Counted from the stretch's first letter, positions 1-64,000 are shown. The stretch: 64,000 nucleotides of DNA from Chishuiella changwenlii (GCF_900142565.1 NZ_FRBH01000009.1:62001-126000), one strand, 5' to 3'. Numbers and translations: made by a program. Notes: generated from the sequence alone by a model not told the origin.

Positions 1-762
1 ATCAACAAGACCAATGTGATCTGTATCTGTAAATAACTCTTTGGTATCAAGATGGATTTCGTTATCCTCAGAAATTGCCAAAATAGTTTTCACTTCGTGT
101 TCCACTATTGCTATTTCATTATCTAGTTCTGTAAAAGACATTTTATGGTTAGATAACTGTAATTCTGTACGCAACACTTCATTGTAAGTCACTAATCCAT
201 TTTTCTTTAATGCTTGAGTTTGTTTTATAACAATAGAATCTTCGTGCATTTTATCTGAAATTAGCTTCTGTTGTTCCTGCAAGTGCAATACTTGTAGATA
301 AGAAGTTATAATTTGCATTCTTAATTCACGTTCATTTTTACGAAAATTTAATTTTGAAATATCAGTTTCTATTTCAGCTTTCTTTTCTTCGTTATTTAGC
401 TTTCCTCCCATATAAATAGGAATCTCTGCAGAAAGTGTAAAATCATAATATACACGTGGGACATTGTATTTTGTAGATGGTTTTAAAAATCCTTCTTCAT
501 ATTGTCTTAAATTAGTTCGAACACCAAAACCTGTATGAAAATTGACATTAGGTAACTTTTCATTTTTCAAATCGTGTTCTTTCAATTCTGCTAAATTTGT
601 TTTTATAGAATTGATTTGTAATTTCTTATTGTTTTGTAATCCTATTTCAATTGCTTTGCTTAATTTCAACGAACTATAATCTACATCATGTTGAGCATTG
701 GAAAATCCGCTCCACATTAATGCAAATGCAAGCAATTGATATTTAAAAATTTTAAATATCAT
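1..762 (-). CDS. TolC family outer membrane efflux protein (3' part cut by window edge)
   Basis: Reading back from an ATG at 760-762 gives 254 codons open to the window edge. The start is MIFKIFKYQLLAFALMWSGF followed by SNAQ, a clear signal peptide, then a TolC-type helix pattern (LSKAIEIGLQNNKKLQINSIK) and a long heptad-like region. TolC proteins form the outer membrane exit duct of tripartite pumps; the inner membrane and adaptor genes would lie beyond the left edge. The AraC-type gene at 913 is divergent and is the obvious candidate regulator. Family is well supported; the substrate is unknown. Confidence 0.85.
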   Translation of the reverse strand, partial: MIFKIFKYQLLAFALMWSGFSNAQHDVDYSSLKLSKAIEIGLQNNKKLQINSIKTNLAELKEHDLKNEKLPNVNFHTGFGVRTNLRQYEEGFLKPSTKYNVPRVYYDFTLSAEIPIYMGGKLNNEEKKAEIETDISKLNFRKNERELRMQIITSYLQVLHLQEQQKLISDKMHEDSIVIKQTQALKKNGLVTYNEVLRTELQLSNHKMSFTELDNEIAIVEHEVKTILAISEDNEIHLDTKELFTDTDHIGLVD

Positions 763-854
763 TTTGTAATAAATTCTGAATGTTTTATTGATTTTTGATA
801 CTGCAAAGGTACGTGCAAAGCGGACTAAGCTTAAAGATAAAATAAGAAAAACAT

Positions 855-886
855 TTGCTCATTTACGCCAAAATCGTTTATTTTTG
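855..886 (+). promoter_or_regulatory. Predicted Bacteroidota promoter of the AraC-type gene
   Basis: TATTTTTG at 879-886 fits the -7 consensus TAnnTTTG. A TTG at 855-857 lies 21 bp upstream, which fits the -33 element. The start codon follows 26 bp later with no purine-rich ribosome site, as is usual in this phylum. Confidence 0.55.
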
Positions 887-912
887 TATCGGATGTAAGT
901 ACAAAATATGTT

Positions 913-1722
913 ATGCTAAAAACAGATTTCTTCGCTGATGTAGATAAATCAACAATAGATTTCTATGTTCAAAATGTAAGTGTAGATGATATAGAAACAG
1001 GTATACATCAACACAAAAAATCGCAACTAATTTATGCTGAAGGCGGTATTGTTCATATTTTTATAAATGACAAGCATTGGTATTTACCCGCAAGGTGTTT
1101 TATGTGGATTCCTGCCAATATTCCTCATTCTATACTAACGTATAGCAAAAATTCTAGTCTTTATAATTTCTACTTTAAAACATCGGACGAAGAAGATAAT
1201 TTTTACAGTGATACAAATATTTACTTTGTAAATGATTTATTAAGAGAGATGTTCTTATTTACAAAAAATTGGAATGGGATTATTCTTGAAGATGATAAGG
1301 CGAAATATAATTTCTTGAATGCTATAAAATCTATTTTACCAGAAATGGATTCGAATAAATTACCTATTTCGATACAACATCCTTTTCCAAAAGATAAAAA
1401 GTTAATTGAAATAGGACGATTTCTAATGAATAATATCGAAAAGAATTATACTATAGACGAAGTTGCAAAACTTTTTGGAATGAGTACGCGTACACTTTCA
1501 AGAAAATTTAAAGAAAGTCTAGGAATGAATTATGTTCGATTTTTACGTTCTCTGCGTGTTTCTAAATCTTTTGAGTTAATTGCAGAAAACCAATATAACA
1601 TGTACGAAATAGCCATGATGATTGGTTATAATTCTTTATCGGCTTACAGTAATATTTTTTATAAAGTTGTTGGTGTTCGTCCATCCGAATATGCACAAAT
1701 GTTGAATAAACGAAAAAATTAA
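913..1722 (+). CDS. AraC family transcriptional regulator
   Basis: 269 residues. The N-terminal ~150 residues look like the cupin-type sensing domain of AraC regulators (IHQHKKSQLIYAEGG, then WIPANIPHS). The C-terminal ~100 residues hold two helix-turn-helix units: YTIDEVAKLFGMSTRTLSRKF, then MYEIAMMIGYNSLSAYSNIF ending in VVGVRPSEY, the usual AraC/XylS signature. It is transcribed away from the TolC gene, an arrangement common for regulators of Bacteroidota multidrug efflux operons, so control of that pump is likely but inferred. The ligand is unknown. Confidence 0.9.
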   Translation: MLKTDFFADVDKSTIDFYVQNVSVDDIETGIHQHKKSQLIYAEGGIVHIFINDKHWYLPARCFMWIPANIPHSILTYSKNSSLYNFYFKTSDEEDNFYSDTNIYFVNDLLREMFLFTKNWNGIILEDDKAKYNFLNAIKSILPEMDSNKLPISIQHPFPKDKKLIEIGRFLMNNIEKNYTIDEVAKLFGMSTRTLSRKFKESLGMNYVRFLRSLRVSKSFELIAENQYNMYEIAMMIGYNSLSAYSNIFYKVVGVRPSEYAQMLNKRKN

Positions 1723-1727
1723 ATGAG

Positions 1728-2510
1728 TTAAAAACTCTTTACCAATCCAATTCCAAAACTTTTATTTTGATAAAAAGGAGCTATCATTGTTGTAGATTTT
1801 TTTTCTTTGCGCAATAATAGTCCATTAATTTTAGGGTATAAAAAGTAAGCTAATTCTGTCGATAAGATTCCACAGCCTGCTCCTGCAACCACATCGTTTA
1901 TCCAGTGTTTGTCATTTACCATTCTATAAATACCTGTAAAAACAGCAAATGAATAACCAGAAATACTTAACCAAAAATTAGTATCTCTATATTCTCTAAA
2001 CATAAACTGTGCAGAAGAAAATGCTATTGCTGTATGTCCTGACGGAAAAGATAATCTATTCGATTTATCTGGTCTTTCTTCATTTGTTAGATGTTTTAGT
2101 GGAACAACAAATGCAGCAGAAATTAATTGCGATGTAGTATAAATAATAGTTCTATCTCTAAAATTATGTTTTCCTTTTACTCCGAAAGCATTTAAACCAT
2201 ATACCATTAAAGCTGGTGCAAATTGCGTATAATTATCTAATGAAATATGCTTTGGTTGATGTTCATTTATCTCATTTCGGGTAGATAAATTCAATTGTTT
2301 TAATCCGTCACTTTCTAAACCTACAATTCCAAAACCTATAAGAACAGTTGGTGCAATTAAATGTTTGTAATTTAATTTATAATTATTCTCTTGATTGACT
2401 ACAATACTATCTTGCTCTGAATTATTAAAACGATAAATAGAATCTTGTGCTTGAACTTGATAAATACCAATAAGAACGACGATGATGATATTTTTGATTC
2501 TTGAAAACAT
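1728..2510 (-). CDS. PAP2 family phosphatase (exported or membrane-bound)
   Basis: 260 residues with an N-terminal signal/anchor ending near AQDS. The three motifs of the type 2 phosphatidic acid phosphatase family are present: K139-x6-RP (146-147), PSGH at 156-159, and R196-x5-H202-x3-D206. The usual S before R196 is Y here. Family members dephosphorylate lipid phosphates such as undecaprenyl pyrophosphate, phosphatidylglycerol phosphate or lipid A; the substrate cannot be told from sequence. Its promoter region carries the TTTAGAA direct repeat at 2548-2566 shared with the BamA-like gene, suggesting control by the nearby response regulator. Confidence 0.88.
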   Translation of the reverse strand: MFSRIKNIIIVVLIGIYQVQAQDSIYRFNNSEQDSIVVNQENNYKLNYKHLIAPTVLIGFGIVGLESDGLKQLNLSTRNEINEHQPKHISLDNYTQFAPALMVYGLNAFGVKGKHNFRDRTIIYTTSQLISAAFVVPLKHLTNEERPDKSNRLSFPSGHTAIAFSSAQFMFREYRDTNFWLSISGYSFAVFTGIYRMVNDKHWINDVVAGAGCGILSTELAYFLYPKINGLLLRKEKKSTTMIAPFYQNKSFGIGLVKSF

Positions 2511-2547
2511 ATTAACTTCTAAAATTTACACGCAAAACTGCAACTCG

Positions 2548-2566
2548 ATTTAGAAGAAATTTAGAA
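2548..2566 (-). promoter_or_regulatory. Direct repeat ATTTAGAA x2, 11-bp period (candidate response-regulator site)
   Basis: ATTTAGAA occurs at 2548-2555 and again at 2559-2566. It sits 38 bp upstream of the PAP2 start codon, just upstream of a weak -7-like element (CAAAACTG on the + strand, 2533-2540). The same 18-bp core TTTAGAAGAAATTTAGAA recurs before the BamA-like gene. Two half-sites one helical turn apart are typical of OmpR/PhoB-family binding. Confidence 0.5.
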
Positions 2567-2584
2567 TACTACATTTATATAAAA

Positions 2585-2613
2585 TAAAAAAACGAGTATA
2601 AACTCGTTTTTTC
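2585..2613 (-). terminator. Intrinsic terminator of the BamA-like gene
   Basis: AACGAGT (2591-2597) pairs with ACTCGTT (2602-2608). The stem is flanked by A- and T-runs, so it can work in both directions; it directly follows the 2635-4035 gene. Confidence 0.8.
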
Positions 2614-2634
2614 ATCTACTTAAAGTACTTCGTG

Positions 2635-4035
2635 TTAAAATGCTTGTCCAATTCCAAAAAAGAATAAACCATCTTCTTTAGATTTTCCATAATCAAAATA
2701 TAATACTGTAGATTGATTCCAACCTATCCTAAAACCTGCTCCATAAGAAGATTTAATATTTTTAAAGTTTAAATCTTGCCAACGATCACGTACTGTTCCC
2801 ATATCAAAGAAAGGAGCTATTGTAAACGATAAATGTTGTTTCCATAACGTTGTTTCGGCTAAACGCGTTCTTAATTCGAAATTTGTAAACCACATCGATC
2901 TAGCTAAAAAACGATTGGCTCTATAACCTCTTAATGAAGCTTTACCACCCATTGCATTTATACTTCCTTCGGGACTCCATTGATCTTGATATTCAAAAAA
3001 TGGTGCATTTTTTCCAAAAACATTTCCTACTCCTACACGTCCTGCTAAAACTGTTCGTGGTCCAAATGGAAGTTTCTGATAGTAACGTGCTTGTATCAAT
3101 AATTTATCAAAATCAAATTGTGAACCAATAAATTTACTAGAATATTCATTCGCAATTTCAAAATAAACCCCTTTTGTTGGGTCTGGTTCAAAATCTCTTG
3201 TATCGTATATAATAGCATTTTGTATAATAGAAACCCATCCTCCATTAACTCCAGAAATTTTTCCTTGTTCAAAATCACGTCTTAAAAGAGATGTCCCATT
3301 AGGAGCTTTCGTTTTTCCAAGAACAGGATCAATTGCATCTGCTTCAGTACCTTCAAATGTTTTATAATCTAAGTGTTGTATTTCATACCCTCCCATTATT
3401 CTCCATTTTCCATTTCCTAAGGCATAATCTGCTTTTAGATTAAGCATATATTCTGTTTCTCTAAAACGATTAGATAACGCATCTGTAACAAGTGCGGCTT
3501 CACCTGGACCTCCAGGTCTTAATGTTTTTCTTGCTTTATCGTATTCTTTATAAGTTGAAAAAGTTGTGTTTTCGTCAGATGGAAGATGTAAATCTCCTAA
3601 TGTCTTCTCTGTAAGACCAAAATATAAATTTGCAGGATTCTGTTGCGCTTTAAAATCTATTTTGAAACGCCATCTCGTTCCCTTATAATAAGGTATGTCT
3701 AATGACAAAGCCAACTCTCTTGCATTAGATGTATAATAAGCTGCATTGGCTTTTAATTTCATTAAATATGGTGTGTAAGCAAATAACTCATTATCTCTTT
3801 TTCCATTCCATATTACATTGGTTCTTACTCCAAATCCAAAACCAGTTACTGGATCTGAAGAAATATCAGGTATACCTGTGATAAATGTTCCTTCTCTTTT
3901 TTTAGCAAGATCTCTATCACTCATTCGTTTAGATTTAATAAATGATAAACTGTCTTTCTTTTCTAGAATAGAATCTTGTGCTTCTATTGCAAAAGGCGCG
4001 GCCAATGTTGCGATAAATGATACTAATTTCTTCAT
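2635..4035 (-). CDS. BamA/TamA-family outer membrane beta-barrel protein
   Basis: 466 residues. A signal peptide (MKKLVSFIATLAAPFAIEAQ) precedes about 45 linker residues and a 16-strand-like barrel ending in FFFGIGQAF with the C-terminal Phe typical of outer membrane barrels. The pattern of late strands (GGKASLRGYRANRF, then a strand-rich end) matches the surface antigen D15 / Omp85 barrel, where the RGY segment lies in the inward-folded loop 6 (VRGF/Y motif). No POTRA domains fit into the short N-terminus, so it is a POTRA-less member and not BamA itself. Its exact role is unknown. It carries the same upstream repeat as the PAP2 gene. Confidence 0.85.
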   Translation of the reverse strand: MKKLVSFIATLAAPFAIEAQDSILEKKDSLSFIKSKRMSDRDLAKKREGTFITGIPDISSDPVTGFGFGVRTNVIWNGKRDNELFAYTPYLMKLKANAAYYTSNARELALSLDIPYYKGTRWRFKIDFKAQQNPANLYFGLTEKTLGDLHLPSDENTTFSTYKEYDKARKTLRPGGPGEAALVTDALSNRFRETEYMLNLKADYALGNGKWRIMGGYEIQHLDYKTFEGTEADAIDPVLGKTKAPNGTSLLRRDFEQGKISGVNGGWVSIIQNAIIYDTRDFEPDPTKGVYFEIANEYSSKFIGSQFDFDKLLIQARYYQKLPFGPRTVLAGRVGVGNVFGKNAPFFEYQDQWSPEGSINAMGGKASLRGYRANRFLARSMWFTNFELRTRLAETTLWKQHLSFTIAPFFDMGTVRDRWQDLNFKNIKSSYGAGFRIGWNQSTVLYFDYGKSKEDGLFFFGIGQAF

Positions 4036-4079
4036 ATCTTAAACTTAGAATTTTATTGTTCTGGTAAAAAAACAAACAG

Positions 4080-4098
4080 ATTTAGAAGAAATTTAGAA
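4080..4098 (-). promoter_or_regulatory. Direct repeat ATTTAGAA x2, 11-bp period (candidate response-regulator site)
   Basis: ATTTAGAA at 4080-4087 and 4091-4098, identical in spacing and core to the site at 2548-2566. It lies 45 bp before the BamA-like start codon and directly abuts a -7-like element (CAAACAGA on the + strand, 4073-4080). Confidence 0.5.
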
Positions 4099-4123
4099 TT
4101 TTAAGGGAATGTGCATAAAAAAC

Positions 4124-4158
4124 AAAATCAGCACAAACATAAAGTCTGCACTGATTTC
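4124..4158 (-). terminator. Terminator of the porin/Dabb/cupin operon
   Basis: AAATCAG near 4125 pairs with CTGATTT at 4151-4157, with further TGC/GCA pairing inside. In the minus direction a T-rich run follows. It lies 25 bp after the stop codon of the cupin gene. Confidence 0.65.
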
Positions 4159-4182
4159 CATCAATTTCAATCACTAAGATTA

Positions 4183-4677
4183 CTATTTGTTAGGTACAAA
4201 GAAGTCTTCTTTTCCTTCGGTAATTGGAATATATAATCTTACCCAAGTATTATCATCTTCATCTTCCATCTCCCAGCTATGACCTTTTCCAGAAGTATCT
4301 TCAGCTAATAAAACTGTTCCTGGTTTTACAATAAAAGTAGACCCGTCTGTTACTTTAAACTTAATACGACCTTTTAATGTAACAACATATTGTCTTCTTG
4401 GCGCTTTGTGCGTATCTTTCTCCCAGTCTTCTACCGAGTTATTCATCCAAAATGTAGAAGTATTTAAATGTTGTAGACATTTAATTGTTCCTACTTCAAA
4501 AGAAGAGCTACCATCTGGCTTACTAATTAAACGAATTGCAGGAATACTACTTTCCTCCTCTTTTACAACTTTTACAGGATCGTTTTTACCGTCATTAGCA
4601 ATTTTATCATTTGCTTTTGCATTGAATGATGCTACCATTACGATAGCAACCATCGCACTTTGTACGAATTTTTTCAT
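4183..4677 (-). CDS. Exported cupin-domain protein
   Basis: 164 residues with a signal peptide (start MKKFVQSAMVAIVMVASFNA). Residues ~65-155 read as a single small beta-barrel of the cupin type: hydrophobic strands around RRQYVVTLKGRIKFKV, then STFIVKPGTVLLAEDTSGKGHSW, where the G-x-V-L-L-A-E-D and late H resemble cupin motif 2. The full set of metal-binding histidines of motif 1 is not evident, so binding of a metal or small molecule is uncertain. It is the last gene of a three-gene operon behind an exported Dabb protein and a porin. Confidence 0.72.
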   Translation of the reverse strand: MKKFVQSAMVAIVMVASFNAKANDKIANDGKNDPVKVVKEEESSIPAIRLISKPDGSSSFEVGTIKCLQHLNTSTFWMNNSVEDWEKDTHKAPRRQYVVTLKGRIKFKVTDGSTFIVKPGTVLLAEDTSGKGHSWEMEDEDDNTWVRLYIPITEGKEDFFVPNK

Positions 4678-4710
4678 TTTAATTATAATTAAATAAATGT
4701 ATTGAATGTA

Positions 4711-5139
4711 TTATTTTTTCTTTTGATTGTATACAGTATCGTGAACTAACATTTTCACGAAATAAGGTTTGTATTTAGCTACTAAAGCTAAATGTTCTGG
4801 TAATTGACCATATTTTTCTAAATCTTCTAAAGAATCAAACTCCATAGAAGCATTATACGTATATGTTTGGTCTAGAACACTTCTTGGTGAAGAAGCTGCC
4901 GGAGTTCCATATCTTAAATTCTTTTGATAAGGCAATTGTTTTAAGCCTTCAAAAAAGTTTTGAAAATCTGCAACTTCTTGTTGAGATAAGTCTGGTTTTA
5001 GCCAAAAAACTAAATAATGAAAATAAACTGGTTTATCTTGATGTTTCTGTTTTTTAGATTGCCCAAATGCTACATTAGAGCATAAAAGCGTCATTAATCC
5101 TATTAAAGCTAAACTTCTTAATTTTTTACTTGTTGTCAT
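4711..5139 (-). CDS. Exported Dabb (stress-responsive alpha/beta barrel) domain protein
   Basis: 142 residues. An N-terminal signal peptide ends near VAFGQ. The remainder matches the dimeric alpha/beta barrel fold: YFHYLVFWLKPDLSQQEVADF at the start, a central YGTPAASSPRS segment, and the typical end strand with FDSLEDLEKYGQLPEHLALV before YKPYFVKMLVHD. Cytosolic Dabb proteins are common; an exported one is unusual. It lies 12 bp after the porin gene and 33 bp before the cupin gene, so the three are probably co-transcribed. Catalytic activity is not predictable. Confidence 0.82.
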   Translation of the reverse strand: MTTSKKLRSLALIGLMTLLCSNVAFGQSKKQKHQDKPVYFHYLVFWLKPDLSQQEVADFQNFFEGLKQLPYQKNLRYGTPAASSPRSVLDQTYTYNASMEFDSLEDLEKYGQLPEHLALVAKYKPYFVKMLVHDTVYNQKKK

Positions 5140-5151
5140 AATAATTGTTTT

Positions 5152-6480
5152 TTAACTAATATCTATTCTGTATTTTAATACAAACTGCCATTTTCTGTCT
5201 GTTGCAACAGCATTACCTCCATCGTTTGTAAAAATTGGTCTATTCTGAGCATCAAAAGTTAATCTTGATGACATTTTATTAAACAATAAAGAAACACCAG
5301 CATCATAAATAACAGCGTTGTCTTTTAAACCTTTTAAATCTGATAATTGAACAGAAGCAGCAGGTTGTAATTGCATATCATTTTTCTGTTTATTGAAATA
5401 AGGAAGAGTTCCACCAACTTGTAAGAAATAAGTATTTCCTGTCCCAATAATAGGCATAGCGTTACCAGCACCATTAAGACTTGCATTAGCAGAATTAACT
5501 CCAGTTGCTGGATTATTAGTTCCTACATAACGAACATAATTTGGTCCATAATCGTTGTGCATTGCCATTGCATAAGCACTAATAGATGTTCCTTTTTCTT
5601 TGTTAATTGGTGCATCGTAAAATACATCAACAGCAAAGTTTTTCATGTCATCATTTTTAGTCACATCTAGCTCGTCTTTATGCCACATTAAATTGTGTAT
5701 ATAATCAAAACCAGCTCCTACACTTAATACTTTCTTTTTCCCCATATAAGTACCAGAATTAAAAGGAGAAGAAATATTTTCTGTATCGAAAAAAGCATAT
5801 CTAAAATATCCTGAGAAATCTTTATTTGTTGCATTTTTACTTACTGTTGCAACATTAAGTTTAGGATCTGCCATTAAATTTGTATAAGGATCTGCTACAA
5901 CTAATCTATAGTCAAATTTTCCTATTTGTCCTTTTAAGTAAGCACTTAATTCACGAACTGTAGCATCTGTAATACCAGCATTAGATGTTGCATAAGCAGG
6001 AAGGTCATATAATAAAGTATTTAATGGTCCTGTTGTAAAACGAGATAAACCTCTCCAAGTAGAACGACCAGCACCAAACTGAATTGCATTAGAAAATTTA
6101 TATTCTCCATAAGCATCTAATAACTCAAAATTATTAACTCCTTTTTGGTTTGCATTCACATTTGTTGCTCCTCCTTGTAATACGAACGTTAATTTTTCTG
6201 TTGGCTTATAAGTCATCTTTACACGAATCCTTCTTAAAGATAAATCTGCAGATTCAGATTTATTTTGGTCGTTAATCATACTACCAGGATTAAGTTGTGT
6301 ATATCTTGCCCATGCTTCTGCATAACCACTTAAAGATATAGATCTTGTATGCTCATCGTTTAAATAATGAATTAAAGGAGGATTCCCAAAATCATTTTTC
6401 TTTTCCTGAGCATTCATTTTGTTTACTCCCAAAAAAGCAAGCAAAACAACTGTTCCGATTTTTATATATTTCTTTTTCAT
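5152..6480 (-). CDS. Outer membrane beta-barrel porin (OprP/OprO-like)
   Basis: 442 residues with a signal peptide (MKKKYIKIGTVVLLAFLGVN then KMNAQ). The body alternates polar and hydrophobic residues as in a 16-stranded porin, with early strands SLSLRRIRVKMTYKP and LTFVLQGGATNVNAN and a last strand WQFVLKYRIDIS. The layout resembles phosphate-selective porin-type proteins of Bacteroidota. It is the first gene of the operon with the Dabb and cupin genes. Its promoter has a clear TACATTTG -7 element and, 20 bp further upstream, an 11-bp-period TTAGAA direct repeat. The substrate is unknown. Confidence 0.8.
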   Translation of the reverse strand: MKKKYIKIGTVVLLAFLGVNKMNAQEKKNDFGNPPLIHYLNDEHTRSISLSGYAEAWARYTQLNPGSMINDQNKSESADLSLRRIRVKMTYKPTEKLTFVLQGGATNVNANQKGVNNFELLDAYGEYKFSNAIQFGAGRSTWRGLSRFTTGPLNTLLYDLPAYATSNAGITDATVRELSAYLKGQIGKFDYRLVVADPYTNLMADPKLNVATVSKNATNKDFSGYFRYAFFDTENISSPFNSGTYMGKKKVLSVGAGFDYIHNLMWHKDELDVTKNDDMKNFAVDVFYDAPINKEKGTSISAYAMAMHNDYGPNYVRYVGTNNPATGVNSANASLNGAGNAMPIIGTGNTYFLQVGGTLPYFNKQKNDMQLQPAASVQLSDLKGLKDNAVIYDAGVSLLFNKMSSRLTFDAQNRPIFTNDGGNAVATDRKWQFVLKYRIDIS

Positions 6481-6523
6481 AATTATTAACTGTAAAATGA
6501 ACTATTCTTCTTTTTTTACAGGA

Positions 6524-6531
6524 CAAATGTA
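6524..6531 (-). promoter_or_regulatory. -7 promoter element of the porin operon
   Basis: CAAATGTA on the + strand reads TACATTTG on the minus strand, an exact TAnnTTTG match, 43 bp before the porin start codon. Confidence 0.6.
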
Positions 6532-6550
6532 TTCTCGAAATGAAAGGGCA

Positions 6551-6571
6551 ACTATTAGAAAACTATTAGAA
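6551..6571 (-). promoter_or_regulatory. Direct repeat ACTATTAGAA x2, 11-bp period (candidate response-regulator site)
   Basis: ACTATTAGAA at 6551-6560 and 6562-6571, sharing the TTAGAA core and exact 11-bp period with the sites at 2548 and 4080. It lies 19 bp upstream of the porin -7 element, where an activator replacing or aiding the -33 contact would bind, and inside the spacer shared with the divergent two-component operon. Confidence 0.55.
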
Positions 6572-6715
6572 TTTTTATAACAAATCTAATTGCAGGACAT
6601 AAGAAAACAACTTAAACAACTGATCTACTATCGTTTGATTTGTTAAATTATTTTAAGAATTTTTTACGTATAAATAGATCGGCTATATTTCTAATCAACC
6701 AATCTTATTAGTATC

Positions 6716-6723
6716 TATCTTTG
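6716..6723 (+). promoter_or_regulatory. -7 promoter element of the two-component operon
   Basis: TATCTTTG matches TAnnTTTG, 38 bp before the response regulator start codon. No good TTG is seen at -33. Confidence 0.45.
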
Positions 6724-6761
6724 TATCATCATACATCAATAATTAAAAAAATTATTTTCTT

Positions 6762-7439
6762 ATGAGAATAATCGTCATAGAAGACAATGAACGCGTAGCT
6801 ACATTGTTAAAAAAGGGATTAACAAGTCAAGGTTATGAAGTTGCTGTTTTTATGGATGCAGAAACAGCTTATTTCGATTTAACAAATAATCAGTACGATT
6901 TAGTAATAACAGATATTATGCTTCCGCACATGAATGGTATTAGTTTAAGCAAAAAAATAAAACACTTACATCCTGAATTGCCAATTCTAATGCTAACTGC
7001 ATTAGGTACAATTGATGAAAAAATTAATGGGTTTGATGCTGGTGCAGATGATTATATGGTGAAACCATTTGATATGAGAGAATTATATGTTCGTGTAAAA
7101 GTTATTTTGAATAGAGCTGTTACAACTCAAATAGAACACTCATTAAAGTATGATGAATTGTATATTGATTTGGATAAACAAGATGTATTTAGAAATGAGC
7201 AAAAAATAGAATTAACTCCCAAGGAATTTAAATTATTACATTTTTTAATGCAAAATCCAGAACGTGTTTTAACTCGTGATGAGATTGCAGAAAATGTTTG
7301 GGGAAACTTGTTTGATACTGGAACAAATTATATTGATGTTTACATCGCTTATTTAAGAAAGAAAATTGATAAAAACTTCGAACAAAAGCTTATTCATACA
7401 AAAGCAGGTATTGGTTTCATCTTAACTAATTTATTATGA
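6762..7439 (+). CDS. OmpR/PhoB-family response regulator
   Basis: 225 residues. The receiver domain (1-~115) has the acidic pocket E7-D8, the phosphoacceptor D51 in LVITDIMLPHMNG, T79 and K101 in DYMVKPFDMREL. The C-terminal winged helix (~130-223) reads LTPKEFKLLHFLMQNPERVL, then the recognition helix NYIDVYIAYLRKKID. It resembles the Bacteroidota RprY/CusR type. The stop overlaps the kinase start by four bases (ATGA), so the two are translationally coupled. The divergent porin operon and two further envelope genes share a possible binding site, so this regulator probably acts on them. Confidence 0.93.
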   Translation: MRIIVIEDNERVATLLKKGLTSQGYEVAVFMDAETAYFDLTNNQYDLVITDIMLPHMNGISLSKKIKHLHPELPILMLTALGTIDEKINGFDAGADDYMVKPFDMRELYVRVKVILNRAVTTQIEHSLKYDELYIDLDKQDVFRNEQKIELTPKEFKLLHFLMQNPERVLTRDEIAENVWGNLFDTGTNYIDVYIAYLRKKIDKNFEQKLIHTKAGIGFILTNLL

Positions 7440-8806
7440 AACTAGCCATAAGAACAGCACTAACCTATAGTATACTTACCGCAGGAATTTTTCTCGTTTT
7501 TGCTTATGCAATTGTTTTGGTTTCTGAAAAAAATCAAAACGATGAATTTTTCGATCGCTTAGGATATAAAATTACGTGGCGATCTGAGTTATATTTTGAA
7601 GCTGGAATGGATGAAAGTCATATACGTTTTTTACATCTTAGAAATAAGCAAATATTAAACGAAGCTGATGTGAGTATTTATAATTCTGATAAACAACTTA
7701 TTTTCTCAGACACACCCATCCCTTTAGGTAATAACTACAATTGGGTTTGGAAAAAAATAGAAAAAAAAGATCGTGTAAAATGGTACGGAGACAATCAGCA
7801 ATATATGGCCGTTACTTATGTGTATAATAACCAAAAGTTTTATATCATAGGACGAGCAAAAGATGTTACTGGAGAATTTTACATGAACCGACTAAAACAT
7901 AATATAAAAATTATTTACATTGTTTCTGTTTTAGTAATTTTTGGAATTGGATTTATTTTCTCCTACTATACTTTGAAACCGCTTAAAGAAATTATCAATC
8001 AAATTAGAGACATTTCAGAACATCGACTTCATCACCGTTTACCTCTTCCTAAAACGAAAGACGAAATTTATGAGTTGTCACATACCTTTAATTCAACTTT
8101 TAATCGATTAGAAAAATCATTTAATACGCATAAAAACTTTGTTTCTACAATTTCTCATGAGTTTAGAACACCTTTATCAGCATTAATTGCCGAATTGCAA
8201 TTGGCAAAAGAATTAAACGTTACGTTAGACGATTATAAACAATCCATAGATAATGCGCTTTCTGATGCACAGAAAGCAACAGATTTATCAACGGCTCTAT
8301 TAGATTTGGCACGAGCAAATTACGATATATCTCAAGTTAGTTTTATAAAATTAAGATTAGATGAGGTATTAATGGATGCTAAACTGAACATTTTAGGAAA
8401 GAATAATCATTATAAAATTAGTGTGAATTACGACAACCTAGAAATGAATGAAATGCCCGATGATTTCGAATTTATTGGTAATCCTTACTTACTTTATATT
8501 GCATTTACAAACTTAATAGAAAATGCATGTAAATATTCTGAAGACGAATTATGTACAGTTTTGCTTTCTGCAACAAAAGAACATTTTATTATTCAGTTTT
8601 CTGATAATGGAATTGGTATACCAGAAGATGAGCAAGAAAAAATATTCGATTTATTTTTTAGAGGAAAGAATAAGAATTTTAATGAAGGAAATGGAATTGG
8701 TTTAAGTATTGTTCAGCAAATTGTCCTTTTACACAAAGGTATTTTAGAATTAGAATCTGAAGTAAATAAAGGAACTACATTTACGATTCGTTTAGATAGA
8801 AAATAG
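7436..8806 (+). CDS. Membrane sensor histidine kinase (HAMP, HisKA, HATPase)
   Basis: 456 residues. Transmembrane segments at ~8-30 and ~158-180 enclose a ~125-residue periplasmic sensor. A HAMP linker follows (TLKPLKEIINQIRDISEHRL). The dimerisation domain has the phosphoacceptor H241 in STISHEFRTPLSAL. The ATPase domain shows the N-box (NLIENACKYS), G1 (FSDNGIGIP), F-box (IFDLFFRG) and G2 (GNGIGLSIVQQI). It is the partner of the response regulator. The sensor domain has no recognisable ligand-binding family; the neighbouring genes suggest an envelope signal. Confidence 0.93.
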   Translation: MKLAIRTALTYSILTAGIFLVFAYAIVLVSEKNQNDEFFDRLGYKITWRSELYFEAGMDESHIRFLHLRNKQILNEADVSIYNSDKQLIFSDTPIPLGNNYNWVWKKIEKKDRVKWYGDNQQYMAVTYVYNNQKFYIIGRAKDVTGEFYMNRLKHNIKIIYIVSVLVIFGIGFIFSYYTLKPLKEIINQIRDISEHRLHHRLPLPKTKDEIYELSHTFNSTFNRLEKSFNTHKNFVSTISHEFRTPLSALIAELQLAKELNVTLDDYKQSIDNALSDAQKATDLSTALLDLARANYDISQVSFIKLRLDEVLMDAKLNILGKNNHYKISVNYDNLEMNEMPDDFEFIGNPYLLYIAFTNLIENACKYSEDELCTVLLSATKEHFIIQFSDNGIGIPEDEQEKIFDLFFRGKNKNFNEGNGIGLSIVQQIVLLHKGILELESEVNKGTTFTIRLDRK

Positions 8807-8859
8807 TTAGGTGAAGACCTAATATTTAGCATCTGGAAAGAGTTTTTTAATTAATAAAA

Positions 8860-8894
8860 TAGCCTTGCCAAAGTTTAAAATCTTGACAAGGCTA
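8860..8894. terminator. Bidirectional hairpin between convergent genes
   Basis: TAGCCTTG at 8860-8867 pairs with CAAGGCTA at 8887-8894, with further CAAAG/CTTTG-like pairing inside. It separates the kinase gene from the convergent 8925-9959 gene. No long T-run is present, so termination strength is uncertain. Confidence 0.6.
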
Positions 8895-8924
8895 AATTGT
8901 GATCTCTATAAGTCTAAAAATTAC

Positions 8925-9959
8925 TTATAAATTTATTTTTCCAATTTTTCCATTGTTTCCAACCAAAATAACATATTTTTTGTCTGGAGAAACTTTGCAC
9001 GTATTGTAACTATCTTTTGTAATATTTTTCCAATTGTGTCCACCATCTACGGAATAGTCTACACCAGAATAACCACAAACAACAACTTTATCTTTATCAA
9101 TAACTGTTACACCAGATTTATAACCTTCTGGATATTTCCAAGAATCTACAAAAGAAACAGCTCCATTTAAAATTTTAAATTTATATAAATTATGTTTTGA
9201 CTCTTCTGGTTTTTTATAATCTCCACCAACTAAATAACCAACATTATAAGTCGGATTATAATCCATTCCATTTATACCAGAAGTACTACTTTTAGTTTTA
9301 TCTAAAATATATAATTGCCCTCCTCTCGATGTATAATAATATAAATTAGACTGTTCTCCTCCACTCACAATAAGTGTTTGCTTTTCGTCAGAATATATAT
9401 TACTTCCACTTGATGCAAAAAATGCTTCTTTCGGATTTTTTAATCGTAGTAATTGTTTATTTACATATAAATCCTCCTCCCATTTTTTTAAATTACTTGC
9501 CGAAGACTTTAAAACAAAAGGTTTATCTGGTCGCATTGGATCTCCTAAAACAATTATATTTTTAGTTTTAGGATCAACATACATTGCATCTAGAAAAATC
9601 TTTGGCGTATTATTTTCATACACTTTATTCCATGTTTTTCCTCCATCTTTAGAATTTAAGATATAAGCTGGTGCATCTACACTCATCGCTAAATAATTAT
9701 CCTTATCTAAAACCTCTACATCTCTAAAATCTCTATCACTTACAACTTTAGGATTTATCCATGTAAAGGTTTTACCTCCATCTAGACTTTTTCCTATAGT
9801 ATTTTTAGATCCCGAAACAACAAATGTTTTGGCATCCTGAAATGATAATCCTCTGTAACTAGTACCAGAATTCTCTTGATTAATAACCTCGTAAGTTTGG
9901 GCTATTGATAAGCTTGATAGCAAAATTAATAAATATTTCATGTGTGTAATTTGTTTCAA
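8925..9959 (-). CDS. Exported beta-propeller protein (YCF48/BNR-like)
   Basis: 344 residues with a weak signal sequence; the second Met (residue 7, MKYLLILLSSLSIAQTYEV) gives a cleaner one. Repeats of the form S-x-DGGxTW appear at ~65 (SLDGGKTFTWI), ~105 (SKDGGKTWNKV) and ~305 (SVDGGHNWKNI), the Asp-box hallmark of sialidase-like and YCF48-type six- or seven-bladed propellers. Bacteroidota carry many such proteins annotated as oxidoreductases without evidence; no catalytic residues can be assigned. Probably a periplasmic or surface binding protein. Confidence 0.75.
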   Translation of the reverse strand: MKQITHMKYLLILLSSLSIAQTYEVINQENSGTSYRGLSFQDAKTFVVSGSKNTIGKSLDGGKTFTWINPKVVSDRDFRDVEVLDKDNYLAMSVDAPAYILNSKDGGKTWNKVYENNTPKIFLDAMYVDPKTKNIIVLGDPMRPDKPFVLKSSASNLKKWEEDLYVNKQLLRLKNPKEAFFASSGSNIYSDEKQTLIVSGGEQSNLYYYTSRGGQLYILDKTKSSTSGINGMDYNPTYNVGYLVGGDYKKPEESKHNLYKFKILNGAVSFVDSWKYPEGYKSGVTVIDKDKVVVCGYSGVDYSVDGGHNWKNITKDSYNTCKVSPDKKYVILVGNNGKIGKINL

Positions 9960-10139
9960 TAAAGTTAGGCATTTTTATAATTTTATTGAATAAAAAAACG
10001 CTTGTAACACGCATATTTATTGATAACTTAATGTTTTAAGTTAAAAAACAGACAATTAAAAATCGTGATTAGACCATTTCTGTAAAAAATGGTATCAAAA
10101 TTGTTATATAAACGTTTATTAAACATTATTATAAAAACT

Positions 10140-10655
10140 ATGAAAAAATTATTTGTATTAGTTGCTATCGCATCATTATCGTTTGCAACTTCATGTAAAA
10201 ATGAAAAAGATAATGCAGTTGAAACTGAAACAACTGTAGATTCAATTACGAATGACTCTGCAACTGTTGTTACAACAACTACAACAATCACAGAATCTGA
10301 AGCAAAAGCTAAATTAGACAAAGCTAAAGCAGATTTAGATGCAGCTAAAGCAAGAGGTGACAAAGCTGCAACAGAAGCTGCGCAAAAAGCTTATGACGAT
10401 GCTGAAAAAGCATGGAATGATACTAAAGCTGCACTAAAAAATGCTGCTGATAATGTAGAACAAGGTGTAAAAAACACAGTAGATAATGTTGATGCTAAAG
10501 CTGACAAAGCAAAAGAGGACATTAACAAAGCTGCAAAAGATGCTAAACAAGACGTAGAAAATGCTGCAAAAGATGTTAAAGCAGAAGCAAAAGAAGCAGG
10601 AGAAAAAGCAAAAGAGGGATACAATAATGCTTTAGATAAAATGAAAACTAAATAG
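10140..10655 (+). CDS. Ala/Lys/Asp-rich coiled-coil lipoprotein
   Basis: 171 residues from the ATG at 10140, chosen over one at 10089 because it gives a lipoprotein signal (MKKLFVLVAIASLSFATSCK, lipid-accepting Cys near residue 19). After a Thr/Val-rich linker the remainder is a long amphipathic helix with repeated KAKADLDAAKA, KAAKDAKQDVENAAKD and VKAEAKEAGEKAKEGY segments. The composition is like LEA-type or YtxH-like proteins, which often protect or space membranes under stress. That role is inference only. A perfect hairpin with a T-run follows the stop codon. Confidence 0.8.
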   Translation: MKKLFVLVAIASLSFATSCKNEKDNAVETETTVDSITNDSATVVTTTTTITESEAKAKLDKAKADLDAAKARGDKAATEAAQKAYDDAEKAWNDTKAALKNAADNVEQGVKNTVDNVDAKADKAKEDINKAAKDAKQDVENAAKDVKAEAKEAGEKAKEGYNNALDKMKTK

Positions 10656-10680
10656 TATTTCCCTTTATAATTCATAAATT

Positions 10681-10710
10681 TAGCCTTGAAATATTTCAAG
10701 GCTATTTTTT
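10681..10710 (+). terminator. Intrinsic terminator placed directly before the GNAT start codon
   Basis: TAGCCTTGAAATATTTCAAGGCTA is a perfect 12+12 palindrome at 10681-10704, followed by a T-run to 10711. The next start codon is at 10712, so the terminator and the leader of the next gene coincide. Confidence 0.85.
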
Positions 10711-10711
10711 T

Positions 10712-11281
10712 ATGACAAATTTTAGAAAAGCAACAAAAGAAGATTATCCATTTATTGCAAAAACAATGATGCTTGCAATGGATAAAATTGTTTATGAATT
10801 TATTGGAGAGAATAATTACGAAGAAGCAATCCGATTTTTAGAAGAATTAATACAAGCAGAAGATAATCAGTATAGTTATCAAAATACTGTAATTGTTGAA
10901 TATGATAACAAACCAGCAGGTTCAACTACTTTTTATGATGGTGCATATTTGGATCAATTAAGACAACCAGTATTAGACTTATTGAAACAAAAATATAATC
11001 GAGAAATAAATCCTGAAAATGAGACACAAGCAGGTGAAATATACATTGATACAATTGCTGTTTTAAATGAATTTCAAGGAAAAGGAATTGGCTCTAAAAT
11101 TCTGGATTATTTAATTGAAGAAATTACAGTTAAGCAACACAAAAATTTAGGTTTATTGGTTGATTATAAAAATCCAAATGCTCAAAAATTATACGAAAAC
11201 AAAGGTTTTGTTGTCGTAGGAGAAAAAGTTTTAATGAATGAGCAACATAAGCACATGCAAATAAAACCTCATCAACAATAA
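10712..11281 (+). CDS. GNAT family N-acetyltransferase
   Basis: 189 residues. FRKATKEDYPFIAKTM is the usual GNAT start; IYIDTIAVLNEFQGKGIGSKIL holds the acetyl-CoA pyrophosphate loop (Q/R-x-x-G-x-G, here QGKGIG); LVDYKNPNAQKLYENKGF is the motif B end. The acceptor substrate is unknown. The ATG follows a terminator T-run at once, and no upstream in-frame start exists that would add family sequence, so the mRNA either has a very short leader or reads through the hairpin. Confidence 0.88.
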   Translation: MTNFRKATKEDYPFIAKTMMLAMDKIVYEFIGENNYEEAIRFLEELIQAEDNQYSYQNTVIVEYDNKPAGSTTFYDGAYLDQLRQPVLDLLKQKYNREINPENETQAGEIYIDTIAVLNEFQGKGIGSKILDYLIEEITVKQHKNLGLLVDYKNPNAQKLYENKGFVVVGEKVLMNEQHKHMQIKPHQQ

Positions 11282-11286
11282 AAAAA

Positions 11287-11309
11287 GGTTGCCCAACTAT
11301 TGGGCAACC
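11287..11309 (-). terminator. Terminator of the haem operon
   Basis: GGTTGCCCA (11287-11295) pairs perfectly with TGGGCAACC (11301-11309). In the minus direction it is followed by TTTTTT, so it ends the 16248-to-11345 operon. Confidence 0.85.
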
Positions 11310-11344
11310 CACACAAAGAGACAAAATAAAGTTAACTCAGAACT

Positions 11345-12589
11345 TTATCGTAAAACTATTTTCTTAGATTCAATTTTATCTCCCGACTGAAGTTTAACTA
11401 CATAAACTCCCGCTGGTGCTTGCGATAAATTAATCGTTTTATTTGTAAATGATGATGTCGGTTTATATGTTTCTTGATGGATTAATTGTCCATTAATAGA
11501 ATAAACTGCAATCGCAATATTTGATGAATTTGTTTCAGCAGAATTATAAACAATGCTAAACGACTTTGGTTGTGCTTGATTTGTATAAATTCCGAATTTT
11601 GTTTTCTCTAATTCTGTTGTAGCCAAAGTTGCTGTTACATCTGTATACTCAAAACCTAATTTACCTACACTTGATGATGGAATTGAATTAAATTCTAACT
11701 TATAAATTTTGTTTGATACTGTATTTTTTATAAAATAACTTACATCACGTAACGTATAACTAAATCCACTTAAAGTTTTCCAGTCAAAACCAATTGTATT
11801 AATTTCTTTTTTATAATCTACACTAGAAGCAGGTTTCCCTTCTCCTTCAATTTCTGCAACTCTTACATTATCTGAGTGTAAAGCTCCTGTAACTACATAT
11901 TTTACAGTTTCACTACCCATAGGATAATCTGTTGCGTATTGTGTAAATTTTAAATCCCACTGAGAGTCTGCTGGCTCTGGTGTTACTACAGAATCTGTCG
12001 TGATATTAAAATAATTGAATATTCTATCTAAAGATGAATTCTGTCCTATTGTAACAGTTTTATCTTCTCCCCATCCTCCATCAACATACTTAGAATAAGT
12101 AAAATTATAACTACCAGATTTTAAATCATTAATTCTAAATTTTACATAACCACCAGATACATATTCTAAAACAAAGATTACATTACCATTTACAAAATGA
12201 GTTGCAAAATCGTAAGATCCCCATCCCATTTGAGCAGAACCTTGGTTAAAAGCACCATCTTCCCAATCTATATCACTGTTATATAATGGAGTTAAAGTTG
12301 ATAAATTATCAATTGTTACATTATTCCAAGCATCAAAGTTATCTGCAACTTCGTAAACGTTAGCAATTTTACCATCGTTAGATCGTACTCCCATAGAATA
12401 TAGACTTCGTCTGTAAAATGCAATATCCCAATCTCTAGCAACAGTAGTTGATGTTTGATTTTCTAAACCAAAATAAACATCATTAACGTAACCTTGTCCC
12501 ATTAAAGCCTCAGCTTTAATAAGTTCTTGAGCATTAACACCTGAAGCAGCTATCATTGCTACTACGAAAGAAGTAAATATTTTTTTCAT
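11345..12589 (-). CDS. HmuY-family protein with T9SS type A sorting domain
   Basis: 414 residues. The signal peptide (MKKIFTSFVVAMIAASGVNA) is followed by two HmuY-like segments: VYFGLENQTSTTVARDWDIA near residue 40 and a second strand set with QWDLKFTQYATDYP near 210. HmuY proteins bind haem at the cell surface. The last ~75 residues form a T9SS C-terminal domain: NIAIAVYSINGQLIHQE, PAGVYVVKLQSGDK and the terminal KKIVLR. The mature protein is therefore probably secreted or attached through T9SS, unlike its lipoprotein neighbour. It is the third gene of the haem operon, after a 100-bp gap that holds a 13-bp inverted repeat. Confidence 0.85.
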   Translation of the reverse strand: MKKIFTSFVVAMIAASGVNAQELIKAEALMGQGYVNDVYFGLENQTSTTVARDWDIAFYRRSLYSMGVRSNDGKIANVYEVADNFDAWNNVTIDNLSTLTPLYNSDIDWEDGAFNQGSAQMGWGSYDFATHFVNGNVIFVLEYVSGGYVKFRINDLKSGSYNFTYSKYVDGGWGEDKTVTIGQNSSLDRIFNYFNITTDSVVTPEPADSQWDLKFTQYATDYPMGSETVKYVVTGALHSDNVRVAEIEGEGKPASSVDYKKEINTIGFDWKTLSGFSYTLRDVSYFIKNTVSNKIYKLEFNSIPSSSVGKLGFEYTDVTATLATTELEKTKFGIYTNQAQPKSFSIVYNSAETNSSNIAIAVYSINGQLIHQETYKPTSSFTNKTINLSQAPAGVYVVKLQSGDKIESKKIVLR

Positions 12590-12612
12590 ATTATTAATTA
12601 TTTATATAACCT

Positions 12613-12675
12613 ATTGTGCATTATGTTTATTCATAAAACTTTTCATCTAATGACGTTCAATGCATAATGCACAAT
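12613..12675. repeat. 13-bp inverted repeat between the two HmuY-family genes
   Basis: ATTGTGCATTATG (12613-12625) and CATAATGCACAAT (12663-12675) are perfect complements with a 37-base loop. There is no T-run, so a role in mRNA stability, differential expression or protein binding is more likely than termination. Confidence 0.7.
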
Positions 12676-12689
12676 AAGTAGTTAGTTAT

Positions 12690-14090
12690 TTATTTTATTA
12701 ATTTGTATTCGAAACTTGGATTTCCTCTTATACCAGAAGCATTTATAAAAGATGTCATTTTAATTTTGTAGTAATTATTTTCTGCATCTTTTAAAACATA
12801 GAATCTATCTGTATAAATTGTTTGTGGTGAAGTTACTTGACGCCAAGAGTCTCCAATAACACGTTGATCATTCTGAAATTTAACCTCATCAATCATACTT
12901 TCATTAAAGTTGTCATATGTTACGCTACTTGAAACATCTACTCTATAAGCTTTAACTCCAGCTTTTAAATTATTCACAACAAAATCTGAATATCCATAAG
13001 AACCATTCCCTTCGATTAAATTTGTGAAAACTGTAAAGTTTAAATCCCATTGTAATTTTTCTGGCTCAACAGAAGTTTCGCTATTTGTAACAAGATTTAA
13101 AAAAGTAAAATTGTGTGTTGAGTTTTTCTTAATGGTCTTTTCTTGGAAAGTTGTATCGTCTAAATTAGCATACTGAACTAAATAGTCTTCTCCTCTTTTT
13201 AAGAATCTTACTTTTTTATATCCTCTCGCAGATCCAGCAATAGCAACAGATCCAGCAGATGGTGTCGTATTCCCTACTTCATATCCTAAGTTTAATAAAT
13301 AAACTGGATTTTCTGCATCATTATCTTTTATCTCTGCAATTGCAGTTTTTAGAATATCTCCTGCAGGATGATCTACAAAATCCTTATTCGAATCAGAAAA
13401 AGTTCCTACTGCAACAGAAGCCAAAATACTATTTACAGAAGCTTTCGTAACTTTTGTAATATCTGTTTCTGTTAAAGCTTTTGTTGCCATATAAATAGAT
13501 CCATTTAATACAACACGGAAATAAGAACCATTGTAAAATCCTAAATCCCAACTATCTCTTCTTACTTTTGTTTGAACAGATTTACTTAAATCAATATAGA
13601 CTTGATAGGGTTGATTTGGACCTCCTACTTCTGGAGACATAGTTCCTCCGATAGAACGGTCAAAAGAAATACTAAGCGATTTATATCCTTGTATAACTGC
13701 TGCAGGATAATCTATTTTTACAATTTCGAACTGAACTTTTTTATCAGATCTATCAAAAGGATAAATTAAATTCTTAAAAGTAAAACTAGCTGTTGATTGT
13801 CCTTTCTTAATTGGAACAATAATTTCGTTTTGTGTTGCAGCTGGTAATGTCGTATAATCTACATCGTAATTAGCATTTTCTGCGCTAACTCTTATATGTA
13901 CTTGCCCGTCTTGTTCTGCTGTTTTAGAAAAAACTAACTGAATAGTTTCTTCTCCTTCTATTTTACTAAAATCAATACTTTCATTTTTAAAAGCTGCAAC
14001 GAAGTCGAGTCCTAAAGGCGAACTTTCGTCTGAACAAGATGAAAGAAATATTGATGTTATAATAACAAGAATAAGTGAATATATTTTCAT
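12690..14090 (-). CDS. HmuY-family haem-binding lipoprotein
   Basis: 466 residues. Start MKIYSLILVIITSIFLSSCS is a lipoprotein signal (Cys19). An early calx-beta-like region (~30-140, VDYTTLPAATQNEIIVPIKKG) precedes HmuY-like blocks such as VYIDLSKSVQTKVRRDSWDLGFYNG and LQWDLNFTVFTNLIEGNG. The repeated x-WDL-x-F motif is shared with the T9SS paralogue downstream. HmuY lipoproteins take up haem and pass it to the TonB receptor encoded 10 bp upstream. Longer than classical HmuY (about 200-220 residues), with an added N-terminal domain. Confidence 0.82.
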   Translation of the reverse strand: MKIYSLILVIITSIFLSSCSDESSPLGLDFVAAFKNESIDFSKIEGEETIQLVFSKTAEQDGQVHIRVSAENANYDVDYTTLPAATQNEIIVPIKKGQSTASFTFKNLIYPFDRSDKKVQFEIVKIDYPAAVIQGYKSLSISFDRSIGGTMSPEVGGPNQPYQVYIDLSKSVQTKVRRDSWDLGFYNGSYFRVVLNGSIYMATKALTETDITKVTKASVNSILASVAVGTFSDSNKDFVDHPAGDILKTAIAEIKDNDAENPVYLLNLGYEVGNTTPSAGSVAIAGSARGYKKVRFLKRGEDYLVQYANLDDTTFQEKTIKKNSTHNFTFLNLVTNSETSVEPEKLQWDLNFTVFTNLIEGNGSYGYSDFVVNNLKAGVKAYRVDVSSSVTYDNFNESMIDEVKFQNDQRVIGDSWRQVTSPQTIYTDRFYVLKDAENNYYKIKMTSFINASGIRGNPSFEYKLIK

Positions 14091-14100
14091 GATTATTTTA

Positions 14101-16248
14101 TTAATTGATACCTAAATTGAATGTTAATTTTAAGAAATATGATCGCCCATAAGCATACATAACACTTGTTGCTGCTGCGCTATGAGGTCCATCAGCAGAA
14201 GTTGTATTATTTAAAGTTGTAACATCAAATAAGTTGCGTGCTCCTAATGTTAAACTAATTTTATTCTGAAAGAATGATTGTCTAATAGAAGCATCCATAG
14301 AACTAAAAGCTTGCTGTTTTCCTTTTAATAAATATTGTTGTTGAGTAGCTGCATCTGTTTTTAAAACATATTGCTCTCTTTCTCCATTATACTTGTAAAA
14401 AACAGAGAATGTTGTACCAGTTTTTGGTATTCTATAAGAAGCATTTGCATTCGCTTGTAGTGAATAGAAATACTTATCTTTTTGTTTTTCTACAACATCT
14501 GTTTGATCTATAGATTGCTTAATACCTGTAAATGTAGCACCAACTCCACCTATAAGATTTCCTACAGAAAACTGGTTCATATACATTATACCTTGTACAT
14601 TATATTTATCGACATTATTATATTGGTAACGAAGAGGCTCTTCTCCAATAATCACTAAATCAATTTTATCTTTTAAATCAATTTTCCAAATCGAAACTTT
14701 CTGTTCTAAGTTGGTATTTGAATTAATCTCCCAATTGTTTTTTAAATGTAAAAATGCAGAAACTCCTTTTTCTGGATTAAGATTCTCATTTCCTCTTACA
14801 TCATGATTAACATCAACTAGTAAAGAATACATCTCATCATAGTTTGGTAAACGAGGCGATGTTCCTACAATTCCACGTAACTCCCAATTTTTAGCAAAAG
14901 CATATTTCGCACTAAGACTCATTACATATTGCGTATCGAATTGTTCCGAAAACATTACACGAGCTCCTGGACGTAAAGAGATTTTATCGTTTAAATTAAT
15001 TTCAGAAGAAGCAAAGAAATCATACGTTCCAATTTTTCTTTGTATTGGTTTGTCTGGATTACTATTAAACTCCATAGAAATTGGTGAAGCATATCCTGTG
15101 GTTTGATCTATTTCATAACCAAATTGGAAATCAATAACATCATTCTTGTTTATGAAATTGCTAAACATACCTTTAGAATAGTACATTTTTCTGCTTTCGA
15201 AGTCGTATTTATTTATGTTTAATTCGTTACCTGTAAGAACTTCGTAGTTATACGCTTTTAATTTTCTTTTTTGTTCTTGATAAGAAACAGAAATATCATA
15301 ATTTATAGCATCTTTAAACCTACCTGCTGCATTTAAATGATTATAAATTCTATCTGTTGTGTAAACTCTATCATCAGCAATCGGATTTACTGTTCCCGTT
15401 TCTGGTTGAGGATTCATCCTCATATTAGGTTGAAAATATTTAGTTTCTTCGTTAAAATATTCAAACTTATAAAACAATCTAAAGTCTTTCTCTTTGTATT
15501 GAACTAATGCTTTTGTTGAATTCTGAACCTTAGGCAACCATTGGTACCCTCTTAACCCATCATTCTCTGCATAGTTCTTACCTTGTTTATTATCAAAAAA
15601 TCCCTGAAAATCATTACGTGAAAAACTTAAATTACCATAGATTTTGTCCGAAAATTTATGCCCGATCTTCAGGGATTGTATATGTCTTCCCTTATTTTTC
15701 CAATTGTATTCGTCACCAATAGTTTCCTCTTGTAGAGTAGCTGAAATATCAAATAGATTTTTCCCTCCTTTTTTTGTAATAATATTAATTACACCTGCAA
15801 TAGAATTAGCACCATACTCTACTCCCATTGCTCCTTCTACAATTTCTACTTGTTCTATATCATCAAGATTTATTTGAGTTAAGTCTGTATTATTACCAAC
15901 TCCTTCATCATTTACAAGTGGAATATTATCTACTAAAATTTTAAAATACTGACCATCTAAACCAAACATACTTACAGTTGACTTTCCTGTAGATGAACTT
16001 GGTGTAATGTTCATATTTAATGTTTGATTTAAAACATCAGCAAGTGTATTTCCTGCTTGTCTTTCAATCATATCTCGAGTAATTACTTTTACCTCGTAAA
16101 TAGATTTTTTAACTGACTGACTATTATATTGCCCAGAAATAACAGTTTGCTCTAACTCTACAAATTCATTTTTATTAATAGAATCATTCGTTTGTGCATA
16201 TAAGTTTAATCCTGATAAGCAACTTAATAGAAAAAAATATCTCTTCAT
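14101..16248 (-). CDS. TonB-dependent outer membrane receptor, probably for haem
   Basis: 715 residues with a signal peptide (MKRYFFLLSCLSGLNLYAQ). The plug domain (~40-155) includes QTVISGQYNSQSVKKSIYEV, MIERQAGNTLADVLNQTLNM and the typical EVVEGAMGVEYGANSIAGVI-like segment. The remainder is a 22-stranded barrel ending in YFLKLTFNLGIN. No N-terminal carboxypeptidase-like repeat, so it is not SusC-like. It heads an operon with two HmuY-family proteins, which points to haem or haemoprotein uptake. A TATATTTG promoter element lies 63 bp upstream. Confidence 0.9.
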   Translation of the reverse strand: MKRYFFLLSCLSGLNLYAQTNDSINKNEFVELEQTVISGQYNSQSVKKSIYEVKVITRDMIERQAGNTLADVLNQTLNMNITPSSSTGKSTVSMFGLDGQYFKILVDNIPLVNDEGVGNNTDLTQINLDDIEQVEIVEGAMGVEYGANSIAGVINIITKKGGKNLFDISATLQEETIGDEYNWKNKGRHIQSLKIGHKFSDKIYGNLSFSRNDFQGFFDNKQGKNYAENDGLRGYQWLPKVQNSTKALVQYKEKDFRLFYKFEYFNEETKYFQPNMRMNPQPETGTVNPIADDRVYTTDRIYNHLNAAGRFKDAINYDISVSYQEQKRKLKAYNYEVLTGNELNINKYDFESRKMYYSKGMFSNFINKNDVIDFQFGYEIDQTTGYASPISMEFNSNPDKPIQRKIGTYDFFASSEINLNDKISLRPGARVMFSEQFDTQYVMSLSAKYAFAKNWELRGIVGTSPRLPNYDEMYSLLVDVNHDVRGNENLNPEKGVSAFLHLKNNWEINSNTNLEQKVSIWKIDLKDKIDLVIIGEEPLRYQYNNVDKYNVQGIMYMNQFSVGNLIGGVGATFTGIKQSIDQTDVVEKQKDKYFYSLQANANASYRIPKTGTTFSVFYKYNGEREQYVLKTDAATQQQYLLKGKQQAFSSMDASIRQSFFQNKISLTLGARNLFDVTTLNNTTSADGPHSAAATSVMYAYGRSYFLKLTFNLGIN

Positions 16249-16310
16249 TTTATATTATAAAGTCTCTTAGCGACTATTGTTATTTATAATTAGTCTAATA
16301 TTTAATAAGA

Positions 16311-16318
16311 CAAATATA
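16311..16318 (-). promoter_or_regulatory. -7 promoter element of the haem uptake operon
   Basis: CAAATATA on the + strand reads TATATTTG, an exact TAnnTTTG. About 25-35 bp further upstream, TTTATTCTAAATAAA (near 16343-16357) is an A/T palindrome that could be an iron-responsive operator; that part is speculative. Confidence 0.5.
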
Positions 16319-16391
16319 AACGAAGATTTTCTTTTATTTTTATTTATTCTAAATAAAATCGATTAAATGATACAAATCATAAAAGAAAAAA

Positions 16392-16419
16392 AATATCTGC
16401 ATCGTTAAATGCAGATATT
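16392..16419 (-). terminator. Terminator of the 16510-17841 gene
   Basis: AATATCTGCAT (16392-16402) pairs with ATGCAGATATT (16409-16419) over a 6-base loop. In the minus direction a long T-rich run follows. Confidence 0.8.
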
Positions 16420-16509
16420 ATATATTGAATTTTCTAAAAATTTATTAATTCTTTTTAGATAGATGAAATCATTGTATTATAAATAATAAATGAAAAGATA
16501 TAATGCACA

Positions 16510-17841
16510 TTATATCCCTGCTTTCTTAAGTACATAAGCCATCATATTATGTAGAAATTTTTCTTGATCTGTATCTATTGCTCCTCTTGAATCTTTAAAT
16601 ATATCAGAATCAGTACACCAAATAATTTTTCCATCGTATTCTCCTTCAGAAGTCCATAATAATACATCATTGCCAACTGTAGCAAATACTCTGCTCCCAG
16701 AAGCTAATTGCGATTGATTAATTTTCGCCAAAGAAGTTCCATTTATTATTGTTCCTTGCGTATTACCAAAAACATCACTAAACACTTGTGTTCTAGAAGC
16801 ATTTGCTCTAAAAGCACCAGCAGGTCTATCAATTTTACCTGTATTACCAAAATGATTAAATATATATTCTTGAGTACCTTCGCCAGCATAGCCAGTATGT
16901 TCCAAACAAATAATTACAACTCCTCCTTTCGCAAGAAAATCTTTTATTTTTTGTACGCGTGCTGGCAAATTATTAAATGAGTTAGCCGATACAGATAATA
17001 TATCAAACTCTTCTTTTAAATCTGATGGACTATCTAATGAGAATTGAGAAAAAATAAAAGGTCTATTCATTTTATATACTCCATTAGGTCCGTAATAATC
17101 TCCATTTTTTAATTGACTATTATAACCAATTGAATTTTGAAACACTGGTGAAGCTATTAGGTGAGTACCCTCATAGCCAAATCTTGTAGGAGAATATACA
17201 TCTACAGAGTTTGTACATTGTAAACTTAATTTGGAAAAAGTAGCTGTTAGTTTACCTGTTTCTGTAGGTGTTCCACTAAGCCCGAATGTTATAACCATTG
17301 ATTGACCTGGTTGTATAAATGTAGAATGTGGAACAGCATTTATGACAGTAATCCCTCCACTTGAACCACTTAAAACTAAATCACTTGGTTGAAATGAAAT
17401 TGGATCTACTCTACTTAATGTATTATTTGTAACTGTAACAGTAAAAGTATTCGTATGATCTAAAGGTTGACCTTTTACATAGTTTCCTGTGAATCCATTA
17501 GCAGAACAATCTAAAACTATTCCAGATGAACCGTTATCTATAGATTCATCTTTACAAGAATCACATAAACAATTAGACCATGCTGTTCCATTGTAATACT
17601 TTACACATTTTTCTGTACTATCATATATAATAGTCCCTTCTACAACAGAACCTCCTTGAGGATTTACAATATTATCTGTTGACTGATTAGTAGGTAAAAC
17701 TAATCCCGAATTGTTTGTTAGAGGAGAATTGATATCTAGAGCTCCTCTAGGTTTTTCAGTTCCTATTCCTACTTGGCTAAAAGATACTATTCCTACTAAA
17801 AGCAGAAATAACGTAAATAATTTATTCACCGACGTTTTCAT
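16510..17841 (-). CDS. Large exported protein with VGIGT-type N-terminus and ThuA/GATase-like end
   Basis: 443 residues with a signal peptide, then FSQVGIGTEKPRGALDI, an N-terminal module found in many Flavobacteriia surface proteins. A Cys cluster (NCLCDSC, ~92-98) follows YYNGTAWS. A middle beta-rich domain (~115-215) resembles a choice-of-anchor/DUF11-like sandwich. The C-terminal ~220 residues (GVYKMNRPFIFSQF, KIKDFLAKGGVVIICLEHTG, KIIWCTDSDIFKD) resemble the Rossmann-like class I glutamine amidotransferase/ThuA fold without an evident catalytic triad. No sorting domain is seen. Function unknown. Confidence 0.7.
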   Translation of the reverse strand: MKTSVNKLFTLFLLLVGIVSFSQVGIGTEKPRGALDINSPLTNNSGLVLPTNQSTDNIVNPQGGSVVEGTIIYDSTEKCVKYYNGTAWSNCLCDSCKDESIDNGSSGIVLDCSANGFTGNYVKGQPLDHTNTFTVTVTNNTLSRVDPISFQPSDLVLSGSSGGITVINAVPHSTFIQPGQSMVITFGLSGTPTETGKLTATFSKLSLQCTNSVDVYSPTRFGYEGTHLIASPVFQNSIGYNSQLKNGDYYGPNGVYKMNRPFIFSQFSLDSPSDLKEEFDILSVSANSFNNLPARVQKIKDFLAKGGVVIICLEHTGYAGEGTQEYIFNHFGNTGKIDRPAGAFRANASRTQVFSDVFGNTQGTIINGTSLAKINQSQLASGSRVFATVGNDVLLWTSEGEYDGKIIWCTDSDIFKDSRGAIDTDQEKFLHNMMAYVLKKAGI

Positions 17842-17919
17842 AATTTATTTTGATTGAATGTTAATTATAAATGATTTTAGATTTCTGTTAGTTATATCAT
17901 AGGGATATAGCAATAAATT

Positions 17920-18123
17920 TTAATATTTATAAATGCTATTTTTTAAAAAATGATACAATGAAATCAATAGAAAACTCTCCTCTCTAATTGAAGAAAGTAT
18001 ATTGGAAGAAGTTTTAATAATTTGTTTGGAAATTAGTTGTATAAATTGATGAATGTTTTCTGTTAAAAATTCATCTTTATATCTTTCTACAACCAAAAAT
18101 TTTGGAGTAATATTTATTTTCAT
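17920..18123 (-). CDS. Small hypothetical protein
   Basis: 67 residues, MKINITPKFLVVERYKDEFL then a helix-rich Ile/Ser/Lys body. No family recognised, and no ribosome site. It lies upstream of, and in the same direction as, the VGIGT-type gene. Its composition is reasonable for a protein but the ORF is short and may be chance. Confidence 0.3.
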   Translation of the reverse strand: MKINITPKFLVVERYKDEFLTENIHQFIQLISKQIIKTSSNILSSIREESFLLISLYHFLKNSIYKY

Positions 18124-18736
18124 AGTGTTAGGTAATAGGTGCTACAAATATAGCTTATACAGATTTTATTTAACAATAAATAACAGAGAAATAAAAGCGC
18201 AACACATTGTATAATAAAAACATATATGTTTAAATTTTGAAGCTATACTTTAGTATGAGGTATATTTTCGTAGAAGAAATAATTTTAAATTAATTAGTAA
18301 TCATTTATAAATGAGACTATTTTTCAGACTAAAAAAAGAGAATTATGTAATATTTTAAATTATAATCTTGTTTTTACTACAGTCTGTCATGTTGAGTTTG
18401 TCGAAACATTTTATATATTCACCCAACTTGTCAAGCTGAATTTATTTCAGTTTCACATTGTGTGAGTAGTGGATGTGTTCCTGAATCAAGTTCAGAATAA
18501 CTGTGCTTGCTAAAAGTTAGTTTTAAGCTATAAGATTATAAGGAGTATGGCTTCGAATTTTTACTTGCGCTCTCAGCGTAATCTTTGTGACCTTTGCGGT
18601 TAAATAATATAATAACAAAGCTAGAAACTAGTATTTAAAGTCTAGTCTGTCAAGCTTTGACCTACTGAACTTGTCGAAGAATAATAAAGAATTTTATAAA
18701 ATGTTTCGAAAAGCTCAGAAGTACAAAAAAAATAAA
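18124..18736. repeat. Gene-free spacer with decayed palindromic repeats
   Basis: No convincing ORF. The spacer contains several damaged copies of the TGTCA-type intergenic repeat: TGTCATGTTGAGTTTGTCGA at 18385, TTGTCAAGCTGAATTTATTT at 18428, CCTGAATCAAGTTCAG near 18480, and TGTCAAGCTTTGACC with ACTTGTCGAAG near 18650-18680. A different fragment, CTTTGTGACCTTTGCGGTTA near 18584-18603, resembles another repeat commonly seen in this phylum. The mixed state suggests an old dumping ground of mobile repeats. Confidence 0.6.
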
Positions 18737-19288
18737 TTAAAAATCAATTTCAATTTTTACATTATATTTTTCTAACAAATAATTAATTAATTCTTCGGAT
18801 TTATAATCAATAGAATCGCTTAATTGTTGACTTGTATTTCTATGTTGTTCGATACGATGTATTGCTTTGTAAAAACGACGAACTTCATCTAAATCTTTTA
18901 AAATTAATTTAGGAGCCTCAGCTTTTTGTCCGTCTTCTTCCTTACAGATCATTGTAAAATAAGAAGAATTACAATGTTTAATTTCACCCGTTTGTATGTT
19001 CTGGCTATCTACTCTAATTCCTACAACAATAGATGTTTTTCCTACATAATTTACAGAAGCTTTAAGCGTCAATAATTCACCTACTTCTACGGGAGATAAA
19101 AAATCTACACGATCTACAGAGGCTGTTACACAATATTTTCCTGAATATTTAGATGCACAAGCAAAAGCTATTTGGTCTAATAAGGATAAAATAAAACCTC
19201 CGTGAATTTTTCCACTAAAATTAGAATGCGATGGAAGCATTAACTGAGAAAATGTAATTAAAGAGCTTTGTACAGTTTTGTAAATCAT
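18737..19288 (-). CDS. Hotdog-fold acyl-CoA thioesterase
   Basis: 183 residues. QLMLPSHSNFSGKIHGGFIL is the characteristic acyl-CoA hydrolase start (N-x-x-G-x-x-H-G-G), followed by LLDQIAFACASKYSGKYCVTAS and VDFLSPVEVGELLTLKASVN. This is the YciA/BFIT hotdog type, which hydrolyses fatty acyl-CoA to free acid and CoA. The C-terminal ~40 residues form a charged helical extension. Only 4 bp separate it from the upstream GH3 gene, so both acyl-activation-related genes are probably co-transcribed. Confidence 0.88.
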   Translation of the reverse strand: MIYKTVQSSLITFSQLMLPSHSNFSGKIHGGFILSLLDQIAFACASKYSGKYCVTASVDRVDFLSPVEVGELLTLKASVNYVGKTSIVVGIRVDSQNIQTGEIKHCNSSYFTMICKEEDGQKAEAPKLILKDLDEVRRFYKAIHRIEQHRNTSQQLSDSIDYKSEELINYLLEKYNVKIEIDF

Positions 19289-19292
19289 AGTA

Positions 19293-20804
19293 TTATATCT
19301 TTTTTGATGAATAAATTAAATTAAGTTGGTAAAATATGTCTGCAATTTCGCGATTATTTGATAAACGAGGAACTTTATTTTGCCCCCCAAGCTTTCCGAT
19401 AGATTTCATATAAGTCTGAAATCCATCTTTTACAACTTCAGAAATAATTAGTGGACGTAAAATATTTCCAGAAATTAAATCATTATAGTAACTATTTTGT
19501 TGTCTCATTTGTTTATCTAATTCAGCATTAAATTCAATAAGATTATTTGGCTTTGTATCAAACTCAACTAACCATTCATGAAATGGTAATCCATCGGCTG
19601 GATTAACTTGAGGCGATACAGTAAATTCATTTATCGTCGCAGGATATTTTTCTATTGTTTTTTGTAGAGCTTGTTCAACTTCATGTCCAATTACATGTTC
19701 TCCAAATGCTGAAGTATAATGTTTAATTCTTCCTGAAACTACAATTTTATATGGTTTTTTAGATGTAAATCTTACTGTATCTCCAATATTATATCCCCAT
19801 AAACCAGCATTCGTATTTAAAATAATCACATAATCTTTTCCTATTTCAACATCTGTTATTGAAATTCGTGTAGGTTCTTCATCAAAGAATTCTTCTACAG
19901 GAATAAATTCATAAAACATCCCGTTGTTTAATAATAGTAAAAGATCATCCTCTTTCTGAGAATTTTGATAAGCTATAAAGCCTTCCGATGCTGGATAAGT
20001 TTGTATACAATCTACCTTTTTACCAACTAATTGATTAATTTTTTCACGATAAGGTTCATAATTTACACCTCCAGTTACCATTAACTGAAAATTCTTAAAA
20101 ATAGACTGAATATTATCTTTTCCAGAAACTTTAATTAATCTTTCAAAGTACATGATTAACCATGGCGGAATTCCAGAAATAAGAGTCATATCTGCTTGTA
20201 CAGTTTCTTCTACAATTTTATCTATTTTAGTTTCCCAATCTTCTATAATGTTAGTCTCTTGTGATGGCAATCTATTTTTTTGTAAATAATTAGGAACAAA
20301 ATGGGCACTGATTCCTGAAAGGCGACCAAACTTTAATCCGTTCTTACTTTCTAAAGTTGGACTTCCTTGTAAGAATATCATTTTACCATTAACAAAACTA
20401 GAATTTTGAGTTTCGTTAATATAAAATAACAACGCATTTCTTGCAGAGTGGATATGATTTGGAATAGACTCCTTTGTAAGTGGAATATATTTTGTTCCAG
20501 AAGTTGTTCCAGAAGTTTTAGCTAAATAAAGAGGCTTTCCTGGCCATAAAATATCATTTTCACCTGCTACAATAGCGTCAAAATAATCTTTTAATCCTTC
20601 GTAATCGCGTACAGGAACTTGTTTCTTGAAATCTTCATAAGTAGTAATTGTACTAAAATTATGATCTTTACCAAATTTAGTTTCTTTTGCAGAAGCAATT
20701 AGTTCTTTAAATATTTTATCTTGAATTTCAAGTGGATTATTAATCCATTTTTGTTCTTTACTTACGATATATTTTGCAAAAAACTTTGCCAAAAAAGCTT
20801 TCAT
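19293..20804 (-). CDS. GH3-family (auxin-responsive-like) acyl-adenylate enzyme
   Basis: 503 residues. The adenylation P-loop is AKTSGTTSGTKYIPLTKESI (~108-128), with YPASEGFIAYQN and a late WGYNIGDTVRFTS motif typical of GH3 proteins. In plants GH3 enzymes conjugate amino acids to acyl acids via adenylates; the bacterial members are common in Bacteroidota and their substrates are unknown. Length matches the family. It precedes the thioesterase gene in the same operon. Confidence 0.88.
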   Translation of the reverse strand: MKAFLAKFFAKYIVSKEQKWINNPLEIQDKIFKELIASAKETKFGKDHNFSTITTYEDFKKQVPVRDYEGLKDYFDAIVAGENDILWPGKPLYLAKTSGTTSGTKYIPLTKESIPNHIHSARNALLFYINETQNSSFVNGKMIFLQGSPTLESKNGLKFGRLSGISAHFVPNYLQKNRLPSQETNIIEDWETKIDKIVEETVQADMTLISGIPPWLIMYFERLIKVSGKDNIQSIFKNFQLMVTGGVNYEPYREKINQLVGKKVDCIQTYPASEGFIAYQNSQKEDDLLLLLNNGMFYEFIPVEEFFDEEPTRISITDVEIGKDYVIILNTNAGLWGYNIGDTVRFTSKKPYKIVVSGRIKHYTSAFGEHVIGHEVEQALQKTIEKYPATINEFTVSPQVNPADGLPFHEWLVEFDTKPNNLIEFNAELDKQMRQQNSYYNDLISGNILRPLIISEVVKDGFQTYMKSIGKLGGQNKVPRLSNNREIADIFYQLNLIYSSKKI

Positions 20805-21026
20805 CTTTGTCTTTTAAAACATTATTATTTATCGAATTTAACAGATTATTCTCAATTATAACAATAGTTTATGTACAATTTTTCGACAAAATCTAGTAAA
20901 CAAATTAATTCTAAATCTTTAACTACCATAATAGTTTCAACATTTATTATAAGTATAAATAAAATAGCAAAGAATTAATTAAATTTTTAGCCAACACAAG
21001 ATTTTTAATAATCGAACGTTTTATCG

Positions 21027-21034
21027 TAGATTTG
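21027..21034 (+). promoter_or_regulatory. -7 promoter element of sprE
   Basis: TAGATTTG fits TAnnTTTG and ends 15 bp before the chosen start codon at 21050. This also argues against a start at 21032, which would lie inside the element. Confidence 0.5.
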
Positions 21035-21049
21035 TTTTTATACCAAAGC

Positions 21050-23587
21050 ATGAAAAAGATTGTACTCAGCATATTTACCGCAAGTTTATTTATCGGTTGT
21101 TCTACACAAAATAATAGTTTTAAAAACCGTCAATATCACAAAATGACTGCATGGTTTAATGGAATGTTTAATGCTGAAGAAGAACTAAATAAGAAAAATA
21201 CAGAAACTCAAAAAAATTATACTGAAAATTATGCTAAAATTCTTCCTGTAGGAATTGAGTACTTTTCTGTTGCAGACTCTTCTAGTTATAATGATTCACC
21301 TTCTGCTGGTAGTTTAGCAATTGGAAATGGTGGAAATAGAAATAATCAAAATAAAGTTGAAAAACCTACAGGTTTTAATGCTGTTGAGACAAAAGCTTCT
21401 AAAGCAATCGAAAAACATTCGATGATGATTAAGGGGGAAGAGAAAAATAAATTGATGGGAAGAGCTTATCTTATCATTGGAAAATCTCTGTTCTATCAGC
21501 AAAAATATTTTGAATCTTTGGACGCTTTAAATTACGTTGAAAAAAACTTTAAAGATTCTAAATATGCACGTGAAGCATCTGTTTATAAAACAATTGCCGA
21601 AATAAAAGGTGGTAATTATTTTGATGGTGCAGAAAAATTACAAGAATTATACGAAAAAGACCCTTATAAAAGTAAAGAGTTAAAAACGATGATTGCTCGT
21701 ACGTATGCTCAGTTTTTAATTGATCAAAAAAAGTACGAAGAAGCATTAGATCCTTTACAAAAAGCAGAATATTTTTCAAGAAATAAAGAAGAACGCGTTC
21801 GCTTATTCTATGTAATGGGACAAGTTTTTTCTAAATTAGGAAAACAACAAGAGGCAGGTGAAGCTTTTCTACAAGTATATAAAATGAAACCTGGTTTCGA
21901 TTTAGAAATTAAATCTCAATTAGCAATCGCTGCTAACTTTGATCCTAAAGTAAATAATTACTCTAATTACAAAGAAAATTTATTAGATGTTTCTAAAAAG
22001 GGGATTTACTCTTCTAAAAAGAACGAATTTTATTATGGTATTTCCGAAATGGCTTACCGTGCTGATAAATTAGACGAAGCAATTGAGTATGCGAAATTAA
22101 GTTTAAAAGAACCTGTTTCTGATCCTCATATTCGTGGTTTAGCTTACGAGAATTATGGAAATATTAAGTTTAAACAAAACGATTATGTTTATGCTTCTGC
22201 TTATTATGACTCAGCTCAGACGAGTTATACTTTAAAAGAAGATCAAGATAGAATTGGCGTTAGAAATACTGCCTTAAAAACTTTAATGGAGAAACATTAT
22301 TTGGTTAAGAAAAATGATTCTATCTTAAAATTAGCTTCTTTGCCTAAAGAGCAACAATCTGTCTTTTTTACTGATATAATTGATAAATTAAGAAAAAAAG
22401 AAGAAAAACAGATTGAAGAAGAGAAAAGGGAAATGGAAACTTTCCAGTTAGAAACTAAAACAGCTAGTTTTACTTCTAGTTTTGGAGATAATGATAAAAC
22501 AAAATTTTACTTTTATAATCAGAATTTAAAAACATCTGGACAACAAGAATTTAGACGTGTTTGGGGAGGTGTTTCTTTAAAAGATAATTGGAGAAATTCT
22601 AATGCTATTAATACAACTATAGAAGATAAACAAGCACAATTAACTGGACAAATAAGTGCAGGTAATCCACGTCGTTTTGAAATTGATTATTATTTAGAAC
22701 AAATACCTACTTCTGTAAAAGAATTAAACGATTTAAAAGTTCAACGAGATACAACTCAGTTAGCTCTTGGGGTTGGTTATTTTGATATTTTTGAGAATAG
22801 TGAATTAGCTGGAAAAGAATTAAAGGCATTAGTTGCTTCTCCACCAAAATCCGAGGATATTAAATTACAAGCAACTTATCAGTTGTATAGAATTTACAAA
22901 AATCGTGATCAAAAATTAGAAGAACAATATAAGCAAGATATTCTAACTCATTATCCTAATACAATTTATGCTGGATATATATTAAACCCAGAGGTTGAGT
23001 TTATTACAGCAGAAACAAAAGAAGCTTCTGATGCATATATTATAGCATATAATTTATACAAAGAAGGAAAATACGACGAAGTAAAAACTAAAGTTCAAGA
23101 AGCTATTACAAAGTTTCCTACCGAAATAATTATTGCAAAATTTGCGCTATTAAATGCTTATGCAATAAAACAAACAGGAAATGATGCTGATTTTAAACAA
23201 GCATTAGAAATAGTGGTAACAGCTTATGATAAAACAGATGAAGCTAAACAAGCTAAAAGATTAATTGATAAATTAAAAAAACCAAAAGTTGATAATACAA
23301 TTAATAATCAAGAAGTTAATTCGCAACCTGTAAATCAAGAAATACAACAAGTTGGACCTCCTAATCCACAAAGGTCTAACTCACAACCTATAAAACAAGA
23401 GGAACAACAAGTTGGTCCTCCTAATCCGCAGAGATCTAACTCACAACCTATAAAGCTAGAAGAACAACAAGTTGGTCCTCCTAATCCACAAAGATCTAAT
23501 TCGCAACCTATAAAGCAAGAGGAACAACAGGTTGGACCTCCTAATCCGCAGAGATCTAATTCGCAACCTATAAAAGAAGTAAATTAA
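21050..23587 (+). CDS. sprE: SprE/PorW-like T9SS and gliding lipoprotein with TPR repeats
   Basis: 845 residues from the ATG at 21050, chosen because it gives the lipoprotein signal MKKIVLSIFTASLFIGCS (Cys17). The early NRQYHKMTAWFNGMFNAEEE segment is characteristic of SprE/PorW, a T9SS-associated lipoprotein needed for secretion and gliding in Flavobacteria. TPR-like units run through ~140-420 (GKSLFYQQKYFESLDALNYV, LAYENYGNIKFKQNDYVYAS) and again at ~585-730. The last 80 residues are four near-identical 20-residue repeats containing VGPPNPQRSNSQPIK, likely disordered and unlike the rest. A terminator follows at once. Confidence 0.85.
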   Translation: MKKIVLSIFTASLFIGCSTQNNSFKNRQYHKMTAWFNGMFNAEEELNKKNTETQKNYTENYAKILPVGIEYFSVADSSSYNDSPSAGSLAIGNGGNRNNQNKVEKPTGFNAVETKASKAIEKHSMMIKGEEKNKLMGRAYLIIGKSLFYQQKYFESLDALNYVEKNFKDSKYAREASVYKTIAEIKGGNYFDGAEKLQELYEKDPYKSKELKTMIARTYAQFLIDQKKYEEALDPLQKAEYFSRNKEERVRLFYVMGQVFSKLGKQQEAGEAFLQVYKMKPGFDLEIKSQLAIAANFDPKVNNYSNYKENLLDVSKKGIYSSKKNEFYYGISEMAYRADKLDEAIEYAKLSLKEPVSDPHIRGLAYENYGNIKFKQNDYVYASAYYDSAQTSYTLKEDQDRIGVRNTALKTLMEKHYLVKKNDSILKLASLPKEQQSVFFTDIIDKLRKKEEKQIEEEKREMETFQLETKTASFTSSFGDNDKTKFYFYNQNLKTSGQQEFRRVWGGVSLKDNWRNSNAINTTIEDKQAQLTGQISAGNPRRFEIDYYLEQIPTSVKELNDLKVQRDTTQLALGVGYFDIFENSELAGKELKALVASPPKSEDIKLQATYQLYRIYKNRDQKLEEQYKQDILTHYPNTIYAGYILNPEVEFITAETKEASDAYIIAYNLYKEGKYDEVKTKVQEAITKFPTEIIIAKFALLNAYAIKQTGNDADFKQALEIVVTAYDKTDEAKQAKRLIDKLKKPKVDNTINNQEVNSQPVNQEIQQVGPPNPQRSNSQPIKQEEQQVGPPNPQRSNSQPIKLEEQQVGPPNPQRSNSQPIKQEEQQVGPPNPQRSNSQPIKEVN
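23341..23580 (+). repeat. Four 60-bp in-frame tandem repeats at the end of sprE
   Basis: Four consecutive 60-bp units, each encoding E(E/I)QQVGPPNPQRSNSQPIK plus two variable residues. They differ by few, mostly synonymous changes (cca/ccg, aac/aat, tca/tcg). A shorter decayed unit (NSQPVNQE) precedes them. Copy number could vary without breaking the frame. Confidence 0.92.
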
Positions 23588-23607
23588 TACAACATACATT
23601 AACAAAT

Positions 23608-23638
23608 AAACCTCGTAAGTAATTTCATTACGAGGTTT
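23608..23638 (+). terminator. Terminator of sprE
   Basis: AAACCTCGTAA (23608-23618) pairs with TTACGAGGTTT (23628-23638), followed by a T-rich stretch. Confidence 0.82.
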
Positions 23639-23660
23639 TATTATTAATAAAAATAGATAT

Positions 23661-24200
23661 ATGGATATTTATATTGCAATTCTTAGAGGTATTAATGTAA
23701 GTGGAAAAAATTGCATTAAAATGATAGATTTAAAAAACCTATTTGAGTTTTTAGATTTTAATCATATTACAACTTATATTCAGAGCGGTAATGTAATTTT
23801 TACTTCTGAAATAAAAAATAAGAATCAAATAAGAGAATTAATATCAATACAAATCGAAAAAACGTTCAGTTTAAAAGTTCCTGTCTTAGTCTTAAGAATT
23901 GATGACCTAAGAGAAATCATTTCTCAAAATCCATTTTCTACTGATAAAGAAACAAGTTTTATTCATTTTACATTTTTTAATAATCAGCCAGATATGCAAA
24001 ACATTGAAATTATTGAAGATAAAAAAGCTATAGGCGAAGAAATATCAATTACCAATAAGGTTGCTTACGTTTATTGTCCAGATGGTTATGGCAAAACAAA
24101 ATTGAACAACAATTTTTTAGAAAATAAATTAAAAACTGTCGCTACAACTCGTAATTATAAGACTACAAACGAATTATTAAAAATAGCAGAGTCAATTTAA
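23661..24200 (+). CDS. DUF1697 family protein
   Basis: 179 residues. Start MDIYIAILRGINVSGKNCIK with MIDLKNLFEFL and ITTYIQSGNVIF is the hallmark of DUF1697, a common small cytosolic family in bacteria of unknown function. The end NNNFLENKLKTVATTRNYKT plus TTNELLKIAE also matches. It lies 31 bp upstream of the beta-lactamase gene, in the same direction, so co-transcription is possible. Confidence 0.9.
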   Translation: MDIYIAILRGINVSGKNCIKMIDLKNLFEFLDFNHITTYIQSGNVIFTSEIKNKNQIRELISIQIEKTFSLKVPVLVLRIDDLREIISQNPFSTDKETSFIHFTFFNNQPDMQNIEIIEDKKAIGEEISITNKVAYVYCPDGYGKTKLNNNFLENKLKTVATTRNYKTTNELLKIAESI

Positions 24201-24231
24201 TTGTTTAATTTAGATTATTATATTTATTCTT

Positions 24232-25119
24232 ATGAGAAACCGTTCAATATTTATCTTTTTATTTCTATTATCATTTGCAGTAAAATCTCAAACAATTAAT
24301 AATTTAAAAGAAGATTTACAGCAAATTATCTCTTCTAAAAATGCAACTGTAGGAATCTCTATAAAAGAAATAGAAACCAATGATACACTTAGTATAAATG
24401 GAAACTTATCTGCACCTTTGATGAGCGTTTTTAAATTTCATATTGCTTTAACTGTTCTTAATGAAGTTGATAAAGGTAAACTTAAATTAAATCAAAAATT
24501 CTTCATTAAAAAAGCAGATTTACACGCAGATACTTGGAGTCCTATACAAGAGAAGTTTCCTAATGGAGAAATTTATCTAACTCTTGATGAATTAATCCGT
24601 TATACAGTTTCTCATAGTGATAACAATGGTTGTGATATATTGTTAAATATTATTGGAGGAACTGATGTTGTACAAAAATTTATTAATGAAAAAGGTATTA
24701 AAGATTTTACCATTAAAGTTAATGAACAGCAAATGTCACATTGGGAGAATTTATATAAGAATACAACTACTCCACTCGCTTCTACAGAATTATTAGAAAA
24801 ATTTTATAAAAATAAAATTCTAAAGAAAAACACAACTGAGTATCTATATCAAGTAATGATTGAAACTTCACGTGGAATTACATGGATGAAGGCTGGATTA
24901 CCAAAAAATACCGAATTAGCTCATAGAACAGGAATGTCTGGAACCAATGAGGAAAATTTGAGAGTAGCAATGAATGATATCGGAATCTTTAAACTTCCAA
25001 ATGGAAAACATGTTATTCTTTCTGTCTATTTAAAAGAAATCACAGAATCTTTTGAGGATACTGAAAAAATTATTGCTGACATCACAAAAGCAGTTTGGAA
25101 TTATTATACTAAAAGTTAG
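24232..25119 (+). CDS. Class A beta-lactamase (subclass A2, CfxA/PER/VEB-like)
   Basis: 295 residues with a signal peptide ending near AVKSQ. Active-site motifs: S65-V-F-K68 (Ambler S70/K73), S129-D-N131 (SDN loop), E165 in VNEQQM (Ambler E166 of the altered omega loop seen in subclass A2) and R232-T-G234 where most class A enzymes have K-T-G. These enzymes hydrolyse penicillins and often cephalosporins in the periplasm. Chromosomal copies are common in Flavobacteriia. The K-to-R change keeps the charge, so activity is plausible; the spectrum cannot be predicted. The stop codon lies in the first unit of a 7-bp tandem repeat. Confidence 0.9.
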   Translation: MRNRSIFIFLFLLSFAVKSQTINNLKEDLQQIISSKNATVGISIKEIETNDTLSINGNLSAPLMSVFKFHIALTVLNEVDKGKLKLNQKFFIKKADLHADTWSPIQEKFPNGEIYLTLDELIRYTVSHSDNNGCDILLNIIGGTDVVQKFINEKGIKDFTIKVNEQQMSHWENLYKNTTTPLASTELLEKFYKNKILKKNTTEYLYQVMIETSRGITWMKAGLPKNTELAHRTGMSGTNEENLRVAMNDIGIFKLPNGKHVILSVYLKEITESFEDTEKIIADITKAVWNYYTKS

Positions 25120-25162
25120 AAGTTAGAAGTTAGAAGTTAGAAGTTAGAAGTTAGAAGTTAGA
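25114..25162 (+). repeat. Seven tandem copies of AGTTAGA
   Basis: Seven exact 7-bp units starting at the last sense codon and stop codon of the beta-lactamase gene. Because the TAG stop lies in the first unit, changes in copy number would alter only the 3' untranslated region. Confidence 0.93.
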
Positions 25163-25171
25163 AAGATAAAA

Positions 25172-25710
25172 TTTTCTGTCTGTCCAAGTGATTTTTCATA
25201 ATAGAATAAAGAAAAATGGTATCGAGAACTTAGACTAGAAAATAAATTAATCCTTACTTATTTCTCGATACAAAATTCTAAACGAATTTCACTCGAAATG
25301 ACGGATTAGAAATAATCAAAAAAAACTATTTTCTGTCTGTTCGAGTGGTTTTTCGAAATGAAATAAAGAAAAATTGTATCGAGAACTTAGACTAGAAAAT
25401 AAATTAATTCTTACTTATTTCTCGATACAAAATTCTAAATGAATTTCACTCGAAATGATGGATTAGAAATAATCAAAAAAAACTATTTTCTGTCTGTTCG
25501 AGTGGTTTTTCGAAATGAAATAAAGAAAAATTGTATCGAGAACTTAGACAAGAAAATTAATTAATCCTTACTTATTTCTCAATACAAAATTCTAAACGAA
25601 TTTCACTCGAAATGACGGATTAGAAATAATTAGAAAGGTAAAATTTTCTGTCTGTCCAAGTGATTTTTCATAATAGAATAAAGAAAAATGGTATCGAGAC
25701 TTAGAAGAAA
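25172..25710. repeat. Array of ~157-bp palindromic units (three full, one partial)
   Basis: Units start with TTTTCTGTCTGT at 25172, 25329, 25486 and 25644, so the period is 157, 157 and 158 bp. Each full unit contains GTATCGAGAA and, ~45 bp on, its complement TTCTCGATAC (one mismatch in the third), with outer arms TTCGAGTG and CACTCGAA. The unit could fold as one long hairpin. Units 2 and 3 are one variant; unit 1 and the ~65-bp partial unit 4 are another. No ORF is present in 25163-25754. Confidence 0.9.
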
Positions 25711-25754
25711 ATTAAACAGCAATCTCACTACTAACATCTAGTATCTAATAGCTC

Positions 25755-26246
25755 TTATATGTAACGCTCATTTATAATATTCATATGATGAATTGCATGA
25801 CCGGCAATTATATAACCTAACTGTTCCACAGAATATTCGTAATCTCCAATTTTTCCTATTCTTGCTAATGTTTCATCATTATAAGATAAAAACTGATAAT
25901 GTGTAGATCGCATTAAATGATCCCACTCTTCTATTAAGTCTTTTACTTCTCTAGCGTTCGCATTAGATTTAACAGCATATTCATTTTGATCAAAAAAGTT
26001 TAAATTCTGATTATCCTCTCTTGCAATATGTTGTGCTCTAAAAGAGAAAATACGTTCGCAATCTATACAATGCTGCACAACTTCTTTTATTGTCCATTTT
26101 CCTTCTGCATAAGCAAAATTCCATTTATCCAATTCAGTTACAATGGTTAATGTTTTTTTTATTGCTTCTATTCTACTAAAAAGAGCATCTTCAACTTCAA
26201 TCTTATCGTAAATTGAAATATAATTAATGTGATCTGTTGATTTCAT
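25755..26246 (-). CDS. DinB family protein
   Basis: 163 residues. The DinB/YfiT four-helix bundle is indicated by KWNFAYAEGKWTIKEVVQHC at ~62-82 and HAIHHMNIINERY at the end. The three metal ligands would be H79 (VQHC) and the two His of AGHAIHHM. Members bind divalent metal and some are thiol transferases; the role of this one is unknown. It is a stand-alone gene; the long repeat array lies between it and the beta-lactamase gene. Confidence 0.87.
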   Translation of the reverse strand: MKSTDHINYISIYDKIEVEDALFSRIEAIKKTLTIVTELDKWNFAYAEGKWTIKEVVQHCIDCERIFSFRAQHIAREDNQNLNFFDQNEYAVKSNANAREVKDLIEEWDHLMRSTHYQFLSYNDETLARIGKIGDYEYSVEQLGYIIAGHAIHHMNIINERYI

Positions 26247-26501
26247 TCGTTAGATTTTAAATGAAATTACTACTTTATATCATGCACTTGTTTTAAGTAT
26301 TTGTTAAAATTTACGCTATTTCATTTTGAGTTTTTTTTAAAAACATTCATTTTAATAAAGTTCTTTCATAAAAGTAAAAACACTTGCTGTAGATTTATAT
26401 TAATCAAAAAATGATTTCTAAGTTTGATTCTTAAACATACCTGTGCACATTTTATAATAAATGAATAGAAAGCAGGTTTTTCAATAAATAAAAAATAATA
26501 A

Positions 26502-28142
26502 ATGATAACGAACTTATCTTATTCAAGTGGAGCATCTAAATACCCACTTTTAGGTGAAACTATAGGTGAAAATTTAAGAAACACAGTTGCAAGATTTCCA
26601 CAGCAAGAAGCCTTAGTTTGCGTAGATCAGAATTATCGTGCGACTTATACAGAATTCTTTTCTCAAACAGAACAAATTGCTAAATCTTTAATAGCTATCG
26701 GAATTAAAAAAGGAGATCGTGTTGGTATTTGGGCTCCTAATAGAGCCGAATGGGTTCTTTTACAATATGCAACAGCTCGAATAGGAATTATATTAGTGAA
26801 TTTAAATCCAGCATATAGACAAAATGAATTAGAATTTGTTCTTAATCAAGCTGAAATATCAGCTGTCTTTGCTTCTATTCGTTTTAAAACAAGTCAATAT
26901 AAAGAAATGTTGACGAATGTAAAGCCTAATGCAAAACTTTTAGAACACATTATTATTTTTGAAGAAGATTGGGATCATTTTCTTTTAAAAGGAGAAGAAA
27001 CACCAACATCTGAAATTCATAAATTAGAACAATCAGTTCAGTTTGATGATGCAGTAAATATTCAATATACTTCTGGAACAACAGGTTTTCCTAAAGGTGT
27101 AACATTAACGCATCATAATTTATTAAATAATGGTTTCTTTATTGGAATAAGATTAAATTATTCTCATTTAGATCGTGTGTGTATTCCTGTGCCTTTTTAT
27201 CATTGTTTCGGAATGGTTATCGGTAATTTAGCATGTACTTCTCATGGAGCTTGTATGGTTATTCCATCAGATAGTTTTGATCCTGCTAAAACTCTATCAG
27301 CAGTAGAAATAGAAAAATGTACTTCTCTTTACGGTGTTCCAACAATGTTTATTGCGGAGTTAGAATTACCAAATTTTGATCGTTTTGATTTATCATCTCT
27401 AAGAACTGGTGTAATGGCTGGTTCTCCATGCCCTATTGAAATCATGAAAAAAGTTCAATCTAAAATGAATATGAAAGAGGTTTCTATTTGTTATGGAATG
27501 ACAGAAACTTCGCCTGTTTCTACACAAACAATTATTGGAACTCCTTTAGAAAAACAGGTTTCTACAGTAGGAACTGTTCAAGATCATTTAGAAATAAAAA
27601 TAATTGATCCAGCAACAGGAGAGATTTTACCAAAAGGAATTGCTGGTGAATTTTGTACACGAGGTTATTCTGTTATGCAAAAATATTGGAATAATCCCGA
27701 AGCAACAGCACAAGTAATTGATGATAACAATTGGTTACATACTGGAGATTTAGCTACTATGGATGTTGATGGATATATTAATATTACTGGTAGAATAAAA
27801 GATATTATTATTAGAGGTGGAGAAAATATTTCTCCTAAAGAGATAGAAGATTTTTTATATGAACATGACGCTATTTCTGATGTACAAATAATTGGTGTTC
27901 CAAGTGTAAAATATGGTGAAGAAGTTATGGCTTGGGTAAAAATTAAAGATGGTATAAAAGTTAACGAAGATGAGTTAAAAGAATATTGTTTATCTATTGC
28001 GCATTTTAAAAGACCAAAATATTGGAAATTTGTTAATGAATTTCCTATGACAATCTCTGGAAAAATAAGAAAAGTAGAAATGAGAGAAGTTTCAATAAAA
28101 GAATTAGGGTTAGAGAATGCTAAGAAAATTAAAACTTCATAA
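26502..28142 (+). CDS. AMP-binding fatty acyl-CoA synthetase
   Basis: 546 residues. The adenylation motif is NIQYTSGTTGFPKGVTLTHH (~187-206), followed by CYGMTETSPVS, the A8 region NWLHTGDLATMDVDGYINIT and GRIKDIIIRGGENISPKEIE, and the C-terminal lysine in ISGKIRKVEMR. Such enzymes activate fatty acids to acyl-CoA for beta-oxidation or lipid synthesis. The overall form resembles FadD3/FadK-like medium/long-chain ligases. A single-gene unit by spacing; a hairpin follows the stop codon. Confidence 0.92.
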   Translation: MITNLSYSSGASKYPLLGETIGENLRNTVARFPQQEALVCVDQNYRATYTEFFSQTEQIAKSLIAIGIKKGDRVGIWAPNRAEWVLLQYATARIGIILVNLNPAYRQNELEFVLNQAEISAVFASIRFKTSQYKEMLTNVKPNAKLLEHIIIFEEDWDHFLLKGEETPTSEIHKLEQSVQFDDAVNIQYTSGTTGFPKGVTLTHHNLLNNGFFIGIRLNYSHLDRVCIPVPFYHCFGMVIGNLACTSHGACMVIPSDSFDPAKTLSAVEIEKCTSLYGVPTMFIAELELPNFDRFDLSSLRTGVMAGSPCPIEIMKKVQSKMNMKEVSICYGMTETSPVSTQTIIGTPLEKQVSTVGTVQDHLEIKIIDPATGEILPKGIAGEFCTRGYSVMQKYWNNPEATAQVIDDNNWLHTGDLATMDVDGYINITGRIKDIIIRGGENISPKEIEDFLYEHDAISDVQIIGVPSVKYGEEVMAWVKIKDGIKVNEDELKEYCLSIAHFKRPKYWKFVNEFPMTISGKIRKVEMREVSIKELGLENAKKIKTS

Positions 28143-28168
28143 AATATCACTTAAAAACTCATTATTAA

Positions 28169-28206
28169 TAGATTCAAAATAATAATTTCAATTATCTTTG
28201 AATCTA
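28169..28206. terminator. Hairpin that covers the next gene's -7 element
   Basis: TAGATTCAAA (28169-28178) pairs perfectly with TTTGAATCTA (28197-28206), and ATAAT/ATTAT extends the stem inward. The T-run is weak. The right arm contains the last bases of the TATCTTTG promoter element at 28193-28200, so the structure may be a terminator, an operator, or both. Confidence 0.5.
28193..28200 (+). promoter_or_regulatory. -7 promoter element of the NtrC-type regulator gene
   Basis: TATCTTTG matches TAnnTTTG and lies 38 bp before the start codon. Confidence 0.5.
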
Positions 28207-28238
28207 TTATAATTTATACAAATAAAACGGTCTACACG

Positions 28239-29408
28239 ATGTCAAATATCTTATTAATCGAAGATGAACAGGCTATACGTAATGTTTTAAAAAGCATTCT
28301 AATGGACGAAAATCCGAAATGGAATGTTGATGAAGCTGAAAACGGAGCTATCGGATTGCAAAAAATTAAAGAAAAAGAATACGATTTAATCATTAGTGAT
28401 ATAAAAATGCCTCAAAAAGATGGAATGGAAGTTTTATCTGAGGCGATAGAATATAATCCCGAATTAACTATTGTAATGATAACGGGACACGGTGATGTGG
28501 ACTTAGCTGTAGATGCCATTAAAAAAGGTGCATATGATTTTATTTCTAAGCCACCAGATTTAAATAAACTATTAACAACTGTTCGTAATGCTTTAGATAG
28601 AAAAACATTAATTTCTACTAATAGAGAGCTTAAAAAAGAAAATAAAGCGCTTAAAAAGAAAGTTGAAAAGAAATATGAAATGATTGGAGATGCTCCTGCT
28701 ATTTTAGAAGTTAAACAAATAATTGATAAAGTTGCAGATACAGATGCTCGTGTTCTTATTCTTGGTCCAAATGGAACAGGGAAAGAATTAGTAGCACATC
28801 ATTTACATGATCAAAGTAGTCGTAACATAAAACCTTTGGTAGAGGTTAACTGTGCTGCAATTCCGGCAGAGTTAATAGAAAGTGAATTGTTTGGACACGT
28901 AAAAGGTTCTTTTACAGGAGCTGTTAAAGACAAACAAGGAAAATTTGAATTAGCGAATGATGGAACAATCTTTTTAGATGAGATTGGAGATATGAGTCTT
29001 TCTGCACAAGCAAAAGTATTACGTGCGTTGCAAGAAGGAAAAGTTTCTCCTGTTGGATCTGAAAAAGAAATTAATGTTAATGTAAGAGTTATTGCTGCTA
29101 CAAATAAGGACTTACGTAAAGAAATAGATGAAGGTAATTTTAGAGAAGATTTATACCATCGTTTAGCAGTTATTATTGTTAATGTTCCTGCTCTTAATGA
29201 TAGAAAAGATGATATTCCTTCTTTAGTTGAGCATTTTGTTTCGGAAACAACGAGTCAGAAAACATTTGATAATTCTGCTTACGAAGCTTTAAAGGAATTA
29301 GATTGGACTGGAAATATACGCGAATTACGTAATGTTGTTGAGCGTTTACTTATTTTAGGAGAAAATCCTGTTTCTAGAAAAGACGTAGAGCAATTTGTAA
29401 AAAAATAA
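28239..29408 (+). CDS. NtrC-type sigma-54-activating response regulator without a DNA-binding domain
   Basis: 389 residues. The receiver has D54 in LIISDIKMPQKDG and K104 in DFISKPPDL. The AAA+ domain has Walker A GPNGTGKE (176-183), the sigma-54 contact loop as GSFTGA (223-228), Walker B GTIFLDEIGD, and sensor residues in NVRVIAATNKDLRK. The protein ends just after the C-terminal lid (ELDWTGNIRELRNVVERLLI), with ~20 more residues (VSRKDVEQFVKK) and no Fis-type helix-turn-helix. It probably activates RpoN promoters from solution. Two lipoprotein genes follow in the same direction. Confidence 0.9.
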   Translation: MSNILLIEDEQAIRNVLKSILMDENPKWNVDEAENGAIGLQKIKEKEYDLIISDIKMPQKDGMEVLSEAIEYNPELTIVMITGHGDVDLAVDAIKKGAYDFISKPPDLNKLLTTVRNALDRKTLISTNRELKKENKALKKKVEKKYEMIGDAPAILEVKQIIDKVADTDARVLILGPNGTGKELVAHHLHDQSSRNIKPLVEVNCAAIPAELIESELFGHVKGSFTGAVKDKQGKFELANDGTIFLDEIGDMSLSAQAKVLRALQEGKVSPVGSEKEINVNVRVIAATNKDLRKEIDEGNFREDLYHRLAVIIVNVPALNDRKDDIPSLVEHFVSETTSQKTFDNSAYEALKELDWTGNIRELRNVVERLLILGENPVSRKDVEQFVKK

Positions 29409-29420
29409 ATATAACTGTCA

Positions 29421-29846
29421 ATGAATAAATTTTGTTTTTTAATTGCTATTTCTACAATTTTTATTTTCTCATGTAAAAAAGAAGTCAATTCTGTAGACAG
29501 AAGTTCTGATAACTTAACGCACGAAGATGTTGTATCTCTCGAAAAAAATTCTGTTTTCACAAACGAAGCTCTTGTTTATAAAGGAACTTTTGAAGGAAAA
29601 TATAATGGAGATAAAGTGACGCTAAAATTAGCGAATGATAAGTTTACGATTGATTATAAAAATGAGACATATAAAGGCGATTTGTTCAAAAAGGACGATG
29701 GTTCTTTAATGGAAATAAAAGTTGAAAAACATCATTTACCTTTTCAGTTTTTCCGTTGGTCAGATAATTCAGAAATTATGATTTTAAATGAAGATGGCTT
29801 AGCTGATGACAATGGAGAAAATTATTTAACAAGAACTTCGGAATAA
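29421..29846 (+). CDS. Lipoprotein, NlpE-like barrel
   Basis: 141 residues. Start MNKFCFLIAISTIFIFSCKK is a lipoprotein signal (Cys18). Residues ~50-135 have the strand pattern of a small lipocalin-type barrel (YKGTFEGKYNGDKVTLKLAN, TIDYKNETYKGDLFKKDDGS), with a faint resemblance to the NlpE N-domain. No Cys-x-x-Cys motif is present. It begins 13 bp after the regulator gene and its stop overlaps the next start by one base, so all three are probably co-transcribed. Confidence 0.72.
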   Translation: MNKFCFLIAISTIFIFSCKKEVNSVDRSSDNLTHEDVVSLEKNSVFTNEALVYKGTFEGKYNGDKVTLKLANDKFTIDYKNETYKGDLFKKDDGSLMEIKVEKHHLPFQFFRWSDNSEIMILNEDGLADDNGENYLTRTSE

Positions 29847-30358
29847 TGACTATAAAACATATTTTAGCAACATTCATTTTAGCAACAATTATTAGTTGTA
29901 ATTCTACCTCATCATCTAAAAATGAAGATTTAGGAAAACGCTTTTTCGAAGTTTATTCGGCTAGAAAAGATTACAACAAAATGTTATCTTTTTACAATGA
30001 TAGTTTAGTTTACGAAAATGTAGCACAGTATTCTGGTGCTTCTAAAGTAGACCCTCGTTATTTATTGAATGATATTGTTCGTTGGAGCGATCAGACATTG
30101 TTATATGATAACAATCAATTATTAAATGTGAAAGAGTTATTTAGCAACGATTCTATGATTATTGCTAATGGAGAATTTTCTGCATATACGTACAATGGTG
30201 TAAAATATCCCTCAATGAAATTTACAACCTATTTGTATTTGGATAAAAATTCTAAAGTAAAAAAACAGATTGATTGGTTTAATTATCCTATAGAAGATAT
30301 TATCGAATTATATCAATTACAACAGAGTCAACAAAAAATTCAGTTGGATAATAAGTAA
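29846..30358 (+). CDS. Lipoprotein with SnoaL/NTF2-like fold
   Basis: 170 residues with a lipoprotein signal (MTIKHILATFILATIISCNS, Cys18). LGKRFFEVYSARKDYNKMLS, FYNDSLVYENVAQYSGA and the strand-rich end with MKFTTYLYLDKNSKVKKQID match the cone-shaped NTF2-like fold. This fold is used for ligand binding or as an enzyme scaffold; no catalytic set is evident. Its first base is the last base of the preceding stop codon (TAATG). Confidence 0.72.
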   Translation: MTIKHILATFILATIISCNSTSSSKNEDLGKRFFEVYSARKDYNKMLSFYNDSLVYENVAQYSGASKVDPRYLLNDIVRWSDQTLLYDNNQLLNVKELFSNDSMIIANGEFSAYTYNGVKYPSMKFTTYLYLDKNSKVKKQIDWFNYPIEDIIELYQLQQSQQKIQLDNK

Positions 30359-30383
30359 GATTTCAAAATAGTATAACATATAA

Positions 30384-30412
30384 AAAAAGACGAAGAATAT
30401 CTTCGTCTTTTT
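30384..30412. terminator. Bidirectional terminator between convergent operons
   Basis: GACGAAGA (30389-30396) pairs with TCTTCGTC (30400-30407) and is flanked by A-run and T-run, so it can end transcription from both sides. Confidence 0.85.
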
Positions 30413-30479
30413 ATTTTTAGTAAAATTTAATTTCTACTTTATACATTTTACTCTATACGTTATAAACTGTACAATAAAC

Positions 30480-31688
30480 TTAATGCTCATGACCTCCTTT
30501 ATTCTCTAATTTAGCATTGATAAAAAAGGCTCCTTTTGTAACAATTTCTATGTTTTTAGGAATATTTTTTGTCGTCGTTATTGCTGTATATCCAAGATTT
30601 GAAGCATTTTTAGTAATCTCAACTTTCTCAAATTCATTTTTAGCTTTATCTTTTATTATAAAAATATAATACTTACCATCTGCCTCAACAATGGCTTGGT
30701 CAGTAACAGTCGGAGTTAAAACATTATCAATACTAATTGTTCCTGTAATATTCATTCCGTCTATTAAACCCGTCTTATTTCCTATTACTGTACAATGTAT
30801 TGCAATGGTTTTACTCTCGTCTTCGAAAGAAGAACCTATATTAAAAACTTTTGCCGAATAAATGGTATTTGGGTTATTTGTAATTGTAAAATTTACCATT
30901 TGCCCAACTTTAATAAAAGGAAGATCCTTTTCAAAAATTTGTAAATCTAAATGCAATAAACTGTTATTTACTATTTCTAATACTGGAGAAGAAACATCAA
31001 CATACGTACCTATTTTAGCAAACTCATTACTTACAGTTCCACTAATAGGACTTAAAACAGCAAGTCCAGTTCTCATGTTAGACGTTTTTACATTATTCGG
31101 ATTAATTCCCATTAATTGTATTTGTTTATGCAACGATGCTTTTCGTGTTCGTAATGTAGATAAATCTGTTGTTGCAGATTGTAAATTCTTTAATGCTCCT
31201 GCCCCGCCTTCATTTAAAATTCTTTGACGTTGAGACTCTTGTTCTGCTAGCTTTATTCTACTATCAATCATTAAATACTCATCTTGTAACTGAATAAACT
31301 GAGGATTTTCTATTGTAGCAATTACTTGCCCTTTTTTCACATAATCTCCCAATTGTACTCGTAACGTTTTTATTACACCTCCGTATAACGATGTTGCATT
31401 TGCTTTAGAATTATTTGGAACTCGAAGCGTACCATTTGCTTTTATGGTCGCTGTTAAATCTCTATCTTCAATTTTTCCAAAAGAAATACCGACTTCCTTT
31501 ATCTGTTCATTCGTTAAAGTTGTCACTGTAGAAGATTCTTCTTCCTTATTACTTTTAGAATGCTCAGATTCTGAATGTGTTTCTTTCTCTTCTTTCATTG
31601 TTTGATTTTCATTATTACAAGAAACTAAAACAATTAGAATTAAACTTAAATAAAAATTTATTTTGAATGTTTGATAAGACAATTTCAT
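30480..31688 (-). CDS. Metal efflux RND periplasmic adaptor (CzcB/CusB-like)
   Basis: 402 residues with a lipoprotein-like signal (Cys24 in LVSCNNEN). A His/Glu-rich linker (THSESEHSKSNKEEE) may bind metal. The adaptor core shows the biotinyl-lipoyl halves GGVIKTLRVQLGDYVKKGQV and LSPISGTVSNEFAKIGTYVD around a coiled-coil hairpin (~130-190), then beta-barrel and membrane-proximal domains. It ends GGHEH. It links the inner membrane pump to the outer membrane duct. The pump gene lies immediately upstream (3 bp gap). Confidence 0.9.
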   Translation of the reverse strand: MKLSYQTFKINFYLSLILIVLVSCNNENQTMKEEKETHSESEHSKSNKEEESSTVTTLTNEQIKEVGISFGKIEDRDLTATIKANGTLRVPNNSKANATSLYGGVIKTLRVQLGDYVKKGQVIATIENPQFIQLQDEYLMIDSRIKLAEQESQRQRILNEGGAGALKNLQSATTDLSTLRTRKASLHKQIQLMGINPNNVKTSNMRTGLAVLSPISGTVSNEFAKIGTYVDVSSPVLEIVNNSLLHLDLQIFEKDLPFIKVGQMVNFTITNNPNTIYSAKVFNIGSSFEDESKTIAIHCTVIGNKTGLIDGMNITGTISIDNVLTPTVTDQAIVEADGKYYIFIIKDKAKNEFEKVEITKNASNLGYTAITTTKNIPKNIEIVTKGAFFINAKLENKGGHEH

Positions 31689-31691
31689 ATT

Positions 31692-34600
31692 TTACTGATT
31701 AATAAGTGAATAAATATTAATTACTGAATTATTGATATCTTGAATGCTTTTCAGATAATTCAAACGAATATCTGTAGCTGCTTGTACAGAATACAAATAT
31801 TCTACATTCGAAATATCACCGGTTTCATATCCCAATTTTGCTGCATTAATTATCTCTTTTGCATTGGGTAGAGCCTGTTCTTTTAAATAGTTGTACTGAA
31901 CTAACTTTTGCTCATACTCTTGTAAAGTATTTTGTAATTGCGTTTGTAATTGTTGCTTTTGCCAATTTGCGGCAGCTTCAAAAGATTGTTTAGATAAATC
32001 CAACGAACGTATACGAGCTTTTGTAGCTCCAAAAGTTAATGGAATTGAAATTCCTACATCTACATAACTAAATCGTTGACCACGATTATAATACCGTTCG
32101 ATACCATTACGCTCATGCGCTCCAATTAATGAAATATTACTATAACCAAATGTAAAATCTGGTAATCCACTTGCTTTTTCAACCTTTTGCGATGTCTCTA
32201 TAATTTTTGCTTCCTGATACAATGCTTGTATAGCTGGATGCTTGTCTAAGAAATTCTCATCTACCATTGAAGTAATAAATAGTGGCTGATATTCCGCTGA
32301 AGTTTCTATTTCAAATTCTTGTTCAGATTTCAATAAGGTTTGTAAACTTCTATAGGCATTTACTTTATACATTTTATTTTGCTGAGAAAGAAGATTTATC
32401 TCTCCTTGCTTAGTTTGAGCCGTACTAATATCAACTCTTTTAGTATCTCCAGCTTTGTATCTTAGCTTGGCAACACGAGTAAAATCCGTATATATACTAT
32501 CTAAAGAACTTAGAATTTTAGCATTATTTTCTAAATATTCTAATTGATAAAAATAATAACGAACTTGTTGCTTTAGTTGATTAATAGAAATAGATTTTTC
32601 AAATTCCTTTCCTTTCACTTGCTCATTTACAAGATTCTTTTTTGCTTTAAAAATAGATGGAAAAGGAATGGTTTGAGAAATCATAACTCCATCATTAAAC
32701 TCAAAACCTTCATTATTACCATATTGAAAATTAACGCTTGTCTTTGGTAATTCAAAAGCTGTTTTTCTTAATTGTTCTGTAGATTCTATATCTAATGTTT
32801 TAGATTTTATATCTTGATTATTCTCAATCGCTATTTCTATTGCTTGTTCAACAGAAATTTTCTCTTGTGCTTGCAAAAACATCGACCCAAAAAGAAAAAT
32901 TATAATTGTTGTAATAGACGTCATTTTACGATTTGATTTAAAGTTAATTTTCGAATTAAAGATGATATACAACAACGGAAGTACAAATAATGTAAGAAAA
33001 GTTGCAGAGATTAATCCTCCTATTACAACCGTTGCTAAAGGTTTCTGTACCTCTGCTCCTGCACTTGTGCTAATTGCCATTGGTAGAAAACCTAACGAAG
33101 CTACAGTAGCAGTCATCAAAACAGGTCGAAGCCTCATAATTGTTCCTTGCTTTACTTGTTGTATTGTATTATTTATGCCCTCTTTTTTTAATTGATTAAA
33201 TGTTCCGATTAAAACAATACCATTTAAAACTGCTACACCAAACAAAGCTATAAATCCAATTCCTGCACTTATACTAAAAGGCATTCCTCTTAAAATTAAT
33301 GCTATAATACCTCCTATTGCGCTCATCGGGATCGATGTAAAAATTAGCAAGGCTTGTTTAATAGATCGGAAAGTAAAATATAATAAGACAAAAATGAGTA
33401 AAAGCGATACAGGAACTGCTATTAAAAGTCTGTTACTTGCTTTTTCTAAATTTTCGAACTGTCCTCCATACGTGAAGTAATACCCTGTAGGTAGTTTTAT
33501 TTCCTCAGAAAGCTTCTTCTGAATATCACTTACAACACTTTTAACATCCCTATTCTGAACATTAAAACCTATTACAATTCTACGTTTTCCTGCTTCTCTA
33601 CTTATTTGTGCAGGTCCCAATTTATAATCAATTTTTGCAACTTGAGACAATGGTATTTGCATCCCTCTATCAGTCGGAATGGTTAAATTATTAACATCAT
33701 CAATATCAGATTTGTAAAGACTATCTAAACGAACAACCAAATCAAATCTTCGTTCATTTTCATAAATTAACCCAGCACTTTTACCTGCAAAAGCTGTACT
33801 TACAACATCATTTACGTCCTCTATTGTTAATCCATAATTTGCAATTCTTACACGATCGTATTCAATATTTATTTGTGGTAATCCGCTAACTTTTTCAACT
33901 TGTGGAGAAGTTGAACCAGGAACTTTTTGAATAACTTGACTTACTTTTTCTGCATAGATTGCTAAACTATCTAAGTTTTCTCCAAATATTTTTACAGCAA
34001 CATCTTGTCTAACACCAGTCATTAACTCATTAAAACGCATTTGTATGGGTTGATTTTTTTCAAAGAATACTCCAGGAATAACCTCTAATTTTTCCATCAT
34101 GTCATTTGCTAGCTCTTTATAACTTCTACCAGAAGTCCATTCTTTCTGAGGTTTTAAAATAACCATTAAATCTGTTGCCTCTGGCGGCATTGGATCTGTA
34201 GGAACTTCTGCTGATCCTGTTTTTCCTACAACCATCTTAACCTCATCAAAGTTTTTCAGAATACGAGATGCCTGCATAGAAGTTTCAATACTTTGATTAA
34301 GCGAACTACCTTGCGGAAGAATACAATGAAAAGCATAATCACCTTCTTGTAATTGAGGAATAAACTCGCCTCCCATTCTACTAAAAAGAAACAATGAAAA
34401 GGCAAATACACTAATGGTTGCTGCAACAATAATGTATTTTACATTTATGGCTTTCTGTAACAATGGTTGATAAATATGTTGAAGCTTCTCCATCATTTTA
34501 TCGCTAAATGATTTTTTTAGAACAGGCTTCTTACTTAAGAATAATGCACACATCATCGGGATATAAGTAAGAGATAATATTAAAGCTCCAAAAATTGCAA

Positions 34601-36044
34601 ATCCTACAGTTTGTGCCATTGGACGAAACATTTTACCTTCTACACCAACCAATGTTAAAATAGGTATGTATACAATTAAAATAATTATTTCTCCAAATGC
34701 AGCACTTGTTCTTATTTTAGAGGCAGATAAGAAAACTTCTTCATCCATTTCTTGTTGAGTTAAGCGACGCATAGATTTTCTTAAACCAAGATGATGCATA
34801 GTTGCTTCTACGACAATTACAGCTCCATCTACAATTAATCCAAAATCTATAGCTCCCAAACTCATCAAATTAGCGCTAACACCAAATAAGTTCATCATTC
34901 CTAATGCAAATAATAATGCCAATGGAATAGCTGTTGCCACAATAAGACCTGCTCTAAAATTTCCTAGAAATAATACCAAGACAAAAATTACAATTAAAGC
35001 ACCTTCAATTAAATTTTTCTCAACTGTACTCATTGCTCTATCAACCAAATCTGTACGATCTAAATATGGTTCTATTGTAATATCATTTGGTAAAGATTGT
35101 TGAATTGTCGGAAGTTTTTCTTTTATTCTATTCACAACATCGTTACTGTTTTCGCCTTTCAACATCATTACTACTCCACCAACAGCATCAACTTCGCCAT
35201 TGTAAGTTAATGCACCATATCTTATAGCACTTCCGAAACGTACATCAGCAATATCTTTAATATAAATTGGTACTGCTCCAGAATTTTTTACAACAATATT
35301 CTTTACATCTTCTAAAGATTTAGCTAATCCAATTCCTCTAATAAAATATGCGTTTGGTTTTTTATCAATATAAGCACCACCAGTATTCTGATTATTCTTT
35401 TTTAGAGCAGTAAAAATATCTGGTATACTCACGCCCATTGCCTTTAATTGATTTGGATTTACTGCAACTTCATATTGTTTAAGTTGTCCACCAAAGCTAT
35501 TAACTTCTGCAACACCTGGTGTTCCGTATAATTGTCGCGCAACAATCCAATCTTGCATTGTTCGCAAATCCATTGCTGTATATTTCTTCTCGCTTCCTTT
35601 TTTGGGATGAATAATATATTGATACACTTCTCCCAATCCTGTACTTACAGGCGCTAATTCTGGTTTTCCTATTCCCGCTGGAATTTGATCTTTGGCTTCC
35701 TGTAAACGTTCGTTAATTAATTGTCTGGCAAAGTAGATATCTACATTCTCCTTAAACACAACAGTTATCACAGATAACCCGAAACGAGAAACACTTCTAA
35801 TTTCTGTTATGTCTGGTACATTTGCTATACTTTGTTCTATTGGAAAAGTAACTAATTGCTCTACTTCTTCACCTGCAAGAGTTGGACAGGTTGTGAATAT
35901 TTGTACTTGATTATTTGTAATATCAGGTACGGCATCTATTGGTAATTTTGTTGCACTCCATGTTCCCCATACAATTAGTAATAAGGTCATAAATCCTACA
36001 ACAAGCTTATTTTTGATGCTAAATTTTATAATTTTATCTAACAT
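31692..36044 (-). CDS. CzcA-type heavy metal RND pump fused to a TolC-type outer membrane protein
   Basis: 1450 residues. Residues 1-~1035 are a full HME-RND transporter with 12 membrane segments. TM4 contains AIDFGLIVDGAVIVVE, whose D-x5-D-x6-E spacing is that of CzcA (D402/D408/E415), favouring Zn/Co/Cd/Ni over Cu/Ag. Residues ~1041-1450 are a complete TolC-family protein (ISVEQAIEIAIENNQDIKSK; two duct repeats). Fusions of this kind are known in Bacteroidota. The join is odd: it contains MTSITTIIIFLFGSMFLQAQ, a signal-peptide-like start (Met codon at 32924-32922) ending at an AQA-type site. A processed or internally initiated duct subunit is possible. Confidence 0.92.
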   Translation of the reverse strand: MLDKIIKFSIKNKLVVGFMTLLLIVWGTWSATKLPIDAVPDITNNQVQIFTTCPTLAGEEVEQLVTFPIEQSIANVPDITEIRSVSRFGLSVITVVFKENVDIYFARQLINERLQEAKDQIPAGIGKPELAPVSTGLGEVYQYIIHPKKGSEKKYTAMDLRTMQDWIVARQLYGTPGVAEVNSFGGQLKQYEVAVNPNQLKAMGVSIPDIFTALKKNNQNTGGAYIDKKPNAYFIRGIGLAKSLEDVKNIVVKNSGAVPIYIKDIADVRFGSAIRYGALTYNGEVDAVGGVVMMLKGENSNDVVNRIKEKLPTIQQSLPNDITIEPYLDRTDLVDRAMSTVEKNLIEGALIVIFVLVLFLGNFRAGLIVATAIPLALLFALGMMNLFGVSANLMSLGAIDFGLIVDGAVIVVEATMHHLGLRKSMRRLTQQEMDEEVFLSASKIRTSAAFGEIIILIVYIPILTLVGVEGKMFRPMAQTVGFAIFGALILSLTYIPMMCALFLSKKPVLKKSFSDKMMEKLQHIYQPLLQKAINVKYIIVAATISVFAFSLFLFSRMGGEFIPQLQEGDYAFHCILPQGSSLNQSIETSMQASRILKNFDEVKMVVGKTGSAEVPTDPMPPEATDLMVILKPQKEWTSGRSYKELANDMMEKLEVIPGVFFEKNQPIQMRFNELMTGVRQDVAVKIFGENLDSLAIYAEKVSQVIQKVPGSTSPQVEKVSGLPQINIEYDRVRIANYGLTIEDVNDVVSTAFAGKSAGLIYENERRFDLVVRLDSLYKSDIDDVNNLTIPTDRGMQIPLSQVAKIDYKLGPAQISREAGKRRIVIGFNVQNRDVKSVVSDIQKKLSEEIKLPTGYYFTYGGQFENLEKASNRLLIAVPVSLLLIFVLLYFTFRSIKQALLIFTSIPMSAIGGIIALILRGMPFSISAGIGFIALFGVAVLNGIVLIGTFNQLKKEGINNTIQQVKQGTIMRLRPVLMTATVASLGFLPMAISTSAGAEVQKPLATVVIGGLISATFLTLFVLPLLYIIFNSKINFKSNRKMTSITTIIIFLFGSMFLQAQEKISVEQAIEIAIENNQDIKSKTLDIESTEQLRKTAFELPKTSVNFQYGNNEGFEFNDGVMISQTIPFPSIFKAKKNLVNEQVKGKEFEKSISINQLKQQVRYYFYQLEYLENNAKILSSLDSIYTDFTRVAKLRYKAGDTKRVDISTAQTKQGEINLLSQQNKMYKVNAYRSLQTLLKSEQEFEIETSAEYQPLFITSMVDENFLDKHPAIQALYQEAKIIETSQKVEKASGLPDFTFGYSNISLIGAHERNGIERYYNRGQRFSYVDVGISIPLTFGATKARIRSLDLSKQSFEAAANWQKQQLQTQLQNTLQEYEQKLVQYNYLKEQALPNAKEIINAAKLGYETGDISNVEYLYSVQAATDIRLNYLKSIQDINNSVINIYSLINQ

Positions 36045-36197
36045 GGCTTGTTAAATTTTATAAGTTAGTAAACAAAAAAACTATTCTATTTTTTATAAAA
36101 TAGGACAATAGATATTTGATGTAAGTACAATAATGGCTGGCTAACTTAATTCTATAAGCCAACTAAAACATATCAAACATAAATTGTCTAAAAAAAA

Positions 36198-36518
36198 CTA
36201 ACTATAAAATTTTGGAGGTTGCCAAATACTACCAGCATATGTCGAAGTAACATTGTACGCTCTGATAATTATTTTATTAGAAGCTGTAAATTGTAGTGGT
36301 ATAGGTTCTTCTATTTGTCTAAACTGATAATTTGTAATAGGAATACCACAACAAATACATTCGCAAAAAGGTGTACAATTATCTTCATTATCCTGATTGT
36401 GAAAATGTGCTACAGTTGTAGTCTCTTCTAAAGTCTGTTCACAATTTTTTGCATCACTACATGGTACCACTAAAAGTGCCATAATGTAAATTAATAATAT
36501 TTTCGTGAACCATTTCAT
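36198..36518 (-). CDS. Small exported Cys/His-rich protein (DUF6660-like)
   Basis: 106 residues with a signal peptide (MKWFTKILLIYIMALLVVPC). The central HFHNQDNEDNCTPFCECICC segment (~39-58) clusters two His and five Cys. The end (SIWQPPKFYS) is conserved-looking. Proteins of this size and pattern sit upstream of CusA/CzcA pumps in many Flavobacteriia; the family name is from memory. It lies 153 bp upstream of the pump and may bind or sense metal in the periplasm. Confidence 0.65.
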   Translation of the reverse strand: MKWFTKILLIYIMALLVVPCSDAKNCEQTLEETTTVAHFHNQDNEDNCTPFCECICCGIPITNYQFRQIEEPIPLQFTASNKIIIRAYNVTSTYAGSIWQPPKFYS

Positions 36519-36748
36519 TTGCTTACAAAAGTAGAAAAAATAAGATGCAATTGTATTGCAAAAGCATTGTAGATGTTTATTTTTTTAAAATGAAGAATAT
36601 TGTTTATTCTACTCTTTCCTTCGTTTATCAATTTAATTCCTTTATTCAATTTTTTATTATTGAATAGCAATGCTGCTTCAATTAGTTTTACCTCATTAAT
36701 ATTCATCACGTTAAAAAAATAGACATTAACACAAATAAATTTATACAC

Positions 36749-37492
36749 ATGAAGAAAGAATTAGTTTTTTTACGAGCATTTGCTATAACAACGGTAATCG
36801 GAATGTTTTTCATTACCACTTCAGCATTTAAAAACAATCAAAATCAGAAATTTAATGAAATTGATGTGGAGCGAATTAATGTTGTAGAAAAAGACGGAAC
36901 AGTAAGAATGATAATAACAAACGAAGGGCTTTTCCCGAATGGAAAAGATATTGTTAATGGTAGATCTATCAATGAAGATAGAAAGAAAAGATCTGGTATG
37001 TTATTTTTTAATGAAGAAGGAATAGAATGTGGAGGTTTTATTTATGATGGAAGAAAAACGAAAGATGGACATTCTTCTGGATTATCGCTTACATACGATC
37101 AGTATGATGGCGATCAAGTCATGCAACTATTAACAGAAGATTATAAGAAAGGAGATAGACGTTTTGTGAGTAGTAGTTTAGCGTTTACAGATCGTGCTAG
37201 TAAAGAAACACAGCAAATGACTACTGATATTATGAAAGAATTGGAGGAACTTAAGAAAAAAGATCCAAAAGCTATGAGAGAAAAATATAAACAATATACA
37301 GAACAAGGTTATTTAGGTACTGTACCTCGTGTAATATTAGGAAAAACGAGTGATCAAAATAATGGATTATTTCTCTTTGATAAAAACGGAGCACCAAGAG
37401 CTATGTTTTATGTAGACAAAGACAACAAAGCAAAACTAGATTTTTATGATGATAAGGGAAATACAATCGCTTCTTTCCCAGACAATAAATAA
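36749..37492 (+). CDS. Exported hypothetical protein with repeated beta motifs
   Basis: 247 residues with an N-terminal signal or anchor (~10-27) ending in SAFKNN. The body repeats short beta-hairpins such as INVVEKDGTVRMIITNEG, SGMLFFNEEGIECGGFIYDG and RAMFYVDKDNKAKLDFYDDK, each mixing a D/N-rich turn with hydrophobic strands. A charged helix (~150-190) lies between. This looks like a Bacteroidota family of unknown function often found beside two-component genes; here a LytS/LytTR pair follows. It starts one base after a divergent spurious ORF, so only one of the two can be real. Confidence 0.72.
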   Translation: MKKELVFLRAFAITTVIGMFFITTSAFKNNQNQKFNEIDVERINVVEKDGTVRMIITNEGLFPNGKDIVNGRSINEDRKKRSGMLFFNEEGIECGGFIYDGRKTKDGHSSGLSLTYDQYDGDQVMQLLTEDYKKGDRRFVSSSLAFTDRASKETQQMTTDIMKELEELKKKDPKAMREKYKQYTEQGYLGTVPRVILGKTSDQNNGLFLFDKNGAPRAMFYVDKDNKAKLDFYDDKGNTIASFPDNK

Positions 37493-37501
37493 GATACTTT
37501 A

Positions 37502-37548
37502 TTTACAATGAATAGTGCTATAGCGAAGTAGTACTATTTTTTGTAAAT
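37502..37548 (+). terminator. Terminator after the 36749-37492 gene
   Basis: TTTACAA (37502-37508) pairs with TTGTAAA (37541-37547), and AATAGTGCT with AGTACTATT inside (one mismatch), with a T-run within the right arm. Confidence 0.6.
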
Positions 37549-37566
37549 TGCTCTATCCAAATTAGA

Positions 37567-38607
37567 ATGAGAAATATAATTACTTACATCAGCCAAAATA
37601 GATATTTTTTACTCTTTATTTTACTTTTTGCGTATGTAGAGTCTATTTATACACGACTTATTGTAAGACAAACGCTCAATATTTATATTTTTACACCAGA
37701 GGCTGCAATTTCATCATTATTCAATGCTATTATACTATTTTTAGTTCTTCAGTTTTTTATAAAAAAATGGCAAAAATCTGATGTAATTCGTACTAAAGAA
37801 TTATTTAAAATATTTTCTATTTCAATTGTTCTCTATATCATAATAATGTACGTTACGGGCTATACTATATCATTTCTGTTTAATACTGTAGAACGAAATT
37901 TTAATAGGCATACCATTTCTGTTTCATTCTTATCAAACATAATTAATGGCTTTATTTATGGAAGCTTTTTCTTAGCATATTACTATTATCATCAGAATAA
38001 ACAGCAACAGTTAAAGTTAATCAACTATAATCGGGCTTTATCAGAAAGTAAAATTAATCAACTAAAAAGTCAGCTCAATCCACATTTTCTTTTTAATAAT
38101 TTAAATATTTTAGATCAGTTAATTGAAGAAGATAAGCAAGTCGCATCAGACTTTCTTAATGAGTTTGCAGAAATATATAGATATGTTTTGCAGGGATTAG
38201 ATAGAAAAACAATTCTTATCGAAGAGGAAATAGAATTTGCACAACAATATTTTAAACTGATGCAACATAAATATGGAAATGCTTATCTTCTAAACATAGA
38301 GAATAAACTTACAAATAACTTAGTTTACATAGTTCCATTAACATTGCAATTACTAATAGAAAATGCTATAAAACACAATTTAGGGACATTACAGAATCCT
38401 GTTTATATTAGCGTAGAGATTACAGACAATGGAATAGAAATTAAGAATAATAAAATCTTAAAGCAATACACGAAAACAAGTTCAGGTAAAGGAATAAATA
38501 ACTTAGTAGAACAATATAAAATACTGACAGAAAATTCCATTACGATAGAAAATTCTGATGAATTATTTACAATAAAAATTCCACTGATTTTAAAAGAACA
38601 TACGTGA
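37567..38607 (+). CDS. LytS/YehU-type sensor histidine kinase
   Basis: 346 residues. Four transmembrane segments occupy ~10-145 without an extracytoplasmic domain of note. The kinase core is the His_kinase family: KSQLNPHFLFNNLNILDQLI carries the phosphoacceptor H (NPHFLFN), followed by the ATP-binding N-box LLIENAIKHN and GKGINNLVEQY. The stop codon overlaps the LytTR start by four bases. Such pairs in Bacteroidota control surface or stress genes; the signal is unknown. Confidence 0.9.
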   Translation: MRNIITYISQNRYFLLFILLFAYVESIYTRLIVRQTLNIYIFTPEAAISSLFNAIILFLVLQFFIKKWQKSDVIRTKELFKIFSISIVLYIIIMYVTGYTISFLFNTVERNFNRHTISVSFLSNIINGFIYGSFFLAYYYYHQNKQQQLKLINYNRALSESKINQLKSQLNPHFLFNNLNILDQLIEEDKQVASDFLNEFAEIYRYVLQGLDRKTILIEEEIEFAQQYFKLMQHKYGNAYLLNIENKLTNNLVYIVPLTLQLLIENAIKHNLGTLQNPVYISVEITDNGIEIKNNKILKQYTKTSSGKGINNLVEQYKILTENSITIENSDELFTIKIPLILKEHT

Positions 38608-39371
38608 TAAATGTACTTATTATAGAGGATGAAATTCCCGCAAGAAGAAAATTAAAGCGATTTCTACAAGAGTTAGAAATATCTATCAATACATTAACTG
38701 AAATTGATTCGGTTTCTTCTGCAATAGATTTTCTTAATAAGAATAAAGTAGATGTAATTTTTTCTGATATTGAACTATTAGATGGCAATGCATTCGATAT
38801 ATATGCTAAAGTATCTATTGATTGTCCTATTATTTTCACGACTGCTTATGATCAATTTTGGATGAATGCATTCGAAAGTAATGGAATTGAATATTTACTA
38901 AAACCGTTTTCTAAGGATCGTTTTGAAAAAGCTTGGAATAAGTTTCTACTTTTAAGTAATTCTTCTCAAAAAGATGATGATTTATTGACGAATATTACAA
39001 AGCTTATTCAACAAAATTTAGTGGAGAAAACATATAAAAAACGTTTTTCTATCACGACTAATAAAGGTGTTTATTTTTTAGATAGTCATCAAATTGCTTA
39101 TTTTGAAGCTTCTGAAGGTGTAATATTTGCTCATGACAATTTAGGAAGCAAGCATTTACTAACAGAAACTACCATAAAAGATATTGAAAACCAAGTTGAT
39201 CCCTTTAATTTCTTTCGAATAAACAGAAGTGAACTTATACAAAAAGAATACGTTGAAAAAATTGAACGTTATAGTAAAAATTCAATCGCTATAAAATTAA
39301 AGGGATACCATACTATTCTAAAAACAAGTCAAAATAGTACATCTCAGTTTAAGAATTGGATAGAAAAATAA
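38604..39371 (+). CDS. LytTR-family response regulator
   Basis: 255 residues from a GTG start at 38604, which overlaps the kinase stop (GTGA). The receiver has the acidic pair E7-D8, phosphoacceptor in VIFSDIELLDGN and K in YLLKPFSKDRFEKA. The C-terminal LytTR DNA-binding domain (~155-254) reads FSITTNKGVYFLDSHQIAYF, FRINRSELIQKEYVEKIE and ILKTSQNSTSQFKNWIEK. It pairs with the upstream kinase. No other in-frame start precedes the receiver, which supports the GTG. Confidence 0.92.
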   Translation: MINVLIIEDEIPARRKLKRFLQELEISINTLTEIDSVSSAIDFLNKNKVDVIFSDIELLDGNAFDIYAKVSIDCPIIFTTAYDQFWMNAFESNGIEYLLKPFSKDRFEKAWNKFLLLSNSSQKDDDLLTNITKLIQQNLVEKTYKKRFSITTNKGVYFLDSHQIAYFEASEGVIFAHDNLGSKHLLTETTIKDIENQVDPFNFFRINRSELIQKEYVEKIERYSKNSIAIKLKGYHTILKTSQNSTSQFKNWIEK

Positions 39372-39389
39372 GTTACTTTATAACTTATT
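39367..39389. terminator. Shared hairpin over both stop codons of a convergent pair
   Basis: AATAAGTTA (39367-39375) pairs with TAACTTATT (39381-39389). The LytTR stop lies in the left arm and the cyclophilin stop at the right edge. Confidence 0.6.
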
Positions 39390-40092
39390 AATACTTTATA
39401 GCTGAACCACCAACCATAAAACTTGTTTTGTTTTTTCTTTTAATCGAATTTTTCTTCACTTTTATAGAGAAGATGACAGGTTTTACAGGAAGTTCCTTAT
39501 TGGTTTCTACTTCACTTATTTTTATAACATTGTTTAATCCTTTTGTAACCTCTCCAAAAACAGTGTAATCATAATCTAAACGAGGTTGACCTCCATTTTT
39601 AAGATATTCTTTTCGCTGCTCTTCAGTAAACTTTATTCCTTTTTTAAATTCTAAATCATCTAAATCTTTAGCTGAAACTTTTTTACCAACAACAAAGTAA
39701 AGTTGATTATAATAAGAGCCTTTTTGTTTATTATCATCTCTCCCTGCACCTAAAGCACCAACTTTATGGTAAGCTTTTGGATTAAATTCGGGTGCCAAAC
39801 GAACTGGTTTCTTAATTAAAGAAGCAGCTTCTTCTTCTAAAATATCTTCGTCTAATTCTCCTCCCTGAATAACAAAATCTTTTATAACGCGATTAAACTG
39901 TGCATTGGTATACGTTCCCTTCTCTATTTGATTTAATATTAAATCACGATGCTCAGGTGTAAAATCATACAAGACCACATCAAACTTTCCATAGTTTGTT
40001 TTAAATTTCAACGTATACGTTTGTGCATAAATAGAAGAAGATAATGCGAATAATGTACCTAGAAATATATTTTTTAATTGCTTATTTTTCAT
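39388..40092 (-). CDS. Exported cyclophilin-type peptidyl-prolyl isomerase
   Basis: 234 residues from the Met at 40092 (MKNKQLKNIFLGTLFALSSS then IYAQ), preferred over one 12 codons upstream because it gives a proper signal peptide. The cyclophilin core begins TNYGKFDVVLYDFTPEHRDL; NRVIKDFVIQGGELDEDI matches the catalytic F-I-Q-G-G strand, though several usual active-site residues vary (no clear F-M-I). A strand with DYTVFGEVTKGLNNVIKISE closes the fold. It probably helps periplasmic protein folding. Confidence 0.87.
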   Translation of the reverse strand: MKNKQLKNIFLGTLFALSSSIYAQTYTLKFKTNYGKFDVVLYDFTPEHRDLILNQIEKGTYTNAQFNRVIKDFVIQGGELDEDILEEEAASLIKKPVRLAPEFNPKAYHKVGALGAGRDDNKQKGSYYNQLYFVVGKKVSAKDLDDLEFKKGIKFTEEQRKEYLKNGGQPRLDYDYTVFGEVTKGLNNVIKISEVETNKELPVKPVIFSIKVKKNSIKRKNKTSFMVGGSAIKY

Positions 40093-40118
40093 TTTTACCG
40101 ATAATTTATATAAATATA

Positions 40119-40146
40119 AAAAGTCCAATACATATATTGGACTTTT
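40119..40146 (-). terminator. Terminator of the CocE/NonD gene
   Basis: AAAAGTCCAATA (40119-40130) and TATTGGACTTTT (40135-40146) form a perfect 12-bp stem over a 4-base loop. Confidence 0.85.
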
Positions 40147-40155
40147 AAGAATATT

Positions 40156-42015
40156 TTATTTCAAAACAGGAATTTCAATATAAGAATCATGATAAATTCG
40201 TTGTGTTTGTTTAATGAAATCTTTTGCCGTTGCTTCATAAACGTTCATAAATTGTTGTGGATTTCTATCAGCTAAAGGAAACCAAGAATTCTGAACCTGA
40301 ATCATGATACGATGTCCTTTTTTAAACGTATGTCCAACATCTGGCATTGTATAGGTTACATCTGTTTTCTTATTTGGAATCAGCGCTTCTGGTGTACTAA
40401 AACTATTACGGTATTTTCCTCGCATAATTTCGGCACGAATTAAGTTTTGATAACCTCCCATCAGTTTATCGTTAAACTTCGGCGTATTTTCTGGATAAAC
40501 ATCTATTAGTTTTACCACATAATCTGCATCAGTTCCAGTAGATGAAACAAATAAATGGTTAATTACGGGACCAGTAATCGTAATATCTTCTGTTAAAATA
40601 TCTGTTTGATACACCATAACATCTGGTCGTGTAGAAGCAAAACGTTGGTCATCTACCATATATTCCCTCGTTCTATTCTCTAAAACACCTCCTTGATAAG
40701 GAACAGGATTATTTGGATCTGCAACATATTCATCAAATGTTGTCGAGTTATTAGATTTATCAAATGTAATTTTTCCATTATCCTGCAAATACATTTTTTT
40801 AGTTGAAACGTTTTTCGGTGGCCATGCCTCAAATTGTTTCCATTGGTTAGAACCAGTTATAAATATATGCGCTTCTGTAGGTTTAAAATTCCCTTTATCT
40901 TTTAAATAATAATTAAAAAACGGTAATTCTATATTCTCTTTGTAATATTCACCTGTTTCAGAACCAAATTGCATATCGCCAAACGTGTCAGCTTTACTCC
41001 TTACCCAACCTCCATGAAACCAAGGCCCAGCAACAAGAATATTCGTTGCAGTAGGATTTTGTTTTTCTATGGCTTTATATGTTGCAAAAGCACCATAAGC
41101 ATCCTCAGCATCAAAAAAACCTCCAACAGTCATTACTGCAGGTTTTACATTTTTTAGATGAGGTAAAGGGTCTCTGTCTTTCCAAAATTGATCATAATCT
41201 GGATGCGCGAATAAATCGTTATAAAACTTAATATTATCTTGAAAATATTTCGCTTTTAATTCTTTAACAGAACCTCCTTCTAAATAAAATCTATAGGTAT
41301 CTTTTATAGGAAAATCTAACGATTTTGGTCCTTTATCTGGTGTAATTGGTTGTGGTCGTTTAACACCAAAAGAAGACATAAACTTAAAAGAGTCTGCTAA
41401 GAATAAAACACCATTGTGATGAAAATCGTCTCCTAAAAACCAATTGGTAACTGGCGCTTGTGGAGAAACAGCTTTTAAAGTTGGATGAGAATTTACTAAA
41501 CTCATTGTAGAGTAAAAACCTGGATAAGAAATTCCATAAATTCCAGCTTTCTGATTATAATTTTTTAAATTCTTCGCTAGCCACTCTAAAGTATCGTAAG
41601 TATCTGTACTTTCATCAATAGCTTTTTTATTTTTTATTATATTAATTGGTCGAACATCATCAAAGTCACCTTCGCTCATCCATTTTCCTCTCACATCTTG
41701 ATAAACAAAAATAAATCCCTCTCGCATTTCGGCAGGAAAATTCCCAAGATATTTCTTGTATTCATTTGCTCCATAAGGTGCAACTGTATATGGGGTTCTG
41801 TTTAACAATACGGGATATTTTTTCGATTTATCTTTTGGGATATAAATCGCCGTAAATAATTGTTTCCCATCTCGCATTGGAATCAACTGTTCTATTTTTT
41901 CGTAGTTATTTCTTACATAAATAGAATCGGCTTTTACATCGTCTTGTGCATAACTGAAATTACTTGTTAGCATTAATGCTCCAAGCAAAATTAAGTTTGA
42001 AGTTATTTTTTTCAC
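40156..42015 (-). CDS. Exported CocE/NonD-family hydrolase (X-Pro dipeptidyl peptidase S15-like)
   Basis: 619 residues with a signal peptide (MKKITSNLILLGALMLTSNF then SYAQ). The alpha/beta-hydrolase domain has the nucleophile elbow GISYPG (S in KAGIYGISYPGFYSTM, ~168), an Asp in FDAEDAYG and a His in AGPWFHGGW. The C-terminal jelly-roll (~410-610) is the S15/CocE type. Family members cleave cocaine, cephalosporin esters, glutaryl-7-ACA or Xaa-Pro dipeptides; the likely role here is periplasmic ester or peptide hydrolysis. It is a single-gene unit. Confidence 0.9.
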   Translation of the reverse strand: MKKITSNLILLGALMLTSNFSYAQDDVKADSIYVRNNYEKIEQLIPMRDGKQLFTAIYIPKDKSKKYPVLLNRTPYTVAPYGANEYKKYLGNFPAEMREGFIFVYQDVRGKWMSEGDFDDVRPINIIKNKKAIDESTDTYDTLEWLAKNLKNYNQKAGIYGISYPGFYSTMSLVNSHPTLKAVSPQAPVTNWFLGDDFHHNGVLFLADSFKFMSSFGVKRPQPITPDKGPKSLDFPIKDTYRFYLEGGSVKELKAKYFQDNIKFYNDLFAHPDYDQFWKDRDPLPHLKNVKPAVMTVGGFFDAEDAYGAFATYKAIEKQNPTATNILVAGPWFHGGWVRSKADTFGDMQFGSETGEYYKENIELPFFNYYLKDKGNFKPTEAHIFITGSNQWKQFEAWPPKNVSTKKMYLQDNGKITFDKSNNSTTFDEYVADPNNPVPYQGGVLENRTREYMVDDQRFASTRPDVMVYQTDILTEDITITGPVINHLFVSSTGTDADYVVKLIDVYPENTPKFNDKLMGGYQNLIRAEIMRGKYRNSFSTPEALIPNKKTDVTYTMPDVGHTFKKGHRIMIQVQNSWFPLADRNPQQFMNVYEATAKDFIKQTQRIYHDSYIEIPVLK

Positions 42016-42144
42016 GTGTTAATTGTATTTTATAGAATTATAAATGTAATAAACATTTAAGTAAACAAGAAGATGTCGGTCATTTGTTTTTATTTTTTAA
42101 CTAAATTAGTTTGTCTAATATACACATACAAAACACAAATTACC

Positions 42145-43071
42145 ATGAGTTCTTTTTCTAATATTGATGAATACATTGCTGGTTTTGATGGTGACAAGAA
42201 AACGTTATTACAAAACATCCGTCAATTAATAAAAGACTTTGTTCCAGAAGCAAAGGAAACAATTAATTACAATATGCCGACTTATAGATTAAATGGAAAT
42301 TTAATTCATTTTGCAATGTTCAAAAACCATTTAGGATTATATCCTGGTCCAGATACTATAAATCATCTTAAAGAGGATTTAATAGACTTTAAAACCACAA
42401 AAGGGGCAATTCAAATTCCGTTAGATATTCCTCTTCCAAAAGATTTAATTCAGAAAATTCTACTCCATAAAATAGATTTAATGAAAGATCAAAAAGCTGG
42501 AGAATGGACAAAGTATAATGGCAATTGGGCAGAAGCAAACGAAAAAATAACACAAATTATTAATAACACTGTCCTTAAAAAAGAGTTTAAATGGGGAGGT
42601 GATGTTTACACTTACAAAAAGAAAAATGTGTTAGCATTTAGTGGTTTTAAAAATCATTTTGCTTTGTGGTTTTACAATGGTGTTTTATTACAAGATAAGT
42701 ACAACGTCTTAGTGAATGCAAACGAGGAAAAAACAAAAGCTTTACGTCAATGGAGGTTTAATTCTGCAGATGAAATTGATGTAGAGAAAGTAAAACAATA
42801 TATAGAAGAAGCTATAAAATTAGTTGAAAATGGAATAGAATTTAAATTTGAAAAACCTGTTCCAAAAGAACTTAATGGATTACTAAAAGAAACTTTAAAT
42901 CAAGATAATACATTATTTAATTCATTTAATACTTTAAGTAAAAGCAAACAAAAAGAATACATAGAATACATTGAGGAAGCAAAACAAGAAAAAACAAAAT
43001 TATCTAGAATAGAAAAAATAAAACCACTAATTTTAGATGGTAAAGGTTTAAACGATAAATACAGAAAATAG
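42145..43071 (+). CDS. Tandem DUF1801 protein with YdeI/OmdA-type end
   Basis: 308 residues from the ATG at 42145, chosen over one 24 codons upstream because the DUF1801 domain starts right there (MSSFSNIDEYIAGFDGDKKT). Domain 1 (~1-115) has the VPEAKETINYNMPTYRL signature of the YdhG/iron-chaperone-like fold. Domain 2 (~125-235) is a second copy (FKWGGDVYTYKKKNVLAFSGF). The last ~70 residues (TLNQDNTLFNSFNTLSKSKQ, KTKLSRIEKIKPLILDGKGL) match the YdeI/OmdA C-terminal repeat. The function is unknown. The stop codon abuts the next start. Confidence 0.85.
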   Translation: MSSFSNIDEYIAGFDGDKKTLLQNIRQLIKDFVPEAKETINYNMPTYRLNGNLIHFAMFKNHLGLYPGPDTINHLKEDLIDFKTTKGAIQIPLDIPLPKDLIQKILLHKIDLMKDQKAGEWTKYNGNWAEANEKITQIINNTVLKKEFKWGGDVYTYKKKNVLAFSGFKNHFALWFYNGVLLQDKYNVLVNANEEKTKALRQWRFNSADEIDVEKVKQYIEEAIKLVENGIEFKFEKPVPKELNGLLKETLNQDNTLFNSFNTLSKSKQKEYIEYIEEAKQEKTKLSRIEKIKPLILDGKGLNDKYRK

Positions 43072-43536
43072 ATGCAATATGAAGTATCAAGTTTAGAAGA
43101 ATATTTTGAAAGTATTCCTAAAGAAAGAGTCGAAAGCGTAAGAAAACTGTACCTTACAATAAAAGATAATTTACCAAATGGATTTGAAGAAAGAATAAAC
43201 TATGGACACATTGGTTTTGTAGTTCCTCACTCTACTTATCCAAAAGGTTATCATTGCGATCCTAAATCACCTTTACCTTTTATTGGAATCGCATCGCAAA
43301 AGAATTTTATCTCGTTATATCACATGGGGATTTATGCAGATTTAGAACTCTATAATTGGTTTATAGAAGAATATCCCAAACATTCTAAAAGAAAATTAGA
43401 CATGGGAAAAGGTTGCATAAGACTTAAAAAGATGGATGATATACCGTATGATTTAATAAAAGAATTAGTATCTAAAATAAATCCAGAACAATGGATTAAA
43501 TTATATGAAAGTAATTTTAATCCTCAAAAAGAATAA
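43072..43536 (+). CDS. DUF1801 family protein
   Basis: 154 residues. SLEEYFESIPKERVESVRKL and LPNGFEERINYGHIGFVVPH match the DUF1801 fold. It starts at the base after the stop of the preceding tandem DUF1801 gene, so the two are co-transcribed. A central PKGYHCDPKSPLPFIGIASQ segment and DMGKGCIRLKKMDDI near the end are as in the stand-alone family. The substrate or partner is unknown. Confidence 0.88.
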   Translation: MQYEVSSLEEYFESIPKERVESVRKLYLTIKDNLPNGFEERINYGHIGFVVPHSTYPKGYHCDPKSPLPFIGIASQKNFISLYHMGIYADLELYNWFIEEYPKHSKRKLDMGKGCIRLKKMDDIPYDLIKELVSKINPEQWIKLYESNFNPQKE

Positions 43537-43540
43537 AAAC

Positions 43541-44200
43541 ATGTCAGAAATATTTAAGTTTCTAAAGAAACTACAAAAGAATAACAACAGAGAATGGTTT
43601 ACAGAACACAAAGATGAATTTGAGGTTGCAAAAACAGAAGCAAATGTAATTTTTGAATCGGTTTACCAAGAATTGAGTAAAAGCGATGAATTAGAGCAAC
43701 TAAAAATTTATAGAATATACAGAGATGTAAGATTCTCTTTAGATAAAACACCATACAAGAATCATTTCTCTGCACAAACAGGAAGAAAAAAACCGTATAA
43801 ACGTGGAGGATATTACATCCATTTCGAACCAAATAATTGTTTTATAGCAGCGGGCTTTTGGGGTCCAGAAAGAGACGATTTATTGCGTATTAGAAAAGAC
43901 ATAGATGTTTCGGACGAATTAGTAAAAATTCTTCAATCAAAGGAATTAAAAAAGGAATTTGGAAAATTGGTTGGTGACGAGGTAAAAACGGCGCCTAAAG
44001 GATTTAATAAAGAGCATGAACGAATAGATTTACTAAGAAAGAAACAATACATCTTTGTAAAGAACTTTACTGAAAATGACATCTTAGAAAAAGATTTTCC
44101 TAAAAAAGTAGTAAAAGCATTTACATCTCTAAATTCTTTCTTTGACTATATGTCCGAAGTTTTAACAACTGATGAAAATGGTGAACCTATCGCCTATTAA
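43541..44200 (+). CDS. DUF2461 family protein
   Basis: 219 residues from the ATG at 43541, four bases after the previous stop; an upstream start at 43505 would overlap that gene. The signature is FLKKLQKNNNREWFTEHK and IYRIYRDVRFSLDKTPYKNH, with GGYYIHFEPNNCFIAAGFWG in the middle. DUF2461 is a widespread cytosolic family of unknown function. Third gene of the DUF1801 operon. Confidence 0.9.
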   Translation: MSEIFKFLKKLQKNNNREWFTEHKDEFEVAKTEANVIFESVYQELSKSDELEQLKIYRIYRDVRFSLDKTPYKNHFSAQTGRKKPYKRGGYYIHFEPNNCFIAAGFWGPERDDLLRIRKDIDVSDELVKILQSKELKKEFGKLVGDEVKTAPKGFNKEHERIDLLRKKQYIFVKNFTENDILEKDFPKKVVKAFTSLNSFFDYMSEVLTTDENGEPIAY

Positions 44201-44250
44201 TCATCTTTTTTAATTGAAGTTTTTAAGTTTATATTTTAATTAATTTAAAG

Positions 44251-44319
44251 TGTCATTCGGAGCCTGTCGAAGAATTAGAAAGAATTCTATAAAAATATTT
44301 CGACAAGCTCAACATGACA
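44251..44319. repeat. TGTCA-type palindromic intergenic repeat
   Basis: TGTCATTCGGAGCCTGTCGA at the left pairs with the complement of TTCGACAAGCTCAACATGAC at the right, giving a ~20-bp imperfect stem. Part of a dispersed family seen also at 18.4, 46.5-46.6 and 52.9 kb. Confidence 0.75.
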
Positions 44320-44416
44320 GAGTGTAATCAAACAAGATTATAATTGAAAATAGTATAATTAGTTTAAGCAACTTCATTTCTTATCTTATATCAATGCTCC
44401 TGCTTTGTGAGGATAA

Positions 44417-44424
44417 TAACTTTG
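44417..44424 (+). promoter_or_regulatory. -7 promoter element of the first YceI gene
   Basis: TAACTTTG matches TAnnTTTG, 28 bp before the start codon. No -33 TTG at the usual spacing. Confidence 0.42.
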
Positions 44425-44452
44425 TCTCATCAAAAAATAAATAACTGATAAA

Positions 44453-45016
44453 ATGAAAAAATTATTATTCACACTTATGTTATCTGCAGCTTCTATGTCT
44501 GCTTTTGCTCAAAACTACACAAACGATGCAGCACACTCTAAATTAGGATTCTCTGTATCTCACATGACAATTTCTGATGTAGAAGGAAATTTTAATGATT
44601 TTACTGTTCACGCTAGTTTTACAAAAGAAGACTTAAGTGATGCTAAATTTCACGTAACTGCAAACATCAATTCTATCAACACAGGTGTTGAAGCAAGAGA
44701 TAATCATTTAAAATCTGCTGATTTCTTTAATGCAGCTAAAAACGATAAATTAGAATTTAAATCTAAATCAATTTCTAAAATTAAAGGAAAAGAATTTAAA
44801 TTATCAGGAGATTTAACTTTAAACGGTATTACAAAACCAGTTGTTTTAACTTTAATCTACAATGGTAATATTGTAAACAATGGAGTAAAAACTTACGGAT
44901 TTACAGTAAAAGGAAATATTAAAAGAACTGATTTTAATGTAGGTGCTAAAATACCAGAAGCGGTTGTTGGTGATGTTGTTACATTAACTTCTAACTTAGA
45001 ATTTCAAGCGAAATAA
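44453..45016 (+). CDS. YceI-family lipid-binding protein, exported
   Basis: 187 residues with a signal peptide (MKKLLFTLMLSAASMSAFAQ). Lipocalin-like YceI signature: YTNDAAHSKLGFSVSHMTIS, VEGNFNDFTVHASF, INTGVEARDNHLKSADFF and LTLNGITKPVVLTL. YceI proteins bind isoprenoid or fatty amide ligands. A second, shorter YceI gene lies 0.9 kb downstream, with a dioxygenase in between. Confidence 0.92.
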   Translation: MKKLLFTLMLSAASMSAFAQNYTNDAAHSKLGFSVSHMTISDVEGNFNDFTVHASFTKEDLSDAKFHVTANINSINTGVEARDNHLKSADFFNAAKNDKLEFKSKSISKIKGKEFKLSGDLTLNGITKPVVLTLIYNGNIVNNGVKTYGFTVKGNIKRTDFNVGAKIPEAVVGDVVTLTSNLEFQAK

Positions 45017-45044
45017 TACATTATAATTATTAACCATAAAAATC

Positions 45045-45863
45045 ATGGATTTCAATAACTTAAAATCAATTAGTTCAAGTTTTTCTACAACAGAAAAGAT
45101 GCCTGTTTTATTTTTAGGACATGGCTCTCCGATGAATGCAATAGAAGAAAATATCTTTGTTGATGGTTGGAGAAATATTGGAAAAACAATTCCAAAGCCT
45201 AATGCAATTATATGTATTTCGGCTCATTGGGAAACTAAGGGAACAAAAGTTACTGCGTTACAAAAGCCAAAAACAATTCATGATTTTTATGGTTTTCCTC
45301 AAGCTTTATTTGATGTAGAATATCCGGCACCAGGAAGTCCAGAATTAGCAAGTGAGGTTAAAAACTTAATTAAAACTTCTGATATTGATTTAGACAAAAT
45401 GTGGGGATTTGACCACGGATCATGGAGTGTAATTAAATTTTTATATCCAAATGCAGATATTCCGATGATAGAACTGAGCTTAGATGTTTACAAAACTCCT
45501 CAACAACATTATGCTTTAGCAAAAGAGTTGAGTGCATTAAGAAGAAAAGGAATATTAATTGTTGGTAGTGGAAATGTTGTACACAATTTGAGAGCATTAA
45601 ACTGGAACGAACCAGATGCAGGTTACGATTGGGCTTATGAAGTAAATGATACATTTAAAAATATTGTTACTTCTGGGGATCATCAACAACTATTCAATTT
45701 TGTACAAAAAGGTACTGCTTACAATTTAGCCGTTCCATCTATGGAACATTATTTGCCTTCTGTATATGCATTAGGTTTACAAGAAAAGAATGAACAGGTA
45801 ACTATTTTTAATGACAAATTAATATACGGTTCATTGGGAATGTTATCATTCAGAATAGGTTAA
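45045..45863 (+). CDS. ygiD: 4,5-DOPA extradiol dioxygenase-like protein (YgiD)
   Basis: 272 residues. Class III extradiol (LigB-type) metal site and substrate motifs: LFLGHGSPMNAIEEN (H26 region), ISAHWETKGTKVT, TIHDFYGFPQALF, GFDHGSWSVIKFLYP and GSGNVVHNLRALNW. The family opens catechol rings such as DOPA using Fe(II) or Zn. The true substrate in bacteria is unknown. Short gaps (28 and 37 bp) place it in one operon with two YceI genes. Confidence 0.9.
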   Translation: MDFNNLKSISSSFSTTEKMPVLFLGHGSPMNAIEENIFVDGWRNIGKTIPKPNAIICISAHWETKGTKVTALQKPKTIHDFYGFPQALFDVEYPAPGSPELASEVKNLIKTSDIDLDKMWGFDHGSWSVIKFLYPNADIPMIELSLDVYKTPQQHYALAKELSALRRKGILIVGSGNVVHNLRALNWNEPDAGYDWAYEVNDTFKNIVTSGDHQQLFNFVQKGTAYNLAVPSMEHYLPSVYALGLQEKNEQVTIFNDKLIYGSLGMLSFRIG

Positions 45864-45900
45864 TTAAACAATTTATACAATCATACAAAAAAACAATATT

Positions 45901-46419
45901 ATGGCAACAACATGGAATTTAGATGCTTCTCACTCAGAAGTACAATTTAAAGTAAAACATATGGTAATATCTACAGTAACAGGAAATTTTGATAATTTTT
46001 CTGCTAATGTAGAAGCAAACGATGAAGATTTTTCTGATGCAAAATTTTCATTTTCTGCAAATGTTGATTCTATCAACACAAAAAATGGAGATCGTGATGG
46101 ACATTTAAAGTCTGAAGATTTTTTCCATGCAGATAAATTTCCTGAATTAAAATTTGAAAGTACTTCTGGTATTAAAAATGGAAAAATAGAAGGAACTTTA
46201 GAAATCAGAGGAGAGAAAAAAGCTGTTTCTTTAGATGCTGATTTTGGTGGAGTTATTCAAGATCCTTTTGGATACACTCGTGCTGGATTCGAATTTTTTG
46301 GAGAAATTAATCGTAAAGATTTTGGTTTAGGATGGAGCCAAGTAACAGAAGCAGGAGGATTAGTTGTTTCTGATAAAGTAAAATTATCAATCAATTTAGA
46401 GTTTACAAAAGCTCAATAG
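45901..46419 (+). CDS. YceI-family protein without signal peptide
   Basis: 172 residues. Same fold as the 44453 gene (WNLDASHSEVQFKVKHMVIS, VTGNFDNFSANVEAN, GHLKSEDFFHADKFPELKFE) but it starts directly at the first strand, so it is likely cytosolic. The longer C-terminal segment (YTRAGFEFFGEINRKDFGLG) is typical of the cytosolic YceI branch. A terminator lies ~110 bp further on. Confidence 0.9.
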   Translation: MATTWNLDASHSEVQFKVKHMVISTVTGNFDNFSANVEANDEDFSDAKFSFSANVDSINTKNGDRDGHLKSEDFFHADKFPELKFESTSGIKNGKIEGTLEIRGEKKAVSLDADFGGVIQDPFGYTRAGFEFFGEINRKDFGLGWSQVTEAGGLVVSDKVKLSINLEFTKAQ

Positions 46420-46453
46420 TACTTAGATTTAAGACTTTAAGGGCTTAGATAAC

Positions 46454-46660
46454 TGTCACATCACGTTAATAGTATAATGTGATCCTGAAACAAGTTCAGG
46501 AAGACATAAGAGACTTATAATAATCCAAAACCCTCGATAAAAAATATATCGAGGGTTTTTATTGTGTATAATATAACGAATTCTCTTTTTTAAATTAATT
46601 AATAACGTCTGTCAAGTTGAACTCGTTTCAACTTCTCATCATGTTAAAGTGTAATTGAAT
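46454..46660. repeat. Decayed TGTCA-type repeats in the 46.4-46.8 kb spacer
   Basis: TGTCACATCACGTTAATAG with CCTGAAACAAGTTCAGG follows at 46454-46508, and TGTCAAGTTGAACTCGTTTC begins at 46610. Nothing coding is seen in 46420-46827. Confidence 0.6.
46527..46562 (+). terminator. Terminator of the YceI/dioxygenase operon
   Basis: AAACCCTCGATA pairs with TATCGAGGGTTT, followed by a T-run. It is nearly the same sequence as the fumC terminator 240 bp away. Confidence 0.85.
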
Positions 46661-46770
46661 AGAATCGAAATTATTTTTTCTAAACTAACACAATGGATGT
46701 CGAAAAACTTCAAAACTTACCAACTTCAAAACAAAATGTTTTAAGAGTCCTGAAGAAGAATAATTATACA

Positions 46771-46806
46771 AAAAACCCTCGATAAGAACATATCGAGGGT
46801 TTATTT
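46771..46806 (-). terminator. Terminator of fumC
   Basis: AAAAACCCTCGATA pairs with TATCGAGGGTTTA; A-run on the left gives the T-run for the minus strand. Near copy of the hairpin at 46527-46562. Confidence 0.82.
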
Positions 46807-46827
46807 TATATAATAGTTTTATAATTC

Positions 46828-48225
46828 TTATTTTAAAGAACCAACCATTTCTTCTGGTTTCACCCACTCATCAAATTCTTCAGCAGTTACATATCCTAAT
46901 GCAATTGCAGTTTCTTTTAATGTTGAATTATTTTTGTGTGCTGTTTGAGCAATCTCAGCAGCTTTGTAGTATCCAATTTTTGTATTAAGCGCAGTAACTA
47001 ACATTAAAGAGTTATCTACTAATTCTTTAATACGATCGTAGTTTGGCTCGATACCTTGTGCACAATGCTCATCAAAAGAAACACAAGCATCACCAATTAA
47101 ACGAGCAGATTGTAAGAAATTAGCCGCCATAACTGGTTTAAAAACATTTAATTCATAATGTCCTTGTGTACCTCCTATTGTAATTGCAACATCGTTACCC
47201 ATAACTTGAGCAGCAACCATTGTTAAAGCCTCACATTGTGTTGGGTTTACTTTACCTGGCATGATAGATGATCCTGGCTCATTTTCTGGAATTAAGATTT
47301 CTCCAATTCCTGAACGTGGTCCAGAAGCTAACATACGGATATCGTTTGCTATTTTATTTAAAGAAACAGCTAATTGTTTTAAAGCTCCATGAGTTTCTAC
47401 AATTGCATCGTGTGCAGCTAAAGCTTCAAATTTATTTTCAGCAGTAACAAATGGATGTCCTGTAAATTCTGCAATGTATTTTGCAACAACTACATCATAT
47501 CCTTCTGGAGTATTTAAACCTGTACCAACAGCAGTTCCACCTAAAGCAACTTCAGATAAATGCGCTAATGTATTACGTAAAGCTTTTAAACCATAGTTTA
47601 ATTGTGCAACATAACCAGATAATTCTTGTCCTAAAGTTAAAGGTGTAGCATCCATTAAGTGCGTACGACCAATTTTAACAACACTCATGTACTCTTTTGC
47701 TTTTTTAGCTAAAGTATCACGTAATTGCTCAACACTAGGAATTGTTACTTCTACAACAGCTTTGTAAGCAGCAATGTGCATACCTGTTGGAAAAGTATCA
47801 TTAGAAGATTGAGATTTGTTTACATCGTCATTTGCTTTTAAAACTGGCTCTCCTTCTCCAATTTTAAAACCAGCTAAAACTTGTGCACGATTTGCAACAA
47901 CTTCGTTCACATTCATATTAGATTGTGTTCCAGAACCTGTTTGCCAAATAACCAAAGGAAACTGATCATCTAATTCTCCTGCTAAGATTTCATCACAAAC
48001 AGCAGCAATTGCATCACGCTTTTCTGTTGGTAAAACTCCTAATTCTGCATTAGCATAAGCAGCAGCTTTTTTTAAATAAGCAAAACCTTCAACAATTTCT
48101 TTTGGCATAGAAGCAGCAGCTCCAATTTTAAAGTTATTTCTTGAACGTTCTGTTTGAGCACCCCAATATTTATCTGCAGGAACTTTTACTTCCCCCATGG
48201 TGTCTTTCTCAATTCTGTATTCCAT
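46828..48225 (-). CDS. fumC: Class II fumarate hydratase
   Basis: 465 residues. It converts fumarate to L-malate in the TCA cycle without an iron-sulfur cluster. Diagnostic blocks are [20 protein letters not shown], the TKVGRTHL-type segment ([20 protein letters not shown]), and the superfamily signature [15 protein letters not shown] at ~318-332. Length matches E. coli FumC (467). A TAAATTTG promoter element lies 40 bp upstream. A stand-alone gene. Confidence 0.97.
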
Positions 48226-48264
48226 TTTGGCTATATTTGATTTTTGTTTAATAAACTAATTCTA

Positions 48265-48272
48265 CAAATTTA
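48265..48272 (-). promoter_or_regulatory. -7 promoter element of fumC
   Basis: CAAATTTA on the + strand reads TAAATTTG, 39 bp before the fumC start codon. Confidence 0.5.
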
Positions 48273-48331
48273 ATAAATCGAATGATGAAAGAAAAGTGAT
48301 TATTGTTAGCATTTCTATAAATTTTATTTGT

Positions 48332-48339
48332 TAAGTTTG
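48332..48339 (+). promoter_or_regulatory. -7 promoter element of the small membrane protein gene
   Basis: TAAGTTTG matches TAnnTTTG, 20 bp before the ATG at 48360. Confidence 0.45.
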
Positions 48340-48359
48340 TACCACATAAAAATAAAATC

Positions 48360-48566
48360 ATGATTCAATTTTTAGGTTTCTTATTGTTCTTAACAATTGC
48401 CTTATGTGGATTTTGGGGTATCATCTTCTTTGCAACGATGGCTATCTCTTGGATTCCTCTTTGGTTAGCGAACTTTAGAAAAGAAAAAGCAGGAATAGTA
48501 ACAGCAGAAGAACCTCGCCCGATTTTACCAAATCAAGAAGGTATTACAGTATTATTCAAAAAATAA
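48360..48566 (+). CDS. Small two-helix membrane protein
   Basis: 68 residues. MIQFLGFLLFLTIALCGFWG runs into a second hydrophobic stretch (IIFFATMAISWIPLWLANF), then a short charged cytosolic tail with EEPRPILPNQEG. A -7 element lies upstream and a strong terminator downstream, so it is very likely a real single-gene unit. No family recognised. Confidence 0.72.
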   Translation: MIQFLGFLLFLTIALCGFWGIIFFATMAISWIPLWLANFRKEKAGIVTAEEPRPILPNQEGITVLFKK

Positions 48567-48592
48567 TATACGCTGTTTATTAAAAAATTTAA

Positions 48593-48620
48593 AAGGAACT
48601 TGACGAAGTTCCTTTTTTTT
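48593..48620 (+). terminator. Terminator after the small membrane protein gene
   Basis: AAGGAACTT (48593-48601) pairs with AAGTTCCTT (48606-48614), then a run of eight Ts. It insulates the defence locus from upstream transcription. Confidence 0.88.
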
Positions 48621-48681
48621 GTGCTTTGTGGTTAGGAATCAATATAGTATTTAAGTTTATTAAATAACTTTTTACGCACTG

Positions 48682-48711
48682 TTGTTTATTATGTAAAGTA
48701 TTTTATATTTG
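48682..48711 (+). promoter_or_regulatory. Promoter of the SIR2-HerA operon
   Basis: TTG at 48682-48684, 19 bp, then TATATTTG at 48704-48711, close to the full TTG-N19-TAnnTTTG consensus. It lies 40 bp before the SIR2 start codon. Confidence 0.62.
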
Positions 48712-48751
48712 TGAATTAGATTAAAACAACTGTAATAATACTTCTAAAAAA

Positions 48752-49990
48752 ATGGACAATGACAAAATTCTAAAAATTATAGAAAGTTGCCACTTCAATT
48801 TTCTAATTGGTTCGGGTGCATCCAGAAATTACTTAGAAACACTCTCAAATATTGAAACATTATTAACTGACCTTGATAAAGAACCAAATGAAGTAAAATC
48901 TGAAAAGTGGTATAAAATCTTAGATGTATCGATAAAATACTGGTACTATGAAAAGTGTATCAAAGGGAACAGTAAATTAATTGATGAAACTTTTGAGTTA
49001 GAAGAAACAAAGCAGTCGGAATTTGAAGAAACCCAAAAAAACTATCAAGATTTTTTACAAGCATTAAATGTTTTAATCTTAAAACGCAAGAATAAATTAT
49101 TGCCTAAAGAAGTAAATATCTTCACAACCAATATGGATTTATTCTTAGATGTAACTTTAGATAAACTAGGTTTAGAATTTAATGATGGATTCAGTGGTAA
49201 ATTCAATCAAACTTTTGATACGTCTAATTATCAAAAATCATTTTTTAAAAATAGTTCTCAATATAGTTTAAGTTCAGAATTACCTTTGTTTAACTTATTT
49301 AAGGTTCATGGTTCAGTAACTTGGGATAAATCATCTGAAACCAAAATAAAATATAATCAAAAGTGTGATGTATTATTAAATTTAAATAACATTGATTTCA
49401 ACTCAGAATATTTAATTCCGTTAACTAAGATAGAAAACGATGGAAATACTCCCAAGATAATTCCCAAGGATTATGAAGAAATTAAAAAGGAATGCTCTAA
49501 ACTAAATTTAGAAAATTTTATTGATGAAGCTTTTGATAACTTCATAACTGAATATGATAAGTTAGTTATGATTAATCCTACAAAAGAAAAATTTGAAAAT
49601 ACAACATTACGTCTTGAATATTACGAACAAATGAGAATGTATTCTAATATTTTGGAACGTGAAAATACTGTTCTTTTTGTCACTGGTTTCTCTTTTGCTG
49701 ACGAACATATAAAAGAAATTACAAAAAGAGCATTGAACTCAAATCCAACTCTATTAGTAATTGTTTTTAACTATAGCGATTCACAAAAAGAATATATTGA
49801 AAGTTTATTTTCTCAATTGAAGTATAAAAATTTATATACAGATTTTATTGGTTTTGATTTTAAAAAAGTAGTCAATTCTGTTTTCTTAAATATTGCGGAA
49901 AAATTTGAATCCTCTATAAACGAAAAACTATCCGTTGTTGATATCGCTGTTTCTGATAATCTCAAAGCAGAACCAAAAGATGAAGAATAA
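48752..49990 (+). CDS. SIR2-domain NADase-like defence effector
   Basis: 412 residues. The SIR2 NAD-binding motifs are present: FLIGSGASRN (17-26), TTNMD at 125-129 with the catalytic-type N127 and D129, and the active-site HG at 186-187 (FKVHGSVTWD). Around 300-375, VLFVTGFSFADEHIKEITKR and a late Rossmann strand complete the fold. In antiphage systems such domains deplete NAD+ and stop growth on infection. The 3' end overlaps the HerA gene by 11 bp, so both proteins are made together. This is the known SIR2-HerA (Nezha-type) pairing. Confidence 0.88.
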   Translation: MDNDKILKIIESCHFNFLIGSGASRNYLETLSNIETLLTDLDKEPNEVKSEKWYKILDVSIKYWYYEKCIKGNSKLIDETFELEETKQSEFEETQKNYQDFLQALNVLILKRKNKLLPKEVNIFTTNMDLFLDVTLDKLGLEFNDGFSGKFNQTFDTSNYQKSFFKNSSQYSLSSELPLFNLFKVHGSVTWDKSSETKIKYNQKCDVLLNLNNIDFNSEYLIPLTKIENDGNTPKIIPKDYEEIKKECSKLNLENFIDEAFDNFITEYDKLVMINPTKEKFENTTLRLEYYEQMRMYSNILERENTVLFVTGFSFADEHIKEITKRALNSNPTLLVIVFNYSDSQKEYIESLFSQLKYKNLYTDFIGFDFKKVVNSVFLNIAEKFESSINEKLSVVDIAVSDNLKAEPKDEE

Positions 49991-51866
49991 AATAAGTAAC
50001 GATAATTTTGTTGCTGAATCAATTTTAAAAATTGGTTCTGTAAGTGAAGTTAAGGGTAAAAATATAATTATTCGTGTAGATAAAAATAAAAATGCTCCAC
50101 ATTTAATATTTGATGGTAAAATTATCAAAAATGTATCCGTTGGTTCATATATAAAAATAGCTAAAGGTTATAATGAAATTATTGGTAAAATTGAAGGTGA
50201 ATTTATATCTGAAGATAAAGATTTAAATATAAATAACTATACAAATCATAAAAACAAAATAAAACGTTTTCTTAATGTAACATTAGTTGGATATATTGAC
50301 ACAAAAATATTCCGCCAAGGATTAAAAGAATTACCTTTGATTGATAATGATTGTTTTCTATTAAATGATATAGAATTTAATTGTATTCACAGTTTTGCAA
50401 AAGTTGATGATGAAAAAATTAAACTTGGCTATTTATTAAATGAAACAAATACTCCTATAGAACTCGGAGTTGATAAATTATTTGCAAGTCATATAGGTAT
50501 CTTTGGAAACACGGGTAGTGGAAAATCATATACTCTATCTAAGGTTTATCATGAGCTACTAAACAAATATAAAGAGAATCCTAAATTTCAAAATAATGCA
50601 AAATTCATTTTAATTGATTTTAATGGAGAATATGCTGTTGAAAATGATAGCGACAATATAATTATAGAAAAAGAATATAAAAATCGTTTTTTTCTCTCAA
50701 CTTCAAAAAATGGTAAAGATAAATTTCCAATACCTGAATCAGAAGTAAATGATTTAACTTTTTGGTCAATATTACTAAAAGCAACTGATCAAACTCAAAA
50801 ACCATTTTTAAATAGTTCCTTATTCAGAAAAACACTAGTTGAACATACAAAAACTGAAATAGGTATCAAATCTCTTATTAATAATACTATAAGTACAATT
50901 CTTACTCAAGGTGGTAAAAATTTAGATAAGGATTTTCACATTTTCTTTTTAGATGAATTATTTCGTTTAAATAATCATACTTCAATTTTTAAAAACATAA
51001 AGGAAGTGAGAAACAGAATTAAAAGTGGACTTAAAATTGAGTATGGTACATATGTTTTAGAAAATATTAAAAATAATGATAAACCTTCTGAATTTTTAGA
51101 AAGACTAAAAGAAATTATTAAAACTCTAGTGATTGACTTAACTAAGATTAATGCATTTATTAAAATAAGATTACAAATCATAATTAATTATTTTGACGTA
51201 ATAACAAAAGGATATTACTCAAAAGAACATATCGGACCTTTATATAATAGACTTGACACAAAATTTAATGAAATTACGAAAGTATTTGCTGTTATCAATG
51301 TAGATAAAATAATGGCAAATAAAAAGCCATTAGTGATAATAAATCTCAACGATGTTAATGTTGAGATGAAGAAAATAATCCCATTAGTAATTTGCAAATA
51401 TTATTATGAATATTATAAAAAAAATAATTTAGATAGAGAAAAATATCTAAATATAATAATTGATGAAGCACATAACATATTATCACGAAATTCAATTCGT
51501 GAAAGTGAAACATGGAAAGATTATCGTTTAGAAACATTTGAAGAAATAATAAAAGAAGGAAGAAAGTTTGGTGTTTTTTTAACTATTTCAAGCCAAAGAC
51601 CATACGATATATCCGATACAATAATTTCTCAATTACATAACTATCTTTTACACAGATTAATTAATAATAAAGATATAGAAGCAATTGGAAGAACAGTTTC
51701 TTATTTAGATAAAATATCATTTGATAGCTTGTCTATACTTCCACAAGGTGGTTGCATACTTGCCGGACTTTCTGCTGATCTACCTGTAGTTATGAAGATT
51801 GATAAACTACCAGAGGAGAATAAACCACATAATGAGACAATTGTGCTAACATCAAAGTGGAAGTAA
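49980..51866 (+). CDS. HerA-type ATPase of the SIR2-HerA system
   Basis: 628 residues from the ATG at 49980 (MKNKISNDNFVAESILKIGS), which overlaps the SIR2 stop; an earlier in-frame ATG at 49935 would overlap far more. The N-terminal HAS-barrel (~10-75) precedes the RecA-like core: Walker A GNTGSGKS (176-183), Walker B IIIDEAHNIL (~494), and the late SQRPYDISDTIISQLHNYLL segment typical of HerA/FtsK sensors. HerA forms a hexamer that assembles and controls SIR2 partners. A region at ~330-420 is long and charged, unlike compact archaeal HerA. Confidence 0.9.
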   Translation: MKNKISNDNFVAESILKIGSVSEVKGKNIIIRVDKNKNAPHLIFDGKIIKNVSVGSYIKIAKGYNEIIGKIEGEFISEDKDLNINNYTNHKNKIKRFLNVTLVGYIDTKIFRQGLKELPLIDNDCFLLNDIEFNCIHSFAKVDDEKIKLGYLLNETNTPIELGVDKLFASHIGIFGNTGSGKSYTLSKVYHELLNKYKENPKFQNNAKFILIDFNGEYAVENDSDNIIIEKEYKNRFFLSTSKNGKDKFPIPESEVNDLTFWSILLKATDQTQKPFLNSSLFRKTLVEHTKTEIGIKSLINNTISTILTQGGKNLDKDFHIFFLDELFRLNNHTSIFKNIKEVRNRIKSGLKIEYGTYVLENIKNNDKPSEFLERLKEIIKTLVIDLTKINAFIKIRLQIIINYFDVITKGYYSKEHIGPLYNRLDTKFNEITKVFAVINVDKIMANKKPLVIINLNDVNVEMKKIIPLVICKYYYEYYKKNNLDREKYLNIIIDEAHNILSRNSIRESETWKDYRLETFEEIIKEGRKFGVFLTISSQRPYDISDTIISQLHNYLLHRLINNKDIEAIGRTVSYLDKISFDSLSILPQGGCILAGLSADLPVVMKIDKLPEENKPHNETIVLTSKWK

Positions 51867-51981
51867 AATTTTCCTAACATCGTAAGCATTTTTTATGTCA
51901 AAGAAAATTCAAGCAAACAGAAACACTTGATCATCTAATAAAGAAATATAAACTCATTTCTCTAACATTATAAATTACTTT

Positions 51982-52827
51982 ATGCATCGAAAGGATATAG
52001 ACTGGAAAACTTACGAATCAATTACAAAATATATTTATAAAACTCTAGGTAAAGAATTTGGAGTGAAAATAAAATGTTATGGAAATACTTGTAAAGTTAA
52101 AGGTAAATCTGGTGTTGAACATCAAATTGATGTATTAACTTCACATTCTAATGGTATACATGAATACCTAACGGCCATAGAGTGTAAGTATTGGAATAAA
52201 AAAATAAACAAAGATATTGTAATGAAAATTGCTAATACTATTGAAGACAGTGGTATTAATAAAGGAGTTATTGTTTGTAAGAAAGGTTTTACTACTGATG
52301 GTTTTAATTACGCAAAGTATAAAAATATTGACTTAGTAGAACTAAGAGAAATAGAAAAAAAAGATCTAAGTGAAAATTCTAAAGAAATACATATTTTAGA
52401 CTTTGATGTTAAAATCAATTTTTCTTTAACAAGAACTGAAATCTTGAATATTGATATAGGCAATAACAGAGAATTAAAATATAAAGACGAATTAGATTTG
52501 TTAAAGTATGTTATAATAATGGAGAATAAAAGTCAAGACTATCTATTTAATTATATAACGAATTTTAGAAAAGACGTAAATCCTGAAAACAAAAAAATAG
52601 AGAAGCTAACAAAACACTATAATATTCCAAATGGAGTTTTATATAATCAACAAACGAAAAAATGTTTAAAAATTGATGGAATAACTTTTACTGGTCAATT
52701 AAGAATAATTGATAGTAACGAAAATTTGAAATTTAAATTAGTTGATAAAGTTTGGTTAATTATGAAATCAATTTTTGATAATAGGACTTTTACAATTTCT
52801 GAAAACGGCTTAATTAACGAAAATTAA
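51982..52827 (+). CDS. Mrr-like PD-(D/E)XK restriction endonuclease
   Basis: 281 residues. The nuclease core (~8-125) has D50 in GVEHQIDVL and E67-C-K69 in TAIECKYW, the D...ExK set of the Mrr_cat fold, with the following helix NKKINKDIVMKIANTIEDSG and strand GVIVCKKGF. The C-terminal ~150 residues (KIDGITFTGQLRIIDSNENL and others) match no family I recognise and may be the specificity or partner domain. It lies 115 bp after the HerA gene in the same direction with no clear terminator between, so it may belong to the same operon. Confidence 0.8.
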   Translation: MHRKDIDWKTYESITKYIYKTLGKEFGVKIKCYGNTCKVKGKSGVEHQIDVLTSHSNGIHEYLTAIECKYWNKKINKDIVMKIANTIEDSGINKGVIVCKKGFTTDGFNYAKYKNIDLVELREIEKKDLSENSKEIHILDFDVKINFSLTRTEILNIDIGNNRELKYKDELDLLKYVIIMENKSQDYLFNYITNFRKDVNPENKKIEKLTKHYNIPNGVLYNQQTKKCLKIDGITFTGQLRIIDSNENLKFKLVDKVWLIMKSIFDNRTFTISENGLINEN

Positions 52828-52887
52828 TACTCTTATCATAAAAAAGATAATTACAAAAAATACAATTTAATTTATACTCTTAAAGCT

Positions 52888-52971
52888 TGTCATGCTGAGC
52901 CTGTCGAAGCATATTTAAGCTTCTCATTTATTTATAGCAAGATGAGATCCTGAAACGAGTTCAAGGTGACA
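52888..52971. repeat. TGTCA-type repeat at the right edge of the defence locus
   Basis: Starts TGTCATGCTGAGCCTGTCGA and ends with TCCTGAAACGAGTTCAAGGT then GACA. The left and right arms belong to two related repeat variants. The 52828-53105 spacer holds nothing else visible. Confidence 0.65.
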
Positions 52972-53105
52972 TATTAGACTTAAAATAAATTTATCATTAA
53001 ACACATTTAGTTTTCTCGTAAAAATAAACTAACGAATTTTAATTCAACATGCATAACAGTTTAAAAGTATCTAAATTTTAAGTATTTTTATGCTTTAAAT
53101 TTAGA

Positions 53106-54257
53106 ATGACAAAAAAGTTTTTAATTGCTGGAGCAGGAATTGCTGGATTAACATTAGCAAAAGCCTTACAAGATCTTGGATTTGAATATGAAATTTTTGA
53201 AGCCTCAGCTGAAGCGCGCGGAATTGGAGCTGGTTTTGGATTAGCTTCTAATGCAATGAAAGCCTTTGAGATTTTAGGTTTAGCTGACGAAGTAGCCCCT
53301 TTAGGTCACATGCTCGAAGATTTTGAGATACAAGATTGGCAAGAAAAAACAATTTTAAAAGCAGATACAAATAGACTTCGAAAAAATTATAATAACGAGA
53401 ATTTTGCCATTCATAGAGCAGATTTACATCGTTATTTAATTTCAAAAATAGATTCAACTCATATTCATACATCAAAAAGAATAAAATTCTTCGAACAAAG
53501 TTTTCAGAAAGTTATTTTACATTTTGAAGATGGTACAACAACCGAAGGAGATTTTTTAATTGCAGCAGATGGAATAAACTCTATTATTCGTCAGCAATTA
53601 TTAAAAGATTCTACACCAAGATATGCAGGTTATGTATGTTGGCGAGCAATTGTAGAAGATAAAACTTACTTTTCTAAAAAAAGTATAGAAACTTGGGGAC
53701 CAAATGGACGTTTTGGTTTAACGCCACTTATTAATAATCAGATTTATTGGTACGCTTGTGTAAATACACCTTTAAAATCGGAAGTCTATAATTATACACT
53801 TCAAGATATAAAAAATCAATTCAAAGATTATTCAGGACAAATTAGAAATACGCTTCAAAAAACAAAACAAGAAGATATTATTACAACACCTATTATGGAT
53901 ATAAAACCGATTAGTAATTATGCATTTAATCGTGTTTTATTAATTGGTGATGCTGCACATGCTACAACTCCAAATATGGGTCAAGGTGCTTGTATGGCGG
54001 TAGAAGATGTTTGTGTATTATATGATGAATTGATAAAAAATGAAACAGATATTTTACGTGCTTTCGAAGGTTATAATCGTCGTCGTTTAAAACGTACACA
54101 TTATATTATTGACACTTCTCGTTTGGCTGGTAAAGTTGCACAATGGGATAATAAATTTTTAATGGGTGTTAGAAATTTTATTTTTAGAAAATTACCACAG
54201 TCAATTACACAAAGCCCTTTAGAGGATTTACTAGAAGAGGATTTTATGAAGGTTTAG
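53106..54257 (+). CDS. FAD-dependent monooxygenase (PHBH-type)
   Basis: 383 residues. FAD dinucleotide motif GAGIAGLTLAKAL (8-20), the DG motif in LIAADGINSIIR (~153), and GDAAHATTPNMGQGACMAVE (~285-304), the ribityl-binding block. These are group A flavin hydroxylases that act on aromatics or larger ring compounds, including tetracycline-type and salicylate hydroxylases; the substrate is not predictable. YVCWRAIVEDK in the middle is common in the salicylate/urate-like branch. Confidence 0.9.
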   Translation: MTKKFLIAGAGIAGLTLAKALQDLGFEYEIFEASAEARGIGAGFGLASNAMKAFEILGLADEVAPLGHMLEDFEIQDWQEKTILKADTNRLRKNYNNENFAIHRADLHRYLISKIDSTHIHTSKRIKFFEQSFQKVILHFEDGTTTEGDFLIAADGINSIIRQQLLKDSTPRYAGYVCWRAIVEDKTYFSKKSIETWGPNGRFGLTPLINNQIYWYACVNTPLKSEVYNYTLQDIKNQFKDYSGQIRNTLQKTKQEDIITTPIMDIKPISNYAFNRVLLIGDAAHATTPNMGQGACMAVEDVCVLYDELIKNETDILRAFEGYNRRRLKRTHYIIDTSRLAGKVAQWDNKFLMGVRNFIFRKLPQSITQSPLEDLLEEDFMKV

Positions 54258-54269
54258 ATTAGTTGCTCT

Positions 54270-54554
54270 TCAAGCAAAGTTTAATTTTGATCCATTAATA
54301 ATTTGATTAAACCCATGTTTAAAAGACTCTGTATCAATCGAAATTTCCCAATCTTCAAATTCTCTTAATAAGTGCTTTTTTAAATAGATTTTTAATTCTA
54401 TTAATTTTTCTTTCATAGACGGTTCGTCATAAATTCCTTGTAGCGATTTATGATGTAGTGTAATATCTTGATTAATTCGATCTAAGATTAGCAAATCTAT
54501 ATAGTCGTCATATACAATCATAAAATCGTCAATAGTTCCTGTAAAATGTTTCAT
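54270..54554 (-). CDS. Small helical hypothetical protein
   Basis: 94 residues, MKHFTGTIDDFMIVYDDYID then a helical, charged body (EKLIELKIYLKKHLLREFED). No family recognised. It is convergent with the monooxygenase gene with only 12 bp between stop codons and divergent from the aldo/keto reductase gene, so the position fits a real gene. Confidence 0.62.
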   Translation of the reverse strand: MKHFTGTIDDFMIVYDDYIDLLILDRINQDITLHHKSLQGIYDEPSMKEKLIELKIYLKKHLLREFEDWEISIDTESFKHGFNQIINGSKLNFA

Positions 54555-54671
54555 TTCTCTTATTTTTTAGTTGTAATAAAGATTAAAATTTATTGAGAAT
54601 TTTTCTTTCATATTAATAAACTTTAACACGATTATTAACACTTTTTGACAATTTTGAATAAACGATTGTAT

Positions 54672-54679
54672 TAAATTTG
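54672..54679 (+). promoter_or_regulatory. -7 promoter element of the aldo/keto reductase gene
   Basis: TAAATTTG matches TAnnTTTG; a TTGACA-like segment lies ~24 bp upstream. The start codon is 55 bp downstream. Confidence 0.45.
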
Positions 54680-54734
54680 ACTAAGCAATTATGCTATTTT
54701 TTCGAAAATTATTAACTCATTAAAAATTAAAATA

Positions 54735-55574
54735 ATGAATCATTTTACATTAAATAATAATGTACAAATTCCTTCAATCGGTTTCGGAACTTGGTTATTA
54801 GATGGTGATAAAGTTATAGAGCCTGTTAAAATTGCTCTAGAAAAAGGATATACACATATAGATACAGCAGCAATTTATAAAAATGAAAAAGAAATTGGTG
54901 AAGTTTTAAAAGCGAGTAATGTAGATAGAAGTAAATTATTTATTACATCTAAATGTTGGAACACAGAACGTGGATACGAAAAAACATTAGCTGCTTTTGA
55001 TCAGACTTTAAAAGATTTACAAACAGATTATTTAGATTTATATTTAATTCACTGGCCAGCAAATGAAACGCAATTTCCAGAAAATTGGGCAGAAATTAAT
55101 GCTGATACTTGGCGCGCTATCGAAGAAATTTACAAATCTGGAAGAGTAAAATCTATAGGTGTAAGTAATTTTAATATCAATCATTTAGAAGCTCTTTTAA
55201 AAACGGCTGAAGTAAAACCAATGGTGAATCAAATAGAACTTCATCCAGGACATTCTCAACCAGAATTAGTTGCTTTTTGTAAGGAGAATGATATTCTTGT
55301 ACAAGCATGGAGTCCACTTGGTTCTGGAAGAATTCTAGAAAACGAATTAATTATTAAACTAGCAGAAAAATACAATGTTTCTGTTGGTCAAGTTTGTATT
55401 AATTACTGTTTATCGAAAGGAATTTTACCATTACCTCGTTCTTCTTCAGAGAAAAACATCGAAGGAAATTTAGATTCTGAATCTTTTACATTAAGTGCAG
55501 AAGATATTAAAGCGATAGATGATTTACCAACAGAAGGTTTTTCTGGTTTAAACCCTTCTAAGGTTGACTTCTAA
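54735..55574 (+). CDS. Aldo/keto reductase
   Basis: 279 residues. Start VQIPSIGFGTWLLDGDKV, then YTHIDTAAIYKNEKEIGEVL (catalytic D and Y), SKCWN, LDLYLIHWPAN (catalytic H), VKSIGVSNFNINHLEAL, NQIELHP and the NADPH-binding LPLPRSSSEKNIEGNL. Catalytic tetrad D-Y-K-H is intact (K in LFITSKCW). It reduces aldehydes or ketones with NADPH in the cytosol. A single-gene unit with promoter and terminator. Confidence 0.93.
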   Translation: MNHFTLNNNVQIPSIGFGTWLLDGDKVIEPVKIALEKGYTHIDTAAIYKNEKEIGEVLKASNVDRSKLFITSKCWNTERGYEKTLAAFDQTLKDLQTDYLDLYLIHWPANETQFPENWAEINADTWRAIEEIYKSGRVKSIGVSNFNINHLEALLKTAEVKPMVNQIELHPGHSQPELVAFCKENDILVQAWSPLGSGRILENELIIKLAEKYNVSVGQVCINYCLSKGILPLPRSSSEKNIEGNLDSESFTLSAEDIKAIDDLPTEGFSGLNPSKVDF

Positions 55575-55605
55575 TTAATTAGATAAATATTCAATCAAAA
55601 AAATT

Positions 55606-55633
55606 AAAAACCTCTTTTATAAAGAGGTTTTTT
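55606..55633 (+). terminator. Terminator of the aldo/keto reductase gene
   Basis: AAAAACCTCTTT pairs with AAAGAGGTTTTT over a TAT loop, followed by Ts. Confidence 0.87.
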
Positions 55634-55696
55634 GGTTTACAATCTTCAAAAAAATCAATACTTTTACGTTTAAGAAATGTAAATAAATACAACTTT

Positions 55697-56809
55697 ATGA
55701 GCCAGATAACTGAAAGTCCTTTTAAAACATATTTTGATGCAACACTTGATCGCTGTGGCTTTGATGAAGATTTAAAAGCAGGAATTTTATTCTTTTTAGG
55801 TGAAAGCATTATTAGTGCGAATACAAATCAATTAATGAATATGTTTCCTGATGAACAAAAAATTCATCAAGAATTTAGTCGTTTATTTACTTTATACGCT
55901 ACTCCATCGGCTACATACAATCCTTTTGAGGAATTAAATACAGCGCCAATAAAACAATTAATTTATACATATAATGAAGTTTATGTAAATATTATTCGTG
56001 ATAAGGAATTTAATTTTGATCAAGTTGTAAAAGAGGATTTAAAAACTGAAATTGATGAAAGTTTTGTAGCGCTTTTTAAAGGAAAAGAATACAAGTTAAT
56101 TACAACTCACCACTTAAGTACAGCGTTTTTTAAACAAATTGGAGCGTATATCAATCAATTCGATTTAGCTTATCAAGATATTTATTTAGCTGGTGTAAAT
56201 TATTATCAAGAAAAACAAAGAATAGACTTTGAAGGAACAAATCTTTTAAATCTTAATATTATAGATAGTTTTTCTCCTTTGTACACTACTCTATTTCATT
56301 ATCCTTTATTGTTTACATATTACCCAAATAACTTAAACGGAAATCATTTATTTAGTTCAATTTCTCAATTTTTGTATTTACATACGAATACAGATATTGC
56401 AAAACATATACATGCTTTTCATAACCATATTTTTTACGAAGAAAATCCTCGTAGAGTAAGAACTGGATGGGAATTTGAAGAAATAGAAAGAGGCATATTA
56501 ATTTCACAAACATTGCATAATGCTTTAAATATTCGTCAATCTCCGATTGCTAGAACAAGACCAGATTTTTTAGTTTCTGATAATTATTTGATGAAAGAAT
56601 TAAAAAATGAATCTATTCCTTTAGATGCATTTAAGGAATTAATTACAAGAACAATTGAGGAATATTACGAAATTAACCTGAATGAAGTTGTGGAAGGAAA
56701 ATTAAATCATGCAGAGTTTTTACAGCTTTTAGCAATTATTTTTTACGAGACAACTGCTCATACAATGATTATAAAAGAATGGAAAACATCTCTGAAAGTA
56801 ATAAAATAA
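55697..56809 (+). CDS. Hypothetical helical protein
   Basis: 370 residues from MSQITESPFKTYFDATLDRC. No transmembrane segment or signal. The middle (NLLNLNIIDSFSPLYTTLFH) and end (FLQLLAIIFYETTAHTMIIK) are helical and aromatic-rich with several His, but no known active-site pattern is visible. Its 3' end overlaps the next gene by 31 bp, so the two are coupled. No family recognised. Confidence 0.7.
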   Translation: MSQITESPFKTYFDATLDRCGFDEDLKAGILFFLGESIISANTNQLMNMFPDEQKIHQEFSRLFTLYATPSATYNPFEELNTAPIKQLIYTYNEVYVNIIRDKEFNFDQVVKEDLKTEIDESFVALFKGKEYKLITTHHLSTAFFKQIGAYINQFDLAYQDIYLAGVNYYQEKQRIDFEGTNLLNLNIIDSFSPLYTTLFHYPLLFTYYPNNLNGNHLFSSISQFLYLHTNTDIAKHIHAFHNHIFYEENPRRVRTGWEFEEIERGILISQTLHNALNIRQSPIARTRPDFLVSDNYLMKELKNESIPLDAFKELITRTIEEYYEINLNEVVEGKLNHAEFLQLLAIIFYETTAHTMIIKEWKTSLKVIK

Positions 56810-57036
56810 AATTAGAAGAATATTTTGGTGAATTATTACCACGATTACCTTTTAAAACAATTTCATTCTACGAATCGAGTAATTCTTGGGAAGGACAAAT
56901 TGAATATAATTTGAATTTAGAAACTGGTGAATTAACTTATAATACGATTGAGAATGTTCAACACACAATAGAAATTTCACCTGATCTTATGCAAAGAATA
57001 GAAAGTGAAATTATAATGATGCTTGAGAATTTATAA
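56779..57036 (+). CDS. Small acidic hypothetical protein
   Basis: 85 residues, MENISESNKIKLEEYFGELL with a beta-like middle (EGQIEYNLNLETGELTYNTI) and an end helix. It overlaps the 370-residue gene by 31 bp in another frame. Alternative downstream starts are absent near the overlap. Plausible partner of the larger protein; no family recognised. Confidence 0.6.
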   Translation: MENISESNKIKLEEYFGELLPRLPFKTISFYESSNSWEGQIEYNLNLETGELTYNTIENVQHTIEISPDLMQRIESEIIMMLENL

Positions 57037-57080
57037 GGTTTCGTTGTACAATGTATAAAGTAAAAGATTGCCATTTAATC

Positions 57081-57440
57081 CGTCATTTCGAGTGGAATTC
57101 GGTAGAATTTTGTATCGAGAAATAAGTAAGGATTAATTGATTTTCTTATCTAAGTTCTCAATACAATTTTTCTTCATTTCTTTACGAAAAATCAATCGAA
57201 CTGACAGAAAATTGTGTTGTAATTTTTTAAATAATACATTTTATCAAGTCATGTTTGTTACATTGAACTTGCCAAAATGTTCTTTCAAAATCGCATAATA
57301 CTTAACCCGTCATTTCGAGTGAAATTCGGTAGAATTTTGTATCGAGAAATAAGTAAGGATTAATTGATTTTCTTATCTAAGTTCTCAATACAATTTTTCT
57401 TCATTTCATTACGAAAAATTACTCAAACTGACAGAAAATT
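57081..57440. repeat. Two copies of the palindromic unit of the 25-kb array, in opposite orientation
   Basis: Copies at 57081-57211 and 57308-57440, 227 bp apart. Each runs CGTCATTTCGAGTG ... TTTGTATCGAGAAATAAGTAAG ... CTGACAGAAAATT, the reverse complement of the units at 25172-25710. Between them is a decayed TGTCA-type repeat (AAGTCATGTTTGTTACATTG near 57247). The gap 57037-57524 holds no gene. Confidence 0.88.
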
Positions 57441-57488
57441 ACTAAATATGATATTGAAATAATGAATAGAAAATTAGTTTATTATATA

Positions 57489-57520
57489 AAAAAATCGAGA
57501 TAATTCTCGATTTTTTTTAT
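57489..57520. terminator. Hairpin after the small tail-anchored gene
   Basis: AATCGAGA (57493-57500) pairs with TCTCGATT (57505-57512). A-run left and T-run right make it bidirectional. Confidence 0.82.
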
Positions 57521-57524
57521 ATGA

Positions 57525-57662
57525 TTAATTTAAAAGCTGTAGTATACATATTACACTAATTGTTATTATAATTATGATAATAATAACATCTTTTAATTGA
57601 ATGTTCTTTTCACCAAATTTCACATTTTGGTTAATTGACTTTTTTTTCTTAGGTAAGGACAT
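57525..57662 (-). CDS. 45-residue tail-anchored membrane protein
   Basis: Translating the minus strand from the ATG at 57662 gives MSLPKKKKSINQNVKFGEKN followed by IQLKDVIIIIIIITISVICI and LQLLN. The first half is basic and soluble; the second half is one clear membrane helix. The stop lies four bases before a strong hairpin, which supports a real gene. It is too short to be found by usual ORF cut-offs. The porin gene ends 73 bp upstream in the same direction. Confidence 0.55.
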   Translation of the reverse strand: MSLPKKKKSINQNVKFGEKNIQLKDVIIIIIIITISVICILQLLN

Positions 57663-57735
57663 TTGTATAGGTTTTATACAAATTTAAAAAAAAGCATTTA
57701 AAAACATTTAAAAATCGGTTAAAATTTATTTAGTT

Positions 57736-58971
57736 TTAAATACCAATTTCTATTTGAAAACGAGCATACCAGTTATTCTTATTATTCAAATTATAAAACT
57801 TTTGTTGTTCATAAGTAAATTCAGCCTGTAATTTGAATGCATGCTCCCAAATATATTTTGTAAGTCCAATTGTATATTGATTTGTATTTGGAGTAAAATC
57901 AAAAATTTCTTTATCTACTTTTTGTGTAGAATATCTACCTATGACTTCCCAATGTTTGGGGAATGTATATGAACCTTGAAAATCTGATCCATAGCCATTA
58001 TAGACATAATTAAATTTAGAAATATCTTCTGGATTATAAAATAAAGCTTTATCAGAATCTCTACTCATATAAGAATACATAAAACTCCAACCTCTATATT
58101 TAAACATCGCGTCAAAAAATAAAGACTGAATGTTTGCTGTTCCTCCTCCAAGAATATCGTCTCCCAATCCTCCTTGTGTTCTATGAGCTCTATCATTATA
58201 ACTATAAGCCCCAGAAAGCATCACTTTTGGAGTTTGTTCTCTATGCATATCTCCTTCGAAGTTGCTTCCTCCATTTGAAAAATCTCCGAATGGGAATAAT
58301 TCAACCTTTCCAGTATAAGCAAGTCCAGTATCATTAAAATTTGTCCAGTTACGTCCTTCTCCAGTAGAAATTGCACCTCTTAAAATATAAGAGAACTTTT
58401 CACTTTCTCGCTTGTTATATAATACTTGAAATCCAAAGTCTCTATCAATATTAAATTTTGCATTATTAATAGAACGATCTGTTAATTGTAATGCACCAGA
58501 TGAATTTACACGTTGACGGTTTCCTGGTAATTTTGTTTGTCCAAAACCTAAACTCCAATGTTTATTTGGATAATAAAATATCATGGCATCACGAATAATA
58601 TTGGTATTTTTTCCTTCTTCGGCACTACCAACATCACCTGCAGCAAATGATAATTGCATAGAGTATCCAAATTTTGGATCTCCAATATATCCATCAAATC
58701 TTAGGCGTAAACGTCTTATCTGTCCATCAATTTTATCTTCATCACCATCAGAATGAATATATTCCATTCTGTTTTGCATACGAAATCGTATATTAACTTG
58801 ATACAAACTATCAGGTGAAGTAATTCCTAATCCGTTTCCATAACTATAATATGGAGACATCATATTTTTGAATTCTTGAACTGTTTTTTTTGGAATTTTT
58901 GTAGAATCTTTTTCTTGAGCAAAAGTTACGAAAGTGAATACAAGAAAGAGGTAAGATAGTAATTTCTTCAT
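57736..58971 (-). CDS. Phosphate-selective porin-like outer membrane protein
   Basis: 411 residues with a signal peptide (MKKLLSYLFLVFTFVTFAQE). Strand signatures of the OprO/OprP family are IRRLRLRFDGYIGDPKFGYS, WSLGFGQTKLPGNRQRVNSS and the final strands FKLQAEFTYEQQKFYNL and WYARFQIEIGI. It probably forms a trimeric anion-type channel. It is unlike the porin at 5152 in sequence, and it lacks the TTAGAA repeat upstream. Confidence 0.87.
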   Translation of the reverse strand: MKKLLSYLFLVFTFVTFAQEKDSTKIPKKTVQEFKNMMSPYYSYGNGLGITSPDSLYQVNIRFRMQNRMEYIHSDGDEDKIDGQIRRLRLRFDGYIGDPKFGYSMQLSFAAGDVGSAEEGKNTNIIRDAMIFYYPNKHWSLGFGQTKLPGNRQRVNSSGALQLTDRSINNAKFNIDRDFGFQVLYNKRESEKFSYILRGAISTGEGRNWTNFNDTGLAYTGKVELFPFGDFSNGGSNFEGDMHREQTPKVMLSGAYSYNDRAHRTQGGLGDDILGGGTANIQSLFFDAMFKYRGWSFMYSYMSRDSDKALFYNPEDISKFNYVYNGYGSDFQGSYTFPKHWEVIGRYSTQKVDKEIFDFTPNTNQYTIGLTKYIWEHAFKLQAEFTYEQQKFYNLNNKNNWYARFQIEIGI

Positions 58972-59049
58972 AGAATTTATAAAATCATTTCGAGATACAA
59001 AAAGAACACATTTAAGTTAAATAATAGTTACTTAAATATTATCTAAAAA

Positions 59050-59580
59050 TTAAATTAACGTTAATAAAGTTTCAAAATTCTCTATCCTGTGATTATCATC
59101 AACTTCAATAATCTGTATTTGATCAGTAAAAATTTTTTGTTGAATCTCAAAAAAATCTTTTAATTTCTCTGTATTCAGAATATCATCATGTAAAGCTAAA
59201 AACACTTTAGTATCTTCAAAACGGTTCATATCAGCCAAATATTTACTTAGCTCCTCTGGTAAATCATCAACATATTTAAAAGACTGATCTACCAAAGGAT
59301 TAAGTAAAATCAATTCACTTGATTTTCCATTTTCTTTTAATTTCTTCTGAAGTTGCCATGCAAAATTTCCACCTGTGGAACTACCTATTATTACAAGGTT
59401 ATTGATAATTCCTTTCAGTTTTTCATAAGTTGCCTGAATAATATCAAAAATATTATTTTCAACTGTCCATTCTACACAAATAGCTGTTGGAAAAGCTTCT
59501 TTTAGAATTTTAAATTTCTGAGAATTTACAGAACTATTTAATCCATGTATATAAACTATTTGTCTATTATCAATTTCCAT
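59050..59580 (-). CDS. Alpha/beta hydrolase (YqiA/UPF0227-like esterase)
   Basis: 176 residues. Oxyanion-side motif IVYIHGLNSSVNSQK (HG), nucleophile elbow GSSTGG at ~68-73 (S70), Asp in LALHDDIL and His in VDDNHRIENFETLL complete a Ser-Asp-His triad. The small size fits the UPF0227/YqiA esterase type, which acts on short acyl esters. It stands 69 bp downstream of the HAD gene, in the same direction. Confidence 0.82.
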   Translation of the reverse strand: MEIDNRQIVYIHGLNSSVNSQKFKILKEAFPTAICVEWTVENNIFDIIQATYEKLKGIINNLVIIGSSTGGNFAWQLQKKLKENGKSSELILLNPLVDQSFKYVDDLPEELSKYLADMNRFEDTKVFLALHDDILNTEKLKDFFEIQQKIFTDQIQIIEVDDNHRIENFETLLTLI

Positions 59581-59649
59581 ATTTGTGTGAATTAGTAAAT
59601 CAAAAATAGTAAGAAATCAGATACAACTTCAAGAAATTCAAAATGTTTC

Positions 59650-60432
59650 CTAAATTATTTCATACTTTTTTAAAGCATTCCATATACCATCTTCTTCAAC
59701 AGAAGTTGTAACATAATCTGCAATTTGTTTTACATTTTCGTTTGCATTTCCCATTGCAACACCAATTGTACAACCTTTTAACATTGCTATGTCGTTACCT
59801 CCATCTCCAAAAGACATTGTTTTAGAAAGATCTATATTGTATTTATTTGCCATTCTTTCTATCCCTTTCATCTTATTAACATCTTTCGGATTAATATCCG
59901 CAAAATGTTCTATCCATCTTGTTGCAACACTATTTTTAAGAACATTTTCCATTAAATATTTCTCTTGTATTTCATCTACAAAAAGATTCATTTGCATAAT
60001 GTTATCTCTTCTTAAATCTTTCGGATTTACAACATCTGGAACTTTTATATTGAAATGACTAAATGATTTAATAATACCGTCATTAACACGATTTATGCTA
60101 AATGGATTATCTGTTGTCATAAAAGAAAATGCTGTCGGATTTTGCTCATCATATTCTAATAGCGCTTCAATATCATTTGGATCAAGATATTCTACGAAAA
60201 AAGTATTTTTATTTTCATCAGAACACATTCCTCCATTGTTATTAATAAACCCATTAAATCCATAACCAAAGACATCATCTGGCATATCTACCAAATTTCT
60301 TCCTGTTGCAATATATATGTTCTTATTTTTTTGTTTTAATAATTGTAACGCTTCTAAAGTTGAATCGCTAATTGTATGATTTTCGAAACCTTGTAAAGTT
60401 CCATCAAAATCAAAGAAAAAAGATTCTATCAT
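59650..60432 (-). CDS. Cof-type HAD-IIB hydrolase
   Basis: 260 residues. HAD motif I FFFDFDGTLQG (D8/D10), motif II T in YIATGRN, motif III K in DVNKMKGIERM and motif IV GDGGNDIAMLKG near the end. The C2B cap lies between ~85 and 180. Members dephosphorylate sugar phosphates, flavin nucleotides or pyridoxal phosphate; the substrate is not predictable. The next gene upstream is lysine aminotransferase, 61 bp away. Confidence 0.9.
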   Translation of the reverse strand: MIESFFFDFDGTLQGFENHTISDSTLEALQLLKQKNKNIYIATGRNLVDMPDDVFGYGFNGFINNNGGMCSDENKNTFFVEYLDPNDIEALLEYDEQNPTAFSFMTTDNPFSINRVNDGIIKSFSHFNIKVPDVVNPKDLRRDNIMQMNLFVDEIQEKYLMENVLKNSVATRWIEHFADINPKDVNKMKGIERMANKYNIDLSKTMSFGDGGNDIAMLKGCTIGVAMGNANENVKQIADYVTTSVEEDGIWNALKKYEII

Positions 60433-60493
60433 TTTTATTTTTTATAGTACTACAAAGTTAAAAAGCAATCTTTATTCCAATCCAACTTTTTAA

Positions 60494-61783
60494 TTATTTT
60501 AATGATAATTTAATAATTTCTATCGTTTTATTAGCATCTTCTAAGGAAATATTAAGATGCGGGCGTAAACGAACGGATTTTTCCCCACAAGCCAATAATA
60601 TTAATTTATGTTCAAAGCATCTTTTTATAAAAGAAGATCTAACATCTTCCGATTCAAAATCAAAAGCTATAAATAATCCTAATCCGCGAACGGCATTTAT
60701 TTTTTTTGTTTCTTTAGCTATCTTAAAAAATTCTTCTAAAAAGTATTTACCTATTTTTTGAGCATTTTCTACTAAATTTTCTTTTTCTATAACTTCTAAA
60801 ATCAATTTAAATCTCAACATATCAATATAGTTCCCTCCAAATGTAGAATTAATTCTACTCGATTCTTTGAAAACATTATTTGGAATGATATCTAATTTTT
60901 CTTTATTCGCTAAAATTCCACAAACTTGTGTCTTTTTACCAAAAGAAAGTATATCTGGAACAACATCATAATGCTGGAATGCCCACATTTTACCAGTCAT
61001 TCCCATTCCTGTTTGTACTTCATCAAAAATTAGTAATATCTCTTCTTTGTTGCATATTTCTCTCAATTTTAAAAGAAAATCTTTTCTAAAATAATTATCC
61101 CCGCCTTCTCCTTGAATTGGTTCTATTATAATACATGCAATTTTATTTCTTCTTTTAGATAAAGCCTCTTCTATTTGTTGAACAGCTTTATCTTCAGCAT
61201 TTATTGTTTCTTGTAAGTTATTTTCAGTTACAGGATACGATCTTTTTGGATTATCAATTCTTGGCCAATCAAATTTCGGAAAATATTGATATTTTCTTGG
61301 ATCTCTTGTATTCGTTAAAGAAAGTGTATAACCAGAACGACCATGAAAAGCTTGCTTGAAATGAATAACTTCACCAGCCTCTTGTTCTATTCCTTTAGAA
61401 AAATTAAGACGAGTTTTCCAATCAAACGCAACTTTTAGAGCATTTTCAACCGCTAATGTTCCTCCATCAATAAGAAATAAATATTGCAGTTCCTTTGGCA
61501 TTGCAACGCGCTCAAAAGTCTCTACAAAATCAGCATAATCTTTTGTATATATATCTGACATTGCTGGTTTATTAATAGCATTTCTACCTAGGAAATCTTT
61601 TTTACGCAATAAATCTGGATGATTATAACCAATAGATGTAGATGCAAACATGGAAAACATATCTAAATATTCTACCCCATTTTCATCTACGATATAAGAA
61701 CCATGTGATTTTTCGACATCCATTACAATAGGATAACCGTCTACTAATATATGTTTTGCTAGTTTTTCGTGTGTTGTACTCAT
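60494..61783 (-). CDS. lat: L-lysine 6-aminotransferase
   Basis: 429 residues from the Met at 61783 (MSTTHEKLAKHILVDGYPIV), chosen over one 17 codons upstream. Fold-type I class III aminotransferase: the PLP lysine lies in LSFGKKTQVCGILANK, preceded by the D of LLIFDEVQTGMGMTG. GYPIVMDVEKSHGSYIVDEN and MFASTSIGYNHPDLL are hallmarks of the lysine epsilon-aminotransferase branch. It moves the 6-amino group of lysine to 2-oxoglutarate, giving 2-aminoadipate 6-semialdehyde. The semialdehyde dehydrogenase gene lies 13 bp upstream in the same operon. Confidence 0.9.
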   Translation of the reverse strand: MSTTHEKLAKHILVDGYPIVMDVEKSHGSYIVDENGVEYLDMFSMFASTSIGYNHPDLLRKKDFLGRNAINKPAMSDIYTKDYADFVETFERVAMPKELQYLFLIDGGTLAVENALKVAFDWKTRLNFSKGIEQEAGEVIHFKQAFHGRSGYTLSLTNTRDPRKYQYFPKFDWPRIDNPKRSYPVTENNLQETINAEDKAVQQIEEALSKRRNKIACIIIEPIQGEGGDNYFRKDFLLKLREICNKEEILLIFDEVQTGMGMTGKMWAFQHYDVVPDILSFGKKTQVCGILANKEKLDIIPNNVFKESSRINSTFGGNYIDMLRFKLILEVIEKENLVENAQKIGKYFLEEFFKIAKETKKINAVRGLGLFIAFDFESEDVRSSFIKRCFEHKLILLACGEKSVRLRPHLNISLEDANKTIEIIKLSLK

Positions 61784-61796
61784 TTGTGTAGATTTT

Positions 61797-63326
61797 TTAA
61801 AAGTTAAATTTAATTCCTTGTGCCAATGGAACATCCGTAGAATAATTAATTGTGTTTGTCTGTCTTCTCATGTAAGCTTTCCAAGCATCAGAACCAGACT
61901 CTCTTCCTCCTCCAGTTTCTTTTTCGCCGCCAAATGCGCCACCAATTTCTGCTCCAGAAGTACCGATGTTTACATTAGCAATTCCACAATCCGATCCTTG
62001 TTGACTTAGAAATAGTTCGGCTTCTCTAAGATTATTTGTCATAATTGCAGAAGATAAACCTTGTTTTACATTGTTCTGAATTTCAATTGCATTCATTACA
62101 TCTCCTTTGTATTTTATTAAATATAATATGGGAGCAAATGTTTCTTTCTGAACGATTTTATAATCATTTTCTACTTCAGCAATAACTGGTTTTACATAAC
62201 AATTACTAGAATAATCTTTACCTTCTAAGACACCCGTTTCAACTAAAATTTTACCACCCTCTTTATTTATTTCATCTAATGCCAATAAATATGATTCTAC
62301 AGCGTCTGTATCTATTAATGGACCTACGTGATTAGCTGAATCTAATGGATTTCCTATTTTTATTTGTTTATAAGCATTCACCAAAGCATCTTTAACTTTA
62401 TCAAAAATACTTTCGTGGACAATTAATCTTCTTGTTGTTGTACAACGTTGTCCGGCAGTACCCACAGCACCAAAAACGACAGCTGTAAGCATAATTTTTA
62501 AATCTGCATCTGGTGTAACAATAATTGCATTGTTCCCTCCTAGTTCTAAAATTGTTTTACCTAAACGTGCTGCAACAACTTTATTAACTTCTATTCCCAT
62601 TCTTGTTGATCCTGTAGCAGAAACCAAAGCAACTTTTTTATCATGAGAAATTAATTCACCTATTTCCTTATCTCCAATTACTAAAGAAGAAACGCCTTCT
62701 ACAATATTATTTTGTTTTAGAACTTCGGCTAATATTTTTTGACAAGCAATTGCACAAAACGGTGTCTTTTCGCTAGGTTTCCAAATGACAACATTTCCGC
62801 AAACCAAAGCTAAACATGTATTCCATGCCCAAACAGCCACAGGAAAATTAAAAGCTGAGATAATACCAACAATTCCTAATGGGTGATACTGATCATACAT
62901 TCTATGCATTGGTCTTTCGGAATGGATTGTTGCACCATATAATTGACGAGATAAACCTATAGCAAAGTCGCATATATCTATCATTTCTTGGACTTCACCT
63001 AAACCTTCCTGATAAGATTTTCCCATTTCATAAGAAACAAGCTTACCTAAAAACTCTTTTTTCTCTCTTAGTTTTTCTCCAAATTGTCGAATAATTTCTC
63101 CTCTTTTAGGAGCTGGTAATAATCGCCATTCTTTAAAAGCATCTTCAGAAAATTTAATTACTTTTTCATAGTCAGCTTTTGTTGAAGTTTTTACTTTTCC
63201 AATTAGCTTACCATCTACTGGTGAATGAGACAATAGTTCATTTCCATTAGCAAACCAATTTTCTCCAGCAGAAGTTCCTAAATTATCAGTTAAAATTTTC
63301 AACTCTTTTAATTCACGTTCTATCAT
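61797..63326 (-). CDS. 2-Aminoadipate 6-semialdehyde dehydrogenase (ALDH7/AmaB-like)
   Basis: 509 residues. NAD-binding and active-site motifs: AFNFPVAVWAWNTCLALVCG, GSTRMGIEV, the glutamate LELGGNNAIIV and the nucleophile Cys in GTAGQRCTTTRRL (~300). GGGRESGSDAWKAYMRR at the end is typical of ALDH7 (antiquitin/AmaB). It oxidises the product of the adjacent lysine 6-aminotransferase to 2-aminoadipate. It heads the two-gene operon and is divergent from the acyl-CoA dehydrogenase at 63470. Confidence 0.92.
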   Translation of the reverse strand: MIERELKELKILTDNLGTSAGENWFANGNELLSHSPVDGKLIGKVKTSTKADYEKVIKFSEDAFKEWRLLPAPKRGEIIRQFGEKLREKKEFLGKLVSYEMGKSYQEGLGEVQEMIDICDFAIGLSRQLYGATIHSERPMHRMYDQYHPLGIVGIISAFNFPVAVWAWNTCLALVCGNVVIWKPSEKTPFCAIACQKILAEVLKQNNIVEGVSSLVIGDKEIGELISHDKKVALVSATGSTRMGIEVNKVVAARLGKTILELGGNNAIIVTPDADLKIMLTAVVFGAVGTAGQRCTTTRRLIVHESIFDKVKDALVNAYKQIKIGNPLDSANHVGPLIDTDAVESYLLALDEINKEGGKILVETGVLEGKDYSSNCYVKPVIAEVENDYKIVQKETFAPILYLIKYKGDVMNAIEIQNNVKQGLSSAIMTNNLREAELFLSQQGSDCGIANVNIGTSGAEIGGAFGGEKETGGGRESGSDAWKAYMRRQTNTINYSTDVPLAQGIKFNF

Positions 63327-63469
63327 TTTTTTGTGTTATTTTGTGGTTATATTGTTTTACCTAAAGTATATAAAAAATTCGTAAATCAAAAACATAAAAC
63401 AAATAATATTCATATTATATTTACATTTAATGAACATAATTTTAGATTAATAATAAAAAACTGCATAAA

Positions 63470-64000
63470 ATGAAATTAACAACAGACTACTATGATATAG
63501 ATGATTTATTATCGACTGAACACAAATTAATCAGACAATCGGTTAGAGATTTTGTAGATAACGAAATAAAACCAGTTATTGATGATGCCGCGCAACACCA
63601 TCATGATATTCCAGATTTAATGAAAAAATTAGGTTCTGTTGGTGCTTTAGGACCATATATTCCAGAAGAATATGGAGGTGCAGGATTAGATCAGATGTCT
63701 TATGGTCTAATTATGCAAGAATTAGAACGTGGAGATTCGGCAGTTCGTTCTGCAGCATCTGTACAATCTTCTTTAGTTATGTATCCTATTTATACGTATG
63801 GTTCCGAAGAACAAAAACGTCAGTTTCTTCCGAAATTAGCTTCTGGAGATTTTATTGGAAGCTTTGGGTTAACAGAACCAAATCATGGTTCTAATCCAGG
63901 CGGAATGGAAACTAAATTAACGAAAGATGGCGAAAATTACAGATTAAATGGAGCGAAAATGTGGATTACCAACTCTCCTATTTGTGACATTGCAGTTGTT
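63470..64000 (+). CDS. Acyl-CoA dehydrogenase, glutaryl-CoA type (5' part; cut by window edge)
   Basis: 177 codons from the ATG at 63470 open to the right edge. LLSTEHKLIRQSVRDFVDNE is the N-terminal helix domain, GPYIPEEYGGAGLDQMSYGL and SFGLTEPNHGSNPGGMETKL (FAD-contact strand) lead into AKMWITNSPICDIAVV. The GSNPGGM context is that of glutaryl-CoA dehydrogenase rather than short-chain ACADs. The divergent lysine genes support glutaryl-CoA oxidation in the same pathway. The C-terminal catalytic base is not in view. Confidence 0.82.
   Translation, partial: MKLTTDYYDIDDLLSTEHKLIRQSVRDFVDNEIKPVIDDAAQHHHDIPDLMKKLGSVGALGPYIPEEYGGAGLDQMSYGLIMQELERGDSAVRSAASVQSSLVMYPIYTYGSEEQKRQFLPKLASGDFIGSFGLTEPNHGSNPGGMETKLTKDGENYRLNGAKMWITNSPICDIAVV

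Follow-up and report, generated by a model that had tools for sequence, protein, structure and literature searches.

The question raised by this locus is which regulator reads a direct repeat that lies before three of its envelope transcription units. The window, a stretch of 64 kb (C12:62001-126000) from the 3.44-Mb, 23-contig genome of Chishuiella changwenlii, is AT-rich (29% GC) and was originally predicted to hold a local envelope regulon, in which one OmpR-type regulator encoded nearby would recognize three TTAGAA pairs with an 11-bp period. A motif scan confirmed the pairs themselves: exact TTAGAA-N5-TTAGAA occurs at 2550, 4082 and 6555, before minus-strand genes whose start codons are 38, 45 and about 70 bp away, as had been proposed. 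There is no other exact match across the 64 kb, again in agreement with the prediction; 2 more pairs appear when one mismatch is allowed, which is the background level. Three exact pairs exceed chance, the mean expectation in the window being 0.115 under an order-1 and 0.30 under an order-3 Markov model, and at least three were reached in 0 of 200 and 1 of 200 runs, respectively. The genome-wide scan suggested with the prediction gave 10 exact matches versus 6 for the reversed control, and the 5 that lie beyond the window and contig C7 are internal to open reading frames.

We found that the sites before the PAP2 gene (2548-2566, minus strand) and the Omp85 gene (4080-4098, minus strand) are identical 19-bp boxes, TTCTAAATTTCTTCTAAAT when read along transcription, with the core TTTAGAAGAAATTTAGAA common to both. 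The exact 18-mer has four copies in the genome, namely those at 2549 and 4081 of the window and those in two promoters on C7, one of a two-component pair (RR7/HK7) and the other of another PAP2 gene; the boxes at these two C7 promoters are identical to that of the window PAP2. A TauE gene divergent on C7 is preceded by a copy with one mismatch. All five of these RR7-type boxes are followed by N11-TTT(G/A). At the PAP2 promoter the tetramer is TTTG (2533-2536, minus strand), 11 nt past the box and the putative end of the -7 element, for which the Bacteroidota consensus is TAnnTTTG (PMC9723704); at the Omp85 promoter it is TTTA (4065-4068, minus strand), also 11 nt past the box, and TTTG takes its place in two relatives (L240 and L292). 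Both genes are on the minus strand: the first (1728-2510) encodes a PAP2 phosphatase (PAP2w; Pfam PF01569) that is LpxE-like but below the curated cut-off (NF007159 weak), the second (2635-4035) an Omp85-superfamily outer membrane protein with DUF5982 (PF01103, PF19412; 511.8 bits against NF047779, cut-off 200). Own-genome sites with two mismatches were considered as extra targets and rejected, as they lack N11-TTTG and equal the reversed control in number.

RR7 (C7:39267-39941) is an OmpR-family regulator of 224 aa, in which a domain search found the receiver and Trans_reg_C domains, and HK7 is its kinase partner. Its recognition region, DFADMLDNHDFVYAHVKNLKKKL, is nearly invariant among 54 relatives, and its own promoter carries the box, with 6-bp direct repeats separated by 5 bp, as do the RR7 promoters of L120, L122 and L249. 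We surveyed 396 genomes of the order with a strict box pattern, and for RR7 orthologs at E <= 1e-75. The pattern matched 56 times, in 32 genomes, and its reversed control about 6 times; orthologs were present in 54 genomes, including 29 of the 32 with a box versus 25 of the 364 others (Fisher p = 8e-26). Of the 56 strict boxes, 50 lie within 5 kb of an RR7 ortholog. Those that do not are the two window sites, which are in trans, one before a PAP2-EptA operon (G209, locus L325), and three (G042:C19, G017 and G291) that have no TTTG at +11 and are probably chance matches. The 25 RR7-bearing genomes, out of 54, in which the strict pattern found no box probably have more degenerate boxes, as do those that were examined (for example G033). 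No box was found in the promoters of PAP2 orthologs from congeners without RR7, or in those of 15 PAP2w-like genes from genomes other than G000 and G021.

Searching public genomes with the Omp85 of the window returned 78 loci, about 18 of which have the order RR7-HK7-(box-N11-TTTG)-Omp85, with the same box as in the window; they come from Pedobacter, Rhabdobacter, Shiella, Cecembia, Chitinophagaceae and others. Among the 78 loci, Omp85 genes lacking a nearby RR7 relative, mostly from Flavobacterium, have no box, while two loci near contig ends (L240 and L245) have the box and no RR7 within the stretch compared. The spacing of 11 nt from box to TTTG is kept in nearly all box-bearing promoters; several relatives depart from it before RR7, where the -7 TTTG has moved by one or TTTA stands in its place. 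In a Chryseobacterium metagenome-assembled genome (L292) one cluster comprises box-RR7-HK7, box-DgkA-PAP2, box-Omp85, box-TauE, box-PepSY and a PAP2w ortholog, its Omp85 and PAP2 being 91% and 76% identical to those of the window. The Sphingobacterium alimentarium locus (L240) holds PAP2-EptA, DgkA, PAP2, box-Omp85, box-PepSY, box-TauE, box-PepSY and PAP2w. Orthologs of the window PAP2 are also located in the RR7 cluster of L120 and, in G021, behind TauE within the RR7 locus. Given these arrangements, the simplest reading of the window's PAP2 and Omp85 genes is that they are half of an RR7 cluster that has been displaced.

The site before the porin operon has another form. Along transcription it reads TTCTAATAGTTTTCTAATAGTT; positions 6550-6571 (minus strand) are a perfect tandem of AACTATTAGAA x2, and these 11-bp repeats, TTCTAATAGTT, correspond to the last two of the three repeats of relatives. 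The operon, on the minus strand, encodes a porin (5152-6480; ExtI-like, below cut-off, NF040900 weak), a Dabb-domain protein (4711-5139; PF07876) and a protein without a Pfam match (4183-4677) which, following the original prediction, we take to be cupin-like; their order is conserved, and porin orthologs (about 75% identical) occur in 50 family members. Divergent from it, on the plus strand, lie the OmpR-family response regulator RRw (6762-7439; PF00072 and PF00486) and its partner HKw (7436-8806), a histidine kinase by domain and family profile search that fails the PorY-family model NF052314 (91.4 bits, cut-off 350). This arrangement is kept in the loci compared. In 30 of 30 orthologous porin promoters divergent from RRw, TTTCTAA repeats at an 11-bp period, usually three, stand exactly 23 nt from TAATTTTG. 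The window promoter keeps the last two repeats, its last TTCTAA being 23 nt before TACATTTG (6524-6531, minus strand), a putative -7 element at the same place as TAATTTTG in the orthologs. Among 29 RRw orthologs the recognition region, GNHFDTGTNYIDVYIAYLRKKI, is nearly invariant. The recurrence of one box in 30 of 30 orthologous divergent loci indicates that RRw, encoded next to the porin operon, very probably controls it. The claim that this regulator recognizes all three sites was supported for the porin site and not supported for those of PAP2 and Omp85.

Taken by box and promoter sequence, the window very likely contains target promoters of two OmpR-family systems, PAP2 and Omp85 answering to RR7 and the porin operon to RRw. 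The idea that these are direct-repeat sites of the OmpR type was itself borne out, as judged from the 11-bp repeats, the fixed -7 spacing and the conservation. A single local envelope regulon, with the adjacent RRw binding every site, would explain why the three share a half-site core and an 11-bp period, lie physically close and all precede genes for envelope proteins. Nevertheless, we regard it as highly improbable. Although the TTCTAA core at an 11-bp period is common to both boxes, their conserved flanks and linker bases differ, as does the promoter geometry (11 nt to TTT(G/A) for the RR7-type box versus 23 nt to the -7 element for the porin box), and the flanks and spacing conserved with RRw orthologs do not extend to all three sites. 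At PAP2 and Omp85 both features track RR7/HK7, which speaks against the shared RRw regulon of the original prediction. When scored with position weight matrices (PWMs) trained on other genomes, the two boxes lie about 30 bits apart in either direction, the RR7 matrix being partly circular in that most of its training boxes were gathered with the strict pattern; the Omp85 promoters, gathered by gene and not by motif, are an independent set and have the same box and spacing. The PAP2 box scores 29.9 with the RR7 matrix, and the PAP2 and Omp85 boxes score -1.4 with the RRw matrix, whose training range is 24-31. Moreover, neither Omp85 nor PAP2w was detected in flanks of about 1.5 kb on each side of the RRw-porin locus in 29 relatives, whereas both adjoin RR7 in other genomes.

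Overlapping regulons, in which PAP2 and Omp85 answer mainly to RR7 while RRw or RR7 paralogs cross-bind, and in which the clustering integrates two signals, seem to us unlikely. The PmrB-QseB link of E. coli offers a parallel, and the two units are adjacent in the source genome; since both boxes share TTCTAA at the same period, some cross-binding between RRw and RR7 is possible. However, the conserved flanks are specific to each family, and the DNA-recognition regions of the two regulators differ. We give hardly any weight to the reading that no dedicated regulator is involved and that the repeats arose by chance as AT-rich words or belong to the core promoter. A genome of this composition and the overlap of the box with the -33 region would favour it, but only 0.1-0.3 pairs are expected in the window, the association of box and RR7 is too strong (the Fisher p value above), and the fixed spacing is conserved across genera.

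From the identity, spacing, conservation and co-occurrence of the boxes we infer how the two systems, with control of PAP2 and Omp85 by RR7 and of the porin operon by RRw, might bind, activate and respond. Phosphorylated RR7 most likely binds two TTCWAAAT half-sites with an 11-bp period as a head-to-tail dimer. The bound box would cover the -33 region in the manner of a class II activator, and RR7 would recruit RNA polymerase to the -7 element, TTTG being exactly 11 nt downstream of the box. By this means RR7 would regulate itself together with genes for envelope lipids, PAP2 and TauE in the source genome and, in relatives, EptA, DgkA, an OpgB/LtaS-like sulfatase, PepSY-like and Omp85 genes. 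An envelope signal would thus lead to remodelling of lipid A and the outer membrane, with DgkA possibly recycling diacylglycerol. RRw/HKw is probably a local activator of the porin operon, acting just upstream of a normal promoter.

Since EptA, DgkA and PAP2 genes are apparently driven by the box as well, the RR7 regulon resembles, by gene content, that of PmrAB and would serve to remodel lipid A; in the source genome it is split. EptA of L240 passes the equivalog NF007160 (735 bits, cut-off 561) and is far below every MCR family cut-off, and DgkA was assigned by PF01219. HK7 scores 408 bits with the PorY-family model, above its cut-off of 350, which recalls the PorX/PorY system of type IX secretion. 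RR7 has an OmpR-type DNA-binding domain, which PorX is not known to have. The best NCBIfam model for RRw is that of the heavy-metal regulators cztR/silR/copR (TIGR01387), with 210.8 bits, below the cut-off of 279.2; unlike theirs, the RRw locus has no metal efflux gene that we could see, and its target is the porin/Dabb/cupin operon. Closest to RR7 is PmrA/PmrB (BasRS) of Enterobacteria and Acinetobacter. It too pairs an OmpR-family regulator with 6-bp direct repeats spaced 5 bp apart (TTCTAA-N5-TTCTAA here, TTTAAG-N5-TTTAAG for the A. baumannii PmrA box; PMC10927774), and one such box lies before the regulator's own gene; EptA, DgkA and PAP2 genes are linked to the RR7 box in relatives. PmrA (NF007928) is also the best NCBIfam model for RR7, although at 165 bits RR7 is far under its cut-off of 330, and HK7 belongs to the PorY family and not to PmrB. 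The RR7 system further differs in its TTCWAAAT half-site, in the Bacteroidota TAnnTTTG promoter and in the Omp85, TauE and PepSY-like genes as extra outputs. Neighbourhoods of mcr genes (mcr-1-pap2 and mcr-3-dgkA; eptA is co-regulated with dgkA; PMC7559476) likewise link a phosphoethanolamine lipid A transferase with PAP2 and DgkA, but EptA here passes NF007160 and none of the MCR family models.

We found no description of the RR7 regulon or its motif in the open-access literature, and few binding sites of response regulators have, to our knowledge, been established in Bacteroidota. We lean towards the view that this is an apparently undescribed, apparently horizontally spread Bacteroidota regulon, in which an OmpR-type regulator and its PorY-type kinase turn on lipid A remodelling (EptA, DgkA, PAP2) and a dedicated Omp85-superfamily protein via a box set at constant spacing from the -7 element, that it evolved independently of PmrAB, and that half of it has here moved beside an unrelated regulator and is served in trans. 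Many Flavobacteriia are intrinsically polymyxin-resistant. Since the box keeps a precise distance to the promoter and goes with one regulator family and with lipid A genes, a simple genome scan should predict the regulon and a single deletion should test it. The locus also shows that nearness to a regulator says little about which one reads a site.

The window Omp85 and porin have no orthologs among the 13 congeners searched, and RR7 relatives within the genus reach only 46-52% identity; we treated the latter as paralogs because the genomes concerned show no box excess. Together, these observations suggest that the genes were acquired. C7 was considered as a plasmid and rejected, since its ends do not overlap and it carries chromosomal housekeeping-type genes. 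It begins with an EptA fragment 96% identical to a copy on C9, and thus probably ends at repeats. These two, at the start of C7 and on C9, are the genome's own EptA copies, and the contig end cuts the link between box and EptA.

Upstream of the porin operon that diverges from the window's OmpR-family regulator gene, the loci of relatives (L192-L220) carry three 11-bp repeats, whereas the window has two (6550-6571), retaining just the two proximal ones. About 45 bp upstream of the repeats, these relatives also share a conserved TACAAAGGTAT, which on the opposite strand reads as the -7-like TACCTTTG and from which the divergent regulator gene is likely transcribed; this motif is not obvious at the corresponding position in the window.

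Most Flavobacterium Omp85 genes that lack a neighbouring RR7, the OmpR-family regulator encoded on contig C7 in our genome, have in common a different conserved stretch, approximately TTCYAAATCTTCTTTTAATGCTACATTYAAGAAA, some 200 bp upstream (L251-L254, L256, L262 and L267). This stretch is possibly the site of another regulator, or a structured leader.

The RR7 cluster of Sphingobacterium alimentarium includes a serine hydrolase gene with an RR7-type box (L240:2013-3242), whose product is classed as beta-lactamase/PBP4-like on the basis of weak model matches. In several relatives (L120, L121, L123 and L124) an OpgB/LtaS-like sulfatase-family transferase gene lies 3′ of the genes for RR7 and its PorY-family kinase, HK7, in some cases with a box upstream.

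The C. changwenlii genome holds two EptA-like copies, 96% identical across their shared part: one at the start of C7, truncated by the contig start (L321:1-975), and one on contig C9, apparently split into two ORFs and preceded by a PAP2 gene (L323:2265-3895). The PAP2-EptA pair may be duplicated, which may explain why the contig carrying the RR7 locus breaks off there.
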